Origin: Azospirillum canadense
GTDB lineage: Bacteria; Pseudomonadota; Alphaproteobacteria; Azospirillales; Azospirillaceae
Assembly: GCF_025961225.1 (NCBI RefSeq)
Contig: NZ_JAOQNG010000001.1
Span: forward strand, 1,724,501-1,788,500
DNA: 64,000 bases
Direction: 5' to 3'
Positions 1 through 64,000 of this stretch are shown here, in pieces. Below the pieces are notes generated by a model. That model saw nothing but the letters and a program-made list of their open reading frames with translations. It ran no database searches and was not told where the DNA came from. Each line of letters opens with the position of its first letter. Position 1 is the first letter of the stretch. The position numbers and the translations under genes are program-made.

Positions 1-95
1 AACTCTCCGTACCACTTGTGCACGTCCTGGCACCGGATGACTTCCCCGCCTGCCGGGAAGGTGCGCTTGGTGCTCACGGCTTCGGCCATGCTCAT
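1..95 (-). CDS. aapP: Amino-acid ABC transporter ATP-binding protein AapP, N-terminal fragment
   Basis: Only the first 31 codons lie inside the window; the gene continues off the left edge. The readable N-terminus (MSMAEAVSTKRTFPAGGEVI, then RCQDVHKWYGE) is the usual start of a polar amino-acid transporter ATPase just before its first beta strand. It sits 20 bp downstream of aapM and completes the order aapJ-aapQ-aapM-aapP. The ATPase would energise uptake at the inner face of the cytoplasmic membrane. A second in-frame ATG two codons in is an alternative start. The assignment rests on operon position plus this short peptide; no Walker motif is visible. Confidence 0.75.
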   Translation of the reverse strand, partial: MSMAEAVSTKRTFPAGGEVIRCQDVHKWYGE

Positions 96-115
96 GTCTA
101 ACCCCTTTCCCTTTT

Positions 116-1219
116 TTAGCGGCGGTGACCGCGACGCAGATCGCGTTCAAGCTTTTGGCTGTACTTGGACATCGAGAAGCAGAAAACCCAGTAGATGACG
201 CCGATGAACAGGTACGCCTCGCGGTAGAAGCCGCGCCACGCCGGATCGGACAGCGCCGCCTTGGCGGTGCCGAGCAGGTCGTACAGGCCGATGATGATCA
301 CCAGCGAGGTGTCCTTGAAGAAGCTGATGAAGGTGTTCACCAGCGGCGGGATGGAGATGGCGAGCGCCTGCGGCAGGATGATCTTGCGCATCGCCTGCCA
401 GTAGTTCAGGCCCAGCGCGTCGGCCGCTTCGTACTGCCCCTTGGGGATCGCCTGCAGGCCGCCGCGGATGGCTTCGGCCATGTAGGCCGCGGCGAACATG
501 ATGAAGGCGATCTGCGCGCGCAGCAGCTTGTCGATGTTCACGCCGGTCGGCAGGAACAGCGGGAACATGACGGAGGCCATGAACAGCAGGCTGATCAGCG
601 GAACGCCGCGGATCAGCTCGATGTAGGTCACCGACACGACGCGGATCGCCGGCAACTGCGACCGGCGGCCGAGCGCCAGCAGGATCGACGCCGGGAAGGC
701 GACGGACAGGCCGATCACCGACAGCATCAGCGTCAGCGGCAGGCCGCCCCACAGCGTGTTCTCGACGTAGCTGAGGCCGAACACCCCGCCCCACATCAGG
801 ATCGCCACGGCGGCGATGCCGAGGACCCAGGCCAGCCCAAGCCACGGCTTCCAGAAGCGGCGGTCGCAGCTGACCAGGACCAGCGCGATGATGATGGCGA
901 TGGTCACCAGCGGGCGCCACTGCTGCTCGTACGGGAAGGTGCCGAACAGGATGAAGCGCAGCTTCTCGCTGACGAAGGTCCAGCAGGCGCCGCCGTTCGC
1001 GCGGCACTCCTGGGGCGTCGTGCCGATGGCGTTGGCGTGGAAGATCAGCCAGTCGAGCAGCGGCGGAATCGCCCGCGCCAGCCCGTAGAAGATCAGGATG
1101 GTGAGGAGCGCGTTGTACCAGCTGTTGAACAGGTTGTTGCGCAGCCACGCGATGGGGCCGACGGTGTTGGACGGCGGCCGTTCGTCGGGGATACTTCCGG
1201 TGTGGACGTTCTCAGTCAT
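116..1219 (-). CDS. aapM: General L-amino-acid ABC transporter permease AapM
   Basis: The 367-residue inner-membrane permease has several hydrophobic segments. Its C-terminal half carries the EAA loop typical of the HisMQ family (EAADALGLNYWQAMRKIILP). The long N-terminal extension before the conserved domain, with an extra cytoplasmic/periplasmic segment, is characteristic of AapM and BztC rather than of short HisM proteins. It should form a heterodimer with AapQ, whose stop codon lies 5 bp upstream of this start, and be driven by AapP. The family transports a broad range of L-amino acids in rhizobia; that specificity is known for the family and not shown here. Confidence 0.92.
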   Translation of the reverse strand: MTENVHTGSIPDERPPSNTVGPIAWLRNNLFNSWYNALLTILIFYGLARAIPPLLDWLIFHANAIGTTPQECRANGGACWTFVSEKLRFILFGTFPYEQQWRPLVTIAIIIALVLVSCDRRFWKPWLGLAWVLGIAAVAILMWGGVFGLSYVENTLWGGLPLTLMLSVIGLSVAFPASILLALGRRSQLPAIRVVSVTYIELIRGVPLISLLFMASVMFPLFLPTGVNIDKLLRAQIAFIMFAAAYMAEAIRGGLQAIPKGQYEAADALGLNYWQAMRKIILPQALAISIPPLVNTFISFFKDTSLVIIIGLYDLLGTAKAALSDPAWRGFYREAYLFIGVIYWVFCFSMSKYSQKLERDLRRGHRR

Positions 1220-1224
1220 GGCCG

Positions 1225-2421
1225 TCAGCGCTCCACCAGCGCGATGCGCTTGTTGTACCAGTTCATGAAGATCGAGATGCCGAGGCTGATCGTCAGGTAG
1301 GTGCCCATGATCATCGCCACGCCTTCGATCGCCTGGCCGGTCTGGTTCAGCGTCGTGTTGGCGATGGAGACGAGGTCCGGGTAGCCAATGGCGAGCGCCA
1401 ACGAGCTGTTCTTGGTCAGGTTCAGGTACTGGCTGGTCAGCGGCGGCACGATCACCCGCAGCGCCTGCGGCAGGACCACGAGGCGCAGCGTCCGCCCGCT
1501 GTTGAGGCCGAGCGCCCGCGCGGCTTCCGTCTGGCCCCAGTTCACGGCGATGATGCCGCTGCGCACCACCTCGGCGATGAAGGCCGCGGTGTAGACGGTC
1601 AGGCCGGTCAGGATCGCGAAGAACTCCGGCGAGATCACCGAACCGCCGCGGAAGTTGAAGCCCGCCAACTGCGGGACGTCCAGCGCCGTCGGCGCGCCGC
1701 CCGCGATATAGGCGATCAGCGGAAAGACGATGACGAGGCCAAGCGTCGTCAGGCCCGTCGGGAACGGCAGGCCGGTCCGCGCCTGGCGCGTCTTCGCCCA
1801 GCGGTGCACGAAGATGGCCACGATCACCGCCAGGGCGAGCGCGAATCCCATCTCACCCCAGACCGGGTCCGCGACGGGAACCGGCACGAACAGCCCGCGC
1901 TGCGACAGGAACACGCCCGGAATCGGGTTCAGCGCCTGGCGCACCGGCGGCATGCTGTCCGACACGATTGCGTACCAGAAGAACAGCTGCAGCAGCGGCG
2001 GGATGTTGCGCACGATCTCGACATAGGTCGAGGCGATCTTGGCGATCAGCCAGTTGCTCGACAGCCGCGCGACGCCGACCAGCGTTCCCAGCACCGTCGC
2101 CAGGATGATGCCGATGACCGACACCTTCAGCGTGTTCAACACCCCGACCAGGAAGGCCCGGCCGTAGGTGTCGCGCGGCGAATAGTCGATGAGGCTCTCG
2201 CCGATGCCGAAGGACGCCTCCCGTTCCAGGAAGCCGAAACCCGTGGCGATGGAGCGCCGCGACAGGTTGTCGAGCGTGTTGTGAATCAGATACCAGCCCA
2301 CCGCGACGACGATGCCGACCACCAGAACCTGGTAGAAAACGGCACGCACCGTCGGGTCGCTGAGGGAAAACGATGAACCACCCTGCGCGCCGCGCACGGT
2401 GTCCCGGGTCTCGCTCGCCAC
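1225..2421 (-). CDS. aapQ: General L-amino-acid ABC transporter permease AapQ
   Basis: The protein has 398 residues with an N-terminal transmembrane helix (about 30-50) and a C-terminal HisMQ-type permease domain. The EAA loop is visible (EAARALGLNSGRTLRLVVLP, about 300-320). The large middle region between the first helix and the permease core is typical of AapQ/BztB. It follows aapJ after a 197-bp gap that contains a strong hairpin, and precedes aapM by 5 bp, so the two permeases are probably translated together. The ATG at 2421 opens MASETRDTV; no better start is seen. Confidence 0.92.
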   Translation of the reverse strand: MASETRDTVRGAQGGSSFSLSDPTVRAVFYQVLVVGIVVAVGWYLIHNTLDNLSRRSIATGFGFLEREASFGIGESLIDYSPRDTYGRAFLVGVLNTLKVSVIGIILATVLGTLVGVARLSSNWLIAKIASTYVEIVRNIPPLLQLFFWYAIVSDSMPPVRQALNPIPGVFLSQRGLFVPVPVADPVWGEMGFALALAVIVAIFVHRWAKTRQARTGLPFPTGLTTLGLVIVFPLIAYIAGGAPTALDVPQLAGFNFRGGSVISPEFFAILTGLTVYTAAFIAEVVRSGIIAVNWGQTEAARALGLNSGRTLRLVVLPQALRVIVPPLTSQYLNLTKNSSLALAIGYPDLVSIANTTLNQTGQAIEGVAMIMGTYLTISLGISIFMNWYNKRIALVER

Positions 2422-2575
2422 GGTTCTCTCCCCTCACCATCGTGCCGTTGCCCGCGAGCCACCTCCCAAGGTCAGCCGCGGTCACGCGCCACGAAACGAC
2501 ATCTCCCAAACGGAGGGCGACGCAGGCCTTGCTTTTTTCCGCCTTTCGCGCCGTCGCATCCGTGATCAAAAGACG

Positions 2576-2605
2576 AACCGCCCGCCTCCCTGCAGGCGGG
2601 CGGTT
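2576..2605 (-). terminator. Intercistronic hairpin between aapJ and aapQ
   Basis: A perfect 12-bp stem (AACCGCCCGCCT / AGGCGGGCGGTT) with a 6-nt loop starts 14 nt after the aapJ stop. On the minus strand a short run CTTTTG follows it. This is placed to act as a partial terminator or 3' stabiliser, so that the binding protein is made in excess over the membrane parts, as in many binding-protein transporters. Confidence 0.6.
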
Positions 2606-2618
2606 CCAGACCAGACCC

Positions 2619-3641
2619 TTACCGAACTGGCATCGCGTACTGAAGGCCGCCGTTGGTCCACAGCGCGTTCAGGCCGCGCTCCAGCTTCAGCGGGGTCTTC
2701 GGGCCGACGTTGCGATCGAAGATCTCGCCGTAGTTGCCGACCTTCTTGATCACGTTGTAGGCCCACTTCTCGTCGAGGCCGAGTGCCTTGCCCATGCCCG
2801 GCGACACACCCAAGAGGCGCTGGATTTCCGGGTTCTTGGTGCTGACGAACTCGTCAACGTTCTTGGAGTTGATGCCCGACTCCTCCGCCTGGATCGACGC
2901 GTAGACGACCCACTTGACGATGTCGAACCACTGGTCGTCGCCGTGACGGACGGCCGGGGCCAGCGGCTCCTTGGAGATGATCTCGGGCAGGATGACGTAG
3001 TCGTCCGGGTTCGGCGCGACGCCGGCGCGGGTGCCGGCGAGGCCCGACGCGTCGGTCGTCAGCACGTCGCAGCGGCCGGCGAAGAAGGCGGCGTTCACCT
3101 CGTCGTTCGACTCGATGACGACCGGGTTGTAGGACATGTTGTTGGTGCGGAAATAGTCCGCCAGGTTCAGCTCGGTCGTCGTGCCGGACTGGACGCAGAC
3201 GGTGGCGCCGTTCAGCTCCTTCGCGCTCTTCACGCCGAGCTTCTTGTTCACCATGAAGCCCTGGCCGTCATAATAGGTGACGGGCGCGAAGTTCAGGCCG
3301 ACCGAGGTGTCGCGGGTCAGCGTCACCGTCGTGTTGCGCGACAGCAGGTCGACCTCGCCCGACTGAATGGCCGGGAAGCGCTGCTGCGCCGACAGCGGTG
3401 TGAACTTCACCTTTGTCGGGTCGTTGAAGAGAGCGGTCGCGACCGCGCGGCAGTAATCGACGTCCAGGCCGGTCCAGTTGCCGGCGCTGTCGGGGTTGCC
3501 GAAGCCCGGAAGCCCGGCGTTCACGCCGCATTGGACAAAGCCGCGCCCCTTGACGGCGTCCAGCGTCGGACCGGCCTGCGCGGTGGTCACGGCGCCGAAC
3601 ACCAGTGCCGCGGCAGCCGCGGCGAAAAGTCCCGATTTCAT
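2619..3641 (-). CDS. aapJ: Periplasmic amino-acid-binding protein AapJ
   Basis: The 340-residue protein has a clear Sec signal peptide (MKSGLFAAAAAALVFGAVTT, cleavage after AQA near residue 23). A family 3 solute-binding domain follows: GFVQCGVNAGLPGFG, WTGLDVDYCRAVATALF, and later DVLTTDASGLAGTRA. Length and motifs match AapJ/BztA-type general amino-acid-binding proteins. It captures amino acids in the periplasm and delivers them to AapQM. It is the first gene of the minus-strand aap operon; a possible sigma-54 promoter lies upstream. Confidence 0.93.
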   Translation of the reverse strand: MKSGLFAAAAAALVFGAVTTAQAGPTLDAVKGRGFVQCGVNAGLPGFGNPDSAGNWTGLDVDYCRAVATALFNDPTKVKFTPLSAQQRFPAIQSGEVDLLSRNTTVTLTRDTSVGLNFAPVTYYDGQGFMVNKKLGVKSAKELNGATVCVQSGTTTELNLADYFRTNNMSYNPVVIESNDEVNAAFFAGRCDVLTTDASGLAGTRAGVAPNPDDYVILPEIISKEPLAPAVRHGDDQWFDIVKWVVYASIQAEESGINSKNVDEFVSTKNPEIQRLLGVSPGMGKALGLDEKWAYNVIKKVGNYGEIFDRNVGPKTPLKLERGLNALWTNGGLQYAMPVR

Positions 3642-3685
3642 CGTTAAGCTCCACCCTGTTTATGCGTTTTTACGCTTTCGGTGTT

Positions 3686-3702
3686 TGCAATGCCGGCCCC
3701 CT
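3686..3702 (-). promoter_or_regulatory. Possible sigma-54 promoter of aapJ
   Basis: On the minus strand a TTGCA -12 half is preceded at the correct 10-nt spacing by GG (GG-N10-GC). The -24 half otherwise fits the TGGCAC consensus poorly. A start about 12 nt downstream would give a leader of about 34 nt before the aapJ ATG. Nitrogen control of an amino-acid transporter would make sense, but this is a weak, sequence-only call. Confidence 0.25.
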
Positions 3703-3895
3703 GCGGGGGTCACGCGCATATCACAAGAGTGCACCAACAGGATCGGATTTGTCCAATCCTCCGTGGGCGCGACAGTAAGTTTAGCCATCCCTTACAGAGG
3801 CTTAAGACACCGTCCGATGGTCGGATTCTTCTATGGCCGATGGCTTCCCGGGATGCCAAGATGGTCCAACCATCGCCGTTATTGCGGAAAGACCC

Positions 3896-5074
3896 ATGAA
3901 GGACGCACAAAAAGATACAATTCTGAGTCACGCCGGGCGCAACCCGCGTGGGAATCATGGAATCGTCAATCCGCCGGTCTATCACTGCTCGACCGTCCTC
4001 TTCCCGACTTTGGCGGAACTGGAAGCGAGCGACCGGACACCGTTCGAAGGCGTCCATTACGGCCGCATGGGAACGCCGACCTCCTACGCCTTCGAAGAGG
4101 CGGTGGCCGAACTGGAGGGCGCCTTCAAATCGGTCAGTGTCGGATCGGGCCTGAACGCCATCGCGACGGCTCTGCTCGCCTTCACCAAGGCGGGCGATCA
4201 CGTCCTGATCACCGACAGCGCCTATGGGCCGACCCGGCGCTTTGCCAATGACAGCCTGGCCGCCTACGGCGTCGAGGTGGAGTTCTACGACCCGACCATC
4301 GGCGAGGGCATCGCGCGCCTCCTGAAGCCGAACACCAGCGTCGTCTTCCTCGAATCGCCGGGGTCCCTCACCTTCGAGGTGCAGGATGTTCCGGCGATCG
4401 CGGCGGCGGCGAAGGCGGTCGGCGCCACCGTGATCATCGACAACACCTGGGCGACGCCGCTTCTGTTCCAGCCGTTGCGCCACGGGGTGGACGTGTCGAT
4501 CCACTCCGCGACCAAATACATGGTCGGCCACGCCGACGCGATGCTCGGCGTCATCTCCTGCGCCGACGAGGCGCACTGGCTGGCCGTGAAGAAGGCGGCG
4601 ACGCGTACTGGCGCCTGCGCGGGCCCGGACGACCTCTTCCTCGGCCTGCGCGGCCTGCGGACGCTGTCCGTCCGGCTGAAGCAGCACGAGGCAAACGCGC
4701 TGGCGCTGGCCGAATGGCTGTCCAAGCGGCCGGAAGTGACCCGCGTCCTGCACCCCGCCTATCCCGAATGCCCGGGCCACGCGCTGTGGAAACGCGACAT
4801 CGGCGGGTCTTCCGGGCTGTTCTCGGTCGTCATGAAGGCGGTGCCGAAGGTGGCGCTGGCCGCGATGCTCGACCATATGGAGCTGTTCGGCATGGGCTAC
4901 AGCTGGGGCGGGTTCGAGAGCCTGATCCTGCCGGTCCGTCCGGGCGCCATCCGCTCCGCGACGCGCTGGGACGACCCGGGCATCGTCCTGCGCCTGCACG
5001 CCGGGTTGGAAGCGGCCGACGACCTGATCCGGGATCTCGATAGCGCTTTCGCGCGTCTGAACCATGCCCTTTAA
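3896..5074 (+). CDS. metC: Cystathionine beta-lyase (MetC-like, PLP-dependent)
   Basis: The Cys/Met-metabolism PLP enzyme has 392 residues. The PLP-binding lysine is K207 in SIHSATKYMVGHAD, and the upstream VIIDNTWATPLLFQPL and GSGLNAIATALLAF segments fit the fold. The family member with SATKY-GHAD and C-terminal WGGFESL is normally cystathionine beta-lyase, which cleaves cystathionine to homocysteine, pyruvate and ammonia in methionine synthesis. The ATG at 3896 has a GGAAAG ribosome site 6 nt upstream and gives MKDAQKDTILSHAGR. A longer in-frame start at 3833 adds 21 residues without family character. It is divergent from aapJ and 36 bp from hisI. Confidence 0.88.
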   Translation: MKDAQKDTILSHAGRNPRGNHGIVNPPVYHCSTVLFPTLAELEASDRTPFEGVHYGRMGTPTSYAFEEAVAELEGAFKSVSVGSGLNAIATALLAFTKAGDHVLITDSAYGPTRRFANDSLAAYGVEVEFYDPTIGEGIARLLKPNTSVVFLESPGSLTFEVQDVPAIAAAAKAVGATVIIDNTWATPLLFQPLRHGVDVSIHSATKYMVGHADAMLGVISCADEAHWLAVKKAATRTGACAGPDDLFLGLRGLRTLSVRLKQHEANALALAEWLSKRPEVTRVLHPAYPECPGHALWKRDIGGSSGLFSVVMKAVPKVALAAMLDHMELFGMGYSWGGFESLILPVRPGAIRSATRWDDPGIVLRLHAGLEAADDLIRDLDSAFARLNHAL

Positions 5075-5110
5075 GCGGCCCTTTAACGGCTGATAAACGA
5101 GGAATTTTCC

Positions 5111-5524
5111 ATGACGGACGCCAAAGCGTTCGACGACGTGATCGCCGCCATCGCCTTCAACGCCGACGGGCTGGTGCCCGCCATCGCGCAGGCCGAGGGA
5201 ACGGGCGAGGTGCTGATGATGGCATGGATGAACCGCGACGCGGTTCTGGAAACGCTGGAAACCGGCCGTGTCTGCTATTGGTCGCGCTCGCGCGGAGGGC
5301 TTTGGCGGAAGGGCGAGACGTCCGGCCAAGTGCAGCGCCTGAAAGATTTCCGGATCGACTGCGACGGTGACACGCTTCTGCTGATCGTGGAGCAGGACGG
5401 CGTCGCTTGCCACACCGGCCGGCGAAGCTGCTTCTTCCGCTCCGTGCGGGGCGAGACGCTGGAAACCAACCAGGAGGTCCAGACCGATCCGTCCGTCCTC
5501 TACGGCCACAGCCACAAGCATTGA
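5111..5524 (+). CDS. hisI: Phosphoribosyl-AMP cyclohydrolase
   Basis: The 137-residue single-domain enzyme catalyses the third step of histidine synthesis, opening the purine ring of PR-AMP. All family landmarks are present: the SRSRGGLWRKGETSG segment (57-72), the metal-binding D-C-D-G-D cluster (83-87), and the zinc cysteines C100 and C107 in GVACHTGRRSC. There is no fused HisE domain, as usual in alphaproteobacteria. It lies 36 bp after metC with a GAGGAA ribosome site, so the two may be cotranscribed. The first small-RNA promoter begins 29 bp after its stop. Confidence 0.95.
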   Translation: MTDAKAFDDVIAAIAFNADGLVPAIAQAEGTGEVLMMAWMNRDAVLETLETGRVCYWSRSRGGLWRKGETSGQVQRLKDFRIDCDGDTLLLIVEQDGVACHTGRRSCFFRSVRGETLETNQEVQTDPSVLYGHSHKH

Positions 5525-5553
5525 ACGGGTTTCGCTGCAATGCCGAAGAACCT

Positions 5554-5602
5554 TTGATCTATGTCAAGGTTCCAGGTGGGATGGGTGAGGTACAACCCTC
5601 TT
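5554..5602 (+). promoter_or_regulatory. FNR/FixK-type promoter of sRNA unit 1
   Basis: The box TTGATCTATGTCAA (5554-5567) matches the FNR consensus TTGAT-N4-ATCAA with one mismatch. A -10-like TACAAC (5591-5596) ends 6 nt before the G that starts the conserved RNA element at 5603. The box centre is 42.5 nt from that G, which is class II activator geometry. Confidence 0.75.
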
Positions 5603-5666
5603 GTCTCTAACCCTCCCTGTATTCGACTATGCCGGTGGTTCCCATGGAACCTCCGGCTATTTTTTT
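5603..5666 (+). ncRNA. Small RNA unit 1 of a three-copy tandem array
   Basis: A predicted RNA of about 64 nt begins GUCUCUAACCCUCCCUGUAU, has a short single-stranded linker and ends in an intrinsic terminator. The first 20 nt are identical to unit 2, and the first 14 nt are shared with unit 3, while hairpins and linkers differ. There is no convincing reading frame. The 5' element GUCUCUAACCCUCC is complementary to purine-rich ribosome-binding sites (GGAGGGUUAGAGAC), suggesting a trans-acting riboregulator. Boundaries are inferred from promoter spacing and the terminator. I do not recognise a named RNA family. Confidence 0.75.
5631..5666 (+). terminator. Intrinsic terminator of sRNA unit 1
   Basis: The stem GCCGGTGGTTCC / GGAACCTCCGGC (5631-5642 and 5646-5657) has one T-T mismatch and a CAT loop. 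TA and seven T residues follow. Confidence 0.9.
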
Positions 5667-5716
5667 GTGTGCGAACGGGCTTCGCCGCGCAGTGAAATTT
5701 CAAAAATTAGCGGGTT

Positions 5717-5764
5717 TTGATATAGATCAACGAACCGGATATGCCAATCGGCTAGATAGGGGTT
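5717..5764 (+). promoter_or_regulatory. FNR/FixK-type promoter of sRNA unit 2
   Basis: TTGATATAGATCAA (5717-5730) is a perfect FNR consensus. The -10-like TAGATA is at 5753-5758, and the conserved G at 5765 is exactly 41.5 nt from the box centre. Spacer sequence differs from units 1 and 3 while geometry is kept. Confidence 0.85.
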
Positions 5765-5822
5765 GTCTCTAACCCTCCCTGTATTCACTTAACCGGAGAT
5801 TCCTTGGAATCTCCGGTTTTTT
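5765..5822 (+). ncRNA. Small RNA unit 2 of a three-copy tandem array
   Basis: A predicted RNA of about 58 nt begins GUCUCUAACCCUCCCUGUAU, identical to unit 1 over these 20 nt. It then runs UCACUUA into its own terminator hairpin. It lies 162 bp after unit 1. Its promoter has a perfect FNR box, so expression is expected at low oxygen. Apart from promoter motifs, the 5' element and the terminator fold, the DNA between units shows no obvious similarity, which argues for selection on exactly these parts. The gene has no open reading frame of note. Confidence 0.8.
5792..5822 (+). terminator. Intrinsic terminator of sRNA unit 2
   Basis: A perfect 12-bp stem ACCGGAGATTCC / GGAATCTCCGGT with a TT loop is followed by six T residues. 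Confidence 0.92.
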
Positions 5823-5870
5823 CTTGCCTGTGCCCGGGTTGACTGGCGCGGTGCGCTTTCACGACCATGG

Positions 5871-5919
5871 TTGATTTGGATCAAGGCCGGGGGGCTGATG
5901 AAAGGCCTAAAACACTCAG
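5871..5919 (+). promoter_or_regulatory. FNR/FixK-type promoter of sRNA unit 3
   Basis: TTGATTTGGATCAA (5871-5884) is a perfect FNR consensus. A -10-like TAAAAC lies at 5908-5913. The conserved G at 5920 is 42.5 nt from the box centre, as in unit 1. Confidence 0.82.
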
Positions 5920-5979
5920 GTCTCTAACCCTCCTTTTTTTATTCTTGGAGGCTTCGGCAACGAAGCCTCCAATTTTTTT
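5920..5979 (+). ncRNA. Small RNA unit 3 of a three-copy tandem array
   Basis: A predicted RNA of about 60 nt begins GUCUCUAACCCUCC, then a U-rich linker, AUUC and a terminator. It is the most divergent copy: the conserved core is retained for 14 nt and the AUUC block recurs before the hairpin. It starts 155 bp after unit 2 and ends 16 bp before the stop codon of the convergent DUF6460 gene. The internal run of eight U residues after CCUCC has no hairpin before it and is not expected to terminate transcription by itself. Confidence 0.75.
5945..5979 (+). terminator. Intrinsic terminator of sRNA unit 3
   Basis: A perfect 12-bp stem TTGGAGGCTTCG / CGAAGCCTCCAA with a GCAA tetraloop is followed by seven T residues. 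Confidence 0.92.
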
Positions 5980-5994
5980 ACCCTGGGTATCGGC

Positions 5995-6267
5995 TCAGAG
6001 GCGGTGCCGGCTGCGCGACCACCGCAACACGACACCGAGGAGGGACAGCGGCACGACGATCACCGCGCCGATCAGGATGTAGGGCACGGCCCAGCGGAAG
6101 GCGTCCAGAAGGGAGACCAGCGCGTCGCGCGACAGCGAGGCGATGTCCCGGATCGTCACCCATGTGTTGGTCAGGATGTTCGCTGGCGTGATGTCCAGGA
6201 AGGACAGCACGAGGCCGACCACGAAGCAGAGCAGCAACGTTCTGACGATCCAACCGAACAAGGCCAT
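5995..6267 (-). CDS. Small membrane protein, DUF6460-like
   Basis: The 90-residue protein has two strongly hydrophobic segments (about 4-24 and 58-80) and a basic C-terminal tail (RWSRSRHRL). The pattern LFGWIVRTLLLCFVVGLVLS, then DITPANI and IGAVIVVPLSL, resembles DUF6460 proteins of alphaproteobacteria, which have no assigned function. The ATG at 6267 follows GGAGGA very closely, with only one nucleotide between, so a TTG four codons upstream could be the true start. It is convergent with sRNA unit 3. Homology call is from memory of the family pattern. Confidence 0.7.
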   Translation of the reverse strand: MALFGWIVRTLLLCFVVGLVLSFLDITPANILTNTWVTIRDIASLSRDALVSLLDAFRWAVPYILIGAVIVVPLSLLGVVLRWSRSRHRL

Positions 6268-6765
6268 TCCTCCAACCAAGCGCGCCGCCTCTCCCGACGC
6301 GGAGGCGGGTACCCGCTCGTTAAACGCAGGTGCCCAGCGGCTGTTCCGGATTCGGACCACCGGAAGCTGGGCGGTAACATGGACATCATCAGCGCTTCCG
6401 CAAGGGAAGCGGACGCACCGACGCTCCGCAAAAGTTGTTTGTCGTCGGCCCTTTCGGATTATCCCCAGAATCTGTGGATAACTTTGTGGACGAGCGTGAA
6501 AGTATGGCACCTCCGCCGAGAGTTGCCCTCTCTGCCACCAATTTGGGCAATGCTGCACACGCTCAGTGGCCCTGCAATTCCGCCTGTTTTGTCAACGCGC
6601 TGACCACGGACAGGGTGTCGCGCGGAAAATACGCCCACCCTACCCCGCATGGGGATAACTGTGTTGCCAACTGCGGAATCACGAACGCGCCCAAGGGCAA
6701 TCGCCCCTGAGCGCAGTGAATTTTCCATGTCGACTTTTTCAACCAGCGCGCGTTGCGCACCGGGA
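6268..6765. other. 500-bp intergenic region with inverted DnaA-box-like sites
   Basis: No convincing gene is seen. TTATCCCCA (6459-6467) and TGTGGATAA (6473-6481) form an inverted pair 5 bp apart; the second is a perfect DnaA box on the minus strand. A third site, TGGGGATAA, lies at 6650-6658. No AT-rich unwinding stretch stands next to them, so an origin is not supported. The part next to 6267 must hold the promoter of the DUF6460 gene. Confidence 0.45.
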
Positions 6766-6768
6766 TGG

Positions 6769-6842
6769 CGACCCCAGCAGGGCTCGAACCTGCGACCTAT
6801 CGCTTAGAAGGCGATTGCTCTATCCAGCTGAGCTATGGGGCC
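6769..6842 (-). tRNA. tRNA-Arg (anticodon TCT)
   Basis: A complete cloverleaf reads on the minus strand. The acceptor GGCCCCA pairs with TGGGGTC, the D arm is GCTC/GAGC, the anticodon loop is CTTCTAA inside stem ATCGC/GCGAT, and the T arm is GCAGG-TTCGAGC-CCTGC. The discriminator is G and an encoded CCA follows at 6766-6768. It reads AGA codons. It lies 11 bp downstream of the NDUFS4-like gene on the same strand and may be cotranscribed with it. Confidence 0.97.
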
Positions 6843-6853
6843 CCGGCCCGAGG

Positions 6854-7150
6854 TCAGAAACGCGGCCGATCGGTGCGGAAGTTGTCGGCGTAATTGCGCG
6901 GGCGGACACGGCGCACCGGGGCATCCTGGACGGTGTAGTCCCACCCCTTGCGCTGGGCGAAGGCAATGGCCTCCTCCTGCGTTTCGAAGCCGATCTTCAC
7001 CTGATTCAGGGTGTCGCCCGAGCTGATCCAGCCCATCAGCGGCTCCGGACGGCGCGGAGTCTCGATTTCGTATTCGAGTTGCCAACGATGCGTCTTCGCG
7101 CGCCCGGACTGCGTGGCCGCTTTGCTCGGCTGGTAGATCCGGACCTTCAT
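6854..7150 (-). CDS. NDUFS4-like respiratory complex I accessory protein
   Basis: The 98-residue protein matches the ETC complex I conserved-region family: an N-terminal VRIYQPSKAATQSGRAKTH, then W-LEYE, PEPLMGW-SSGDT, and a C-terminal FETQEEAIAFAQRKGWDYTV. In mitochondria and alphaproteobacteria the 18-kDa (NDUFS4/AQDQ) subunit sits on the peripheral arm of NADH:ubiquinone oxidoreductase. The ATG at 7150 has GGAGA about 9 nt upstream; a longer in-frame start adds 15 residues lacking family similarity. It lies between two tRNA genes on the same strand. Confidence 0.85.
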   Translation of the reverse strand: MKVRIYQPSKAATQSGRAKTHRWQLEYEIETPRRPEPLMGWISSGDTLNQVKIGFETQEEAIAFAQRKGWDYTVQDAPVRRVRPRNYADNFRTDRPRF

Positions 7151-7203
7151 GACGCGGCATCTCCTCTGATACGTGTGCGTTGCATCTTCGTTCACGTTCT
7201 TGG

Positions 7204-7277
7204 TCGGGGCGCCCGGATTCGAACCGGGGGCCTCCAGTACCCAAAACTGGCGCGCTACCAGACTGCGCTACGCCCCG
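7204..7277 (-). tRNA. tRNA-Pro (anticodon TGG)
   Basis: The minus-strand cloverleaf has acceptor CGGGGCG/CGCCCCG, D arm GCGC/GCGC, anticodon stem CCAGT/ACTGG with loop TTTGGGT, and T arm CCCGG-TTCGAAT-CCGGG. The discriminator is A, followed by an encoded CCA at 7201-7203. It is 53 bp upstream of the NDUFS4-like gene. Confidence 0.97.
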
Positions 7278-7289
7278 ACGACGCGGAGT

Positions 7290-7318
7290 GGAATACACGA
7301 ACCCCGCGAGAACAGCAA
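7290..7318 (-). promoter_or_regulatory. Promoter of tRNA-Pro
   Basis: On the minus strand TTGCTG (7318-7313) and TATTCC (7295-7290) are separated by 17 bp, placing a start about 7 nt before the mature tRNA 5' end. It may also serve the NDUFS4-like gene and tRNA-Arg. Confidence 0.45.
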
Positions 7319-7438
7319 GGAGCAGGCGCGACTATCCGACTGGGCAGCCCGTCCGTATGATGTAGCACGGCGCCGGCCATGCCGCACTGCGTCCTTCCGC
7401 CACCATCCGCCCGCAACCTATCTTTCCCGCAGACCGGA

Positions 7439-7951
7439 ATGCCCGCGCCCCGCCTCGCCCTTTTCGTGCCGAATCTGGACGACCACCCGCCCCAGCACGC
7501 CATGGTCGTTCTCGCCAACCACCTGCACGGACGGGGGATCGCGATCGATGTGGTCGCCCCGATGGGCGGCGGACCGCTTCGCACAGCGCTCCGGCGCGGA
7601 ATCGGCCAGATCGACCTTGCGAAGCGCCATACGCGCACATCCGTCCTGGCGCTGGCGCGCATCCTCGCGGAACGGCGTCCGGCGGGCCTGCTGGCGCCGG
7701 GGGGCGATGCCGGCTTGGTTGCGGTGGCGGCCGCGATGCTGTCGCACACCGGGACGCGCGTGGTGCTCATCGGCCGCGCCTCGGACGAGGATGGTGGGAT
7801 GCGCGCCCTCCTGAGCCGGTTCCTGCTCCCGCGGGCGGCGGCGAGGCTTGAGGGCTCCGGCGATTCGTACGACCTTGCCGAGCGCTGCCTGGGCGCCCTC
7901 GGGCTGCCACCGTCATTCGTGGCGCAGGGCGTCGATGGGGTTCAGCAGTGA
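7439..7951 (+). CDS. Orphan GT4-type glycosyltransferase N-terminal domain (truncated)
   Basis: The 170-residue protein resembles only the N-terminal Rossmann half of GT-B (family 4) glycosyltransferases: LFVPNLDDHPPQHAMVVLAN, GIAIDVVAPMGGGPL, ILAERRPAGLLAPGGDAGL. The C-terminal nucleotide-sugar-binding domain is absent; whole enzymes have about 350-400 residues. The usual glycine-rich GGAE motif after the first strand is degraded to DHPPQ. The last 39 bp overlap the 3' end of the convergent MacB-like gene. The start is uncertain; an in-frame ATG at 7379 adds 20 residues. It is either a decayed enzyme or a domain used alone. Confidence 0.55.
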   Translation: MPAPRLALFVPNLDDHPPQHAMVVLANHLHGRGIAIDVVAPMGGGPLRTALRRGIGQIDLAKRHTRTSVLALARILAERRPAGLLAPGGDAGLVAVAAAMLSHTGTRVVLIGRASDEDGGMRALLSRFLLPRAAARLEGSGDSYDLAERCLGALGLPPSFVAQGVDGVQQ

Positions 7952-9145
7952 GGCGCGCCGCGCCGGGTAGAGGCCGAAGAACACCCCGACGAGGCCGCTG
8001 ACCACCACCGCCAACACCACGGCGTCCATCTGGATCAGTGTCGGCCAGCCAGCGAGTTGCGCGACCACCACCGCCGTGCCGACGCCGACGACCACCCCGA
8101 TTCCCGCCCCGATGATCGACAGGGTGGTCGATTCGATCAGAAACTGCATCAGGATGTCGCGCCGCCGCGCACCCACGGCGAGGCGCAGCCCGATCTCCCG
8201 CGTGCGCTCAGTGACGCTCACCAGCATGATGTTCATGATGCCGATGCCGCCGACCAGCAGCGACACGGCCGCCACCGCGGCCAGCAGGAAGGACAGGGCG
8301 CGGGAGGAAGCGTCGCGCGTCGCCGCCACCTCCGACAGGTCACGCATCCAGAAATCGTCGTCCTGGCCGGAAACCAGCCGGTGCCGCTGGCGCAGCAACT
8401 CCCGAATCTGAACCTGCGCCTCGTTCAGGTCGGCGCCGTCACGCATCTTCACGACCATGGTGTGGACGAAGCGCGGGTTGGACTTCGCCATGCCGGGGAT
8501 GTTGCGCTTGGCCATGGACAGCGGCACGAAGATCACGTCGTCCTGGTCCTGCCCCTGCGTGTTCTGCCCCTTCTCGCCCAGCACCCCGATGACGGTCATC
8601 GGCGTGGAGGAGACGCGCACCTGCTCGCCCACCGGATCGCCGCCGCCGAACAAGTTGGTGACCACCGTCCGGCCCAGCAGGACCACCTTGTTGGCCTGCG
8701 TCACGTCCTCGTCGGTGATCGCGCGGCCCTGCACGACCGGCCATTCCCGTGCGTCCAGATAGTCGGGCGTGATGCCGAACAGCACGGTGCCCCAGTTCTG
8801 GCCGGCGGCCACGATCTGCAACCCCCAGCGCACCGACGGGGCGGCGATCAGCGCGCCCGGAATCTCGGCCACCACCGCCGCCGCGTCGTCCGCCGTCAGG
8901 GAGGAGGCGGTTCCCGCCCCCAGCTTCACCCCGCCGCGCACGACGCTCCCCTGCCCCACCATCAGCAGGTTGGTGCCCAGGCTGGCGATCTGCCGCAGCA
9001 CCTGGTCGCGTGCGCCCGCCCCGACGGCGACCATGGCGATCACCGCCGCCACGCCGATGACGATGCCCAGCATGGTGAGCGCGCTGCGCAGTGGATTGGC
9101 GCGCAGCGCATCGAGCGCGGTGCGGATCGAATCGAGCGGGTTCAC
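7913..9145 (-). CDS. MacB-like ABC transporter permease (FtsX family)
   Basis: The 410-residue inner-membrane protein has the MacB permease layout: an N-terminal helix ([20 protein letters not shown]), a large periplasmic MacB-PCD domain (about 45-240), and three C-terminal FtsX helices ([40 protein letters not shown]). In E. coli MacB ATPase and permease are fused; here the ATPase is the upstream gene, overlapping by 4 bp. With the adaptor it should form an efflux or secretion complex spanning the periplasm; the substrate cannot be told. No outer-membrane channel gene is next to it. Confidence 0.9.
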
Positions 9146-9840
9146 GCCGCGACCTCCTCCGGAACCTGCCGGCGGTCGTCCACCAGACGCCCGTCGCGGA
9201 AGGTCAGCACGCGGCCGGCGAAGCGCGCCACGTCGGGCTCGTGCGTCACCAGGACGATGGTGAGGCCACTGCGGTTCAGCCGCTGGAACAGTGCCATGAT
9301 CTCCAAACTGGTGGCGGTGTCCAGCGCCCCCGTCGGTTCGTCGGCCAGGAGGAGGACGGGATCGTTGACCAGCGCCCGCGCGATGGCGACGCGCTGCTGC
9401 TGCCCGCCGGACAGCTGGGTCGGCCGGTGGTGCCCGCGCGCCTCCAGCCCCACCGCGGCCAGCGCGGTGCTGGCCCGCGCGTGGCGCATCGCCCGGTCCA
9501 CCCCGGCGTAGACCATCGGCAACTCGACGTTGGCCTGGGCCGACTGGCGGGGCAGCAGGTTGAAGGACTGGAAGACGAAGCCGATCTTGCGGTTCCGCAC
9601 CGCGGCCAGCGCGTCCGCGGCCAAGCCGCCGACCTCCTGCCCGTCGAGCCGGTAGCGGCCGCCGTCCGGCCGGTCCAGGCAGCCGAGCAGGTTCATGAAG
9701 GTGGACTTGCCCGACCCGGACGGCCCCATGACGGCCACGAACTCGCCCCGCCGCACCTCGGCGGACACGCCGTCCAGCGCCCGCACGGTGTGCGGCCCCA
9801 TGGCGTAGGCGCGCACGAGGTTTTCGACGGCGATCAGCAC
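9142..9840 (-). CDS. MacB/LolD-type ABC transporter ATP-binding protein
   Basis: The 232-residue ATPase has Walker A ([10 protein letters not shown]), Q-loop ([16 protein letters not shown]), signature [15 protein letters not shown] and Walker B ([12 protein letters not shown]), with a terminal H-loop ([13 protein letters not shown]). It belongs to the MacB/LolD clade that powers FtsX-type permeases. Its stop overlaps the permease start by 4 bp. The reading frame is open far upstream; I chose the GTG at 9840 ([12 protein letters not shown]) because family members begin there. A TTG at 9873, overlapping the adaptor gene, is the alternative. Confidence 0.88.
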
Positions 9841-9862
9841 CGGCGGGGTCTCAGAAGGGGCA

Positions 9863-11503
9863 TCAGAATCCAAGGCGCGGCCCCCGGCGGCTGTCGGTCC
9901 CGCCGGGCAGGATACCGACGATGACCTCTTGCCCCGCCGTAAGGCCGCCGGACACGACCTCCGTGAAGCTGCCGTCGCTGATGCCGAGCCGGATGGGAAC
10001 GCCCACCGGCGCGCCCCCGGCGCCGGGCACCCAGACCGTCCGCGCGGCCTCCGCGCCGGAGCGGCTGGCCAGGACCGTCTCGAATCGGGCGCGCTGGTCG
10101 GGACCGAGCGCTGCGGCGACGCGCTCCTCCGCGCGGGCGCGGATGTCGCGGGCCTCCGCGCGACGGCGTTCCGGGTCGCCGGCTTCGGCGCCCAGGGCCT
10201 CGAAACGGTCGCGGGCGTCGGCGACAATGGCGTCCAGCTCCTTCCGCTTGGCCTCGCCGAGGGAAAGCTCGTCGGACAGCGCCTTCACCAGGGCCGCCAG
10301 CGCCTGGGCGCCGCGCCCGCCGTTCGGGCCGCCGAGCGTCGGCGTCGGGGCCAGCGCGTCGGCCGTCGCCTCCACGCCCGGCGGACGAAAGCGCAGGGCG
10401 GCGTTGGGCAGCTTCACCACCCGTTCCCGCTCGTTGACCGTGATGCTGAGGTTGGCGGTCATGCCGGGCAGAAGCCGCAGGCCCGGATTCTCCACCGTAA
10501 TGACGGCGATGTAGGTGACGACGTTCTGGTCCTGGTTCGGCGCGAGCCGGACCTGGGAGACGGTACCGCCGAACACCTCGCCGGGGAAGGCGGTGACGGT
10601 GAAGCGCACCGGCAGCCCCTCGCGCACGCGACCGATGTCGGCCTCGTTGATGTTCGCCAACACCTCCATCTGGCGCAGGTCCTGCGCGATTGTAAAGAGG
10701 GTGGGCGCGGACAGGCTGGCCGCCACGGTCTGGCCGATGTTGATGGCGCGGTTCACCACCACCCCGTCGATGGGCGAGCGGATCACCGACCGCTTCACGT
10801 CCACCTCGATGAGCTGGAGCGCAGCCTCCCGCTGGGCGATTTGGGCGCGCGCCACCTGGACCTGCGCGTTGGCCACCTCCAGGGACGCCTCGGCCGACGC
10901 CAGCCCGGCCTCCGCCTGCTGCTTCTGCGCGGTGCTGGACGCCAGCTGCGCGCGGGCGCTGCGCGCCGCCGTCTCGGCCTTCTCCAGGTCTGAGGTGGAG
11001 ACGACCCCGCGCCCGCGCAGCTCCTGCCGGCGGCCGAGGTCGCGCTCCGCGTCCTTGAGGGCGAGGTCGGAGCGCAGGATCTGCGCTGCCACGTTGGCGA
11101 CGTTGGCGCGGGCGTTCGCGACCTCGGCCCGCGCCCGGTCAAGCTGCGCCACCTGCTGGTTCAGCGTCGCCTTCGCGGCCTCCAGGTCGGCGCGGGCCTG
11201 GGCGAGCCGGGCGTCGAGCTGGTCGCCGTTCAGCCGGGCGAGCACCTGCCCTTCCCGCACTTGGCTGTTGAAGTCCGCGTACAACTCCGCGATTTGGCCG
11301 GACAGCTGGGAGCTCACCTCCACCGTCACCAGCGCGCTGAGGGCGCCGGTCGCGGTGATGCTGCTGACGAGCGGCCCTTCCTCCACCCGCGCGGTGCGGT
11401 AGGCCGGCGCAGGCTCCGCCTGGGCCAGCACGAAATAGGCGGACAGGCCCCCCGTGCCCAGCAGGACGACCGCCACCATGGTGAGGAAACGCCGCGTCAT
11501 CAC
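9863..11503 (-). CDS. MacA-like periplasmic adaptor with an extra helical insert
   Basis: The 546-residue membrane-fusion protein is longer than typical MacA (about 370-390). The N-terminal membrane anchor (1-27) is followed by a first lipoyl half ([20 protein letters not shown]), a long coiled-coil hairpin (about 75-205), the second lipoyl half ([18 protein letters not shown]), and a beta-barrel domain. Between about 375 and 480 lies an insert rich in charged helices, including [12 protein letters not shown], which resembles LTxxQ-type Spy/CpxP segments. It is the first gene of the exporter operon and bridges the permease to an outer-membrane channel. Confidence 0.87.
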
Positions 11504-11601
11504 CCTCCCCCGTGGATGCCCAGGTCCCCGGCATTCCGGAAACCACTGTGGGCATTTCCCGCGGCGAAGTCACGCGGTCCGCAGGGGGCCTCGCGGAGGG
11601 T

Positions 11602-12087
11602 TTACTTCGCGGTGCCGAAGGCCTTGTAAAGCACGCGGTCGCCGGCGTGGATGCCCAGGCGCGCGCTCATGCCGCCGTTGATCTCCAGGATGCCCTTCAC
11701 CGGCCCGGCGGAGTTGACCGCGTCGAGCGACTGCGGCACTGCGTTCTGGTGGATGTTGACCACCTTCCCGTCGGCGCCGATGAAGATCATGTCCAGCGGG
11801 ATCAGCGTGTTCTTCATCCAGAAGCTGGCCGGCTGCGGCCGGTCGTAGAGGAACAGCATGCCGGCATCGGGGGCGAGCTTTTCCCGGAACATCAGCCCCT
11901 GCATCTGCTGCATGGGCGTTTCCGCCAGCTCGATGTCGAAGCGGTAGTGCCCGCCGGCCGCGGTTTCGATGACCAGGGACGAGCGCGCAAAGGTCTCCAG
12001 CGCCGCCGCTGGAAGGGCCGTCAGGAGAATCGCCACGCCGAAGAAAAGGCCCCGCAGGACTCGTCCGATCCCCATCCCTGCAATCAT
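11602..12087 (-). CDS. Exported DUF192 protein
   Basis: The 161-residue protein has an N-terminal hydrophobic signal (RGLFFGVAILLTALPAAALE). A DUF192 domain follows with the hallmark residues ETPMQQMQGLMFREKL, DAGMLFLYDRPQPASFWMKN, TLIPLDMIFI, and C-terminal VKGILEINGG. The family is widespread in bacteria, folds as a small beta barrel, and has no firm biochemical role. The ATG at 12087 gives MIAGMGIGRVL; the frame stays open upstream, so this is chosen by signal-peptide position. It is probably exported to the periplasm. It lies 70 bp from the coiled-coil pair, on the same strand. Confidence 0.85.
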   Translation of the reverse strand: MIAGMGIGRVLRGLFFGVAILLTALPAAALETFARSSLVIETAAGGHYRFDIELAETPMQQMQGLMFREKLAPDAGMLFLYDRPQPASFWMKNTLIPLDMIFIGADGKVVNIHQNAVPQSLDAVNSAGPVKGILEINGGMSARLGIHAGDRVLYKAFGTAK

Positions 12088-12157
12088 CGCACCCAACCCG
12101 AGTTGAATCCTTGTGGATCGGGACGATGCCGCCGCGCCGGCCGCCTGTCCAGTGCCG

Positions 12158-12712
12158 TCACGCGGCGGGCCGGTCGGCGGCCGATGCATAGAGATTTTCC
12201 TTCACAGCCGTCACCGACCGGATCTGGTAGCCGGGCCTGGCGCTGAACCGGCGCGCCGTGCGTTCCGAGGCCTCCCGCTCGGACTCGGCCCAGACCAGAT
12301 ACTCGCGCCCGCGTGCCCAGTCGACCGCCAGCGGGTGCATGGCGTCGATTTCCCCAATCTGCGTGTTCACCACGGTGACCAGCCATTCCTTGTCGCTCGG
12401 GTTGCGGCGGTCGGTGAGGATCAGCATCTGCGGGCGGCGCCTGGCTTTGGCCTCGGCGAGGCGGCACTGGATGTCCGACTGCTTCTTCCGCGCCTCGACC
12501 GTCTCGGCGAGGATCGACTCGATCTCCTTGGTCAGGGCCTCTTCCTCGCGCTGGAGGCGCGTCAGCGTCGCCTCCAGCTTGCCGGTGGTGTCGCGGGCGG
12601 CACGAACGCGCGAGCGGGACTGGGCCATGCTGCCCTCCATCATCAGCAGCACGTTGCCGAGCCATGCGCCGATGGCGATGATCGCCAGGATGATCAGGAA
12701 GTTGATCATCAT
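12158..12712 (-). CDS. Membrane-anchored coiled-coil protein, member B of a paralogous pair
   Basis: The 184-residue protein has one N-terminal transmembrane helix (about 3-25, FLIILAIIAIGAWLGNVLLM). A long charged heptad region follows (about 30-95, KLEATLTRLQREEEALTKEI), then a globular C-terminal part with QMLILTD, EWLVTVVN and YLVWAESEREASERTARRF. Architecture and C-terminal pattern repeat those of the upstream gene, so the two look like diverged tandem duplicates. The start overlaps the upstream stop by 4 bp (ATGA), which implies coupled translation. I do not recognise a known family; a membrane-tethered scaffold is plausible but unproven. Confidence 0.75.
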   Translation of the reverse strand: MMINFLIILAIIAIGAWLGNVLLMMEGSMAQSRSRVRAARDTTGKLEATLTRLQREEEALTKEIESILAETVEARKKQSDIQCRLAEAKARRRPQMLILTDRRNPSDKEWLVTVVNTQIGEIDAMHPLAVDWARGREYLVWAESEREASERTARRFSARPGYQIRSVTAVKENLYASAADRPAA

Positions 12713-13284
12713 GTCGCGGTGGCCTTCGCCCTGGGCGCGCCGGCCTTGCGCGGCACCGGCGACCGCGGAAAGGTGGTCGTGAAACCCATCTTGAAGGGAA
12801 AGGCGACCTCCACCAGCTGCTTCGCCTCGTCCATGTTGGACGCCCAGACCTCCGCGACGTTGGCGCAGCGCCAGATCGGGTTGACCTGCGCGCGCTCCCC
12901 GGCGGCGCGGGCGGCCGACGACGCTTTCTCCTGCGCGATGGTGACCAGGAACTTGGTCAGGCCCGCCTGGGGATCGCCGACCTCGTGCACGAACAACGGC
13001 GGCTGCTCGGCGATTTCGGCGATGGCGCGCTCCATCTTGCGGTTGTCGGTGTCGACCCGGTGCTTGTCCGAGGCGACCTGGTTGCGGCGCTGGACCATGA
13101 CGTTCACCCGGTCCTGGACGTCATGGGCCTGCGCATGAAGCACGTAGATGCGGTTTTCCAGCTTTTCCAGGCCTGCGCTGCGCAGGAGGAAGCCGGGCAG
13201 GAAGTCCTTCATCATCATGGCCACGGGAACGGCGACCAGCATCATCACGGCAATGGCGACAAGGAGCAAAGTGGTGTTCGACAT
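12709..13284 (-). CDS. Membrane-anchored coiled-coil protein, member A of a paralogous pair
   Basis: The 191-residue protein has an N-terminal transmembrane helix (about 5-25, LLLVAIAVMMLVAVPVAMMM). A coiled-coil-like stretch follows (about 40-95, with DVQDRVNVMVQRRNQVASDK). The C-terminal domain contains PLFVHEV, FLVTIAQEKA, IWRCANVAEVWASNMDEAKQ and a basic, proline-rich tail. FLVTI, the W/A-rich block and the following DEAK helix line up with WLVTV, YLVWAES and the EREA helix of the downstream gene. The function is unknown. It is the first gene of this two-gene unit, 143 bp from the deacetylase gene upstream. Confidence 0.75.
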   Translation of the reverse strand: MSNTTLLLVAIAVMMLVAVPVAMMMKDFLPGFLLRSAGLEKLENRIYVLHAQAHDVQDRVNVMVQRRNQVASDKHRVDTDNRKMERAIAEIAEQPPLFVHEVGDPQAGLTKFLVTIAQEKASSAARAAGERAQVNPIWRCANVAEVWASNMDEAKQLVEVAFPFKMGFTTTFPRSPVPRKAGAPRAKATAT

Positions 13285-13343
13285 CGTCCTGCCCCTCCTT
13301 CCTTTTGCCGATGGTCATACCGCTGCTTCGCCGTTCCTTCGGC

Positions 13344-13380
13344 AAGGCGAATCGGAGTCGAAGAGTCACCGATTCGCCTT
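13344..13380. repeat. Hairpin between deacetylase and coiled-coil genes
   Basis: A perfect 12-bp inverted repeat AAGGCGAATCGG / CCGATTCGCCTT with a 13-nt loop lies 48 bp after the deacetylase stop on the minus strand. No T-run follows, so it is either a Rho-independent-like 3' stabiliser or an operator. Confidence 0.5.
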
Positions 13381-13427
13381 GAAAGGTCAACGCGCCGTCG
13401 CCGCGCCGACGGGCGGCCAAACGGCAA

Positions 13428-14567
13428 TCACCCCATGGGCATAGCTCCTTCCATGACCGCAGCGACAACGCGCCGCACGGCGTCGCGGACGGGTCCCGGC
13501 CGGGGTGCATCCGCCAGTGTGTTGAACCAGTGCTCCGGCGGGTTCCGCCCGGCGGCACGGTGCCATGTCAGGCCGCGCAGGACGCGCTCCGCGTCCGGGG
13601 TCGGCGGCACGGCGGGATCGATTCCGTTCAGCACGGCCCACACCCCGGCCCAGCAGCGCCCGACGGACCACGGGTTGTACCCGCCGCCACCGACCACGAG
13701 CATCTTCGGGGCGAGCCCCATCAGGTCCCGCACGGCGCTCCACAGCGCAGTGTTGGACAGCTCCAGCCGGCTGAGCGGGTCGTCGGCCAGCGCGTCGGAG
13801 CCCGTCTGCACCACCACCACCTGCGGCCGGAAGGAGCGGCCGAGCGGCAGGACGGCGTTTACCATCAGGTAGGCCAATTCCGTGTCGTTGAAGCCCGGCG
13901 GGACCGGCAGGTTCCGCGCCATGCCGCCGCCCCGGTCCTCCGCCTTGCCCGTGTAGGGCCAGCGCCCGTCCTCGTGCACCGACAGCGTCAGCACACGGTC
14001 ATCATGGGTGAAGGCGTACTCGACCCCGTCGCCGTGGTGGGCGTCCAGGTCCACGTAGTAGACGCGCTCCACCCCGGCGTCGAGCAGCGCCAGGATGCCC
14101 AGCACCGGCGCATTGAGGTAGCAGAAGCCGCTCGCCCGGGCCGGGTGCGCGTGGTGCGTGCCGCTGGCGGGGCTATAGACGATGCCGGCCTCGGTCTCCA
14201 CCAGCAGCCTGGCGGCGAGGATCGCAGCGCCGGTGCTGATGGCCGGGCGCCGGTACATTTCCGGGAAGACCGGGTTCTCCAGCCGGCCGAGGTTGTAGCG
14301 CTCCCCGGTCTCCGCATCGACACGCTGGACCGCCTCGGCGCGGTGGAGGGCGGCGATGTAGTCGGGCGTGTGGAAGCGGGCCAGCTGGTCGGGCGTCGCT
14401 TGCGGGCTGTCGCGGTAGACCGGGTCCGGCAGCCAGCCCATGGCGCGGCTGAGGTCGATGGTGGTCGAGACCCGCGGGATCGCCAGCGGGTGCTTCGGGC
14501 CGTAGCTGGAGCCCCGGTAAATCTCGCTGCCGAGGAAAAGCGGGGGCGTGGACGTCGGTGTGGTCAT
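13428..14567 (-). CDS. AcuC-type histone-deacetylase-family amidohydrolase
   Basis: The 379-residue enzyme is of the class I HDAC-like arginase/deacetylase fold. The paired catalytic histidines are H138-H139 (SGTHHAHP), the zinc ligands lie in YVDLDAHHGDG (D175, H177), the third ligand is in QTGSDALADDPLSRL, and the glycine-rich loop is VVGGGGYNPWSV. AcuC homologues deacetylate proteins such as acetyl-CoA synthetase, but bacterial members can also act on acetylpolyamines; the substrate is not decided by sequence. All expected catalytic residues are present. It is divergent from the DUF1194 gene (101 bp between starts). Confidence 0.92.
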   Translation of the reverse strand: MTTPTSTPPLFLGSEIYRGSSYGPKHPLAIPRVSTTIDLSRAMGWLPDPVYRDSPQATPDQLARFHTPDYIAALHRAEAVQRVDAETGERYNLGRLENPVFPEMYRRPAISTGAAILAARLLVETEAGIVYSPASGTHHAHPARASGFCYLNAPVLGILALLDAGVERVYYVDLDAHHGDGVEYAFTHDDRVLTLSVHEDGRWPYTGKAEDRGGGMARNLPVPPGFNDTELAYLMVNAVLPLGRSFRPQVVVVQTGSDALADDPLSRLELSNTALWSAVRDLMGLAPKMLVVGGGGYNPWSVGRCWAGVWAVLNGIDPAVPPTPDAERVLRGLTWHRAAGRNPPEHWFNTLADAPRPGPVRDAVRRVVAAVMEGAMPMG

Positions 14568-14668
14568 GGGGTGTTGAGGTGGCGTGACCCGGGCTTTTCG
14601 TCAACGCTCCCTTGCCCCACCCCCGTTCCGCCCTTCTTTCATCAAGGGACGCCGGGGAGGGTCGCGCA

Positions 14669-15427
14669 ATGACGGGTTACGGCCGGATCGCGGGCTTGGT
14701 GCTTCTGCTGATGCTGCTGGCGGCAGGGCTGGCGGCGGCCCCCGCCCGCGCGGACGAGCCGGTCGACCTGGAACTCGTGCTGGCCGTCGACGTGTCCGGC
14801 AGCGTCGATCCGGAAGAGGCGCGGCTTCAGCGCGACGGCTATGTCGGCGCGCTGACCAACGCCAAGGTGCAGGCGGCGATCCACGGCGGGCCGTACGGGC
14901 GCATCGCGGTCGTCTATGTCGAGTGGGCCGGCGACAGCTTCCAGCGGATCGTCGTTCCCTGGACTCTGCTGAGCGACCCGACGAGCATCGAAGCCTTCGC
15001 GTCCTCCGTCGCCGAATCGCCGATCGCGTCGGCGCAATGGACCTCCATCAGCGGCGCCATCGACTTCTGCGCCCGACTGTTCGAGGACAACGGCTTTGAG
15101 GGCACCCGGCGGGTGATCGACGTGTCCGGCGACGGGGTGAACAACCGCGGCCGCCCGGTGGAGTGGGCGCGGGACCAAGCCGTGGCCGCCGGGATCACCA
15201 TCAACGGCCTGCCCATTCTGAACGACCGCCCGAACCCCTGGGGCGGGTCGCCGACGCTGGACCTCGACGGCTACTACCGCGACCACGTGATTGGCGGGCC
15301 GGGCGCCTTCCTGATTCCCGCCGTCAACTTCGAAGCCTTCGCCGACGCTATCCTTGCCAAGCTGCTGCTGGAGGTGTCCGGGCGCACGCCGGACGCTTGG
15401 CCGGGAACCGATCTTGCCGCCCGCTGA
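14669..15427 (+). CDS. Secreted DUF1194 protein (von Willebrand A-like)
   Basis: The 252-residue protein has a signal peptide (about 1-26, LVLLLMLLAAGLAAAPARA) followed by a VWA-like domain. The MIDAS-type motif is visible as LVLAVDVSGSVD near residues 33-44, with later VIDVSGDGVNN and a C-terminal block DHVIGGPGAFLIPA. DUF1194 proteins are common in alphaproteobacteria and have no assigned role; metal-dependent binding of a periplasmic partner is inferred from the fold. The ATG at 14669 has GGGAGGG about 7 nt upstream and places the signal sequence correctly. Confidence 0.87.
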   Translation: MTGYGRIAGLVLLLMLLAAGLAAAPARADEPVDLELVLAVDVSGSVDPEEARLQRDGYVGALTNAKVQAAIHGGPYGRIAVVYVEWAGDSFQRIVVPWTLLSDPTSIEAFASSVAESPIASAQWTSISGAIDFCARLFEDNGFEGTRRVIDVSGDGVNNRGRPVEWARDQAVAAGITINGLPILNDRPNPWGGSPTLDLDGYYRDHVIGGPGAFLIPAVNFEAFADAILAKLLLEVSGRTPDAWPGTDLAAR

Positions 15428-15468
15428 GCCTTGCCCGGCGGTCACCAACTTGTCATAGTCGCGGTCCT

Positions 15469-15560
15469 TCACTGGGGGGAGCCGATGGTCGGCTGAGAGG
15501 TCCCGAAACGGGACGACCCCTGGAACCTGATCCGGATCATGCCGGCGAAGGGATCAGTGA
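15469..15560 (+). promoter_or_regulatory. TPP riboswitch (THI element)
   Basis: The classic aptamer core is present: GGCTGAGAGGT, then GACCCCTGGAACCTGATCC, then GGATCATGCCGGCGAAGGGA, closed by P1 TCACTG (15469-15474) with CAGTGA (15555-15560). The ATG of thiZ begins 4 nt after P1 and the only Shine-Dalgarno-like AAGGGA (15548-15553) lies inside the aptamer. Ligand binding should hide it, so control is probably translational. No terminator hairpin with T-run separates it from the gene. Confidence 0.96.
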
Positions 15561-15564
15561 GCCG

Positions 15565-16344
15565 ATGAACGCGCCCGAACTCCCGAACGCCGTCCGCCCA
15601 AATGCCCTTGCGCCTGCCCCGCTGTCGGTGACGGTGACCGGCGCACGGCTGACCTATGGCGGGACGGAGCTGTTCGCCGATCTTTCCCTGACTGTCGAGG
15701 CGGGGGTCACCACCGGACTCCTGGGGCCGAGCGGAGTCGGCAAGACCACGCTGCTGCGCATGGTCGCCGGCCTCGCCGATCCGGAGCCGCCGACGGTCAT
15801 CGAGGCGCGCGACGGCGCCCCGCTGCACGGCCGCGTCGCCTACATGGCGCAGCAGGACCTGCTGCTTCCCTGGCTGACGGTGCTCGACAACGTCCTGCTC
15901 GGCGCGCGGCTGCGGCATGAGCGGCGGTCGCCCGACCTTGTCGCCCGCGCCCGCGCGCTGCTGGAACAAGTCGGGCTCGCGGGACGAGAAACGGACCGGC
16001 CCGCGACGTTGTCCGGTGGGCAGCGGCAGCGCGTCGCCATCGCGCGCACGCTGATGGAGGACAAGCCGTTGGTCCTGATGGACGAGCCCTTCTCCGCGCT
16101 CGACGCGCTGACCCGCCTGCGCCTCCAGGACGTGGCGGCGTCGGCGCTGGCCGGGCGCACGGTGCTGATGATCACCCACGACCCGCTGGAGGCGCTGCGG
16201 CTCGGCCACCGCATCCACGTGATGACCGGCCGGCCGGCCACGGTCGGACCGGCGCTGGAACCTCCCGGCCGGATACCCCGTGCCGTGGACGATCCGGCGC
16301 TTCTGGCCTTGCAGGCGGAGTTGCTGCGGAGGCTGGCGGGATGA
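15565..16344 (+). CDS. thiZ: Thiamine-precursor (HMP) ABC transporter ATP-binding protein
   Basis: The 259-residue ATPase has Walker A (LGPSGVGKTTLLRM), Q-loop (YMAQQDLLLPWLTV), signature TLSGGQRQRVAIARTL, Walker B (PLVLMDEPFSALDAL) and H-loop (VLMITHDPLEAL). The sequence alone says nitrate/taurine/HMP-type importer; the TPP riboswitch directly upstream makes a thiamine-precursor role, as in the ThiXYZ system, the best reading. The ATG at 15565 lies 4 nt after the aptamer. It overlaps thiX by 4 bp. Confidence 0.88.
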   Translation: MNAPELPNAVRPNALAPAPLSVTVTGARLTYGGTELFADLSLTVEAGVTTGLLGPSGVGKTTLLRMVAGLADPEPPTVIEARDGAPLHGRVAYMAQQDLLLPWLTVLDNVLLGARLRHERRSPDLVARARALLEQVGLAGRETDRPATLSGGQRQRVAIARTLMEDKPLVLMDEPFSALDALTRLRLQDVAASALAGRTVLMITHDPLEALRLGHRIHVMTGRPATVGPALEPPGRIPRAVDDPALLALQAELLRRLAG

Positions 16345-17102
16345 GGGTGGTCCGCGCGCTGATCACCGCCGCGGTGCTGCTGGCGCTGTGGCAGGGCGTC
16401 GTGTCGCTCACCGGTGTGCCGCGCTACATCCTGCCCGGGCCGCTGGCCGTCGCCGACGCGCTGCAACGGCAGGCGCCGCTGCTGGTGCAGCACGGGGCGA
16501 CGACGCTGACCGAGATCCTGCTGGGCCTCGTCCTCGGCGTCGCGCTGGGCGGGGCAAGCGCCCTGACGCTGGCGAGCTTCCGCACGGCGCGGCGCTGGCT
16601 GATGCCGTTGCTGGTCGTCAGCCAGGCGATCCCGGTCTTCGCGCTGGCGCCGCTGCTGGTGCTGTGGCTCGGCTACGGCATGGCGTCGAAGGTCGCCATG
16701 GCGGTGCTGGTCATCTTCTTCCCCGTCACCACCGCCCTGTTCGACGGGCTGCGCCGGACGGAGCCCGGCTGGCTGGATCTGGCGCGGACCATGGGCGCCT
16801 CGCGCCGGTCGGTGCTGTGGCACATCCGCCTTCCGGCAGCATTGCCCGCCTTCGGGTCCGGCCTGCGCGTCGCCGCCGCCGTGGCACCGATCGGCGCGGT
16901 GATCGGGGAGTGGGTCGGCTCCTCCTCCGGCCTCGGCTACCTGATGCTGCATGCCAACGCCCGCATGCAGATTGACCTGCTGTTCGCGGCGCTGGCGGTG
17001 CTGGGCGTCTTCGCGGTGGCGCTCTACGCCGCGGTCGACGCGCTGATCCGCCGGGCCCTGCCCTGGCAACCCGACACGCACCCTACTGAGGAAAAGGACT
17101 GA
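16341..17102 (+). CDS. thiX: Thiamine-precursor (HMP) ABC transporter permease
   Basis: The 253-residue inner-membrane protein has about six hydrophobic helices and a BPD-type EAA loop (LDLARTMGASRRSVLWHIRL, about 145-165) that contacts the ATPase. It belongs to the SsuC/TauC/ThiX group. Its start overlaps the thiZ stop (ATGA), and thiY begins 4 bp after its own stop. Riboswitch control of the operon supports pyrimidine-precursor uptake; sequence alone would not separate this from sulfonate or taurine permeases. Confidence 0.87.
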   Translation: MRVVRALITAAVLLALWQGVVSLTGVPRYILPGPLAVADALQRQAPLLVQHGATTLTEILLGLVLGVALGGASALTLASFRTARRWLMPLLVVSQAIPVFALAPLLVLWLGYGMASKVAMAVLVIFFPVTTALFDGLRRTEPGWLDLARTMGASRRSVLWHIRLPAALPAFGSGLRVAAAVAPIGAVIGEWVGSSSGLGYLMLHANARMQIDLLFAALAVLGVFAVALYAAVDALIRRALPWQPDTHPTEEKD

Positions 17103-17106
17103 CTTC

Positions 17107-18051
17107 ATGAAACGGACATTCGCGGCGGCGGCGCTCGCCGCCGGCCTTCTGACCGCACTTCCGGCCGCGGCGCAGGACAAGTTGACCGTGCTTCTGGACT
17201 GGTTCGTGAACCCCGACCACGCGCCGCTGGTGGTTGCGCAGGAAAAGGGCTTCTTCAAGGACGCCGGGCTGGACGTCACGCTGACCGCCCCCGCCGACCC
17301 CAACGACCCGCCGAAGCTGGTCGCCGCCGGGCAGGCCGACCTTGCCATATCCTACCAGCCGCAGCTGCAGATCCAGGTCGGCGAGGGGCTGCCGCTGGTG
17401 CGCGTCGGAACGCTGGTCTCCACGCCGCTGAACTCGGTCGTCGTGCTGCGGGACGGGCCGGTCAAGACGATCAAGGACCTGAAGGGCCGCAAGGTCGGCT
17501 TCTCGGTCGGCGGGTTCGAGGACGCGCTGCTCGGCGCCATGCTGGAGAAGCACGGGCTGACCCTGAAGGACGTGGAACTGGTGAACGTCAACTTCTCCCT
17601 CTCCCCGGCGTTGCTGGCGGGTCAGGTCGACGCGGTGGTCGGTGCCTTCCGGAACTTCGAGCTGAACCAGATGGACATCGAGCGGCATCCCGGCCGCGCC
17701 TTTTTCCCGGAGGAGGAGGGCGTGCCGGCCTACGACGAGCTGGTCATCGTCGCCAACAAGGACAAGGTGGCCGGCGATGGCCGCATCAAGCGCTTCCTTG
17801 ATGCGGTGGAGCGCGCGACCTTCTATATCCTGAACCATCCGGAGGAGGCGCAGGCCGCCTTCATCAAGGACCGGCCGGAGCTGAACGACGACCTGAACCG
17901 CCGCGCCTGGGCGGACACGCTGCCGCGCTTCTCGCACAGCCCGGCGGCGCTGGACGCAACCCGCTACACCCGCTTTGCCGAGTTCCTGAAGGCGCGCGGG
18001 CTGATCAAGGCCGTGGAACCGGTGGAGCGGTATGCGGTGGTGGTGAAGTAG
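17107..18051 (+). CDS. thiY: Thiamine-precursor (HMP)-binding periplasmic protein
   Basis: The 314-residue protein has a signal peptide (MKRTFAAAALAAGLLTALPA, cleavage after AQ near 22) and an NMT1/THI5-like binding domain. The first strand block reads LLDWFVNPDHAPLVVAQEKG with FFKDAGLDVTL after it, as in ThiY proteins that bind formylaminopyrimidine-type HMP precursors. It is the last gene of the riboswitch-controlled operon, followed 16 bp later by a REP-like hairpin. The substrate is inferred from family and riboswitch. Confidence 0.9.
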   Translation: MKRTFAAAALAAGLLTALPAAAQDKLTVLLDWFVNPDHAPLVVAQEKGFFKDAGLDVTLTAPADPNDPPKLVAAGQADLAISYQPQLQIQVGEGLPLVRVGTLVSTPLNSVVVLRDGPVKTIKDLKGRKVGFSVGGFEDALLGAMLEKHGLTLKDVELVNVNFSLSPALLAGQVDAVVGAFRNFELNQMDIERHPGRAFFPEEEGVPAYDELVIVANKDKVAGDGRIKRFLDAVERATFYILNHPEEAQAAFIKDRPELNDDLNRRAWADTLPRFSHSPAALDATRYTRFAEFLKARGLIKAVEPVERYAVVVK

Positions 18052-18067
18052 GGAGCGCACTCAAAAT

Positions 18068-18096
18068 CCCCTCTCCCTGCTCCGCAGGGAGAGGGG
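18068..18096. repeat. REP-like GC hairpin after thiY
   Basis: A perfect 13-bp stem CCCCTCTCCCTGC / GCAGGGAGAGGGG has a 3-nt loop. The same CCCTCTCC...GGAGAGGG core recurs at 35202-35228 and, less perfectly, near 20965-20989. No T-run follows, so it is more likely a dispersed palindrome that also protects the 3' end of the thi transcript than a true intrinsic terminator. Confidence 0.6.
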
Positions 18097-18203
18097 GCTT
18101 ACGCCAGCCCGTTGCCATTCGGCCTTGTTGGACGTTACCTATGTTCCTCAGGGGAGCGCCTACGGATTGTGGGCGAACGAAGCCGGAAACAACGGGTGGG
18201 GAC

Positions 18204-19028
18204 ATGCCGATCAAGACCATTCTCCTTCACATGGCCAACGATGACCGGCACGGCGCGCGCCTACAGGCGGCGGTCGGGCTCGCGGAGCGCTTCGGCGCCT
18301 TCGTCGAGGTGCTGTATGTGGCCACACCCGTGTCCATGCCCGCCGCGGTCACCGGCCGCGCCGCCTCCTACGGCTACATCGCCGAGGCGACGGCCATCGC
18401 GCATGAGAAGGCGGAGCAGATCGAGCAGGAGGTGCGGCAGGCGCTGAAGGACTGCTCCTACTCCTGGGCTGTGGTCGAAGGCGACCATGTGGAGCTGCTG
18501 GCGGAGCGGGCCACCTACGCCGACCTCGCCATCGTCACGCAGAGCCAGGGCGACAGCTTGGACGACCGCGTGGTGCTGCACGTGCCCGACCGGCTGCCGT
18601 TGGAGACGCCCTGCCCGACCCTGGTCCTGCCCCACGCCTTCGCGCCGGACGCGGCCATCGGGCGCCACGTCGTGATCGCCTGGAAGAACACGCGCGAGGC
18701 CGGGCGCGCCGTGCGCAACGCCATGCCCTTCCTCCAGGCGGCGGAGAAGGTCACGGTGCTGACCATCGACCCGCCGGGCCACACGCTCGACAGCGGCCGC
18801 GACCTGATGGTCTGGCTGGAGCGGCACGGCGTGCGCAGCCATCATCAGGCCAACATCCACCAGGGCGGCGATGTGGGCGAGGTCATCCTGACCTGCGCCC
18901 GCGATGTGGACGCCGACCTGCTGGTGATGGGCGCCTATGGGCACTCCCGCCTGCGGGAGATGGTGCTGGGCGGCGCCACGCGCACGGTGCTGGGCGAACT
19001 CGCCCTGCCCGCGCTGATGTCTCATTGA
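18204..19028 (+). CDS. Universal stress protein with two Usp domains
   Basis: The 274-residue protein has tandem Usp domains. The first begins IKTILLHMANDDRHGARLQA and ends near 145. The second starts HVVIAWKNTREAGRAVRNAM and carries the nucleotide-binding signature LLVMGAYGHSRLREMVLGGATR (G-x2-G-x9-G type, about 245-265). The N-terminal domain lacks that glycine motif, so only the second domain is expected to bind ATP. The ATG at 18204 has GGGTGGGG upstream; the frame is open earlier but without Usp similarity. It is monocistronic and convergent with livM. The role is stress survival; no specific trigger is visible. Confidence 0.88.
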   Translation: MPIKTILLHMANDDRHGARLQAAVGLAERFGAFVEVLYVATPVSMPAAVTGRAASYGYIAEATAIAHEKAEQIEQEVRQALKDCSYSWAVVEGDHVELLAERATYADLAIVTQSQGDSLDDRVVLHVPDRLPLETPCPTLVLPHAFAPDAAIGRHVVIAWKNTREAGRAVRNAMPFLQAAEKVTVLTIDPPGHTLDSGRDLMVWLERHGVRSHHQANIHQGGDVGEVILTCARDVDADLLVMGAYGHSRLREMVLGGATRTVLGELALPALMSH

Positions 19029-19044
19029 TGGGTGTGAAGCGCCG

Positions 19045-20019
19045 TTACCCGCGGCGCTTCATACGGGCGGCGATCTCGCCGACGATGCCGCGACGGAAGA
19101 CCAGCACGCAAACCACGAAGATCGCGCCAATGACCACCGGGACCGGGAGATTGGTGGCGGCCAGATAGTTCTCCAGCGTGACGACCAGAGTCGCGCCGAT
19201 CACCGGGCCGAGCAGCGTGCCCAGGCCCCCCAGCAGGGTCATCAGCACCACCTCGCCCGACATCTGCCACTGCACGTCGGTCAGGGTCGCCAACTGGAAG
19301 ACGATCGCCTTGGTGCCGCCGGCGAGGCCGGCGAGGCTCGCTGACAGGACGAAGGCCAGCAGCTTGTACTGGTCGGTGCGGTAACCGAGCGAGATGGCGC
19401 GCGGCTCGTTCTCGCGGATCGCTTTCAGCACCTGCCCGAAGGGCGAGTTCACCGTGCGCCAGATGACCAGGAAGCCGAACAGGAACACCACCAGCACGGT
19501 GTAGTACATGGTCAGCGGCTGGCTGAGGTCGAAGACGCCGAACAGGGTGCCGCGCGGCACCGCCTGGATGCCGTCCTCGCCATGGGTGAAGGGCAACTGC
19601 AGTGCCATGAAATAGACCATCTGCGACAGCGCCAGCGTGATCATGGCAAAGTAGATGCCCTGGCGCCGGATCGCCAGCAGCCCGAAGACCAGCCCCAGCG
19701 CTGCGGAGAACAGGGCACCGAGCAGAATCCCGACCTCCGGCGGCAGGCCCCAGACCTTCACTGTGTGGGCGGTGATGTAGGCCGCCCCGCCGAAGAAGGC
19801 GGCGTGGCCGAAGGACAGCAGGCCGGCGAAGCCGATCAGCAGGTTGAAGGCGCAGGCAAACAGCGCGAAGCACAGCACCTTCATCAGGAACACGGGGTAC
19901 AGCAGGAACGGCGCGCCCAGCAGCACCAAAAGCAGCACGCCCATGGCGAGCAGGCCGGGCGTGGCCGGGCCGGTGGCGGACGCGGTTTCGCGGCTGACGG
20001 CGTGGGTGTCGGTGGCCAT
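19045..20019 (-). CDS. livM: Branched-chain amino-acid type ABC permease LivM
   Basis: The 324-residue inner-membrane permease is of the LivM family, with about ten hydrophobic segments. The conserved blocks are NLLIGFAGLLSFGHAAFFGG (about 60-80), ENEPRAISLGYRTDQYKLLA and the C-terminal LLGGLGTLLGPVIGA. It pairs with LivH, whose stop is 3 bp upstream, to form the translocation path. It is the last gene of the livG-F-J-H-M operon. The family carries leucine, isoleucine and valine, but also amides or urea-like solutes; the exact substrate is open. Confidence 0.92.
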   Translation of the reverse strand: MATDTHAVSRETASATGPATPGLLAMGVLLLVLLGAPFLLYPVFLMKVLCFALFACAFNLLIGFAGLLSFGHAAFFGGAAYITAHTVKVWGLPPEVGILLGALFSAALGLVFGLLAIRRQGIYFAMITLALSQMVYFMALQLPFTHGEDGIQAVPRGTLFGVFDLSQPLTMYYTVLVVFLFGFLVIWRTVNSPFGQVLKAIRENEPRAISLGYRTDQYKLLAFVLSASLAGLAGGTKAIVFQLATLTDVQWQMSGEVVLMTLLGGLGTLLGPVIGATLVVTLENYLAATNLPVPVVIGAIFVVCVLVFRRGIVGEIAARMKRRG

Positions 20020-20022
20020 GCT

Positions 20023-20910
20023 TTACCTCTCCCGCCCGAACAGGCCGGCGGGCTTGATCATCAGCACCACGGCCATGATGACGAACACCACAATGTTGGA
20101 CGCCTCGGGGTAGAAGACCTTCGTTAGGCCCTCCAGCAGCCCGAGGCCGTATCCGGTCAGCACGGCGCCGAGGATGGAGCCCATGCCGCCGATCACGACC
20201 ACCGCGAACACGACGATGATCAGGTTGGAGCCCATCAGGGGGCTGACCTGGTAGATGGGGGCCGCCAGCACGCCGGCGAGCCCGGCCAGCGCCACGCCGA
20301 ACCCGTAGGTCAACGTGACCATGCGCGGCACGTTGATGCCGAAGGCCTGGACCAGCACCGGATTCTCGGTGGCTGCGCGGAGATAGGCGCCGAGTTGCGT
20401 CCGCTCGATCGCGTACCACGTGGCAAGGCAGACGACCAGTGACGCCGCGACCACCCAGCCGCGGTAGTTGGGCAGGAACATGAAGCCCAGGTTCTGGCCG
20501 CCGGTCAGTTCCCGCGGGATCGGATAGGGTTGGCCCGACACGCCGTAGAGGTGGCGGAACAGACCCTCGATCATCAGGGCAATGCCGAAGGTCAGCAGCA
20601 GGCCGTAGAGGTGGTCGAGCTTGTAGAGCCGGCTGAGCAGCGACTTCTCCAGCAGCACGCCGACGGCGCCCACGGCCAGCGGCGCCAGAAGAAGCGCCCA
20701 CCAATAGCCGATTCCGACCTGCGTCATCAGCAGCCAGGCGAAGAAGGCGCCCAGCATGTACAGCGCGCCGTGGGCGAAGTTGATGACGTTCAACATGCCG
20801 AAGATGACCGCCAGCCCGAGGCTGAGCAGCGCGTAAAAGGATCCGTTGATCAGCCCCAGCAGAAGCTGACCGAACAGCGCCTGGGGCGGGATGCCGAAGA
20901 TGGTGGGCAT
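20023..20910 (-). CDS. livH: Branched-chain amino-acid type ABC permease LivH
   Basis: The 295-residue inner-membrane protein has the LivH signature near the N-terminus (LLGLINGSFYALLSLGLAVI, then FGMLNVINFAHGALYMLGAF) and a C-terminal glycine-rich block (VIGGMGSILGAVLTGYGLGL). It forms a heterodimer with LivM. The binding-protein gene ends 91 bp upstream; that gap contains a GC-rich hairpin near 20965-20989 that may reduce read-through from the highly expressed binding-protein gene. Confidence 0.92.
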   Translation of the reverse strand: MPTIFGIPPQALFGQLLLGLINGSFYALLSLGLAVIFGMLNVINFAHGALYMLGAFFAWLLMTQVGIGYWWALLLAPLAVGAVGVLLEKSLLSRLYKLDHLYGLLLTFGIALMIEGLFRHLYGVSGQPYPIPRELTGGQNLGFMFLPNYRGWVVAASLVVCLATWYAIERTQLGAYLRAATENPVLVQAFGINVPRMVTLTYGFGVALAGLAGVLAAPIYQVSPLMGSNLIIVVFAVVVIGGMGSILGAVLTGYGLGLLEGLTKVFYPEASNIVVFVIMAVVLMIKPAGLFGRER

Positions 20911-21001
20911 GGCTGGCCTCCCTGGCTCGCGCTATAGCCTCTCCCTTATGAAGGATGCCGCCCCTCCCCGCAGAGCGGGAGAGGGACGGCCGGGTGACGG
21001 G

Positions 21002-22219
21002 TTACTGGCTGGCGATCTTGCAGCCGCTCTCCGCGACGGTGGCGAAGGCCTCGTCGCCGGGGATGGTGCGGATGATCTGGTAATAGTCCCACGGGCCCTT
21101 CGATTCGGAAGGCTTCTTCACGCGGGCCAGGTACATGTCGTGGACCATGCGGCCGTTGGCGAGGATCTTGCCGTTCTTGGCGAACATGTCGTTCACCGGC
21201 ATGGTCTTCATCTTCGCCGCGACCGTCGGGCCGTCGTCGGTGCCTGCCGCTTCGACCGCCTTCAGGTAATGGCGGACGGCGGAGTAGCTGCCGGCCTGGA
21301 CCATGGTCGGCATCTTGCCGGTCTTCTCCATGAACTTCTTCGACCAGGCGCGCTTCTCGTCGTCCATGTCCCAGTAGAATCCGGTGGTCAGCACCAGATC
21401 CTGCGCGACCTGAAGGCCGAGCGCGTGGACGTCCGACAGGAAGATCAGCAGGCCGGCGAGCTTCTGCTGGCCGCTCTGCGTCAGGCCGAACTCGGACGCC
21501 TGCTTGATGGAGGTGATGGTGTCGCCGCCGGCGTTGGCCAGCCCGATGACCTGCGCGCCCGACGACTGGGCCTGGAGCAGGAAGGAGGAGAAGTCCGCCG
21601 TGTTCAGCGGCGCGCGGACCGCGCCCTTGATGGTGCCGCCGGCCTTCTTCACCTCGGCCGAGGTGTCAGCCTCCAGCTGGTGGCCGAAGGCGTAGTCGGC
21701 GGTGATGAAGAACCAGCTCTTGCCGCCTTCCTGCACCATGGCGCGGCCGGTGCCGACGGCCAGCGCGTGGGTGTCGTAGGCCCAGTGGAAGCCGGTGGGC
21801 GAGCAGGCGCTGCCGGTCAGGCTCGACGTCGCGGGGCCTTCCATCAGGAAGATCGTCTTCTTCTCGCGCGTAACCTCCTGCACCGCAAGCGCGACGCCGG
21901 AATTCGGCACGTCGACGATGACGTCCACGTTGTCGCGGTCGATCCACTGGCGCGCGAGGTTGGAGCCGATGTCCGGCTTGTTCTGGTGGTCGGCGGCGAT
22001 CACCTCGATCGGTTTGCCGAGCACCTTGCCGCCCATCTCCTCCACCGCCATCTTGACGGCGACGACGGAGCCCTCGCCGCCGAGGTCGGCGTACAGGCCG
22101 GAGCGGTCGTTCAGCACGCCGATCTTCACGACGTCGCCGGACACCTTGCCCTGCTGGGCCTGCGCCGTGCCGACCGAAAGAGCCGCGAGCGCCGCGCCGA
22201 CGAGCAGTTGTTTCACCAT
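21002..22219 (-). CDS. Branched-chain amino-acid type periplasmic binding protein
   Basis: The 405-residue protein has a signal peptide (MVKQLLVGAALAALSVGTAQ, cleavage after AQA) and a periplasmic-binding-protein type I fold. The domain opens VKIGVLNDRSGLYADLGGEG, then VIAADHQNKPDIGSNLARQW and WFFITADYAFGHQLE. It delivers ligand to LivHM. The ATG at 22219 follows GGGGAG by 7 nt; an ATG five codons upstream overlaps that ribosome site and is less likely. The ligand (Leu/Ile/Val, an amide or an aromatic acid) cannot be fixed from sequence. Confidence 0.9.
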   Translation of the reverse strand: MVKQLLVGAALAALSVGTAQAQQGKVSGDVVKIGVLNDRSGLYADLGGEGSVVAVKMAVEEMGGKVLGKPIEVIAADHQNKPDIGSNLARQWIDRDNVDVIVDVPNSGVALAVQEVTREKKTIFLMEGPATSSLTGSACSPTGFHWAYDTHALAVGTGRAMVQEGGKSWFFITADYAFGHQLEADTSAEVKKAGGTIKGAVRAPLNTADFSSFLLQAQSSGAQVIGLANAGGDTITSIKQASEFGLTQSGQQKLAGLLIFLSDVHALGLQVAQDLVLTTGFYWDMDDEKRAWSKKFMEKTGKMPTMVQAGSYSAVRHYLKAVEAAGTDDGPTVAAKMKTMPVNDMFAKNGKILANGRMVHDMYLARVKKPSESKGPWDYYQIIRTIPGDEAFATVAESGCKIASQ

Positions 22220-22280
22220 TCTTGTTCTCCCCATTCGTTGATTATGTCTCGTCCGTTGAGTGTGGACGTCGATTTCACCA

Positions 22281-23003
22281 TCAGACCCCAAGGTATTCGT
22301 GGAGTTTCTCCATGTTCTGGGCGAGCTGGTCGTTGGGAATCATGTCCACGACCTGCCCTTCCTCCATCACGTAGTGACGGTCCGCGATCGTGGCGGCAAA
22401 GCGGAAGTTCTGCTCCACCAGCAGGATCGTGAAGCCGCGCTGCTTCAGCTTGCGCACGGCGACTCCGATCTGCTCGATGATCACGGGCGCCAGTCCTTCG
22501 GTCGGCTCATCGAGAAGGATCAGGTTGGCGCCGGTGCGCAGGATGCGGGCGATGGCGAGCATCTGCTGCTCGCCGCCGGAAAGCCGCGTGCCCTGGGTGG
22601 AGCCGCGGCCCTGGAGATTCGGGAACAGCTCGTAGATCTGCGGGACGGTCATGCCGCCCTCCTTCACCACGGGCGGCAGAGTCAGGTTCTCGTCCACCGA
22701 CAGGCTGGCGAAGATGCCGCGCTCCTCCGGCACATAGCCGATGCCGAGGCGGGGGATTTTGTGCGGCGCCATGCCGATCAGCGGCTGCCCCTGGAACTTG
22801 ATCGATCCCGTGCGCTTGCCCACGATCCCCATGATGGAGCGCATCGTGGTCGTCTTGCCGGCGCCGTTGCGGCCCAGCAGCGTCACCACCTCCCCCTGCC
22901 GCACCTCCAGGCTGACGCCGTGCAGGACATGGCTTTCGCCGTAGAAGGCGTGAAGGTCGTCGACCTCCAGCATGGCGGTGCGGCTGTGCGAGGCATCAGG
23001 CAT
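22281..23003 (-). CDS. livF: Branched-chain amino-acid type ABC ATPase LivF
   Basis: The 240-residue ATPase has Walker A (LLGRNGAGKTTTMRSI), the LivF-typical GYVPEERGIFASLSVDENL, signature RLSGGEQQMLAIARIL and Walker B (LILLDEPTEGLAPVI). The LSGGEQQ signature with QQMLAIAR marks LivF rather than LivG. Its start overlaps the livG 3' end by 8 bp, indicating translational coupling. It works as a heterodimer with LivG on the cytoplasmic face of LivHM. Confidence 0.93.
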   Translation of the reverse strand: MPDASHSRTAMLEVDDLHAFYGESHVLHGVSLEVRQGEVVTLLGRNGAGKTTTMRSIMGIVGKRTGSIKFQGQPLIGMAPHKIPRLGIGYVPEERGIFASLSVDENLTLPPVVKEGGMTVPQIYELFPNLQGRGSTQGTRLSGGEQQMLAIARILRTGANLILLDEPTEGLAPVIIEQIGVAVRKLKQRGFTILLVEQNFRFAATIADRHYVMEEGQVVDMIPNDQLAQNMEKLHEYLGV

Positions 23004-23751
23004 GGCCGGTCCCCATGTAGGCTTCGCGAACCCGCGGGTGGCGGGACACCTCGGCGTAGGGCCCTTCGGCCAGGATCTCGCCGCGGGCCAGCACGGTGAT
23101 CCAGTCCGACAGGTCGGAGACGACGGACAGGTTGTGCTCCACCATCAGGATGGTCCGGTTGGCCGAGACGCGCTTGATCAGCGCCGCGATTCGCCCGATG
23201 TCCTCGTGCCCCATGCCGGCCATCGGCTCGTCGAGCAGCATCATCTCCGGCTCCAGCGCCAGGGTCGTCGCGATCTCCAGCGCGCGCTTGCGCCCGTAGG
23301 GAAGCTCCGCCGCCGGAAGCTGGGCGTAGACGGCCAAGCCAACATCCTCCAGCAGCTCATAGGCGCGGCCGTTCAGCCGGTTCAGCACCGATTCGGACGT
23401 CCAGAAGCGGAAGGAGTTGCCGAGCGGCCGTTGCAGCGCGACCCGGACATTCTCCAGCACCGTCAGATGCGGAAACACCGCCGAGATCTGGAAGGAGCGG
23501 ATGATTCCCATCCGCGCGACGTCCGCCGGCTTCACCGCCGTGATGTCCGTCCCGTTGAACAGGATTTGCCCGGTGCTGGGTTGGAGGAATTTGGTCAGAA
23601 GGTTGAAAACGGTGGTCTTGCCGGCCCCGTTCGGACCGATGAGCGCGTGGATCGACCCGCGTTGGACGCGCAGGCTGACGTCGCGGACCGCGACGAAGCC
23701 GCGGAACTCCTTGGTCAGGCCACGCGTCTCCAGAATGACGTCACCCGACAT
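22996..23751 (-). CDS. livG: Branched-chain amino-acid type ABC ATPase LivG
   Basis: The 251-residue ATPase has Walker A (LIGPNGAGKTTVFNLL), the LivG-typical GIIRSFQISAVFPHLTVLEN, the signature region AELPYGRKRALEIATTLALE and Walker B (MMLLDEPMAGMGHEDI). The C-terminal extension EGPYAEVSRHPRVREAYMG is a LivG trait. It is the first gene of the minus-strand operon livG-F-J-H-M; its promoter must lie between 23752 and the antiporter gene stop at 23853. The order with both ATPases first is less common than binding protein first. Confidence 0.93.
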   Translation of the reverse strand: MSGDVILETRGLTKEFRGFVAVRDVSLRVQRGSIHALIGPNGAGKTTVFNLLTKFLQPSTGQILFNGTDITAVKPADVARMGIIRSFQISAVFPHLTVLENVRVALQRPLGNSFRFWTSESVLNRLNGRAYELLEDVGLAVYAQLPAAELPYGRKRALEIATTLALEPEMMLLDEPMAGMGHEDIGRIAALIKRVSANRTILMVEHNLSVVSDLSDWITVLARGEILAEGPYAEVSRHPRVREAYMGTGHA

Positions 23752-23852
23752 GTCCTCCCCGTTCCCTTATATGCGGCGCTCCTGGCGGGGCCGCTTGTTG
23801 TTGGTTCCGGATCACAGATGATTTGTGACGCTGATAGCTTACGGAAAGAACA

Positions 23853-25142
23853 TCATTCCGTCCATCCGGAACGACCAAGTGTGTGACATTCCACCACAGG
23901 CCCGCGCCGCGCCCCCTCGCGCGCCCGGTCGAGCATCCGCATCACCGGCGTCACCGTGGTGCCGTGCACGACGATGGACACCAGGACGACGAAGCCGACC
24001 AGGGCCCAGAGCTGGTTCGGCACCCCGAAATGCGCGGCGTTGAGCGCGAAGGCAAGGTAGTAGAAGGAGCCCATCCCGCGGATCCCGAAGAAGCCGATGG
24101 CCAGCTTCTCCCCCATCGGCATGGCGACGCCGGACAGCCCGACCATCCCCGCCAGGGGGCGCACGGCGAACAGGATCAGCGATGCTGCCAGGACGTCGCT
24201 CCACCCCAAGGGCAGCAGCAGCCCATGGGCCACCGCCCCGCCGAACAGCACGAGCAGGAGCATCATCAGCAACCGCTCGGTCTGCTCGATGAAGTCGTGC
24301 AACTTGTCATGGTACTTGTGATTGCGTTCCTCATGCCGCAGCGACAGGGCGGCGACGAAGACGGCCAGGAAGCCGTAGCCGTGCACCAGCTCCGTCATGC
24401 CGTAGGCGATCAGCGTGATGCCCAACGACACGAACCCGTCGCCTGTGCGCGACAGCTTCGCCCGATTCGGCAGGCGGAAGGCGACGATGCCCAGCACCTT
24501 GCCGACCAGCCAGCCCATGCCGACGCCCGCCGCCAGCTTCCACAAGACGTCGAACGCCAGCCATTCAAGCGTCCATGCGCCGGGCTCGGGGCTGTTCAAA
24601 GCCATGGCGATGGCGAGGTTGGTGAAGGGGAAGCCCAGGCCGTCGTTCAGCCCCGCTTCCGACGTCAGGCTGAAGCGGATCTCGTCCTCCTCCCCCGACC
24701 GGGGCGGCCCGACCTGGACGTCAGAGGCGAGCACCGGGTCGGTCGGCGCCAGGGCGGCGCCCAGCAGGGCGGCCGCCGCGACCGGCAGGCCGAGCACCCA
24801 CCAGCCGATCAGGCCGATCGCCAGGATCGACAGCGGCATGGTGACGCCGAGCAGCAGCCACGTCACCTTCCAGGCCCGCCGGCCGAGCGGGCGGTCGAGC
24901 TTCAGCCCGGCCCCCATCAGGGCGACGATGACGATCAGCTCCGTCAGCCGCTCCGCCGCTGCCGGGTATTGCAGCGGGTCGGGCGCCTGCAACCCCGGCG
25001 CCTGGAAAACCAGGAAGCCGAAGGCCACGCAGACGATGGGGAGCGACAGAGGCAGTTCCTTCAGCACCATCGGCAGCCAAGCCACCATCAGGATCAGGAA
25101 CCCCAGGCAGACCAGGGCGACGATGTAGGAGGACATGAACAT
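23853..25142 (-). CDS. Cation/proton antiporter (CPA1/NhaP type)
   Basis: The 429-residue inner-membrane protein has about twelve hydrophobic segments. The Na+/H+ exchanger core is visible: LGAALAPTDPVLASDVQVGP (the TDPV-ASD motif in helix 5) and later TSEAGLNDGLGFPFTNLAIA (the ND pair of the ion site). It exchanges Na+ or K+ for protons to control pH and ion balance. Starts MFMSSY (25142) and MSSY (25136) are both possible; neither has a strong ribosome site. It is separate from livG and from the MarR gene, both on the same strand. Confidence 0.88.
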   Translation of the reverse strand: MFMSSYIVALVCLGFLILMVAWLPMVLKELPLSLPIVCVAFGFLVFQAPGLQAPDPLQYPAAAERLTELIVIVALMGAGLKLDRPLGRRAWKVTWLLLGVTMPLSILAIGLIGWWVLGLPVAAAALLGAALAPTDPVLASDVQVGPPRSGEEDEIRFSLTSEAGLNDGLGFPFTNLAIAMALNSPEPGAWTLEWLAFDVLWKLAAGVGMGWLVGKVLGIVAFRLPNRAKLSRTGDGFVSLGITLIAYGMTELVHGYGFLAVFVAALSLRHEERNHKYHDKLHDFIEQTERLLMMLLLVLFGGAVAHGLLLPLGWSDVLAASLILFAVRPLAGMVGLSGVAMPMGEKLAIGFFGIRGMGSFYYLAFALNAAHFGVPNQLWALVGFVVLVSIVVHGTTVTPVMRMLDRAREGARRGPVVECHTLGRSGWTE

Positions 25143-25265
25143 CCGAACGGCTGCGTTCACCTGCGAACGACAACGCGAAAACGGACAGGTCGGCACGGAT
25201 GATGGCCGGTCAGCTGCCGTGCGGCGCCGGCAGCCCCCGGACCGGAACTCCCGGATTCCGGGCAG

Positions 25266-25290
25266 AAAAAAAGCGGCCACGCGTGGCCGC
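25266..25290 (-). terminator. Intrinsic terminator downstream of the MarR-type gene
   Basis: On the minus strand the perfect palindrome GCGGCCACGCGTGGCCGC is followed by seven T residues (A7 at 25266-25272 on the plus strand). It lies 110 bp after the MarR-type stop and isolates that gene from the antiporter gene. Confidence 0.85.
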
Positions 25291-25302
25291 ATACCGACTC
25301 GC

Positions 25303-25336
25303 GGCGCGCCCCGGGGCAAGATGCCCGGGGCGCGCC
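25303..25336. repeat. GC-rich hairpin in front of the terminator
   Basis: Arms GGCGCGCCCCGGGGCA and TGCCCGGGGCGCGCC pair with a single bulged G around an AGA loop. With the terminator hairpin 12 bp away it makes a double stem-loop 3' end for the MarR-type transcript. Confidence 0.6.
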
Positions 25337-25400
25337 ATCAAACGCAGGAGCCGGAAACCGCGGTCGTGCAGCCCTCGAACCGGTTAAGCCGGGGGCGCAA

Positions 25401-25874
25401 TCAGGCCGCGGAGGTCAGCGGAAACCCGCTGTAGTCGAGCGAGGCCGACCAGAAGCGTTCGAGCTTGCGCAGGGTCTCGTTCGCCTTGACCAGTTCCTCG
25501 TCGCTGAAGCCAGCCTTCTCCAACGCCGTCAGGTGGCGCTCGAACATGCGGCTGATCTTCTCGCGGAGATCAAGGCCCTTCTCGGACAGGCGGACGCGCA
25601 CCGACCGGCGGTCGTGCGGCGAACGCTCCTGCCCCAGATAGCCGTTCTCGACCATCTTCTTGACGTTGTACGACACGTTGGAGCCGAGATAATACCCGCG
25701 CGCCGTCAGCTCGCCGACGGTCATCTCGTCCTCGCCGATGTTGTACAGGATCAGGCTCTGGACGTTGTTGATGTCCTGGATACCGAGCCGGTCCAGCTCG
25801 GTCTTAAGCACCTCGAGAAAGTGACGGTGGAGCCGTTCGATCAAGAGGATGCTTTCGTAATAGGGTTTGCGCAC
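25401..25874 (-). CDS. MarR-family winged-helix regulator (LdtR-like)
   Basis: The 157-residue DNA-binding protein contains a winged helix-turn-helix: MTVGELTARGYYLGSNVSYN (recognition region), VKKMVENGYL and the wing ERSPHDRRSVRVRLSEKG. It begins RKPYYESILLIERLHRHFLE, a form I associate with LdtR-type regulators of alphaproteobacteria that control cell-wall L,D-transpeptidase genes. The start is GTG at 25874, with GGAGA 6 nt upstream. No ldt gene is adjacent, so the target is not indicated by context. It probably acts as a dimer sensing a small ligand. Confidence 0.85.
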   Translation of the reverse strand: MRKPYYESILLIERLHRHFLEVLKTELDRLGIQDINNVQSLILYNIGEDEMTVGELTARGYYLGSNVSYNVKKMVENGYLGQERSPHDRRSVRVRLSEKGLDLREKISRMFERHLTALEKAGFSDEELVKANETLRKLERFWSASLDYSGFPLTSAA

Positions 25875-26412
25875 CGCGGTCTCCTTTGGCTCGTACCGGA
25901 CGTGGGCCGACCTGTGGCCATTCCGGGTCCTTAAGATGAGATTAACCGATCATTCGACCGTAATCATCTCAATAATGCCGGAAAAGCCCATTCTGCACGT
26001 CCTGAGTTGCAGAATTGAAGCCCGGGCACGCCGGCCACTTCGCAAAGCGAAGGTTTCGCCGCCCCTGCCCGTTCATTCGTTCTTTGTCATGAGCACACGC
26101 ATCTTGCGGCGCTGCGGCGACGGCAAACGCCCCCAATGTGGAATTTCGGTCTCCCGGCGCGGCCGTTCCTGTCCGGACGCCTTGCCCGTCCGGCCGCACG
26201 CCGCGCCTGATCTTCCCCGCCGCCGCTTCCTGCATCACCGCCCTCCCCCCTCCGGCGTCTTCTTCGTTGCCCGCCGGTTCCGACAACCGGCGCGTTTGAG
26301 ACAAGTCCCGCAGGGATTTCCCGATACTAACGCAAAAGGACGCGGAAAGTGCCCGCGTCTTTGCACGTTCTAAGTGCGATTTAGGGTCACTTAAGCACCC
26401 GCAATGCACCGC
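25875..26412. other. 538-bp intergenic region without a convincing gene
   Basis: The part next to 25875 is AT-richer and should hold the promoter of the MarR-type gene. A hairpin GACGCGG / CCGCGTC followed by TTT lies at 26339-26362, a weak plus-strand terminator-like signal with no recognised gene in front of it. Short open frames on both strands lack start signals and protein-like composition. The end of the hydrolase gene (26413) is close to the A-containing stretch 26364-26400. Confidence 0.5.
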
Positions 26413-27474
26413 TTATTCGGAGAAGGTCAGGTCGCCGCCGGCCGGGACCGCGAAATGCCGTTCCACGTCGGCGTCGGCAACCTCGGCGAGCGACGCGGGG
26501 TTCCAGCGAGGGTTCCGGTCCTTGTCCACCAGCGCTGCCCGGATGCCCTCGTAGAAGTCGTGCCCGGCGAGGAAGGCAAGGCTGAGGCGCAGCTCCTGCA
26601 CCATGCAGCCGTCGAAGTCCAGCCGGCCGCCGCGGCGGATGGCCTCCAGCGTGACCTTCAGGCTGGTCGGGGACACGCGCTTCAGCGTGGCGAGCTGGCC
26701 GGTCGCCCACTCCGTGCCCTCCGCCTCCAGCGCCGCGACGATCGCCTCGACCGTGTCGTGGGCGTAGCAGCGGTCGATGGCCTCGCGGTTGCTGGTGACC
26801 GGCGGTTCGCCCGCCGATTCCGCGTGGCGCGCGATCACCTCGCCGGCCGGCACGCCGTCGGCGAGGGCGGCCACCAGCGCCTCCAGCTTCGCGCTCGGCA
26901 CGAAGGCGTCGGCGGCGTTGACGGCCAGCATGTCCGTCGCCTTCAACCGATCACCGGTCAGGCCCAGCCACGTCCCGACCTCGCCCGGCAGGCGCGGCAG
27001 GAAGTAGGTGCCGCCGACGTCGGGGTAGAGGCCGATCCCCGTCTCCGGCATGGCGAACATCGTGCGCTCCGTCACCACGCGGTGGGTGCCGTGCTCCGAC
27101 AGGCCGACGCCGCCACCCATGGAGATGCCGTCGATCAGCGCGACGTAGGGCTTGGGCAGATTCTTGATCAGGCGGTTGAGGACATACTCCTCGCTGAAGA
27201 AGGCGCGGATGCCGGCACCGTCGCCGCGCCCCTCGCGGACGGCCTTGCCCGCCTCGTACAGGCTGACGACATCGCCCCCGGCGCAGAAGGCCTTCTCCCC
27301 CGCGCCCTGGATGACCACCGCCTTAATGGCCGGGTCGGCCGCCCAGGCGCGCAACTGCGGATCGAACAGGCGAATCATGCCCAGCGTCAGGGCGTTCAGC
27401 GCCTTCGGGCGATTGAGCGTCACGAGCCCGATAGAGCCACGGCGTTCGAACAGGATCTCGGCGGCGTCGGTCAT
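26413..27474 (-). CDS. 3-hydroxyisobutyryl-CoA hydrolase (enoyl-CoA hydratase family)
   Basis: The 353-residue enzyme of the crotonase fold has the extended length of HIBYL-CoA hydrolases. Diagnostic blocks are ITLN-type VTLNRPKALNALTLGMIRLF, GAGEKAFCAGGDVVSLYEAG (oxyanion hole), PYVALIDGISMGGGVGLSEH, and FAMPETGIGLYPDVGGTYFL with the catalytic glutamate. It releases 3-hydroxyisobutyrate from its CoA ester in valine breakdown. The ATG at 27474 opens MTDAAEILFERRG. It is monocistronic and divergent from the lipid kinase gene. Ordinary enoyl-CoA hydratases (about 260 residues) are too short to fit. Confidence 0.9.
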   Translation of the reverse strand: MTDAAEILFERRGSIGLVTLNRPKALNALTLGMIRLFDPQLRAWAADPAIKAVVIQGAGEKAFCAGGDVVSLYEAGKAVREGRGDGAGIRAFFSEEYVLNRLIKNLPKPYVALIDGISMGGGVGLSEHGTHRVVTERTMFAMPETGIGLYPDVGGTYFLPRLPGEVGTWLGLTGDRLKATDMLAVNAADAFVPSAKLEALVAALADGVPAGEVIARHAESAGEPPVTSNREAIDRCYAHDTVEAIVAALEAEGTEWATGQLATLKRVSPTSLKVTLEAIRRGGRLDFDGCMVQELRLSLAFLAGHDFYEGIRAALVDKDRNPRWNPASLAEVADADVERHFAVPAGGDLTFSE

Positions 27475-27728
27475 GGTTGTCGTTGCTTCCCGATTCGTGT
27501 TGTTGGGGCAGATTGTTGGGGCGGAGTTGTTTTTGCGCCGCGATGATAAGGGCATGGTGCGGTGTGTCAAACCGCCTGTGACGGATGCCGGCGATGGGCG
27601 CCTGCGTGCGGATGCGACGGAACACCGCCCCGGCTTTAGCCGTTGCGCGGCACAGCTTATGCCGAAGATCGGCTGCACCGCGGAAGGACGCGCACCTCCA
27701 TGACGATCACAAGCCGGGCGACCACCGG

Positions 27729-28637
27729 ATGAAGACCGCCATCATCCTGAACCGATCCGCGGGCACGCTGGCCGGCCAGCCGATCGACGACACCGTCGCC
27801 GCGATCCGCCATGCCTTCGAGAAACACGGGGCGGAGGTGGAACTGGCCGCCACCGAGCCGGCCGCCTGCCGGGACGAGATCCGCCGGGCCATCGACTCCG
27901 ACGCCGAGGTGGTGGTGGTGGGTGGCGGCGACGGGACGATCCACACCGCGGCCAACCTGCTGCTGCCGACCGGCAAGGCGCTGGGGGTCCTGCCGCTCGG
28001 CACGCTGAACCTGCTGGCGCGCGACCTGCAAACTCCGCTGGACCTCGACGCCGCCTTCCACGCGCTGGCCGAGGGCGAGATGCGGGCCATCGACGTGGCG
28101 GAGGTGAACGGCGAGCTGTTCCTGAACAGCTCCGTCCTCGGCTTCTACCCGAACGTCGTGCAGGAGCGGGAGGAGAAGCGCAAGCGGCACCGCCTGCTGA
28201 AATGGCCGGCCATGGGGGTGGCGCTGGCCAAGACGCTGTACCGGCTGCCACTGCTCGACGTGCGGATCGATTGGGGCGAGGGGCCGCGGCGGGTGCGCAC
28301 CCCGGTGCTGGTGGTGTCCAACAACCCCTACGACGGGGAGGCCGGCAGCATGCTGCTCCGGCGCAACACGCTCGATAGCGGACAGCTGGGCGTCTATGTG
28401 GCGCGCCACCGCGACGCGTGGGGCCTGATGCGGCTGATGGGCCGCAGCATGATGGGAACCTGGCAGCATGATGAAGAGTTGGAGACGTTGACGGCCACGC
28501 AACTGACGGTGCACAGCCGGCGCCGGCGGTTGAAGATGGTCAACGACGGGGAGGTGCGGCAGCTGGAGCCGCCGCTGAACTACCGCATCCGCCACAAGGC
28601 GCTGACGGTGCTGGCCCCCCGGCGCAACGGAACGTGA
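27729..28637 (+). CDS. Diacylglycerol kinase-family lipid kinase
   Basis: The 302-residue soluble kinase of the DAGK catalytic family carries the nucleotide-binding VVVVGGGDGTIHTAANLLLP (GGDGT motif, about 60-66) and PLGTLNLLARDLQTPLDL. The C-terminal beta domain contains VNDGEVRQLEPPL. The NGTxN-like GTLNLLARDL replaces GTGNDFAR of true DgkB. Members phosphorylate diacylglycerol or related lipids; substrate is uncertain. The ATG at 27729 begins MKTAIILNRSAG. The gene is followed 17 bp later by the phosphoesterase gene, suggesting an operon. Confidence 0.88.
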   Translation: MKTAIILNRSAGTLAGQPIDDTVAAIRHAFEKHGAEVELAATEPAACRDEIRRAIDSDAEVVVVGGGDGTIHTAANLLLPTGKALGVLPLGTLNLLARDLQTPLDLDAAFHALAEGEMRAIDVAEVNGELFLNSSVLGFYPNVVQEREEKRKRHRLLKWPAMGVALAKTLYRLPLLDVRIDWGEGPRRVRTPVLVVSNNPYDGEAGSMLLRRNTLDSGQLGVYVARHRDAWGLMRLMGRSMMGTWQHDEELETLTATQLTVHSRRRRLKMVNDGEVRQLEPPLNYRIRHKALTVLAPRRNGT

Positions 28638-28654
28638 GGGGGGCGTAAGGGGCC

Positions 28655-29503
28655 GTGAAGACTCTGGCGCACATCTCCGACCTGCATTTCGGGCGCATCG
28701 ATCCGCGCGTGGTCGAAGGCCTGCTGTCCGACCTGACGGCCCGGCAGCCGGACCTGATTGTCATTTCCGGCGACTTGGTGCAGCGGGCCAAGGCCAGCCA
28801 CTTCCGGCAGGCGCGCGCCTTCCTGCAACGCCTGCCCTTCCCCTATCTGGTCGTGCCGGGCAACCACGACATCCCCGTCTACAACGTGGTGCGCCGGTTC
28901 CTGAACCCGCTCGGCAATTACAAGCGCTATATCAGCAAGGACCTCAGTCCCTTCCACATCGATTCGGAGGTCGCGGTCCTGGGCATCAACACGGCCCGGT
29001 CGGTGATCATGGACTTTTCCGAGGGGCGGATGAACAAGGCCCAGATCCGCCGAATCCGGGAGGTGTTCTGCGAGCTGCCCAACACCGTCTTCAAGGTGCT
29101 GTTCACCCACCATCCCTTCCTGCCGCCGCCCGATGCGCCGAAGACGAAGCTGGTCGGCCGCGCCAAGCTGGCTCTGCCTGCGCTGGAGGCCTGCGGGGTC
29201 GACCTGTTGCTGGCGGGGCACCTGCACCGGGCCTATTCCGGCGACATCATGACTCATCACACCCAGGTGGCGCGGTCCATCCTGGTGGCGCAGGCGTCCA
29301 CCGCCACATCGACCCGGCTGCGCAACGAAGCCAACGCCTACAACCTGATCACCATCGCCCAGCCGCGCGTGACCTTCGAGGTGCGGTCGTGGGAAGGGGC
29401 GGCGTTTACCGGCGGGCTGGTCTCCACTTGGCGGAAGGACGGGCAGCGCTGGGCGCTGGAAATGCAGGACACGGGATTCAGACCTGTCAGCGGTGCGGCT
29501 TGA
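28655..29503 (+). CDS. Calcineurin-like metallophosphoesterase
   Basis: The 282-residue enzyme has the full set of bimetal-binding motifs: LAHISDLHFGRID (D-x-H, residues 8-10), IVISGDLVQRA (GD), VPGNHDIPVYN (GNH[D/E]), LFTHHPFLPPP and LLAGHLHRAYSG (GHxH). It resembles cyclic-nucleotide or lipid phosphoesterases of the CpdA group. The start is GTG at 28655 after TAAGGGG. Its position directly after a lipid kinase hints at a phospholipid-related substrate, but this is inference. Confidence 0.88.
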   Translation: MKTLAHISDLHFGRIDPRVVEGLLSDLTARQPDLIVISGDLVQRAKASHFRQARAFLQRLPFPYLVVPGNHDIPVYNVVRRFLNPLGNYKRYISKDLSPFHIDSEVAVLGINTARSVIMDFSEGRMNKAQIRRIREVFCELPNTVFKVLFTHHPFLPPPDAPKTKLVGRAKLALPALEACGVDLLLAGHLHRAYSGDIMTHHTQVARSILVAQASTATSTRLRNEANAYNLITIAQPRVTFEVRSWEGAAFTGGLVSTWRKDGQRWALEMQDTGFRPVSGAA

Positions 29504-30577
<1,074 letters not shown>

Positions 30578-30583
30578 GGCCCC

Positions 30584-31642
30584 CTACTTCGGCGTCCCCT
30601 TCCACACCTGGAACTGCGGCGTTTCCAACAGCAAGTCGGCGTGGCCGAAGGCGGTCTTGAACAGCTTTCCCACGCCGGCCGTCCGCTGCGTGACCGCGAC
30701 CAGGGAGCCGCGCAGCTTCAGGTACTGCTTGGTGCCGGCGACTAGCGCCTCCAGCATGCCGAAATCCTCGTCCTTGCCGCGGTGGAGCGGCGGGTTGGAC
30801 AGGATCAGGCCGAAACGCTCCCGCGCGCCCAGACCGGACAGGCCGTCGCTCAGCACACACTCGGCGTCCGGTACGTTCTGGCAGGCGGCGTGCAGGGCGA
30901 CGGCATCGACGTCCAGCAGGGTCAGCTTGGCGTCCGACACGCGCTCCCGCACCGCCCGCGCGATTACGCCGGCGCCACAGCCGAAGTCCAGCACGGCCGT
31001 GCCCGCCGCAATCTCCGGCAGGACCTGAAGCAGGCATTCCGTGCCGGCGTCCAGGTGCCCGTGCGCGAACAGGCCGGGGTAGGAGACGAGGTCGAACGGC
31101 CGATCAATTCCCGGAACGCCCACGGCGATGGTCTCGCGCCAATCCTCCAGGTTCCCCCGGGCGGAGGCGGCGGTGCGGCGCGTTTCGAGGACGCGGGCGC
31201 GGCGCTTGATGGCCAGCGTTTCCAGCCCGTCCAGCAAGCCGTCGAAGCGCTTTGGGGCGGAGGTGATGCCCTCGTCGTTGCTGCCGACGATCCACAGCGG
31301 CGCGCCGCTGGGCAGGCGCGCGGCGAGCGCGTGCAGCGCCATCTCGAACGCCGCCCAGCCGCGCGGCAGGCGCAGCACGGCGCCGTCGAACCCTCCGTCC
31401 GCGGGCCACGCCGCGGCCGGCTTGCCATCGAGCGCGAGCCGGTTCCAGGAGGAAACCTCCGCCCCGCCCTCTTTGAGCGCACGCGTCATTGCGCCGTCCG
31501 TGTCGCCGGCGACGAGGATGCGCCCCTGCGGGCGGCGTTCGGCGAAAAGGTCGGCGGCGACGCCGGACACGGTGGCTTCCCGGTCGCCGGCGCGGTTGGA
31601 CAAGCGGCTCAAATCAATTCTCGTCGGTGGTCTTTGTAGCAA
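30584..31642 (-). CDS. RsmC-like class I SAM-dependent RNA methyltransferase
   Basis: The 352-residue protein has an N-terminal pseudo-methyltransferase half (about 1-165) and a C-terminal catalytic half with SAM motif LDFGCGAGVIARAV and the target-base motif ILSNPPLHRGKDEDF (NPPLH). This is the RsmC/RlmG layout; RsmC methylates G1207 of 16S rRNA at N2. The open frame begins at a TTG (31642) lying just outside the 29-bp inverted repeat, and no good ribosome site is visible, so the start may be further in. RlmG is the main alternative. Confidence 0.8.
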   Translation of the reverse strand: MLQRPPTRIDLSRLSNRAGDREATVSGVAADLFAERRPQGRILVAGDTDGAMTRALKEGGAEVSSWNRLALDGKPAAAWPADGGFDGAVLRLPRGWAAFEMALHALAARLPSGAPLWIVGSNDEGITSAPKRFDGLLDGLETLAIKRRARVLETRRTAASARGNLEDWRETIAVGVPGIDRPFDLVSYPGLFAHGHLDAGTECLLQVLPEIAAGTAVLDFGCGAGVIARAVRERVSDAKLTLLDVDAVALHAACQNVPDAECVLSDGLSGLGARERFGLILSNPPLHRGKDEDFGMLEALVAGTKQYLKLRGSLVAVTQRTAGVGKLFKTAFGHADLLLETPQFQVWKGTPK

Positions 31643-31647
31643 AGGAT

Positions 31648-31713
31648 TTCACCACAGAGACACGGAGACACAGAGAAAGCACGCTCTCTGTGTCTCCGTG
31701 TCTCTGTGGTGAA
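31648..31713. repeat. Perfect 29-bp inverted repeat with 8-nt loop
   Basis: The left arm (31648-31676) starts TTCACCACAGAGACACGGAG and the right arm (31685-31713) is its exact reverse complement, ending CTCTGTGGTGAA; the loop is AAGCACGC. The arms carry internal near-repeats of CAGAGACAC and GGAGACACAG. The composition (CA/GA-rich, lower GC) is unlike the neighbours. It sits between the rsmC-like start and the smpB stop, both on the minus strand. It looks like a dispersed palindromic element; it could also terminate smpB transcripts although no T-run follows. Confidence 0.9.
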
Positions 31714-31726
31714 TTCGTTCCTTCCT

Positions 31727-32203
31727 TCAGCCTTTTTCGCGCATCAGGCGGGCCTTGTCGCGCTGCCAAGTCCGTTCCTTTTCGGTCTCGCGCTTGTCCT
31801 GCTTCTTCTTGCCCGTCGCCATCCCGACCTCGACCTTGGCGATGCCGCGGTCGTTGAAGTAGACCGACATCGGGATCAGCGTGATGCCCTTCTGCTTGAT
31901 GGCGCCCATGAGCTTGTTCAACTCACGGCGGTGCACAAGCAACTTGCGCGGCCGCTTGGTCTCGTGCTGGAGCCAGCGGCCGGCCTGCCCGTACTCCGGG
32001 ATGTACGCGTTGAAGAGGTACAGTTCTCCGCCCTTCAGGCCGGCGTACGCCTCGTTGATGCTGGCACGCCCGCCGCGCAACGACTTCACCTCGGTGCCGG
32101 TCAGGATCAGACCGGCCTCCAGGGTGTCTTCGATGAAGAAGTCGAAGCGTGCGCGACGGTTCTGTGCCGCGATGCGCCTTGGTTCGGGCTCGCGGGGGGC
32201 CAC
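31727..32203 (-). CDS. smpB: SsrA-binding protein SmpB
   Basis: The 158-residue RNA-binding protein is required for tmRNA-mediated rescue of stalled ribosomes. Conserved blocks are [49 protein letters not shown], and the basic C-terminal tail [20 protein letters not shown]. The length matches the family. It is 34 bp downstream of dapA on the same strand, a common alphaproteobacterial pairing. No tmRNA gene (ssrA) is seen in the window. Confidence 0.96.
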
Positions 32204-32237
32204 GTTTTTCTCCTCCTCCGCGGGTTGGCGCCGTCCC

Positions 32238-33122
32238 TTAGGACAGCACCCCCGCCTTCGTCATGGCCTCGCGGACGATCGTCCGCGTGTTCTCCGACGC
32301 GGCGACCAGCGGCAGGCGAACCTCGTCCGTGGACTTTCCGAGCAGACTCGCGGCGTACTTCACCGGGGCCGGGCTCGTCTCCACGAACATCGAGTCGTGC
32401 AGCGGGGTCAGCAGGTCGCGGTACTTGAACGCGGTCGCGTAGTCGCCGTTCCGCCAGGCGTTCTGCATGGCGGCGCACTGAGCCGGCGCAATGTTCCCGG
32501 TCACCGAGATGCAGCCGACGCCGCCCTGCGCGTTGAATGCGAGCGCGGTCGCATCCTCGCCCGAAAGTTGAATGAAGTCGGGACCGACCTCGTTCACCAG
32601 GCGAGCCGGGCGGGCGAGATCGGCGGTCGCGTCCTTCACGCCGATGATGTTCGGCAACTTCGCAAGACGCGCCATCGTTGCCACCGACATATCCACGACA
32701 CTGCGGCCGGGAATGTTGTAGATAACGATCGGCAAATCCGCCGCGTCATGGATCGCTTTGAAATGCTGGTACAGACCTTCTTGCGTCGGCTTGTTGTAAT
32801 AGGGAGTCACCACAAGCGCCGCCGTGGCGCCCGCCTGCTTGGCGTGGCGGGTGAGGGAGATCGCCTCCTCGGTGGAGTTGGAGCCGGTGCCGGCGACGAC
32901 CGGGACCTTTCCGCCCGCAGCCTCGATGCACAGCTCGATGACGCGGTTGTGCTCCTCGTGGGAGAGGGTCGGCGACTCGCCCGTCGTGCCGCACGGGACG
33001 AGGCCGTGGGTGCCCTGCGCAACCTGCCACTCGACGAAGGACTGGAAGGCGGCCTCGTCCACTTTCCCGTTTTTGAACGGGGTCAAAAGAGCGACGATGG
33101 AACCGTACAACATGCCTGCCAC
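32238..33122 (-). CDS. dapA: 4-hydroxy-tetrahydrodipicolinate synthase
   Basis: The 294-residue TIM-barrel aldolase condenses pyruvate with aspartate semialdehyde in lysine and diaminopimelate synthesis. Active-site residues are T46-T47 ([11 protein letters not shown]), Y135 ([13 protein letters not shown]) and Schiff-base K163 ([11 protein letters not shown]). The ATG at 33122 opens [16 protein letters not shown]. It is divergent from the transglycosylase gene with only 21 bp between proposed starts, so their promoters overlap each other's 5' ends. Confidence 0.96.
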
Positions 33123-33143
33123 CTCCGACGGACTGCAAGAAAA

Positions 33144-35168
33144 GTGTCGCGCACCTTAGCCGCACGCGTGCCCCTGGGCAAGAGTGCCCGAATCTTCACC
33201 CGCGCCCCGCTGCCGCTTGCTGCGGCCGCGCTGGCCGGATTCCTCCTCTGCACCCTTCCCATGGCCCTTCCGGCTGAGGCAGGAAGCCTGACCGCGCAGG
33301 ATCTGGCCGTTTACCGGCAGGCCTTCAAGGCCGCCGACAACGATCGGCTGGACGAGGCGCTGGACATCGCCGGCCAAGCCAAGGACCGGCTGCCCGCCAA
33401 GGTGCTGCGCTGGATGGCGCTAGCCACGCCGGGCGGCGGCAGCTTCGACGAGATCGCGGCCTTCATCCGCGAGAACGGCGACTGGCCGAACCAGGCCCAG
33501 CTGCGGCGTCAGGCCGAGAAGGCGATGCCCATCGACCTGGACGAGGACAAGGTGCTCGCCTGGTACAAACAGTACCCACCGCTGTCCAACGAAGGCTTCA
33601 TGCGCTACGCCGACACGCTGCTGGCGACCGGCAGCGCCGAGCGGGCCGTGAAGATGGTGCGCGACCGCTGGGTGGAGGCGAGCTTCAGCGCGTCCGACGA
33701 GGAGGAATTCCTCGCCCGCTACCGCTCCCACCTGCGCCAACAGGACCATAAGGCGCGCATCGACCGGCTGCTGTGGGAGAAGCAGGAGGCGGCGGTGCGC
33801 CGCATGCTGCCCTTCTTCGACGATGCCTACGACCGGCTGATCGAGGCGCGGATCGCGCTGGACGGCGACGCGCGCAACGCCGACGCGGCGATTGCCAAGG
33901 TGCCGGACAGCCTGCGCAACGATCCCGGCCTGCTGTTCGACCGCGCCCGTTACCGCCGTCGCAAGGGCGACGACGCCGGCGCCCTGGAGATCATCACCCA
34001 GGCGCCCAAGGACATGGGTCGCCCGCAGGCTTGGTGGACGGAGCGTCACATCCTGGCCCGCCGCGCCATTGAGAAGGGCGACCACAACCTCGCCTACCGG
34101 CTGGTGAAGGCGCACGGCCAGACCGAGGGCAACGGCGTCGCGGAGGCGGAGTTCCTGGCCGGCTTCCTCGCCCTGCGTTTCCTCGACGACCCGTCGAGCG
34201 CCTTCGGGCATTTCCATAAGCTCTACCGCTCCGTCGGCGCGCCGATCAGCAAGGCGCGCGGCGCCTATTGGTGCGGCCGGGCGGCGGACGCATTGGGCGA
34301 GACCGCCCAGGCGAAGGACTGGTACGCTAAGGCGGCCCAGTACGGCACGACCTTCTACGGCCAGCTCGCCGCACGCCACACCGACAGCAGCGGCCGCATC
34401 GCCCTGCCGGCCGAGCCGCGCGTGTCCAACGCCGAAGCGACCGCCTTCGAGCGGCGCGAGGTGGTGCGCGTCACCAAGCTGCTGGCGGAGATCGAGGGCA
34501 AGGACAACGAGCGGGTGACCGCCTTCCTGCGCCGCATCAGCCTCGATTCGAGGGATCCGTCCGCCTACGTGCTGGCCGCCAAGCTGGCGCGAGAGGTCGG
34601 CCGGCGGGATCTCGCCGTCGCGGCGGCCAAGGACGCGGCGCAGAACGACGTCTTCCTGGTCGAGGCCGGCTACCCGATGATCGAGGCGCGCCCCTCGGCG
34701 CCGGAGATTGCCCTGGTCCACGCCATCATCCGGCAGGAGAGCACCTTCAACACCGGCATTGTCTCGTCCGCCGGGGCGCGTGGCCTGATGCAGCTGATGC
34801 CGGGGACGGCGCAGCTGGTGGCGACCAAGCTGGGCATCAAGCACAACAACGCCATGCTGACCGCCGATCCCGAATACAACGTGAAGCTCGGGTCGGCCTA
34901 CCTCGCCGACATGATCGACCGTTTCAACGGCTCCTACATCATGGCCATCGCCGCCTACAACGCCGGCCCGACGCGGGTGCGGCAGTGGATCGACTCCTAC
35001 GGCGACCCGCGTGGCGAGGCGATCGACCCGGTGGACTGGCTGGAGCTGATCCCGATCTACGAGACGCGCAACTACGTCCAACGCGTGATGGAGGCGATGC
35101 TCGTCTACCGTGCCCGCATCCAGGGCGCCAAGGCGGACCTGAACCTCGATCGCGAACTGCGCCGATAA
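33144..35168 (+). CDS. Soluble lytic murein transglycosylase (Slt-type)
   Basis: The protein has about 674 residues: a signal peptide ([20 protein letters not shown]), a long alpha-helical U-shaped domain, and a C-terminal SLT domain. The catalytic glutamate is E532 in IIRQESTF, followed by [17 protein letters not shown] and [13 protein letters not shown]. It cleaves peptidoglycan to 1,6-anhydromuropeptides in the periplasm. The start is uncertain: GTG at 33144 gives [12 protein letters not shown] before the signal sequence; GTG at 33168 is a second option. The frame is open further upstream only as the antisense of dapA and smpB. Confidence 0.88.
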
Positions 35169-35496
35169 GCGCTTTCGCTCCCGAAAAGCATTGTTCGCAG
35201 GCCCTCTTCCGCGTCCTGCGGGAGAGGGGGGCTACGCTTCTCTGTCGTTCTTTGCAGCATAGTTCCGCCTCTTTTCTGTCTCATTTGAAGCCCCAAAGAC
35301 GCCACACCAGCATTCGAACGATGGGGCACAGACGAATCGAAAATGTTTTGAATCGGGAACTTGTCGTCGAAAGTGTTAATCCGTTATTCTCTTGCCGGGA
35401 TTAATTGCATTTAATCTTCTATTAACCGTAACTCGCCATAACTCCCCTCACACGGACGCCTAGCGTCATCACCACTCCGTGAAATGGGAGCAAGAC
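35169..35496. other. Intergenic region with a REP-like hairpin and AT-rich promoter zone
   Basis: A hairpin CCCTCTTCCGC / GCGGGAGAGGG (35202-35228, one mismatch) belongs to the same type as the one after thiY and may end slt transcription. From about 35330 to 35450 the sequence is clearly AT-richer than the surroundings, as expected for the promoter of the small gene at 35497. I see no further gene. Confidence 0.55.
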
Positions 35497-35724
35497 ATGC
35501 CCGCACCGAAAGTCGCCGATGAAGTCCGCAAGGCCTGCCGAATCCATGCCCGCCTGCTGGACGCCTTCATCGCCATGACCGAACAGGAGCTGGCGCAGCT
35601 CACCCCCGGTTTTGCGGAGGAGAGCCTTGTGGAATCGCTGGAAAAGATGCGCGCCGCGCGCAAATCCTACGGCGGGCTTGCCGGCGTGATGGCCGTGGAC
35701 GTCGAAACGTCCAACGCCGCCTGA
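35497..35724 (+). CDS. Small hypothetical helical protein
   Basis: The 75-residue protein begins MPAPKVADEVRKACRIHARL and is predicted mostly helical (LDAFIAMTEQELAQLTPGFA, EESLVESLEKMRAARKSYGG). The ATG at 35497 has GGGAGC 8 nt upstream and is preferred over an in-frame ATG six codons earlier. The composition is protein-like and the region upstream is a long AT-rich promoter zone, supporting a real gene. No known domain is recognised. It is convergent with mltG (34 bp between stops). Confidence 0.6.
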   Translation: MPAPKVADEVRKACRIHARLLDAFIAMTEQELAQLTPGFAEESLVESLEKMRAARKSYGGLAGVMAVDVETSNAA

Positions 35725-35758
35725 CCGCCGCCCGGGTGAGGAGCGGCCGCTCGGCCGC

Positions 35759-36751
35759 TCACTCCGGCGCCGTTTCTCCGCCGCCGTTCTGGCGGCGCTG
35801 GACGTCGCGCCATTTGGCGACGTTCTTGTTGTGGTCGGGCAGCGTCTTGGCGAACACATGGCCGCCGCCGCCGTCTGCGACGAAATACAGGAACTCATGC
35901 CGTTCCGGATGCAGGGCCGCCTGGATGGACGCCCGGCCGGGATTGGCGATCGGTCCCGGCGGCAAGCCGGTCACCTGATAGGTGTTGTAGGGCGATTCAA
36001 CCTTCCAGTCGTTGCGCGTCAGCGCCCGCCCCAATTCCCCGGCCCCGTCCGTCAGCGCGAAGATGACCGTCGGGTCGGACTGCAGCTTCATGTCGGCTTG
36101 CAGCCGGTTCACGAAGACGCCTGCGACCTTGCCCCGCTCCGCCGGAATGCCCGTCTCCTTCTCGACGATGGAGGCCAGTGTCAGCGCCTGCTGGGGCGTG
36201 TCGAAGGGCAGATTCTGGTCGCGCGCCTTCCACGCCTCGGCCATCGCCTGGTCCATGGCGTGCTGCATGCGGTCGATCAGGCCCGCGCGCGTGTCCCCGT
36301 AGGAATAGTGGTAGGTTTCAGGCAACAGGTTGCCGTTCTTCGGCACCGCCTTCAGCTCGCCCGACAACGCCGGTTCCTTGTCCAGCAGAGCCACGACCTG
36401 GGCGGAGGTCAGCCCCTCCGGCACGGTGAAGCGGCGGACGACCGTGTGGCCCTGCCGCATCATCTCCAGAATGCCGTCGATGCTGATGCCGGCCGGAAAG
36501 GCGTATTCACCGGCCTTCAGCGGACCGGTGAACTTCGCCCCGGCGACGAACAAAAGCGGGGAGTCGATGACACCCGCGTCGTCCAGCGTCAGCGCGATTG
36601 CTTCCAGGCCGCTGCCGCGCGCGATCACCACCGTTTCGGCGTGGTCAAGCGGTCCGGGGGCCATGACTCGCAAGGCCCCCCAGAACGCGATACCGCCTGC
36701 GGCCGTCAGCGCGACGAGCCCGGTCGCCGCTATGCGGAGGCCCCAGCCCAT
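35759..36751 (-). CDS. mltG: Endolytic murein transglycosylase MltG
   Basis: The 330-residue protein has one N-terminal membrane helix (about 5-30), a LysM-like region (VVIARGSGLEAIALTLDDAG) and a YceG catalytic domain. The catalytic glutamate is E197 in LASIVEKETG; downstream SPYNTYQVTGLPPGPIANPG is the family hallmark. It cuts nascent glycan strands at the membrane and so sets their length. The ATG at 36751 has GAGGAG 8 nt upstream. It is the last gene of the minus-strand fabD-fabG-acpP-fabF-mltG cluster, 28 bp after fabF, as in many alphaproteobacteria. Confidence 0.94.
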   Translation of the reverse strand: MGWGLRIAATGLVALTAAGGIAFWGALRVMAPGPLDHAETVVIARGSGLEAIALTLDDAGVIDSPLLFVAGAKFTGPLKAGEYAFPAGISIDGILEMMRQGHTVVRRFTVPEGLTSAQVVALLDKEPALSGELKAVPKNGNLLPETYHYSYGDTRAGLIDRMQHAMDQAMAEAWKARDQNLPFDTPQQALTLASIVEKETGIPAERGKVAGVFVNRLQADMKLQSDPTVIFALTDGAGELGRALTRNDWKVESPYNTYQVTGLPPGPIANPGRASIQAALHPERHEFLYFVADGGGGHVFAKTLPDHNKNVAKWRDVQRRQNGGGETAPE

Positions 36752-36779
36752 GGGCTGACTCCTCAGGTCACATCGCCCC

Positions 36780-38042
<1,263 letters not shown>

Positions 38043-38080
38043 GGGGTATTCCTTGACCTTTCCTCGAGTAACTCAGCGAC

Positions 38081-38111
38081 GGCCAGGCCTCCGGTGAAGA
38101 GGTGCCTGGCC
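38081..38111 (-). terminator. Intercistronic hairpin between acpP and fabF
   Basis: GGCCAGGC (38081-38088) pairs with GCCTGGCC (38104-38111) around a 15-nt loop. It lies 20 bp after the acpP stop, with no T-run, and may act as attenuator or 3' stabiliser for the abundant acpP mRNA. Confidence 0.45.
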
Positions 38112-38130
38112 CTCTCAGCGCCTACGCCGG

Positions 38131-38370
38131 TCAGGCGGCGGCGTTCGCCTTGATGAAGTCGATGGCGTCCTTGACCGTCAGGATCTTCTCCGCGGCGTCG
38201 TCCGGAATCTCGCAGCCGAACTCTTCCTCGAAGGCCATCACCAGCTCGACCGTGTCCAGGCTGTCGGCGCCCAGGTCGTCGATGAAGGAGGCGTTCTCCG
38301 TCACCTTCGACTCCTCGACCCCGAGGTGGTCCACCACGATCTTCTTCACGCGCTCGGCGACATCGCTCAT
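38131..38370 (-). CDS. acpP: Acyl carrier protein
   Basis: The 79-residue acidic protein carries the growing acyl chain on phosphopantetheine attached at S37 ([14 protein letters not shown]). Flanking blocks [16 protein letters not shown] and [18 protein letters not shown] are standard. The ATG at 38370 opens [11 protein letters not shown] 172-bp gap to fabG allows a private promoter, as usual for acpP. Confidence 0.97.
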
Positions 38371-38542
38371 TTTTTCAGACCTTCCAATCCTTGAGACCGC
38401 TCGGGCGAATGTGGCGGACCCACCACGCAAGGCGCGCGTGCCGTCCTGCCGCAAAAAGTCCCGTCCGATAACACATTTTAACAGCCTTGACCAGCGCCCG
38501 CGGGAGCCGGCCTTTTGCTGTGGTTCAGGCGACGATTCCGCC

Positions 38543-39280
38543 TCAGATCATGGCCATGCCGCCGTTGATGTGCAGCGTCTGGCCGTTGACGTAGGCGGCC
38601 TCTTCGCTCGCCAGGTACACGACCCCGGCGGCGATTTCCCCCGGCTCGCCCATGCGGCCGGCGGGAATGGCGGTGAGCAGCTTGTCCTTCTGCTCGGAAT
38701 TCAGGGCGTCGGTCATCGCCGTGGTGATGAAGCCGGGCGCTACGCAGTTCACGGTGATCCCGCGCGACGCGACTTCGGCCGCCAGCGACTTCGACATGCC
38801 GATCATGCCGGCCTTGGAGGCGGCGTAGTTGGCCTGGCCGGGGTTTCCGGTCACGCCGACGATGGAGGTGATGCCGATGATGCGGCCCCAGCGGCGCTTC
38901 ATCATGCCGCGCATCACGGCGCGGGACAGGCGGAAGGCGGCCGTCAGGTTGACGTCGATCACCGACTGCCAGTCGTCGTCCTTCATGCGCAGCGCCAGCT
39001 GGTCACGCGTCAGGCCGGCGTTGTTGACCAGGATGTCGATCTGGCCCAGCGCCTTCTCGGCGTCCTTGGCCAGCGTCTCCGTCGCGGCGGCGTCGGCGAG
39101 GTTGCCCGGCACCACAACGGCGCGGTCGCCCAGTTCGGCTGCCAGAGCCTCCAGCGGGGCGACGCGGGTGCCCGACAGGGCGACGGTGGCGCCCTGCGCG
39201 TGGAGGGCGCGCGCGATCTCGGCGCCGATGCCACCGGAAGCCCCGGTCACCAGCGCCTTCTTGCCGGTCAGGTCGAACAT
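38543..39280 (-). CDS. fabG: 3-oxoacyl-ACP reductase
   Basis: The 245-residue NADPH-dependent short-chain reductase has [20 protein letters not shown] (cofactor loop), [14 protein letters not shown], and the catalytic S-Y-K set with [15 protein letters not shown]. It reduces 3-oxoacyl-ACP in fatty-acid elongation. The ATG at 39280 ([11 protein letters not shown]) has GAGG 7 nt upstream and is preferred over GTG at 39292, which would overlap fabD. It lies 8 bp after fabD. Confidence 0.95.
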
Positions 39281-39288
39281 GGAAAGCC

Positions 39289-40230
39289 TCACAGCGTCTT
39301 CAGGAACGATTCGACGTCGGCCGGGCCCTGCACGGACGTGCCGGCCAGTTCCTTGTCGATGCGCTTGGCAAGGCCCGACAGCACCTTGCCCGATCCCAGT
39401 TCAACCAGCGAATCGACGCCCTGCTCCTTCATGAAGAGCACGCTTTCGCGCCAGCGGACCATGCCGGTGACCTGCTCGACCAGCAGGCGGCGGATCGTGT
39501 TGGGGTCGGACACGGCCGAAGCGGTGACGTTGGCGACCACCGGAACCTGCGGCGCGCTGATCGTCACGTTGGCGAGCGCTTCCGCCATGGCGTCGGCGGC
39601 CGGCTGCATCAACGGGCAATGGAACGGAGCGCTGACCGGCAGGCGTACCGACCGCTTCAGGCCCCGTTCCGCCGCCAGCATGATGGCGCGGTCGATGGCC
39701 TCGGCGTGGCCGGAGATGACCACCTGCCCCGACGAGTTGTCGTTGGCAACCGTGCAGACGTCGCCCTGTGCGGCGTCCGCGGCGATGGCCTGCGCCTGTT
39801 CCAGTTCCGCGCCCAGCAGGGCGGCCATGGCGCCCTGGCCCACCGGAACGGCCTTCTGCATCGCCTGCCCGCGCAGCTTCAGAAGGCGCGCGGTGTCGGC
39901 CAGCGAAAAGGCTCCTGCGGTGCAGAGCGCCGAATATTCACCGAGCGAGTGACCGGCGACGAAAGCGGCGTGCTTGCCGAAGTCGAGCCCGCCCTGGTCC
40001 TTCAGCACGCGCATGACCGCGACGCTGACGGCCATCAGGGCCGGCTGGGCGTTCTCGGTCAGGGTCAGGTCGGCGTCCGGCCCTTCGAACATCAGGCGGG
40101 ACAGGCGCTGGTTCAGCGCGTCGTCAACCTCTTCGAAGGTGAGCCGCGCGACCTCGAACGCCTCGGCCAGCTCGCGGCCCATGCCGACGGCTTGGCTGCC
40201 CTGGCCCGGAAAGACGAACGCCCTGGTCAT
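39289..40230 (-). CDS. fabD: Malonyl-CoA:ACP transacylase
   Basis: The 313-residue enzyme loads malonate from CoA onto ACP. The nucleophile is S95 in VAGHSLGEYSAL, the N-terminal FVFPGQGSQAVGMGRELAEA is diagnostic, and the second catalytic histidine is in PVSAPFHCPLM. The ATG at 40230 gives MTRAFVFPGQG; upstream frame has no similarity. It is the first gene of the fab cluster and has a clear promoter 63-90 bp upstream. Confidence 0.96.
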   Translation of the reverse strand: MTRAFVFPGQGSQAVGMGRELAEAFEVARLTFEEVDDALNQRLSRLMFEGPDADLTLTENAQPALMAVSVAVMRVLKDQGGLDFGKHAAFVAGHSLGEYSALCTAGAFSLADTARLLKLRGQAMQKAVPVGQGAMAALLGAELEQAQAIAADAAQGDVCTVANDNSSGQVVISGHAEAIDRAIMLAAERGLKRSVRLPVSAPFHCPLMQPAADAMAEALANVTISAPQVPVVANVTASAVSDPNTIRRLLVEQVTGMVRWRESVLFMKEQGVDSLVELGSGKVLSGLAKRIDKELAGTSVQGPADVESFLKTL

Positions 40231-40292
40231 GCTGTCTTGGAACCCTGCTGAAGGCGCGCCGTCCGTCGGCACCGCCGTTGAATTGGGCGACA

Positions 40293-40320
40293 GTCATACC
40301 CTGCCTTTTGTGCAAGTCAA
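40293..40320 (-). promoter_or_regulatory. Promoter of fabD
   Basis: On the minus strand CTTGACT (-35, TTGACT at 40320-40315) and TATGAC (-10, 40298-40293) are 16 bp apart. The CTTGAC -35 is typical of alphaproteobacterial housekeeping promoters. Transcription would start near 40286, about 56 nt before the ATG. Confidence 0.6.
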
Positions 40321-40467
40321 GCGACAGCCAACGCTGAAAGCCAATAGCGTGCGACTTGTGGCATCTTTTTCCGCATGGCGGCCGGCAAGGACGCCCGGTG
40401 GAACCCCTTTATATAAGGTGTCGCGATCGTCGCCTTGCGGGGTGCGCGCGGCGGGCCGTGAAAGCGC

Positions 40468-40495
40468 TTGCCCGGCAAGGGCTTTTGTGCATACT
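40468..40495 (+). promoter_or_regulatory. Promoter of the rpsF operon
   Basis: CTTGCCC (-35, TTGCCC at 40468-40473) and CATACT (-10, 40490-40495) are separated by 16 bp. The start near 40502 would leave a leader of about 107 nt, long enough for an S6:S18-type autoregulatory structure. Confidence 0.45.
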
Positions 40496-40608
40496 GCGCC
40501 GCTTCACAACTCCTTGCCGACGGCATGCCGCCGGCTAGGCCCGGGCGGCTGGCCATTCCATCGGGGAACGGATGCAGCGCCGGACCATGAACAGCCATGG
40601 GGAGTACA

Positions 40609-41046
40609 ATGGCTCTTTACGAGTGCGTGCTGATCGCGCGCCAGGACATCTCGGCCGCCCAGGCCGAGCAGCTCGGTGAGCAGTTCGCCCAGATCATCCG
40701 CGACAACGGCGGCCAGGTCACCAAGACCGAATACTGGGGCCTGAAGACGCTCACCTACAAGATCAAGAAGAACCGCAAGGGTCACTACACCCTGTTCAAC
40801 GTCGACGCCCCGGCCGCCGCCGTCCTGGAGATGGAGCGGAACATGGGCATCAACGAAGACGTGCTGCGCTTCCTGACTCTCCGCGTCGACGCGCTGGACG
40901 CCAACCCGTCGGTGATGATGCAGAGCCGCGGCGAGCGTGGCGACCGCGGTGACCGCGGCGACCGCGGCCCGCGCCGGTTCGACGATCGTGGCCCGCGCCC
41001 GCCGCGCCGCCAGGAAGCCACCGTTGCCGAAGGGGAGAACGCCTAA
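40609..41046 (+). CDS. rpsF: 30S ribosomal protein S6
   Basis: The 145-residue protein begins [20 protein letters not shown] and contains the S6 core ([40 protein letters not shown]). The C-terminal extension after residue 105 is an arginine/glycine/aspartate repeat ([20 protein letters not shown]), longer than in enterobacteria and typical of alphaproteobacteria. It binds S18 and the 16S central domain. The ATG at 40609 follows GGGGAG by 5 nt. rpsR begins immediately after its stop. Confidence 0.97.
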
Positions 41047-41319
41047 ATGTCCGACAAGCAGACCTCGGGCGCTCCCGCCCGCACCGGCGGTGGCCCGCGC
41101 CGTCCGTTCTTCCGCCGCCGCAAGACCTGCCCGTTCTCGGGCGCGAACGCCCCGGCGATCGACTACAAGGACGTCAAGCTCCTGTCCCGCTTCATCTCCG
41201 AGCGTGGCAAGATCGTGCCGAGCCGCATCACCGCGGTTTCCGCGAAGAAGCAGCGCGAGCTTGCTCGCGCCATCAAGCGCGCCCGCTTCCTGGCCCTGCT
41301 TCCCTACGTGGTGAAGTAA
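41047..41319 (+). CDS. rpsR: 30S ribosomal protein S18
   Basis: The 90-residue basic protein contains [20 protein letters not shown] and [20 protein letters not shown], with C-terminal [13 protein letters not shown], all standard for S18. It forms a complex with S6 on the 30S platform. Its ATG starts on the base after the rpsF stop, so the two are translationally coupled. Confidence 0.97.
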
Positions 41320-41358
41320 GGACCGGACAGCGGACGACGAAGGCATAAGGTGCCCCCA

Positions 41359-42315
41359 ATGGCCACGACCCTGGCCGCCCCGCTGGCGGCTGCCATCGGC
41401 GTCGGCGTGGTCAGCGCGATGTTCTACCTCTCCGTCCTGTTCGGCGGGGTGGGTGCGCTGATCCTGGGCTATCTGGCGCCGCTGCCGCTGTTCCTCGCGG
41501 GACTGTGGCTCGGCTCCACCGCCGCCATCATCGCCGGAATGGCGGGGACAGTGGCGGTCCTGGCGGTGTCGTCCAGCCTGCTGGTCGCGCTGGCCTACCT
41601 GGTGACCGGAGCCTTTCCGGTCATGCTGGTGGTTCGGCAGGCGATGCTGGCGCGGACGGGCGCTGATGGGGGCATCGAATGGTATCCTCCGGGCCGGCTT
41701 CTGATGGGGCTGGTCGGGATGGGACTGGCGGCCCTCCTGGGGGCTGCGGTTCTGACGCTCGACCAGCCCGGTGGGCTGGAAGGGGCGGTGCGCGAGACAC
41801 TGGCCCGCATGACGGACCAGATCTTCGCAACGCAGGGCCAGCAGGCCCCGGATCCGCAGGACTTCTGGATGGCCGAGGTGTTGCCGGGCCTCGCGGTGAT
41901 CTCATGGCTGACCATGACGATCGTCAACGCGGCCCTGGCCCAGGGAGCGCTGATGCGGTTCAACCGCAACCGGCGCCCGCCCATGCGGCTGGTCGACCTG
42001 GAATTGCCGGCCTGGTTGGCGCCGGTGTTCCTGGGGGCCGTGCTGGTGGCGTCGGTGACACCGGATGCGGTGTCGTTCCTGGCGGTGAACACCGCACTGG
42101 TCCTGGCGCTGCCCTTCGCCTTCGTCGGGCTTTCGGTGGTGCATGCAGCGGCCCGCGGGCGGTCGGCCAAGGTGCCGGTCCTCGTCGGGTTCTACATGTT
42201 CCTGTTTCTTTTCGGTTGGCCGATCGTGCTGATGGTCGGCCTTGGCATGATCGAGCAATGGATTGGGCTGCGTCGCCGTTTCCGGACCGCCGGCCCCGAT
42301 CAGGAGGACGAGTGA
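41359..42315 (+). CDS. DUF2232 membrane protein
   Basis: The 318-residue protein has about eight hydrophobic segments (for example [60 protein letters not shown]). DUF2232 proteins lie between rpsR and rplI throughout alphaproteobacteria; their role is unknown, and the fold resembles substrate-binding (S) components of ECF importers or YybS proteins. I chose the ATG at 41359, with AAGG 9 nt upstream; a GTG three codons earlier is possible. Its stop overlaps the rplI start (TGATG). Confidence 0.85.
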
Positions 42316-42881
42316 TGGAAGTTATTCTGCTGGAGCGGGTCGAGAAGCTCGGCCAGATGGGCCAGGTCGTGAAGGTGCGGCCGGGCTTTGCCCGCAACTA
42401 TCTGCTGCCGCAGAAGAAGGCGATGCGCGCCACCAAGGCGAACATGGCCGTCTTCGAGAAGCAGAAGGCCCACTTGGAGGCCATGAACCTGGAGCGCCGC
42501 AAGGACGCCGAGCAGGTCGCCTCGCAGATGGGCGACGTGACGGTCGTGGTGATCCGCCAGGCCGGTGAGACCGGCGTCCTGTACGGCTCGGTGACCCCGC
42601 GCGACGTCGCCGACGCGCTGGCCGCCGCCGGCTACAAGGTCGACCGCAAGCAGGTCATCATCGAGCAGCCGATCAAGACGCTGGGCCTGTTCAAGCTCCG
42701 CGTCGTCCTGCACCCCGAGGTCGCCGTCACGGTCACGGTGAACGTCGCCCGGTCGCAGGAAGAGGCCGAGCTGCAGCGGGCCCGCGGCGGCATGGTCACC
42801 GCCGCCGACCTGCGCGACGAGGAAGACGAAGTCGAGGAGGCCCCCGAGGCCACCGAGACCGAGGACTCCGAGCAGGCGTAA
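42315..42881 (+). CDS. rplI: 50S ribosomal protein L9
   Basis: The 188-residue protein has the L9 N-domain ([40 protein letters not shown]), the long connecting helix, and the C-domain ([20 protein letters not shown]). It ends with a 35-residue acidic tail ([20 protein letters not shown]), common in this class. The ATG overlaps the DUF2232 stop by one base. A hairpin terminator follows after 35 bp. Confidence 0.96.
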
Positions 42882-42916
42882 GCCGCCCGCTCATCGGATT
42901 CGGTCCGCTCGTCCGG

Positions 42917-42953
42917 AAGCCGCCCGCCCCTCCAAAGGGGGTGGGGCGGCTTT
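42917..42953 (+). terminator. Terminator of the rpsF-rplI operon
   Basis: AAGCCGCCC-G-CCCC pairs with GGGGTGGGGCGGCTT around a TCCAAAG-type loop, followed by TTTCC. The T-run is short but the stem is very strong. Confidence 0.75.
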
Positions 42954-43120
42954 CCGCATTTTGGGCCCCGGGCCGCTTTCTCGCAGAATCGAATCGCCTC
43001 TAAGTCTATGGGCATGCGTCTGATGCGCAGCAGCATCGTCCGTTGGAAACGTTGCCATGCCCATTTCCGCGTCCGACCTTCCTCTCACGTGAGATGCGAT
43101 GGCTCATGCGGAGGAACGGT

Positions 43121-44380
43121 ATGCTGCTCGCCCGCCTGCTCAACCCCGTCGTCACCACCGGCGCCTTCGACATCATTGATGCCGACGGCCACGCCCATCG
43201 CGTCGGGAAGGGCACGCCGACCTTAGCGCTGCGCCTGCACGACAAAGCCGTGCAGCGCGACCTTGTGATCAACCCGCGCATGCGCTTCGGCGAGGCCTAC
43301 ATGGATGGCCGGCTGTCCATTGACGGCGGCACCATGTACGACTTCCTCGACGTGCTCTGTTCCGGGCCGGAGAACGTGCAGGGCGTGCTGGGAACGATCC
43401 AGGAAGCCCTCGGCCCCATGCTGCGCGTCGCGCAGCAGCACAATCCGCTGAAGCGGTCGCGCAAGAACGTCGCCCACCACTACGACCTGTCGCGGGAATT
43501 CTTCGCGCTGTTTCTTGACCGCGACATGCAATATTCCTGCGCCTACTTCCCAACGCCCGAGACCAGCCTGGACGACGCGCAGGAGGCCAAAAAGCGCCAC
43601 ATCGCGTCGAAGCTGCTGCTGCGGCCGGGCATGCGCGTGCTCGACATCGGCTGCGGCTGGGGCGGCATGGCCCTGTACCTCGCGCGGACGACGGGTGCCG
43701 ACGTCACGGGCATCACCCTGTCCACCGAACAGCTCGCCGTCGCGCGGGAGCGGGCGGCGAAGGCCGGCCTGTCCGACCGGGTGCGATTCGAGCTGCGCGA
43801 CTACCGCCTGATGGGCGGCACCTTCGACCGGATCGTCTCTGTCGGCATGTTCGAGCATGTCGGCAAGCCCCACTACGGCGCCTTCTTCGCAAAGGTCCGC
43901 GAGCTGCTGGCCGACGACGGCGTCGCCCTCCTGCACGCCATCGGCCGCTCCGACGGGCCGGGTGCGACCAACCCGTGGATGCGGAAGTATATCTTCCCCG
44001 GAGGCTATTCCCCTGCCCTGTCCGAAGTGATCCCGGCGGTCGAGAAGGCCGGCCTGTGGAGCACGGATGTGGAGATCCTGCGCCTCCACTACGCCGAGAC
44101 GCTGCGCCACTGGCGGGAGCGTTTCCTGGCGCGGTGGGACGAGGCGAAGGCCATGTACGACGAGCGGTTCTGCCGCATGTGGGAACTGTATCTGGCGGGG
44201 TCGGAGATCGCCTTCCGCTACCAGGGGCACATGGTGTTCCAGGTGCAGCTCGCCCGGTCGGTCACCGCCGTGCCGATGACACGCGACTACATGGTCAACA
44301 CCGAACGGGCGCTGCTGCACCCGACGCCGGTCGCCGTCCCGCAGCCTGTGGACAATGAGCCACGCCGTCACGCCAGTTAA
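43121..44380 (+). CDS. cfa: Cyclopropane-fatty-acyl-phospholipid synthase
   Basis: The 419-residue SAM-dependent enzyme adds a methylene bridge to unsaturated acyl chains of membrane lipids. The N-terminal lipid-binding region contains MRFGEAYMDGRLSIDGGTMY. The catalytic part has NVAHHYDLSREFFALFLDRD, MQYSCAYF, SAM motif MRVLDIGCGWGGMALYLART, and SVGMFEHVGKPHYGAFF. The ATG at 43121 has GGAGGA 5 nt upstream; earlier in-frame starts give no similarity. It is monocistronic, between the ribosomal operon and dnaB. Growth-phase control is usual, but no promoter signature is clear. Confidence 0.94.
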   Translation: MLLARLLNPVVTTGAFDIIDADGHAHRVGKGTPTLALRLHDKAVQRDLVINPRMRFGEAYMDGRLSIDGGTMYDFLDVLCSGPENVQGVLGTIQEALGPMLRVAQQHNPLKRSRKNVAHHYDLSREFFALFLDRDMQYSCAYFPTPETSLDDAQEAKKRHIASKLLLRPGMRVLDIGCGWGGMALYLARTTGADVTGITLSTEQLAVARERAAKAGLSDRVRFELRDYRLMGGTFDRIVSVGMFEHVGKPHYGAFFAKVRELLADDGVALLHAIGRSDGPGATNPWMRKYIFPGGYSPALSEVIPAVEKAGLWSTDVEILRLHYAETLRHWRERFLARWDEAKAMYDERFCRMWELYLAGSEIAFRYQGHMVFQVQLARSVTAVPMTRDYMVNTERALLHPTPVAVPQPVDNEPRRHAS

Positions 44381-44448
44381 GGCGTCCGCGGCGATCCATC
44401 CGCGCTTCTGGGACCGCATAACCCGCTGCCGGCCAAGCCGTTTTCGGG

Positions 44449-44490
44449 TTATCCCCAATCTTCCCATCCTGTGGAAGAAAGTTATCCACA
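44449..44490 (+). promoter_or_regulatory. DnaA boxes upstream of dnaB
   Basis: TTATCCCCA (44449-44457) and a perfect TTATCCACA (44482-44490) lie in the same orientation 67-108 bp before the dnaB start. Direct control of the helicase gene by DnaA is a reasonable reading; two boxes are too few for an origin. Confidence 0.5.
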
Positions 44491-44556
44491 CGATTTCGAG
44501 GACACCGTCGCCGATCGCACAGCTAAGCTGCCCTGCCCTTTGGTAGAGTGCCAGCC

Positions 44557-46089
44557 ATGGACGACAAGACCACCCAGCTTTTCGAGCCGCGTTCCCTGGA
44601 CGGCGGCTCTTCCCGTGCCGGCGCCGTCAAGCCCACGGCCGAATACCGCACGCCGCCTCACAACGAGGAGGCGGAGCAGGCGCTTCTCGGCGCCATCCTG
44701 GTGAACAACAAGGCGTACGAGAAGGTCGGCGAGTTCCTCCGCGCCGAGCACTTCTACGACCCGGCCCACCAGCGGATCTTCGGCGCCATCGCCAAGATGG
44801 TGGAACGCGGCCAGATCGCGAACCCGGTCACGCTGAAGGCCTATTTCGACAACGACCCGGAACTGGCCCCGGACGGCGGGGCGAGCTACCTGGCGCAGCT
44901 GGCGGGCAACGTGGTCACCGTCGTCAACGCCGGCGACTACGGCAAGACGATCCACGACCTGTTCCTGCGCCGGCAGCTGATCGAGGTCGGCACGGACATG
45001 GTGAACGAGGCGTACCAGCACGACCTGGACGTCGACGCCATGGACCAGATCGAGACGGCGGAAAAGCAGCTGTTCGACCTCGCCTCCACCGGCGACGTGC
45101 GCGGCGGCTTCGTCGCCTTCTCCGAATCGCTGAAAGCGGCCATCGAGACGGCAGAGACGGCCTTCCGCCGGTCGAGCCACGTCACCGGCGTGACGACGGG
45201 GCTGAGGGACATGGACCGCAAGTTGGGTGGCCTGCACCCGTCGGACCTGATCATCCTGGCCGGTCGTCCGTCCATGGGCAAGACGGCGCTGGCAACCAAC
45301 ATCGCCTTCAACGCCGCCAAGGCCTATATGCGCACCAACGGCGGCGAGGGCGCGCCGGTCGGCTTTTTCTCGCTGGAAATGTCGGCCGAGCAGCTGGCCA
45401 CCCGTATCCTGGCCGGCGAGGCGGAGGTGTCGGGCGACAAGATTCGCCGCGGCGAGATCAAGGACAGCGACTTCCCCAAATTCGTGGCGGCGAGCCAGGA
45501 TCTGAGCCGCGTTCCCTTCTTCGTCGACGACACGCCGGCCCTGACCATCGCCGCGGTGCGCACCCGTTGCCGCCGGCTGAAGCGCACACACGGGCTGGGC
45601 ATGGTGGTGGTCGACTATCTCCAGCTGCTGCGCGGCAGCTCAACCAAGGGCAACGAGAACCGCGTGCAGGAAATCTCGGAGATCACCCGCGGCCTGAAGG
45701 CCATCGCCAAGGAGCTGGAAGTCCCCGTCCTCGCCCTGTCGCAGCTGAGCCGCGCGGTCGAAATGCGCGAGGACAAGCGTCCGCAGCTGGCCGACCTGCG
45801 CGAATCGGGCTCCATCGAGCAGGATGCCGACGTTGTGATGTTCGTTTACCGCGAACAGTACTATCTTGAGCGCGCCGAACCGGCCCGCCGGCCGGAAGAG
45901 ACGGAGGACAAGTACAACGACCGCTACGCCAACTGGCAGAATCGCTACGCCGAGGTCCACAACACGGCCGAGGCGATCATCGCGAAGCAGCGCCACGGCC
46001 CGATCGGCAGCGTTCGGATGTTCTTCGACGGACAGTTCACCAAATTCGGCGACCTCGACACGACCCATGATTTCGGACCTACGGAGTGA
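44557..46089 (+). CDS. dnaB: Replicative DNA helicase DnaB
   Basis: The 510-residue hexameric helicase has an N-terminal DnaB domain (PPHNEEAEQALLGAILVNNK, HFYDPAHQRIFGAI) and a RecA-like motor. Walker A is ILAGRPSMGKTALATN with K242; then VDYLQLLRGSS (Walker B), LALSQLSRAVEMREDKRPQL and DLRESGSIEQDADVVMFVYR. It unwinds DNA at the fork. The ATG at 44557 gives MDDKTTQLFE; a GTG three codons earlier is possible. The alanine racemase gene starts 23 bp inside its 3' end. Confidence 0.95.
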   Translation: MDDKTTQLFEPRSLDGGSSRAGAVKPTAEYRTPPHNEEAEQALLGAILVNNKAYEKVGEFLRAEHFYDPAHQRIFGAIAKMVERGQIANPVTLKAYFDNDPELAPDGGASYLAQLAGNVVTVVNAGDYGKTIHDLFLRRQLIEVGTDMVNEAYQHDLDVDAMDQIETAEKQLFDLASTGDVRGGFVAFSESLKAAIETAETAFRRSSHVTGVTTGLRDMDRKLGGLHPSDLIILAGRPSMGKTALATNIAFNAAKAYMRTNGGEGAPVGFFSLEMSAEQLATRILAGEAEVSGDKIRRGEIKDSDFPKFVAASQDLSRVPFFVDDTPALTIAAVRTRCRRLKRTHGLGMVVVDYLQLLRGSSTKGNENRVQEISEITRGLKAIAKELEVPVLALSQLSRAVEMREDKRPQLADLRESGSIEQDADVVMFVYREQYYLERAEPARRPEETEDKYNDRYANWQNRYAEVHNTAEAIIAKQRHGPIGSVRMFFDGQFTKFGDLDTTHDFGPTE

Positions 46090-47200
46090 CCCGGCGCAAC
46101 GCGCCGGCGCGGTTCTGACCATCGACCTCGGCGCGGTGGTCGCCAACTGGCGTTCCTTGCGCGACCGGGTGGCTCCGGCCGAATGCGCGGCGGTGGTGAA
46201 GGCCAACGCCTATGGCCTTGGGGTGGAGCGGGTCGTTCCGGCGCTCGCCGCCGCCGGCTGCCGGACCTTCGTGGTTGCCCAGTTTGAGGAGGCGCTTGCG
46301 GTCCGCGCCGTGGCGCCGGACGCGCGGATCCTGTGCCTCGGCGGCCTGCCCGCCGGGACCGCGCCGGACTTCACGGCGAACCGCATCCTTCCGGTTCTGA
46401 ACCACCTGGGCGACATCGCCGCGTGGCAGGCGCACGCCCGGGCGCAGGGTGCACCCCTGCCCGCGGTCGTCCACATCGACACGGGCATGAATCGACTCGG
46501 GCTCGGCCCGGACGAGTTGGACATCCTCGCCGGCGACCTCGGCCGGCTGGAGGGGGTCGACGTCCGCGTGTGGATGACGCACCTTGCCTGCGCCGAGGCC
46601 GAGTCGCCGATGAACGGCCGGCAGCTGGAGGCTTTCCGCGCGGCGGTCGCGCGGCTTCCGGCGGCGGAGCGCAGCTTCGCCAATTCCTCGGGCATCTTCC
46701 ATGGCCCAGCCGCCCATTTCGACCTCGTCCGGCCGGGCTGCGCGCTCTACGGCGTGAATCCGACACCCACCGTGGCGAACCCGATGCGGGGCACCATCCG
46801 CCTCGACGCCCGCGTGCTTCAGGTGCGCAGCGTTGACAGTGCTATGACCGTTGGATACGGTGCGACGCACCGCGTTGAAGCGAGAGGCAAAATCGCAACC
46901 ATCGCAGTGGGTTATGCCGACGGATACCTACGCTCGCTCAGCGGGCGCGGGCATGTGTTCGTGGACGGCGTGGCCGCACCGGTGGTTGGTCGGATTTCGA
47001 TGGATCTGGTTACGGTGGACATCAGTCACCTCCCCGACGGCGCGGTCACGCCCGGCGGGCTGGTCGAGTTGATCGGCCCCAACCGCCCGGTGGACACCGT
47101 GGCGGACGAGGGCGGCACCATCGGCTACGAGATCCTCACCTCCCTTGGCGCGCGCTACCACAGGGTCTATCGCGACCCGCCGTCGCCTGAGGTCGCTTGA
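46067..47200 (+). CDS. alr: Alanine racemase
   Basis: The 377-residue PLP enzyme interconverts L- and D-alanine for peptidoglycan. PLP lysine is K45 in AAVVKANAYGLG; other blocks are VHIDTGMNRLGLGPDEL, FANSSGIFHG, VRPGCALYGVNPTP, and TIAVGYADGYLRSLS. The catalytic tyrosine region is VGYGATHRVEARGKIATI. The ATG at 46067 lies inside dnaB in another frame, a 23-bp overlap that implies coupling. Its stop shares a base with the next start (TGATG). Confidence 0.94.
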   Translation: MISDLRSDPAQRAGAVLTIDLGAVVANWRSLRDRVAPAECAAVVKANAYGLGVERVVPALAAAGCRTFVVAQFEEALAVRAVAPDARILCLGGLPAGTAPDFTANRILPVLNHLGDIAAWQAHARAQGAPLPAVVHIDTGMNRLGLGPDELDILAGDLGRLEGVDVRVWMTHLACAEAESPMNGRQLEAFRAAVARLPAAERSFANSSGIFHGPAAHFDLVRPGCALYGVNPTPTVANPMRGTIRLDARVLQVRSVDSAMTVGYGATHRVEARGKIATIAVGYADGYLRSLSGRGHVFVDGVAAPVVGRISMDLVTVDISHLPDGAVTPGGLVELIGPNRPVDTVADEGGTIGYEILTSLGARYHRVYRDPPSPEVA

Positions 47201-47976
47201 TGGGTTTCCTTGCCGCCACCGGCCGGGCCTTCCTGGTATTCCTGGAAGCGACCGGAAAGCTCGGTCTGTTCACCATCGCCGCGCTGTCGCACTGCGTCCG
47301 CCCGCCGCTGTACCCGCGGCAGATCCTGCGGCAGATGATCGACATCGGCTACTACTCGCTGCCGGTGGTGGGGCTGACCGCGCTGTTCACCGGCATGGTG
47401 CTGGCCCTGCAAAGCTATTCCGGCTTCTCCCGCTTCCAGGCGGAGGGAGCCATCGCCACCGTGGTGGCGTTGTCGGTGACGCGCGAGCTTGGACCGGTGC
47501 TGGGCGGCCTGATGGTCGCCGGGCGCATCGGTGCCTCCATGGCCGCCGAAATCGGAACCATGCGCGTGACGGAGCAGATCGACGCGCTGTCGACGCTGTC
47601 CACCAACCCCTACAAGTACCTGGTGGCGCCGCGCCTGCTGGCCGGCCTGACCATGCTGCCGATTCTGGTGCTGGTGGCGGACATCATCGGCGTGTTCGGC
47701 GGGTTCCTGGTCGGCGTCTACCGCCTGAACTTCAACCCGTCCTCCTACATCAGCCGCACCTGGGAGTTCCTGGAGCCGATCGACGTCATCTCCGGCCTCG
47801 TGAAGGCGGCGGTGTTCGGCTTCGTGGTGGCGCTGATGGGCTGCTACCACGGCTACCATTCCCGCGGCGGCGCGCAGGGCGTCGGCACGGCGACCACCAA
47901 CGCGGTGGTGTCGGCCTCCATCCTGATCCTGGTGTGGAACTACCTGATCACCGGCATCTTCTTCTCGACGAAATGA
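47200..47976 (+). CDS. mlaE: MlaE-family lipid-transport ABC permease
   Basis: The 258-residue inner-membrane protein of the MlaE/TrbE-like permease family has about six hydrophobic segments: VVGLTALFTGMVLALQSYSG, LGPVLGGLMVAGRIGASMAA and GTMRVTEQIDALSTLSTNPY are the conserved signature. With the following ATPase it should move phospholipids between the membranes. An MlaD-type protein, periplasmic MlaC and lipoprotein MlaA are not nearby, so the system must be completed elsewhere or act differently. It overlaps the alr stop by one base. Confidence 0.9.
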   Translation: MGFLAATGRAFLVFLEATGKLGLFTIAALSHCVRPPLYPRQILRQMIDIGYYSLPVVGLTALFTGMVLALQSYSGFSRFQAEGAIATVVALSVTRELGPVLGGLMVAGRIGASMAAEIGTMRVTEQIDALSTLSTNPYKYLVAPRLLAGLTMLPILVLVADIIGVFGGFLVGVYRLNFNPSSYISRTWEFLEPIDVISGLVKAAVFGFVVALMGCYHGYHSRGGAQGVGTATTNAVVSASILILVWNYLITGIFFSTK

Positions 47977-47986
47977 GCGAAACCCT

Positions 47987-48790
47987 ATGACCGCCACCGT
48001 GTCCCAGGTCCCCCCCGCTCATCCGCCGAAGATTTCGCTGAAGAACGTGCACAAGCGCTTCGGCCCGAAGGTCGTGCTGAACGGCATCGACCTGGAGGTC
48101 GGGCGCGGCGAGTCGCTGGTGGTCATCGGCGGGTCTGGCACGGGCAAGTCGGTGATGCTGAAATGCATCCTCGGCCTGCTGCAACCCGATTCGGGCTCCA
48201 TCCGGGTGGATGGGGCGGAGACGACGAAGCTTCGCGCCCGCGACCGGGAGAAGCTGCTGCATAAATTCGGCATGCTGTTCCAGGGCGCCGCCCTCTTCGA
48301 CAGCCTGAAGGTATGGGAGAACGTCGCCTTCGGCCTGATCCAGGGCGAGCATATGCCGCGCGTCAAGGCCAAGGAGATCGCCATCGCCAAGATGGGCGCC
48401 GTCGGGCTGGGGCCCGAGGTGGGCGAGTTGTTCCCGTCGGAGCTGTCGGGCGGCATGCAGAAGCGCGTCGGCCTCGCCCGCGCCATCGCCGACGAGCCGG
48501 AGATCATCTTCTTCGACGAGCCCACGACCGGCCTCGACCCGATCATGGCCGACGTGATCAACGAACTGATCGTGAAGTGCGTGAAGGACCTGGGCGCCAC
48601 GGCGGTCACCATCACCCACGACATGGCGTCGGCCCGCAAGATCGCCGACCGGGTCGCGATGATCTACCAGGGCCGCATCATCTGGACCGGGCACGCCCAG
48701 GACATCGACCATTCCGGCAACCCCTACGTGGACCAGTTCGTCCACGGCAAGGCCGACGGCCCGATCAAGATGCAGGTGCGGGCACTCTGA
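47987..48790 (+). CDS. mlaF: MlaF-family lipid-transport ABC ATPase
   Basis: The 267-residue ATPase has Walker A (VIGGSGTGKSVMLKCI), Q-loop (FGMLFQGAALFDSLKVWENV), signature ELSGGMQKRVGLARAI, and Walker B (IIFFDEPTTGLDPI). The LSGGMQKRVGLAR signature and GLDPIMADVINELI are MlaF hallmarks. It lies 10 bp after mlaE and ends the dnaB-alr-mlaE-mlaF string. A small GGCGG/CCGCC stem follows its stop. Confidence 0.92.
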   Translation: MTATVSQVPPAHPPKISLKNVHKRFGPKVVLNGIDLEVGRGESLVVIGGSGTGKSVMLKCILGLLQPDSGSIRVDGAETTKLRARDREKLLHKFGMLFQGAALFDSLKVWENVAFGLIQGEHMPRVKAKEIAIAKMGAVGLGPEVGELFPSELSGGMQKRVGLARAIADEPEIIFFDEPTTGLDPIMADVINELIVKCVKDLGATAVTITHDMASARKIADRVAMIYQGRIIWTGHAQDIDHSGNPYVDQFVHGKADGPIKMQVRAL

Positions 48791-48888
48791 CGCGGCGGTT
48801 TGCCGCCGGTGGAAGCGATTTCTTAATCCTATTGGACAAAAACACTTTGCGCAGTGCGGCTGATTCCGCTGCGAACCGGAGATCATAA

Positions 48889-49104
48889 ATGGCTGAAGTC
48901 ACCACCAACGGGCTGGCGTTCGCGTCCTTCATGCTGAGCGCCAAGATTCTGGAGACGCTGCAGGCGAAGGGTTTGCTGACCAACGAAGATGTGGTGAAGA
49001 CCATCCAGGCCGCCCACACGCAGCTGGTCAGCAACGACAACCCGCTGGCGAGCGAGGCCGCCGTCGCCCTGGCGCATTTCTTCGCGCCCGCGCCGAAGGG
49101 CTGA
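48889..49104 (+). CDS. Small hypothetical protein downstream of mlaF
   Basis: The 71-residue protein reads MAEVTTNGLAFASFMLSAKI, LETLQAKGLLTNEDVVKTIQ, AAHTQLVSNDNPLASEAAVA, LAHFFAPAPKG. It is probably helical and soluble, with no signal peptide. The ATG at 48889 has GGAG 9 nt upstream. A 98-bp AT-richer gap separates it from mlaF, so it may have its own promoter. I do not recognise a family. Protein-like composition and the ribosome site support it being real. Confidence 0.65.
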   Translation: MAEVTTNGLAFASFMLSAKILETLQAKGLLTNEDVVKTIQAAHTQLVSNDNPLASEAAVALAHFFAPAPKG

Positions 49105-49134
49105 GAGGCCGGCGGGGCCGCTGCGTCGCCGGGA

Positions 49135-49719
49135 TTACCCGCGCGACGCCGCCTTCGCCATGGCCTCCCGCAGGTCCGGCAGCAGCACCGCGCCCAGCAT
49201 GGCGATCATCGGCAGGAGCGCGTAGTCGCCGGCCGCCGCCGCTTCGATCAACTCGGCGCGGGTCAGCCGTTCCAGGCGCATCTCCTCCAGGTCGCCGGAA
49301 TCCGGCTCCCGGACCTTTCGGGCGTTTCGGGCGTGGAACATGTGGCAGGTGCAGCCCCGCTGGTTGCCCTGCACCACATAGGAACCGAGCGCGGTCCAGT
49401 CCGGCGCCTCGTAACCCGTTTCCTCCAGCAGCTCGCGTTTCGCGGCGACCAGCGGATCCTCGCCGGGGGAGATCATGCCGGCCGGGAAGGTCTGGCTGAC
49501 GCGGCGCGGGCCGTGCTTGTACTGGCGCAGCATCAGGGCGCGGCCCTGTTCGTCCTCGGCGAACATCAGGACGAAGTCATGCTGCTCGATCTGGTAGTAG
49601 TTCTCCACCCGGCGCCCGTCCGGAAGCACCACCGTCTGGGCGTGCACGCGCAGGAAATGGCCGGCGTCCAGGAGCGTTCGGCTGTCCAGGACGGTCCAGG
49701 GAATCAGGTCGTCGTTCAT
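49135..49719 (-). CDS. NUDIX hydrolase
   Basis: The 194-residue enzyme has a perfect NUDIX box: G-MISPG-E-DPLVAAK-RELLEETGY (G-x5-E-x7-REUxEExGU), about residues 78-100. Preceding RRVENYYQIEQHDFVLMFAE and ALMLRQYKHGPRRVSQTFPA resemble ADP-ribose/nucleotide-sugar pyrophosphatases. The substrate is not determined. The start overlaps the map stop by 4 bp, so it is cotranscribed with map. Confidence 0.9.
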   Translation of the reverse strand: MNDDLIPWTVLDSRTLLDAGHFLRVHAQTVVLPDGRRVENYYQIEQHDFVLMFAEDEQGRALMLRQYKHGPRRVSQTFPAGMISPGEDPLVAAKRELLEETGYEAPDWTALGSYVVQGNQRGCTCHMFHARNARKVREPDSGDLEEMRLERLTRAELIEAAAAGDYALLPMIAMLGAVLLPDLREAMAKAASRG

Positions 49720-50552
49720 TCAGACTGGGCTCCATAGGGCGGCTGCGTGTAACCGGCCGGGGACAGGGTGAAGATCTCGCAGCCGGTCTCGGTGATGCCG
49801 ACCTGGTGCTCGAACTGGGCGGACAGGGAGCGGTCGCGGGTCACCGTGGTCCAGCCGTCGGACAGGATCTTCACGTCGGGCTTGCCGGCGTTGAGCATCG
49901 GCTCGATCGTGAAGACCATGCCGGGCTGGAGCAGGACGCCGGTACCCGGCTTGCCGAAATGGTCGACGTGCGGCGCGTCGTGGAAGACGCGGCCGATGCC
50001 ATGGCCGCCGAAGTCGCGCACCACGCCATAGCGGTGGGATTCGGCCAGCGTTTGGATGGCGTGGCCGATGTCGCCCAGGTGGTTGCCGGGCTTGGCCTGC
50101 GCGATGCCGGCCATCATCGCCTTGTGGGTGATGTCGACCAGCTTGCGCGCCTTCACGCCGATCTTGTCGCCGACGAAGAACATGCGGCTGGTGTCGCCGT
50201 ACCAGCCATCGAGGATCACCGTGACGTCAATGTTCACGATGTCTCCGTCGAGCAGCGCCTTGTCGTCGCTGGGGATGCCGTGGTTGACCACGTGGTTGGG
50301 CGAAATGCAGCTCGCCGCCGGGAAGCCGTGATAGCCGAGCGTCGCGGGAATGGCGCCGTTGTCCCGCATGAAGGCCTCGATCAGCCGGTCGAGATGCCCG
50401 GTGCTGACGCCCGGCACCACATGCGGCGTGATGTGGTCGAGCGTCGCTGCGGCCAGCCGCCCGGCCTTCCGCAACGCCTCGAACTCCTCCGCCCCGTGCA
50501 AGGGAATGCGCCGTCCGTCCTTGTCCGCCACCGCGTCACCTGCCTTCGTCAT
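49716..50552 (-). CDS. map: Methionine aminopeptidase, type I
   Basis: The 278-residue enzyme removes the initiator methionine from new proteins. Metal ligands are D109 (VNIDVTVILDG), D120 (WYGDTSRMF), H184 (FGGHGIGRVFHDAP), E217 (VFTIEPML) and E248 (QFEHQVGITETG), all present. The N-terminal 20 residues extend slightly beyond E. coli Map. It starts the two-gene map-NUDIX unit and is divergent from radA, with 156 bp between. Confidence 0.96.
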   Translation of the reverse strand: MTKAGDAVADKDGRRIPLHGAEEFEALRKAGRLAAATLDHITPHVVPGVSTGHLDRLIEAFMRDNGAIPATLGYHGFPAASCISPNHVVNHGIPSDDKALLDGDIVNIDVTVILDGWYGDTSRMFFVGDKIGVKARKLVDITHKAMMAGIAQAKPGNHLGDIGHAIQTLAESHRYGVVRDFGGHGIGRVFHDAPHVDHFGKPGTGVLLQPGMVFTIEPMLNAGKPDVKILSDGWTTVTRDRSLSAQFEHQVGITETGCEIFTLSPAGYTQPPYGAQSE

Positions 50553-50708
50553 CGTTATGTCCGTTCAAACCTCGGGGCCAGAACCTACCACCGCAGCCGC
50601 CCAAGAAAAGCCCCAGGATTTTTATCGCTTCAGCCATAGGATTTATGACAGCAGCTTGCTATATGTGGGGCGCCGTCGGAACCCGCTGCACCAAAGCCTG
50701 TTAGACCC

Positions 50709-52106
50709 TTGGCCAAGCCCTCCACCCGCTACGCCTGCCAGTCTTGCGGCGCGACCTTCCCGAAATGGGCGGGGCGTTGCGACGCGTGCGGCGAATGGAA
50801 CACCCTCGTCGAGGAAACGGCTCCGGAAAGCGCGCCGAAGGGTCTGGGCACCGCGCGCGGCCGCCGGCTGGATTTCGTCGGGTTGGCCGGCACGAGCGCC
50901 GCCCCGCCCCGCCGCCTGAGCCACATCGAGGAGTTCGACCGCGTCTGCGGCGGCGGCCTCGTCCCCGGATCGGCCATCCTGATCGGCGGCGACCCGGGCA
51001 TCGGCAAGTCGACCCTGCTGCTTCAAGTGATGGCGCGACTGTCGCAGGAAAACCGCTGCGCCTACGTTTCGGGCGAGGAGGCGGTGGACCAGGTGCGGCT
51101 GCGCGCCCTGCGGCTCGGCTGCGCGGCGGCGCCGGTGCAACTCGCCTCGGCGACCAGCGTGCGCGACATCGTGGCCTCGATGGACAGCGCCGACGGGCCG
51201 GACGTGATCGTCATCGACTCCATCCAGACCATGTATGTGGACAACCTGGACAGCGCCCCCGGCACGGTGGCGCAGGTTCGGGCGAGCGCGCAGGAGCTGA
51301 TCCGCGCGGCCAAGCGGCGCGGCGTGGTGGTGCTGCTGGTCGGCCACGTCACCAAGGAAGGCATGATCGCCGGTCCCCGCGTGCTGGAGCACATGGTGGA
51401 CACGGTGCTGTATTTCGAAGGCGAGCGCGGACACCAGTTCCGCATCCTGCGCGCCGTGAAGAACCGATTCGGCGCCACCGACGAAATCGGCGTCTTTGAG
51501 ATGACCGACGGCGGCCTGGGCGAGGTCGCGAATCCCTCCGCCCTGTTCCTGGCGGAGCGGCGGGGCGACGTGTCGGGCGCCGCCGTCTTCGCCGGCATGG
51601 AGGGCACGCGCCCGGTGCTGGTGGAGGTGCAGGCGCTGGTCGCCCCCTCCCCGCTCGGCACGCCGCGGCGCGCCGTGGTAGGCTGGGATTCGGCGCGGCT
51701 CGCCATGGTCTTGGCGGTGCTGGAGGCGCGCTGCGGCGTGCAGATCGGCGCCAACGACGTCTACCTGAACGTGGCCGGCGGCCTGCGGATCACCGAGCCG
51801 GCCGCCGACCTCGCGGTCGCCGCGGCGCTGGTGTCCTCCCTGACGGGGGAACCGGTGCCGGCCGACGCGGTGGTGTTCGGCGAGATCGGCCTGTCCGGCG
51901 AGGTGCGCGCGGTCGGCCAGAGCGACACGCGGCTGAAGGAAGCCGCGAAGCTGGGATTTTCCACGGCGATCTTTCCGGCGCGCCGGAACGGCCAGAAGGG
52001 CGGTCGGGGCGACGGCACTCTGAAAAGCGTCGAATTGCAGCAGCTCAGCGAGTTGATGCCGCTGTTCCAGGCCGGAGGCGGGCGACCGCCGCGCAGTCGG
52101 GATTAA
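50709..52106 (+). CDS. radA: DNA repair protein RadA
   Basis: The 465-residue RecA-like branch-migration protein has an N-terminal zinc finger (C10, C13, C24, C27: YACQSCGATFPKWAGRCDAC), Walker A LIGGDPGIGKSTLLLQ with K100, the RadA-specific RAVKNRFGATDEIGVF, and a C-terminal Lon-like domain (GLRITEPAADLAVAAALVSS). It processes recombination intermediates. The start is a TTG at 50709 (MAKPSTRYAC); no closer ATG gives the zinc finger. cvpA and purF follow on the same strand. Confidence 0.95.
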   Translation: MAKPSTRYACQSCGATFPKWAGRCDACGEWNTLVEETAPESAPKGLGTARGRRLDFVGLAGTSAAPPRRLSHIEEFDRVCGGGLVPGSAILIGGDPGIGKSTLLLQVMARLSQENRCAYVSGEEAVDQVRLRALRLGCAAAPVQLASATSVRDIVASMDSADGPDVIVIDSIQTMYVDNLDSAPGTVAQVRASAQELIRAAKRRGVVVLLVGHVTKEGMIAGPRVLEHMVDTVLYFEGERGHQFRILRAVKNRFGATDEIGVFEMTDGGLGEVANPSALFLAERRGDVSGAAVFAGMEGTRPVLVEVQALVAPSPLGTPRRAVVGWDSARLAMVLAVLEARCGVQIGANDVYLNVAGGLRITEPAADLAVAAALVSSLTGEPVPADAVVFGEIGLSGEVRAVGQSDTRLKEAAKLGFSTAIFPARRNGQKGGRGDGTLKSVELQQLSELMPLFQAGGGRPPRSRD

Positions 52107-52255
52107 GGGGGCGGGATTAAGGGGGCGGGATTGAACGGTGGCGATTAAGACACGGCCGATTAGGGCTCTGTAGAGGATTGGGCCCTACAGATGGTGAGCC
52201 CACAGTCGACGCCCGGAACCGGGCTTTTGAGAGAGCACGAGGCGTAGCGGAGTCC

Positions 52256-52942
52256 ATGGATAACTTCCCGATCAACCCGGCGGACCTGGCGGTCATCGTC
52301 GTGCTTCTGCTGTCGGCGCTGCTGGCCTTCACCCGCGGCATGGTGGCCGAGGTGCTGTCGGTCGCCGCCTGGGCCGGCGCGGCACTGGTGACGCTGAACG
52401 CCCTGCCCTACGCCCTGCCGATCGCCCAGCGCTACATCCATGTTGAGATGGCGGCCTACGCCGCGTCTGCGGTGGCGCTGTTCGTGATCAGCCTTGTGTT
52501 TTTCACAATCCTCGGCCGGGCGGCCTCGCGCGGGGTGCAGAACTCGGGCCTTTCGGCGCTCGACCGCTCGCTGGGCTTCGTTTTCGGGCTGCTGAAGGGC
52601 GCCATCCTCGCATCCGTCGCATATCTGTTCTTCGCCTGGCTTGTGCCGAACCCGGCCGAGCATCCAGCGTGGCTGCAGACCGCCAAGACGCGGCCCTTGC
52701 TGGTGACTGGGGCCGGCATGATCTATGAGGTCATGCCGGAGAACCTCCGCAAGGACGGACTCGGCCAGATGGACGTGGCGCGCGAGCGCGCGCGCCAGGC
52801 CATCGAAGCGAAAGAGGCGCTCGACCGCCTGTCGACACCGGTTCCCGGTGCGACCAAGACCGGTGGTGCGTCCCAACCCGATACCGGCTATAAGGACCGC
52901 GACCGCGGTGACCTTGAGCGATTGATCCAGAACGCGCGCTGA
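52256..52942 (+). CDS. cvpA: CvpA-family membrane protein
   Basis: The 228-residue inner-membrane protein has about four helices (LAVIVVLLLSALLAFTRGMV, AAYAASAVALFVISLVFFTI, GFVFGLLKGAILASVAYLFF). The CvpA signature is VAEVLSVAAWAGAALVTL and GLSALDRSLGFVFGLLKG. The C-terminal cytoplasmic tail carries charged, proline-rich sequence. CvpA is linked to colicin V production and membrane homeostasis in E. coli and lies upstream of purF in many proteobacteria, as here (70 bp). The ATG at 52256 has GGAG close by. Confidence 0.9.
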   Translation: MDNFPINPADLAVIVVLLLSALLAFTRGMVAEVLSVAAWAGAALVTLNALPYALPIAQRYIHVEMAAYAASAVALFVISLVFFTILGRAASRGVQNSGLSALDRSLGFVFGLLKGAILASVAYLFFAWLVPNPAEHPAWLQTAKTRPLLVTGAGMIYEVMPENLRKDGLGQMDVARERARQAIEAKEALDRLSTPVPGATKTGGASQPDTGYKDRDRGDLERLIQNAR

Positions 52943-53012
52943 AAGGCGCCCGTCAAGACGCCCCCGACCGGGCTGAGTGAGACCGACGCCTGTGCATGAC
53001 GAGGATTCCCCG

Positions 53013-54461
53013 ATGCTGACCACGCATCCGTTCGACGACGACAAGCTGCGCGAAGAGTGCGGCGTGTTCGGCATCCGCAGCCACACCCAAGCGGCGGCCA
53101 TCACGGCGCTGGGCCTGCACGCGCTGCAGCACCGCGGACAGGAGGCCTGCGGCATCGTCAGCTACGACGGGGACCGCTTCCACCTGCAGCACGCGCTGGG
53201 GCTGGTCGGCGACCATTTCTCGTCCGAGTCGGTGATTGCCAAGCTGAAGGGCCTTCAGGCCATCGGCCACGTCCGCTATGCCACCACGGGCGACACCACG
53301 ATCCGCAACGTCCAGCCGCTCTACGCCGACTTCGAGTTCGGCGGCTTCGCGCTGGCCCACAACGGCAACCTGACCAACGCGCACACGCTGCGCCGCCAGC
53401 TGGTCCGCCGCGGCTGCCTGTTCCAGTCGACCACCGACACCGAAACCATCGTACACCTGATGGCCATCGCCCGCGGCGGCTCGCCGGTCGACCGGCTGAT
53501 CGAGGCGGTGCGGCAGGTCGAGGGCGCCTTCTCGCTGGTGGCGCTGACCCCGAACGAGGTGATCGGCGTACGCGACCCGCTGGGCGTCCGCCCGCTGGTG
53601 CTCGGCAAGCTCGGCGACACGCACATCCTGACCAGCGAGACCTGCGCGCTGGACATCGTCGGCGCCGAGTACGTGCGCGACGTCGAGCCGGGCGAGATGA
53701 TCGTGCTGAACGACCAGGGCGTGCAGAGCCTGCGTCCGTTCCAGCCGCAGGGCCGCCGCTTCTGCATCTTCGAATACATCTACTTCGCGCGGCCGGACAG
53801 CGTGATGGAGGGCTCCTCCGTCTACAACGCCCGCCAGCGGATCGGCGCGGAACTGGCCCGCGAATCGGGCATCGAAGCCGACGTGGTCGTGCCGGTGCCG
53901 GACAGCGGCGTGCCCGCGGCGCTGGGCTACGCGACGCAGAGCGGCGTGCCGTTCGAGTTGGGCATCATCCGCAACCATTACGTCGGCCGCACCTTTATCG
54001 AGCCGACCGACCAGATCCGCCACCTCGGCGTGAAGCTGAAGCACAACGCCAACCGCGCCATGATCGAGGGCAAGCGGGTGGTGCTGGTGGACGACAGCAT
54101 CGTGCGCGGCACGACGTCGAAGAAGATCGTAGAGATGGTGCGCGCCGCCGGCGCCAAGGAGGTGCACATGCGCATCTCCAGCCCGCCGACCTCGCACCCC
54201 TGCTTCTACGGCATCGACACGCCGGAGCAGGGCAAGCTGCTGGCCCACCGCATGTCGGTCGAGGAGATGCGGGACTTCATCCAGGCCGACAGCCTGGCCT
54301 TCATCTCGCTGGACGGCCTCTACCGCGCCATGGGCGAAGAGAAGCGCGATTCGAACAATCTGCGCTACTGCGACGCCTGCTTCACCGGCGAGTACCCGAT
54401 CCCACTGACCGACGCGGTGGACAACCCGCCAGTCGAGGCGAACGTCCGCATCCGCGCGTAA
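53013..54461 (+). CDS. purF: Amidophosphoribosyltransferase
   Basis: The 482-residue enzyme makes phosphoribosylamine from PRPP and glutamine, the first step of purine synthesis. The propeptide of 15 residues (MLTTHPFDDDKLREE) precedes the catalytic C16 of CGVFGI, as in Bacillus-type PurF. The glutaminase block HNGNLTNAHTLRRQ and PRPP site VVLVDDSIVRGTTSKKIVEM are clear; C-terminal cysteines (HPCFYGIDT, RYCDACFTGEYP) suggest an Fe-S cluster. The ATG at 53013 has GAGGA 7 nt upstream. A terminator follows. Confidence 0.96.
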   Translation: MLTTHPFDDDKLREECGVFGIRSHTQAAAITALGLHALQHRGQEACGIVSYDGDRFHLQHALGLVGDHFSSESVIAKLKGLQAIGHVRYATTGDTTIRNVQPLYADFEFGGFALAHNGNLTNAHTLRRQLVRRGCLFQSTTDTETIVHLMAIARGGSPVDRLIEAVRQVEGAFSLVALTPNEVIGVRDPLGVRPLVLGKLGDTHILTSETCALDIVGAEYVRDVEPGEMIVLNDQGVQSLRPFQPQGRRFCIFEYIYFARPDSVMEGSSVYNARQRIGAELARESGIEADVVVPVPDSGVPAALGYATQSGVPFELGIIRNHYVGRTFIEPTDQIRHLGVKLKHNANRAMIEGKRVVLVDDSIVRGTTSKKIVEMVRAAGAKEVHMRISSPPTSHPCFYGIDTPEQGKLLAHRMSVEEMRDFIQADSLAFISLDGLYRAMGEEKRDSNNLRYCDACFTGEYPIPLTDAVDNPPVEANVRIRA

Positions 54462-54479
54462 CGCCGCAATCGTCCCGCA

Positions 54480-54515
54480 AGGCCGGCCGCTCCCATCGGG
54501 ACGGCCGGCCTGTTT
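54480..54515 (+). terminator. Terminator of purF
   Basis: AGGCCGGCCG (54480-54489) pairs with CGGCCGGCCT (54502-54511), with an inner CCC/GGG, followed by GTTTC. It is strong in stem but weak in T-run. Confidence 0.65.
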
Positions 54516-54546
54516 CGCATCCACCCTCAGCCTGTCGAGCCGCCCC

Positions 54547-55254
54547 ATGTCCCGTCTGAATGGTCGCATCGCCCTCATCACCGGCGCATCGCGCGGCATC
54601 GGCGCCGCCGTCGCCAAGCGCTTCGCCGCCGAGGGGGCCCACGTCATCCTGACCGCCCGCACCGTCGGCGGGCTGGAGGAAACGGACGAGGCGATCTACA
54701 AGGCCACGGGGCGCCACGCCACCCTGGCGCCGCTGGACCTGCGGCAGTTCGACAAGATCGACCAGCTGCTGGGCTACTCCATCTTCGAGCGGTTCGGGAA
54801 GCTCGACATCCTCGTCGGCAACGCCGGCGTGCTGGAGGCGCTGGGCCCGGTCGCCCATTACGATCCCAAGCTGTGGGAGCGCGTGATGGACGTGAACGTC
54901 ACGGCCAACTACCGCCTGATCCGCTCCTTCGACCGGCTGCTGCGCGCGTCGGACGCCGGCCGCGCCATCTTCGTGACGTCGGGCGCCGCCTCCGCGCCCT
55001 ACCCGTACTGGAGCCCCTACGGCGCCAGCAAGGCGGCGCTGGAGATGATGGTGAAGACCTACGCGATGGAAATCGCGTCCTCCAACCTGCGCGTCAACCT
55101 GATCGACCCCGGCATCGTCGCGACGAAGCTGCGCATGCAGGCCTTCCCCGGCGAGGACCAGACCAAGCTGACGCAGCCCGACGACGTGGCCGGCCGGTTC
55201 GTGGATCTGGCCGAAGCGGGTTGGACGGGGAATGGGGAAGTGGTTTCGGCTTAG
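54547..55254 (+). CDS. Short-chain dehydrogenase/reductase
   Basis: The 235-residue SDR-family oxidoreductase has cofactor loop LITGASRGIGAAVAKRFAAE, NAG motif LVGNAGVLEALGPVAHYDPK, and catalytic S-Y-K with VTSGAASAPYPYWSPYGASK. The substrate is unknown. The C-terminus (VDLAEAGWTGNGEVVSA) resembles family members ending in this region, so the protein looks complete. Its TAG stop (55252-55254) is part of the TTAG target duplication of the IS element that follows, so the IS sits directly against the coding sequence. Confidence 0.88.
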   Translation: MSRLNGRIALITGASRGIGAAVAKRFAAEGAHVILTARTVGGLEETDEAIYKATGRHATLAPLDLRQFDKIDQLLGYSIFERFGKLDILVGNAGVLEALGPVAHYDPKLWERVMDVNVTANYRLIRSFDRLLRASDAGRAIFVTSGAASAPYPYWSPYGASKAALEMMVKTYAMEIASSNLRVNLIDPGIVATKLRMQAFPGEDQTKLTQPDDVAGRFVDLAEAGWTGNGEVVSA

Positions 55255-56646
55255 TACTACAGCGGGGATTATCCGAAGGTGAGTTTGAGCGGCGCCGACT
55301 GTTAAGCGTGGATCAGTAGGGAGGGTCCACGGATGACGACCATTGCTGAAGCGGAACGATGGGCGAGCGCGCTGGAGCATCTGGTGGAGCAGCTTGCGCC
55401 CCGCTTTCGTCGCCTGGAGGCGCGTCAGCGGGCACTGACGTATTTGCGCGGTCTTCTGGCCCCTCTGGAGCGCAAGAACGGCTGGCATCTGGCGGAAGCC
55501 GCCGGCGATCGCACGCCGGACGCCCTGCACGACTTCCTTGGTCGCGCCCGCTGGGACGCCGAGGCGGTGCGCGATGACCTGCAAGCTTATGTGGTTGAGC
55601 ACCTGGGGGATGCCGACGCTGTCCTGGTGCTCGACGAGACCGGTTTTCTCAAGAAGGGCACCCGCTCGGTCGGCGTCAAACGCCAGTACTGCGGCACCGC
55701 CGGGCGTACCGAGAACTGTCAGGTCGCCGTGTTCCTGAGCTATGCCAGCCGCCGCGGCCGGGCGTTGATTGATCGCGCGCTGTACTTGCCGGAGGAGTGG
55801 ACGGCGGATGCCGAACGCCGGCGTCTGGCCGGGGTGCCGGAGGAGGTGGGCTTTGCCACCAAACCGAAGCAGGGCCGGGCGATGCTGGAGCGCGCCGTTG
55901 CGGCGGGGGTGCCCTGCGCCTGGGTGACGGCCGACAGCGTGTACGGCGGCGACTACGCGCTGCGGCTGTGGTTGGAACGGCAACCGATTGGCTATGTCCT
56001 GGCGGTCACCAGCAAACAACGGGCGCCGCTCGGTTTTGATACGGTCAAGGAGCGGGCCGTCGCCCGCGTAGGGGCTTGCGACTGGCAGCGACTGAGCGCC
56101 GGCGATGGGGCCAAGGGCCCGCGGCTCTACGACTGGGCGTACAAGAGCTATCCGTCACTGCGCGCGGGCTGGAGCCGTGGCCTGCTGGTGCGCCGCTCGA
56201 TCGCGGAACCGGACAAGCTGACCTACTATTTGACCTTTGCGCCGGAGGGCACGCCGTTGCTGACACTGGTGCGGATCGCGGGCACACGCTGGACGGTGGA
56301 GGCGTGTTTCGAAGCCGCCAAGGGCGAGGTGGGGCTGGACCAGTACGAGGTGCGCACCTGGACGGCGTGGCACCGCCACGTCACGCTGGCCATGTTCGCC
56401 TTGGCCTTTCTCACCGTCGCCCGAGCGGCGGCTATCGGGGGGCGAGGAGCGCGTCGATCTGTCGGCCGATTTGCTGCCCCTCACCGTGCCGGAAATCCGC
56501 CGCCTGCTTGCATCCTGGATCGGCCTGCCGCGGCCCGAACCCACCGTCGTTATCGCTTGGTCCGTCTGGCGGCGCCAACACCAGCAACGCGCACGCCAGT
56601 TCCATTGGAGGCGCCGTACCCAAACCGGTAAATCCCCGCTGTAGTA
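55255..56646 (+). mobile_element. IS701-family insertion sequence, 1392 bp
   Basis: Terminal inverted repeats start TACTACAGCGGGGATT on both ends (16 identical bases, then imperfect match ATCCG versus TACCG). A 4-bp target duplication TTAG flanks the element (55251-55254 and 56647-56650), fitting the YTAR preference of the IS701 family. It carries a single transposase gene in the plus direction. Nearly identical ends and a clean duplication point to a fairly recent insertion. Confidence 0.93.
55333..56644 (+). pseudogene. IS701-family transposase with one-base frameshift
   Basis: The DDE transposase begins MTTIAEAERWASALEHLVEQ. Catalytic regions are VLVLDETGFLKKG (D), WVTADSVYGGDYALRLWL (D) and EACFEAAKGEVGLDQYEVRT (E), all before the shift. 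After ALAFLTVARAAAIG (about residue 368) a G6 run (56437-56442) moves the frame: as written the protein continues RGARRSVGRF to a stop at 56631. Removing one G gives EERVDLSADLLPLTVPEIRR and VVIAWSVWRRQHQQRARQFH, a normal IS701 C-terminus ending at 56644. It is either inactivated, a programmed slip, or a sequencing error. Confidence 0.85.
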
Positions 56647-56673
56647 TTAGGGGATGAGTGGTTGCGTTGATGC

Positions 56674-56778
56674 CCCCACCCCAACCCTCCCCCGCTGGGC
56701 GGGGGAGGGAACTGCCGCCGGACTTTAGCTAAGGTCCTGTCTCCCTCCCCCGCCCAGCGGGGGAGGGTCGGGGTGGGG
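56674..56778. repeat. Compound REP-like palindrome (inverted pair of GC-rich units)
   Basis: Two 37-bp arms (56674-56710 and 56742-56778) are imperfect reverse complements. Each arm contains its own palindrome CCCTCCCCCGC-TGGG-CGGGGGAGGG. The core CCCTCCCCC/GGGGGAGGG recurs in a simpler form at 60533-60554. It lies 24 bp beyond the IS target site. It is probably a dispersed repeat of the genome; transcription termination toward der is possible. Confidence 0.75.
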
Positions 56779-56922
56779 CCCCGACTGGAGCGGCAGCGAA
56801 ACCCGACACTGGCTTCCATGGCGCGGATGTTGGGTTTCGGCTGCGCCTGCATCCAACCTACGACAGGACATGAAAAAGGGGCGGTGTATGTGCACCGCCC
56901 CTTTTTCTTTGATCTCACCCGA

Positions 56923-58323
56923 TCAATCGTCGGCGTACGGGTTCTTCTGCTTGCGCAGCAGCAGGCGCACGGGCACGCCGGGCAGTTCGAACGTCTCGCG
57001 CAGGTGCCCGATCAGATAGCGCTGGTAGCTCTCCGGCAAGTCCAGCGGCTTGTTCACGAAAAGCGCCACGGTCGGCGGGCGGGTCTTCACCTGCGTGGCG
57101 TAGCGGATCTTCACGCGGCGGCCCTCGACCAGGGGCGGCGGATGGTGCTCCAGCACGCCTTCAATCCAGCGGTTCAGCTGGGCTGTCGGGATGCGGCGGT
57201 TCCACTGGGCGTAGGTCGACAGGATCGAGTCGAGCAGCGTGTCCAGCTTCTTGCCCTGAAGGGCGGAGATGGTCACGACCTCCACGCCCTTGATCTGGGC
57301 GAGCGTCGCCTGGAGCTTGTCCTCCACCTGGCGCAGTGCCATGGCGCGGTCGTCGACGGCGTCCCACTTGTTCAACGCGATGACCAGGGCGCGGCCTTCC
57401 TCCACCACCATGCGGGCGATGGTCAGATCCTGCTTGTCCAGAATCTGGTTGGCATCGACGACCAGCAGCACGACCTGCGCCATGCGGATGACCCGCAGCG
57501 CGTCGGCCACCGCCAGCTTTTCGACCTTCGCGTCCACGCGGGCGCGCTTGCGCATGCCGGCCGTGTCCACCAGACGGAACTTGCGGCCGCGCCACTCCCA
57601 GTCGACGCTGATGGCGTCGCGGGTCATGCCGGCTTCCGGACCGGTCAGCACGCGCTCCTCACCGATCAGGCTATTCAGCAGAGTCGACTTGCCGACGTTG
57701 GGCCGACCGACAATGGCGATCTGGATGGGCTTCGCCAGATCCTCGGCGGGCTCCGGCTGGTCGCCGATGGGAAGCTCGCTGGCTTCTGTCGGAGCGGCCT
57801 CGGCGAACTCGTCCTCCTCCTCGTCCTCCTTGGGGGCGAAGGGCAGCAGAGCCTGAACGAGGTCAGCCATGCCCTCGCCATGCTCCGCCGACAGCGGGAT
57901 CGGCTCGCCGAGGCCAAGCTCGAACGCCTCGTAGAGGCCGGGCATGCCGGCCTTGCCTTCCGCCTTGTTGGCGACCAGCAGGACCGGCGTCTTGCCCTTG
58001 CGCAGCAGCGATGCGAAATGCCGATCCAGCGGCGTGATGCCGGCGCGGGCGTCCACGATGAACAGCGCCACGTCGGCGCGGTTCAGCGCGCGTTCGGTCT
58101 GGCGGCGCATGCGCGCCTCCAGGCTGTCGTCGGTGACGTCCTCCAGGCCCGCGGTGTCGACCACGGTGAAGGACAGGCCGCCCATACGGGCGGGTGCCGA
58201 GCGCCAGTCGCGCGTCACGCCCGGCGTGTCGTCGACCAACGCCAGCTTCTTGCCGGCCAGACGGTTGAACAGGGTCGACTTGCCGACGTTCGGCCGGCCG
58301 ACGAGAGCCACGGTAAAGGACAT
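56923..58323 (-). CDS. der: Ribosome-assembly GTPase Der (EngA)
   Basis: The 466-residue protein has two tandem G domains: first [16 protein letters not shown] with DTPGV and LVANKAEG; second [16 protein letters not shown] with DTAGMRKRA and [10 protein letters not shown]-terminal KH-like domain ends [16 protein letters not shown]. It is needed for 50S maturation. An acidic linker ([20 protein letters not shown]) joins the G domains. The ATG at 58323 gives [14 protein letters not shown]; upstream frame is not conserved. It is last in the minus-strand set with the BamB-like and YfgM-like genes, the usual neighbours. Confidence 0.95.
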
Positions 58324-58363
58324 CGGGCCGGAGGCCTCACTCACACAGGAAAAAGAAAGGCGG

Positions 58364-59734
58364 TCAACGGTACGCGACCAGCGTACCGTTGTCGCCCAGA
58401 ACATATAGGGTGTTGTTCGCGACGATTGGAGGCAAGTAGCTGCCGGACTGGAGCGAATAACGGGTGACGATCTGCCCGTCGCCGGGCGACAGGGCCAGCA
58501 TCTGGCCGTGCGATCCGGTGACGTACAGCTTGCCGCCGGCCACGACCGGACCGGACCAGGTGATCGGGCCCTTCTTGTCCTCCATGTCCTTGAACCGGTC
58601 GAGCGGCGTCACCCAGCGGATGCGCCCGGCCTGCCGGGACATCGCCACCACTTCGGAATCGTTGGTGACGACGTACAGGTAATCGCCGGCCAGCCACGGC
58701 GTCTGCGTCCCCCCGATCTCCGCCTCCCAGACCCGGACGCCGATGCGCTCGTCGATCGCCACCGTGCGGCCGGAATGGCCGATGGCGTAGACGATGCCGC
58801 GGTCGATGACCGGAAGGCCGCGGATGTCGGCGAGGCTGCTGAGCGCGCCGGCGCGGCGGATGGCCGCCAGGCTCTCCTGCCAGGCGACGCGGCCGTTCTC
58901 CGGGCGGAGGCCGTACAGCTCGCCCGAGGAATAGGGGGCCACAACCAGGGTCGACGTCGCCGCCGGGCTGACGGCCCCCAGCAGGCCGGCGGTTTCCAGG
59001 ATGCCCTGGTGCGTCCACTGGACGGCGCCGTCGGTCGCCGACAGGGCGGCCAGCTGGTTGTCGAGCGTCAGCACATAGACGCGCCCGCCGTCCACCGTCG
59101 GCGCGCCGCGGACCGGGCCGGGCACGCGCTTGCGCCAGATGACGTTGCCGTTGGCGGGATCGAGCGCCAGAACCTCGGCGAAGCCCGTCGCGGCGAAGAC
59201 CCGGCCGTCGGCGTAGGCCACGCCGCCGCCGCTGGCGCCGCCGCGCTCGTTCTCCGGCTTGGTGTCGACGCGCCACAGCTGGCGGCCGCCCTTCTCGTCC
59301 AGGGCCGCGACGTGGGAGTCCGCGTCCATGGCGAAGATCTTGCCGTCGGCGACCACCGGGGTGGACAGCAGCATACGCGAGCTGCTGGAGCCCGAGCCGA
59401 TGTCGCCACGCCACGCCTCGGCCGGGTTCGCCGACAGGGCGAGATGGCCCAGGTTGTGGTCCGGCGTGCCGCCCGCCTGCGCCCAGGCCGCGTTGGCGAC
59501 GGCCGGCGGCAGGGTCACCGCGGTGTCGGCGATGCGCGGGTCCACTTCCAGCTTGCGCTCGCGGGTCAGCACGGCAACGCGCTGGCCCGGCAAGGGCGGC
59601 TCGGGCGTCTTGCCGAACCAATCGTTCATGGTGTCGCAGCCGGCGAGCAGCACGGCGAGCAACGGGGTGGACAGCAGCGCCGCGCGCGTCAGAGCGCGGG
59701 CCTTTTCTTTCTTGGCCTTGGGGGTGCGGGTCAT
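58364..59734 (-). CDS. BamB-like outer-membrane assembly lipoprotein (PQQ-like beta-propeller)
   Basis: The 456-residue lipoprotein has a basic N-terminus ([15 protein letters not shown]) and lipobox LLAGC with C33. The rest is an eight-bladed propeller of PQQ-like repeats: [75 protein letters not shown]. BamB helps the BAM complex insert outer-membrane proteins. Synteny der-bamB-yfgM, as in E. coli, supports the call. The start shares a base with the upstream stop (TGATG). Confidence 0.9.
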
Positions 59735-60378
59735 CAGGACTTGCCGTAGAGGGTGGCGAGATCCGCGGCGCGCGAGCGGACGCCCGCCGGAGCCTGAGAG
59801 TCGTCGGCCAGTTGCTGGAAAAGGGTGCGCGCCTTGTCCTTGTCGCCGGCGCGGCCAGCCAGGATGCCGCTCATCTCCCGCGCGGAGAAGCGCCACGGGC
59901 TGGAATCGGCGGTCAGCGGCTGGAGGCGCGCCTGAAGCTGCGCCGGATCGCCGCTGCCCAGCTGGTGCATCACCGACAGCAGGGACGCGAGATCGCGGTA
60001 GGCGCCGCTGACGGCGCCGTTGGCGGCCAGCTTGTCGTAGACCTCCACCGCCTCGGCGGTCTTGCCCTCGCGGGTCAGGAGGGCGGCGGCGTTCAGCTGG
60101 GCCAGCGCCGCCATGCCCGGATCGGCCTTCCCGGCGAAGGCGGCCAGCGCCTCCACGCCCTTCTCCGGCCCCTGCCCCGTCTGGGACAGCGCCGCGGCCA
60201 GCGCCGCCGTCTCCTTTTGGTGCTGCGACTGCTGCCAGCTGCGCCATGCGGTGTAGCCGCCGGTGCCGGCGACGATCACCAGGGCGCCGGCAAGCATGAT
60301 CCCGCCATAGCGCTTGAACAGGCGCTCCATGCGGTCTCGGCGCAAATCCTCGTCGACTTCGCGGAAAATATCGCTCAT
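59734..60378 (-). CDS. YfgM-like tetratricopeptide-fold membrane protein
   Basis: The 214-residue protein begins MSDIFREVDEDLRRDRMERL, then a single transmembrane helix (about 26-46, IMLAGALVIVAGTGGYTAWR) and a periplasmic helical-repeat domain (FAGKADPGMAALAQLNAAAL, EAVEVYDKLAANGAVSGAYR). This is the DUF2133/YfgM form, an ancillary SecYEG chaperone in E. coli. The ATG at 60378 is chosen because the frame before it is unlike the family. It is first in the operon with the BamB-like gene and der. Confidence 0.87.
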   Translation of the reverse strand: MSDIFREVDEDLRRDRMERLFKRYGGIMLAGALVIVAGTGGYTAWRSWQQSQHQKETAALAAALSQTGQGPEKGVEALAAFAGKADPGMAALAQLNAAALLTREGKTAEAVEVYDKLAANGAVSGAYRDLASLLSVMHQLGSGDPAQLQARLQPLTADSSPWRFSAREMSGILAGRAGDKDKARTLFQQLADDSQAPAGVRSRAADLATLYGKS

Positions 60379-60532
60379 GGCCCTACAGCGGCGTCCGACG
60401 GCGTGACGGCCGTCCTTGCGTGTGTCGTTGACCCGCACGCGAATGCGGCGGGCAATTCCTTGTGCGTCACAGGGCCGGATAGCATTGGCCGGCGCACGCG
60501 GTCAAGGCGCAAGGCTGCCTTTTGGGCAATCT

Positions 60533-60554
60533 GTCCTCCCCCGTGGGGGAGGAC
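60533..60554. repeat. Perfect GC hairpin after the thioredoxin-fold gene
   Basis: GTCCTCCCCC and GGGGGAGGAC form a perfect 10-bp stem with a 2-nt centre, 12 bp beyond the stop of the gene at 60566 on the minus strand. It shares the CCTCCCCC core with the repeat at 56674 and probably ends or protects this transcript. Confidence 0.6.
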
Positions 60555-60565
60555 GCCGCTTCCCG

Positions 60566-61117
60566 TCAGGCCGGGTCGCGCCATTTGATCGAGCAGCCCA
60601 TGCTGGGGATCTGGTCGGCCGGCCCCTGCCCCGTGTCGGCGATTCGGACCATGGCGTGGTACAGCTCGCGCGGGGTGTCCGGCAGGAGGTGGGTCTTCGA
60701 GGCGTCAAGCCGCCCGCGGTATTGCAGGCAGAGGTCGGCGTTGAAGCCGAAGAAATCCGGCGTGCAGACCGCCCCGTAGGCCCGCGCGACCTCTTGGCGG
60801 TCGTCGAGCAGATAGGGAAACGGGAAGCCGTTTTCCTGCGCGAAGCGCTTCATGTTGTCGAAGCCGTCCTCGGGATAGCGGTCGGTGTCGTTGGACATGA
60901 TGGCGACGGCGTTGATCCCGTGCGGTTTCAGCGCGTTGGCCTCGTCGACGATTCGCCCGATCACGGCTTTCACGTAGGGGCAGTGGTTGCAGATGAACAT
61001 CACCAGCGTCCCCTTCGGGCCGCGCAGGTCGGCGAGGCTGTAGGTCTTGCCGTCGGTTCCCTTGAGGCTGAAGTCCACCGCGTTCCAGCCGAACTCGCAC
61101 ACCGGGGTTTCCGCCAT
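60566..61117 (-). CDS. Thioredoxin-fold (PRX-like) protein
   Basis: The 183-residue protein has a redoxin core: FSLKGTDGKTYSLADLRGPK, LVMFICNHCPYVKAVIGRIV and VAIMSNDTDRYPEDGFDNMK, then GAVCTPDFFGFNADLCLQYR. The CNHC motif before PYVK is that of PRX-like1 proteins of the TlpA/peroxiredoxin superfamily; whether it acts as reductase or peroxidase is not known. There is no signal peptide, so it is cytoplasmic. The ATG at 61117 opens MAETPVCEFGW. It stands alone. Confidence 0.88.
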   Translation of the reverse strand: MAETPVCEFGWNAVDFSLKGTDGKTYSLADLRGPKGTLVMFICNHCPYVKAVIGRIVDEANALKPHGINAVAIMSNDTDRYPEDGFDNMKRFAQENGFPFPYLLDDRQEVARAYGAVCTPDFFGFNADLCLQYRGRLDASKTHLLPDTPRELYHAMVRIADTGQGPADQIPSMGCSIKWRDPA

Positions 61118-61316
61118 CGTCGATTCCTCTTCCTGGGCTCTGGTTCCTGGGGCTCTGATTCCCGTCACCGCCGGACGGCCGTATAAGAGGTGAGGCGAAA
61201 GCCGGAATCGGAAAGGCCGCGGGGGCACGTTCGTCGCACCCTCTCGCGGCCTTCCGCAGTCGTCGTTTCCAACCCCAAACGCTTTAAAAAGGTCCCCGCC
61301 GATCCGCTTGCCGCGA

Positions 61317-61964
61317 TCAGGAGGCCATCGCCGCCGCGGCGATCACCGCCTGCGTGCGGTTCTTCACGCCCAGAGACTTGAAGATCGCCGTGACATGGAT
61401 CTTCACCGTGCCTTCCGACAGGCCCAGCTCGTAGGCGATCTGCTTGTTCGACTTGCCGGCGCGCAGGCAGTCGAGAACCTCGCGCTGGCGTTGGGTCAGG
61501 CCGTAGCCCGAGTTGCGGTCCACGCCGTCCATGCTGCGGCGGCGCGGGGACTGCTCGGTCGCCACGGCGGCGGCCAGCGCGTTCGGCGGGACGTAGATGC
61601 CGCCGGAGAAGACGAGGTTCAGCGCGCCCATCATCACCTTGACGCTGCTGGACTTCGGGATGTAGCCCGTCGCCCCGTGATCGAGCGCGCCGCGAATGTC
61701 GCTCAGCTGCTCCGACGCGGAAATCACCACGACGGGAACGCCCGGCTGCAGCGCCTGCACGTCGCGCAGGCCGTCGAAGCCCGGCCAGCTCGGCATATGC
61801 AGATCCATCAGGACGATATCAAAGCTGCCGCCGGTGCGGCACTGTTCCACCACCTCGTTGAAGGTGCCGGCCTCGATGAAGGTGGCGTCCGTGTGAAGCT
61901 GCTCCAGCAGTCGACGCAGGCCTTCACGAAAAAGGAGATGGTCATCACCAATCAGAATTCTCAT
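61317..61964 (-). CDS. LuxR/NarL-type response regulator
   Basis: The 215-residue two-domain regulator has a receiver with acidic pair D7-D8 (ILIGDDHLLFREGL), phospho-acceptor D54 (IVLMDLHMPSWPG), and a lysine in GYIPKSSS. A LuxR-type HTH follows at about 150-212 (YGLTQRQREVLDCLRAGKSN, KQIAYELGLSEGTVKIHVTA). All phosphorylation residues are intact. No histidine kinase gene is adjacent. It is divergent from the regulator at 62699 across 734 bp, and a third LuxR gene follows at the window end. Confidence 0.93.
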   Translation of the reverse strand: MRILIGDDHLLFREGLRRLLEQLHTDATFIEAGTFNEVVEQCRTGGSFDIVLMDLHMPSWPGFDGLRDVQALQPGVPVVVISASEQLSDIRGALDHGATGYIPKSSSVKVMMGALNLVFSGGIYVPPNALAAAVATEQSPRRRSMDGVDRNSGYGLTQRQREVLDCLRAGKSNKQIAYELGLSEGTVKIHVTAIFKSLGVKNRTQAVIAAAAMAS

Positions 61965-62698
61965 GGTCCCCGTCCACCCTGTTTTGCTGCCGAATTCTTT
62001 TGGAGCCGCTTGCCCCTCCTGTCCGGGTCACCCCCACGGTGACCGGACCATTCCCCACCTAGATGGCTTACATGACAGCTACCACATTCGGGCGAGTACC
62101 AACATACCGACAACGGCCATAGGTCATTTGCGGTTGTGAAACGACCTTCGACACGGGTCGGCATCCGGAACAAAGGAGGAACTACGCTAAAGGTCATAGA
62201 ACCCAGCCGGAAAGTAATGCCGTGGCGTTCGACAGCGGCGGGTCAACCCGGGAACCCAGGGACCGGCGGCCTGTTTCCGGATGTGCGAAGCGCACGACCC
62301 GATTGCAGCCTAAAATAGTTAAGATTGTCCAAACGGGAAAAATTGGCGCCAACGGGGTTCATCCGGTCGGGGCCTAGACCACAACCCCGCCGAACAACGG
62401 CCTCATGCCCTTTTTAGCGAGCTCGTCACGAAAGTATTATCGCTCCGAGGGGCCAGGTCGCCATTCAGATGTGCTTGACGATCTTGAGTGATCGTCTATC
62501 GTTTGATTTACGCAGCACAGACCTAATTTATAAAATCATAGATACAGTGTCAAGTTTTTTTCCAGCTTTGAAAGACATATCCAAGATATTCGATGCAGTG
62601 TTTAACCGAAGTCGTTCGTGTTTCAACCAACCTCAACAGGCGGCGACAATGCCCGTTAAGGGCCTGCCGTGGATGCCTCCTCCAAACAGAGCTGACCC
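61965..62698. other. 734-bp, relatively AT-rich divergent intergenic region between two LuxR-type genes
   Basis: From about 62390 to 62620 the base composition is clearly AT-richer than the rest of the window. A 20-bp dyad GACGATC-N6-GATCGTC lies at 62477-62496. Short open frames (for example 62469-62708 on the plus strand) lack ribosome sites and conserved character. The region should hold both divergent promoters and possibly operator sites; a small RNA cannot be excluded. Confidence 0.5.
62477..62496. promoter_or_regulatory. 20-bp dyad, possible LuxR-type operator
   Basis: GACGATC-TTGAGT-GATCGTC is a perfect 7+7 dyad with 6-bp centre, about 200 bp before the regulator gene at 62699. The size suits a dimeric LuxR-type HTH protein. 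A TTGACG -35-like hexamer overlaps its left end (62475-62480). Confidence 0.35.
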
Positions 62699-63439
62699 AT
62701 GCACATGAACCATGAGTACGCCCAAGAGAAAGCATCGCACTCGACCCGCAACGCGGTGACCCCCATGCACGTCTGCCTGATCCTCGACAATAATTCCCTG
62801 ACCGATACCGTCGTGCAGGCACTGGACAAGGCAGGCCGTCATCGCGTGACCGTCTTCCACGACATCACGGAACTGACGCAGAGCACGCTGACCCCCGACG
62901 CGATCCTGATCGGGCTTCAGCAATTCACCGCCCTGCGCGAGAACGAACCGATGGTGTACCTGCGCCTGTCGCGCCGGTCACGGATCGTCGTGGTGCTGTC
63001 GTCGCGGGAACTGCTCGATGCCGCCCACATCCTCGCCTTCGCTGACGCCTGGGTGTTCGAGGACATCAACGTCGACCGCATCAACGAGCTTCTGGACCTT
63101 GGACTGGAGGGGCATTGCCTGATGCCCAAGCAGTTCCTGTCCCGGCTCGGCGTCGACGAGATCAGGCTGACGCTCCTGCCGCGCCTGTCGGAACCGGAGT
63201 TCGAAACCTTGCGCCTTCTCGGCCAGGGCCTGAACAACCGGACGATCGCGAACCAGCTCGACTTGTCCGAGGCGGTGATCAAGTCGATGGTGCGCAGCGT
63301 GCTGTCCAAGCTGCACTTCCGCAACAGAACGGAAGCCGGCGTCTTCGCCGCGCGCCAGCAAAGCGCGCTCCAGTCCGCGCGCGAAGGCATGGTGCCGCAC
63401 CACATGCACGCCGCCCAGGCCCATCGTCCCGGTGCCTGA
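62699..63439 (+). CDS. LuxR-type regulator with a degenerate receiver domain
   Basis: The 246-residue protein has a receiver-like N-terminal half: MHVCLILDNNSLTDTVVQAL (acidic patch reduced to one Asp, D30), and TPDAILIGLQQF, where G72 takes the place of the phosphorylated aspartate. The C-terminal HTH (about 163-220) reads RLSEPEFETLRLLGQGLNNR, TIANQLDLSEAVIKSMVRSV. It therefore cannot be phosphorylated in the usual way and may be a ligand-, partner- or expression-controlled regulator. An ATG at 62765 (MHVCLIL) is an alternative start. Confidence 0.85.
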   Translation: MHMNHEYAQEKASHSTRNAVTPMHVCLILDNNSLTDTVVQALDKAGRHRVTVFHDITELTQSTLTPDAILIGLQQFTALRENEPMVYLRLSRRSRIVVVLSSRELLDAAHILAFADAWVFEDINVDRINELLDLGLEGHCLMPKQFLSRLGVDEIRLTLLPRLSEPEFETLRLLGQGLNNRTIANQLDLSEAVIKSMVRSVLSKLHFRNRTEAGVFAARQQSALQSAREGMVPHHMHAAQAHRPGA

Positions 63440-63550
63440 TCTCCCGACGGCCCCTGCCCTTCTCTCTGCATCCCGGCCACCGCGCCGGGATATTCTTGCT
63501 TCATCGCCCGCCCGGCGGAGCGGCCCCGGCCGTTCCACGGTCCATGCACA

Positions 63551-63623
63551 ACGAAGCGGCCCACCGCGCAGCGCGTCCTGTGGAAGAACCACGTTGGACG
63601 CGCTGCGCGGTGGGCCGCTTCGT
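63551..63623. repeat. 28-bp perfect inverted repeat between convergent LuxR-type genes
   Basis: The left arm (63551-63578) starts ACGAAGCGGCCCACCGCGCA and the right arm (63596-63623) is its exact reverse complement. The 17-nt centre contains a further GTGG/CCAC stem. There is no T-run. Its position between convergent genes suggests a bidirectional terminator or a captured palindromic element. Confidence 0.85.
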
Positions 63624-63721
63624 CGTCATGCTTTACGCGTGCGGGAGGCTGGTGGAAACGGCCACCGACCGGCTGCGCGCTGGCACAGCCGGTCCGGTTG
63701 GCCCCGAGCTGCTGCCCGAGG

Positions 63722-64000
63722 TTACTGGTTCGCGGCCGCCGCGACGGCCCCGGCGCCGGCCAATTCGCCGCCGATGCCGTTGTTGAGCGCCCAGATGGCC
63801 GCCTGCGTGCGGTTCGACGCGTTGATCTTGCGGAGCAGGCTCTTCAAGTGAACCTTCACCGTCGCCTCGGTGATGTTCAGGTGGTTGGCGATCATCTTGT
63901 TGCTGTCGCCATTCAGCAGGCAGCGCAGGATCTGCACCTCGCGCTGCGACAGGCCCTTGCGCGACACCGGCATGTCGGTGCCGTTGCCGTTGACGCGGCC
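63722..64000 (-). CDS. LuxR/NarL-type regulator, C-terminal part
   Basis: The gene enters from the right edge; 92 C-terminal codons are visible. The LuxR HTH is complete: KGLSQREVQILRCLLNGDSN, KMIANHLNITEATVKVHLKS, LLRKINASNRTQAAIWALNN, followed by an alanine-rich tail. The frame is open past residue GRVNGNGTDMPVSR to the window end, so the internal ATG at 63973 is not the start. It is most like the regulator at 61317 in its HTH and is probably a response regulator of the same group; the receiver is outside the window. Confidence 0.88.
   Translation of the reverse strand, partial: GRVNGNGTDMPVSRKGLSQREVQILRCLLNGDSNKMIANHLNITEATVKVHLKSLLRKINASNRTQAAIWALNNGIGGELAGAGAVAAAANQ

Follow-up and report, generated by a model that had tools for sequence, protein, structure and literature searches.

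A conserved and apparently undescribed family of putative sibling small RNAs with FNR/FixK-type boxes in Azospirillum and other alphaproteobacteria

Introduction

FNR and FixK, the usual regulators at boxes of the consensus TTGAT-N4-ATCAA in alphaproteobacteria, both respond to low oxygen. An FNR-controlled small RNA (sRNA) has reportedly been found in Neisseria, and the PrrF1/2 sRNAs of Pseudomonas are said to be encoded by duplicated genes. FnrS of the Enterobacteriaceae is described as an FNR-dependent sRNA that represses genes dispensable without oxygen, and PcrZ of Rhodobacter sphaeroides as a low-oxygen-induced sRNA that depends on PrrA and FnrL, with FnrL control that may be indirect (accessible sections of PMC8139620). 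The Neisseria siblings NgncR_162/163 block ribosome-binding sites via a single-stranded region (PMC9973317, accessible sections). The alphaproteobacterial siblings alphaR8, MmgR and SisA-D have an unpaired CCUCCCU core and a terminator; in alphaR8, a weak 5′ hairpin precedes the 10-mer UUUCCUCCCU. A single alphaR8 copy is reported for most species, and the upstream regions of the four Caulobacter copies show no common motif, as far as the accessible sections of PMC12559287 go.

We analysed a 64-kb stretch of Azospirillum DNA, called the window below, that carries a triplet of cassettes, each with an FNR-type box and a predicted sRNA gene. Like alphaR8, the triplet consists of sibling sRNAs that have a terminator and leave a CCUCCCU core unpaired. 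It differs in lacking the hairpin and the 10-mer, and in the FNR-type box that precedes each copy at a nearly constant distance. Its predicted promoter geometry is of the FNR type at each cassette, as would be expected of an FnrS-like sRNA; unlike FnrS, such cassettes form arrays of two to four, each with its own box and a 5′-terminal anti-Shine-Dalgarno (anti-SD) element, and the triplet had no Rfam match to the FnrS family, at or below threshold. PcrZ is likewise an alphaproteobacterial low-oxygen sRNA, and its sequence comparison with the triplet consisted of the Rfam scans. Duplication of the sRNA gene is what the triplet has in common with NgncR_162/163 and PrrF1/2, whose regulators and sequences differ from those of the triplet. 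We know of no FNR box per copy in those tandem siblings.

No described tandem triplet with such a 5′ element was known to the initial annotation of this DNA, and the family still appears to be undescribed: no Rfam family matched the triplet region at the gathering threshold, and no description of the family was found in the full-text literature searched, which covers few subscription papers and bioRxiv preprints. The best E value among 13 sub-threshold Rfam matches was that of SorX (17.9 bits, cut-off 46.6, E 0.084); most of the others were snoRNA, miRNA or other unrelated families. Written out as letters, the exact 5′ sequence turns up in two papers, both on other topics. The main text of an sRNA survey of A. 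brasilense Sp245, in its accessible part, contains neither hisI nor the 5′ sequence, and its supplements may give these RNAs a number (PMC7685610). Oxygen-controlled, Hfq-type sibling sRNAs are a kind that is already known. What appears to be new, judging from the letters, is a class II box for each copy, tandem arrays of two to four copies, and a nearly invariant bipartite anti-SD 5′ end.

Anatomy of the three cassettes

The cassettes lie head to tail between hisI and a convergent DUF6460 gene, neighbours that were confirmed by PF01502 and PF20061 matches. The features are as follows.

5111..5524, + strand: hisI, upstream neighbour outside the cassettes (PRA-CH, PF01502, E 2.6e-35)
5554..5567, + strand: FNR/FixK-type box of cassette 1, TTGATCTATGTCAA, centre at −42.5, 9/10 specified positions
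5591..5596, + strand: −10-like hexamer TACAAC of cassette 1, at −12 to −7
5603..5666, + strand: predicted sRNA 1, about 64 nt, first base G5603 (covariance model R1, 75.3 bits)
5603..5621, + strand: conserved single-stranded 5′ element GUCUCUAACCCUCCCUGUA of sRNA 1 (anti-SD)
5631..5666, + strand: terminator 1, interrupted stem and T-run (from the fold, and from covariation in the family)
5717..5730, + strand: FNR/FixK-type box of cassette 2, TTGATATAGATCAA, centre at −41.5, 10/10 specified positions
5753..5758, + strand: −10-like hexamer TAGATA of cassette 2, at −12 to −7
5765..5825, + strand: predicted sRNA 2, about 58-61 nt, first base G5765 (R1, 77.9 bits)
5791..5822, + strand: terminator 2, 12-bp stem (5791-5818) and T-run
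5871..5884, + strand: FNR/FixK-type box of cassette 3, TTGATTTGGATCAA, centre at −42.5, 10/10 specified positions
5908..5913, + strand: −10-like hexamer TAAAAC of cassette 3, at −12 to −7
5920..5979, + strand: predicted sRNA 3, about 60 nt, first base G5920 (R1, 56.4 bits)
5945..5979, + strand: terminator 3, 12-bp stem (5945-5972) and T-run
5995..6264 (stretch scanned, start approximate), − strand: DUF6460 gene, convergent neighbour outside the cassettes (PF20061, E 5e-7)

The repeated parts agreed with the initial annotation in most respects. Copy spacing, given there as 155-162 bp, measured 162 and 155 bp; one box has a mismatch and two are perfect; a −10-like hexamer, resembling TANAAN, stands at −12 to −7 in each copy; and the distances from box centre to the conserved G, the predicted first base, were again 42.5, 41.5 and 42.5 nt, leaving spacers of 35, 34 and 35 nt. 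With the start sites so predicted, the boxes lie near −41.5, as in class II FNR/FixK promoters. The claim of a 12-bp-stem terminator with a T-run in every copy held for copies 2 and 3, where the stem is perfect, but not for copy 1, whose stem of 5+6 bp is interrupted by a 1×1 mismatch and was missed by a simple terminator scan.

The 5′ end GUCUCUAACCCUCC is common to all three cassettes; in sRNA 3 it is followed by a U-rich linker and then by the terminator. The shared 5′ element claimed earlier is seen as the 13-mer TCTCTAACCCTCC, which has three exact occurrences in the window. A 14-mer, GTCTCTAACCCTCC, was found within one mismatch at three places in the whole 9.7-Mb genome, all of them cassettes, against one place for the reversed control. 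FNR-type sites within one mismatch numbered four in the window, a count that none of 100 dinucleotide shuffles reached (mean 0.43). Elsewhere the copies have diverged, as had been stated: the 117-nt cassettes are 48-58% identical in pairs, even with the shared parts counted in.

All three predicted RNAs fold better than shuffled sequences (z = −3.96, −4.67 and −7.06), and the 5′ third of each is unpaired in the minimum-energy folds. A scan for sigma-70-like promoters at 5300-6300 found none; this says little, because shuffles yield only 0.2. A coding reading of the cassettes, judged by eye, was rejected; the 5′ end of the RNAs is itself anti-SD. Elsewhere in the window, a TPP riboswitch lies at 15465-15571 (Rfam, 76.4 bits). 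The observation at the hisI locus is more than chance, and the sequence supports the prediction of three FNR-controlled sibling RNAs of about 60 nt there.

Conservation in the genus, the order and the class

The exact 13-mer was present in 33 of 61 relatives, all 33 being among the 37 of the same genus. A box with at least 8/10 specified positions started 49-51 nt upstream of the 13-mer in 57 of 58 matches (loci L004-L033); the sole exception, L013, is the start region of a gene with no cassette. The search fixes all 13 letters, so the invariance of the 5′ element among these matches is by construction. In other Azospirillum genomes, copy 1 has the same box as cassette 1 or nearly so.

Absence from relatives had been named beforehand as a refutation of the initial annotation. 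Instead, the covariance model R1, built from 48 sequences, had a match in 60 of the 82 genomes searched in the order. These comprise 44 of 45 in the genus and 16 of 37 outside it, and 11 of 13 genera are represented; the order-wide and family-wide searches covered these same 82 genomes. A cassette with its box was seen in 10 of the 13 genera. Two of the 16 genomes outside the genus are doubtful, G061 having no box at the right place and G071 matching in the terminator half only. R1 had no match in 22 of the 82 genomes (G027, an Azospirillum; 7/7 of g34; 9/11 of g35; and five others), and therefore the cassette is not essential there. Among 20 loci of other genera or divergent Azospirillum, 19 have a correctly placed box; their 24 cassettes, for which a C-rich block was also required, keep GTCTC in 23 cases while the joint behind it changes.

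For named genomes, we scanned 84,980 genomes with the pattern box, N33-38, GTCTC, N2-6, CCTCCCT, and obtained 85 cassettes in 58 stretches. Spacer lengths were narrowly distributed (34 nt in 33 cassettes, 35 in 34, 36 in 17 and 38 in one), so that 84 of 85 fell within 34-36 nt. A TA begins at −12 or −13 in 83 of the 85 and is missing from the other two. TAAC joins GTCTC to the C-rich block in 65 of the 85; the invariance of the two blocks themselves is by construction, as both were fixed in the pattern. A terminator test was passed by 84, and the remaining one (L156) is cut by the end of its locus; the test is loose, since 56 of 1000 random stretches of the same loci also pass. L177, the cassette with the 38-nt spacer, barely passes and may be a chance match.

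Hosts include Azospirillum brasilense, A. lipoferum, A. oryzae, A. halopraeferens, Skermanella aerolata, S. stibiiresistens, Oleisolibacter albus, Aerophototrophica crusticola, several alphaproteobacterial metagenome-assembled genomes (MAGs) and a record titled Roseomonas genomospecies 6. Mis-binning is suspected for a MAG titled Anaerolineae, because its cassette hardly differs from one in an alphaproteobacterial MAG (L143, L173).

Across 385 genomes of the class, R1 gave weak matches in 33 genomes outside the order (E 1e-3 to 2.6e-6). Reading covered those with a locus, 27 in all (L094-L120). The box stands at the same distance in L096, L099 and L102, and L104 (G370) was also shown to be a member after re-centring. 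The other 23 have no box at the right place; some of them are a different CCUCCCUGU RNA with a 5′ hairpin. Another alphaproteobacterial sRNA-like element was seen in L098, L112, L114 and L116, with the hairpin ACGUCUCCCAGACGU or a close form, a GAAGCCUCCCUGUUUAAACU-like stretch and a terminator; it has no FNR box and no Rfam match at the gathering threshold.

By a second route, the pattern TTGAY-N4-RTCAA-N33-37-GTCTC was found at 41 places in 36 of the 385 genomes, against 6 for the reversed control. The places read were those of 29 loci, G370 (the genome of L269), G167 and three places within those loci. Most have no terminator and were taken as chance. This pattern, which does not ask for a C-rich part, again recovers C-rich blocks and stem-loops outside the order. 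The two routes together gave seven of 380 genomes outside the order, in three families (G326, G228 and G405; G447, G370 and G167; G176). Each of these seven has a box of 8-10/10 and GTCTC, together with CCTCC or CCTTCC and a stem-loop whose tail is rich in T; in the three families the cassette occurs as a single copy. The joint varies among them in length and letters, which suggests that GUCUC and CCUCCC are conserved as two separate blocks.

Of the 9 pairs of the terminator stem in the 48-sequence alignment, 8 show changes on both sides. Cells were paired in 95.0% of cases against 82.9% in shuffles, and sliding the partners breaks the pairing. Stem covariation alone is no proof of a trans-acting RNA, because a bare terminator would covary too. 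From the whole of this evidence we regard the cassettes as a real, conserved and apparently undescribed family of putative sibling sRNAs with FNR/FixK boxes.

History of the arrays

We compared 12 arrays, picked from those in hand, with 31 cassettes. The nearest match of each copy 1 or 2 is an equally ranked copy from another genome, and the same holds for copies 3 of the three-copy arrays; in L180, which has four copies, copies 3 and 4 do not follow the rank order. Paralogs within one genome are 44-65% identical over the 117-nt cassette, the 5′ element included. The copies are therefore old, individually kept genes and not a fresh tandem duplication. Arrays have two copies in the A. brasilense group, three in others and four in A. 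halopraeferens.

In A. lipoferum (L179), one copy is at hisI and two are about 8 kb off on the other strand, beside a hisC-like gene, as if the array had been split by an inversion or a move; several other genomes have the same two-site layout. The outward-pointing copies bracket a segment (L179, 3364-11360) with hisI, an ABC-permease gene and the hisC-like gene, which recombination between the inverted copies could conceivably flip. A plasmid search with the hisI region gave no match.

Proposed mechanism and candidate regulators

We think it likely that the cassettes are independent genes for sibling sRNAs of about 60 nt, activated at low oxygen by FNR or FixK, whose anti-SD 5′ end masks ribosome-binding sites. 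Their features include those of Hfq-type sibling sRNAs, namely several copies, a shared unpaired seed and U-tailed terminators. We infer transcription, oxygen control, Hfq binding and the target mechanism from anatomy, conservation, the constraint on spacing, terminator covariation, and the presence of suitable regulators and of Hfq in the genome. At low oxygen, a dimer of FNR or FixK would bind the box at about −41.5/−42.5, in class II geometry, and recruit RNA polymerase to a promoter without a good −35 element, with the start at the conserved G. Each RNA would then begin with an unpaired stretch of GUCUC, 2-6 nt and CCUCCCU (or a close form), followed by a short linker; the U-tailed terminator behind it could be held by Hfq. 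With its CCUCCC block paired to the Shine-Dalgarno (SD) sequence and its GUCUC block to bases beside the start codon, the RNA would lower translation of chosen mRNAs at low oxygen. Tandem copies would raise the dose, and differing linkers and stems may diversify behaviour.

The genome has an hfq gene and an FNR-type protein (L218) with CAGCAARSKGLC (CxxCx7C), later Cys residues and an ETLSR helix. Its best solved-structure matches are FixK2 and FNR, and in NCBIfam it matches FixK, FnrL and Fnr, each time below the curated cut-off. Alternatively, a FixK-type protein or another member of the Crp family could read the box in response to a non-oxygen signal, in which case the RNAs would be real but not oxygen-controlled. 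We hold this to be unlikely. The genome has 35 HTH_Crp_2 matches at E ≤ 0.001, which include two FixK-like proteins without the cluster (L214 and L215) that have an E-x-x-S-R helix; L214 has an NCBIfam FixK match below cut-off, and L215 was assigned by reading only. Against this, the box is the FNR/FixK consensus, and the genome encodes the Cys-bearing protein of the FNR type. Either FNR or a FixK paralog may act at the box.

Candidate targets and the dispersed repeat

In 45 genomes of the genus, the pattern GGAGGGTTAG-N0-8-ATG was found at 25 places, against 14 for the reversed control, so there is no broad target enrichment; several of these places belong to the sRNA genes or to a dispersed repeat. 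Four are one orthologous gene for a periplasmic ABC binding protein (PF13458) in four species, for which the nearest NCBIfam models, branched-chain amino acid and urea, are below cut-off. In these species, the gene has GGAGGGTTAGAGATG, with GGAGGGTTAGAG directly before ATG and 13-nt exact complementarity. In A. ramasamyi, which has the 13-nt match, the gene is plasmid-borne; in the A. brasilense leader the match is broken. The predicted duplex with the sRNA 5′ end has −28.5 kcal/mol. Only two of the 431 heuristic start regions compared reach this value, and each is antisense to the sRNA.

Orthologs of this gene numbered 21 in the 45 genomes. That of a fifth species reaches −23.3 kcal/mol. The other 16, this genome's included, have GGAGGGAGAG and read GGAGGGAGAGATG, in a bulged pairing of −19.8 to −20.5 kcal/mol, which 26 to 32 of the 431 background starts also reach. 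The pairing in this genome (−19.8 kcal/mol) is reached by 32 of the 431 starts and by 19 of the 94 with a strong SD. The PF13458 gene is a lead in one clade and no result for this genome. A phosphonate-type binding protein (one genome) and a carbonic anhydrase (three) have complementarity of 10-13 nt, and aapJ, beside hisI, pairs weakly (−14.3 to −16.8 kcal/mol in the five loci found). A target search with mismatches in this genome was swamped by the dispersed repeat.

That repeat leads to another explanation of the 5′ end, namely that the same RNAs, under the same oxygen-controlled promoters, serve mainly as sponge partners for G-rich RNA (other sRNAs or the dispersed GGGAGGGUUAGGG hairpin repeat) and not for ribosome-binding sites. 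This genome has 149 places within 2 mismatches of GGGAGGGTTAGAGA, three of them the sRNA genes, against 23 for the reversed control. One kind of repeat end was seen in 27 of 28 loci read (L288-L315, with L297, an sRNA copy, set aside), and this end could form a 14-nt duplex, one G-U included, with the 5′ end of the sRNAs. There is a precedent in Caulobacter, where CrfA pairs through a G/A-rich loop with the UUUCCUCCCU core of the alphaR8 sRNAs (PMC12559287, accessible sections), and 16 alphaR8-like matches exist in the present genome. However, the repeat was counted in this genome, whereas the sRNA 5′ end is conserved in further genera too, and the match may be chance, because the repeat is GC-rich and low in complexity. 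We judge a mainly sponge-type role to be quite improbable. The GC-rich hairpin repeat ends in GGGAGGGTTAGGGAGGGG or a close form, and the window has it at 56709-56743 (two arms); L309 is without the repeat end.

Relation to alphaR8

The triplet could also consist of diverged members of alphaR8 (mmgR/suhB, RF00519) that lost the 5′ hairpin; the CCUCCCU core, a linker ending near ACU, and the terminator are in common. RF00519 finds 16 places in this genome, 12 of them above the Rfam cut-off (the best eight are L034-L041), but the triplet is not among them and scores 12.3 bits at best against a cut-off of 41. R1, in turn, finds just the three copies in the genome at E ≤ 0.001. In place of the 10-mer core, the triplet has AACCCUCCCU (AACCCUCCUU in copy 3), and no stable hairpin lies 5′ of it. 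Membership in alphaR8 was therefore rejected, and descent from it appears very doubtful.

We give almost no credence to elements without sRNA function (terminators or attenuator remnants between hisI and its neighbour, or small DNA elements): the units do sit downstream of hisI, but every terminator has its own promoter-like set at narrowly kept spacing, such sets also occur at other places (the second site by the hisC-like gene) and in other families, and the stems covary while the 5′ element hardly changes.

Implications

Low-oxygen sRNAs that mask ribosome-binding sites remain our preferred reading. A wider proposal would make the three genes founding members of an alphaproteobacterial family of oxygen-controlled sibling sRNAs, in which a bipartite 5′ end (GUCUC and CCUCCCU with a 2-6-nt joint) reads SD and start-codon bases, mRNAs of ABC-transporter binding proteins are core targets, and dispersed G-rich hairpin repeats are natural sponges. 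This is speculative, and we would not expect it to hold as a whole.

Members of Azospirillum are microaerophilic nitrogen fixers used as crop inoculants. The cassettes add an apparently unlisted sRNA family to this genus and would connect its FNR/FixK oxygen switch with post-transcriptional regulation. As old paralogs, positionally orthologous between genomes, that share a nearly invariant seed and have promoters of their own, they lend themselves to a clean natural test of the reasons for which bacteria maintain several sibling sRNAs.
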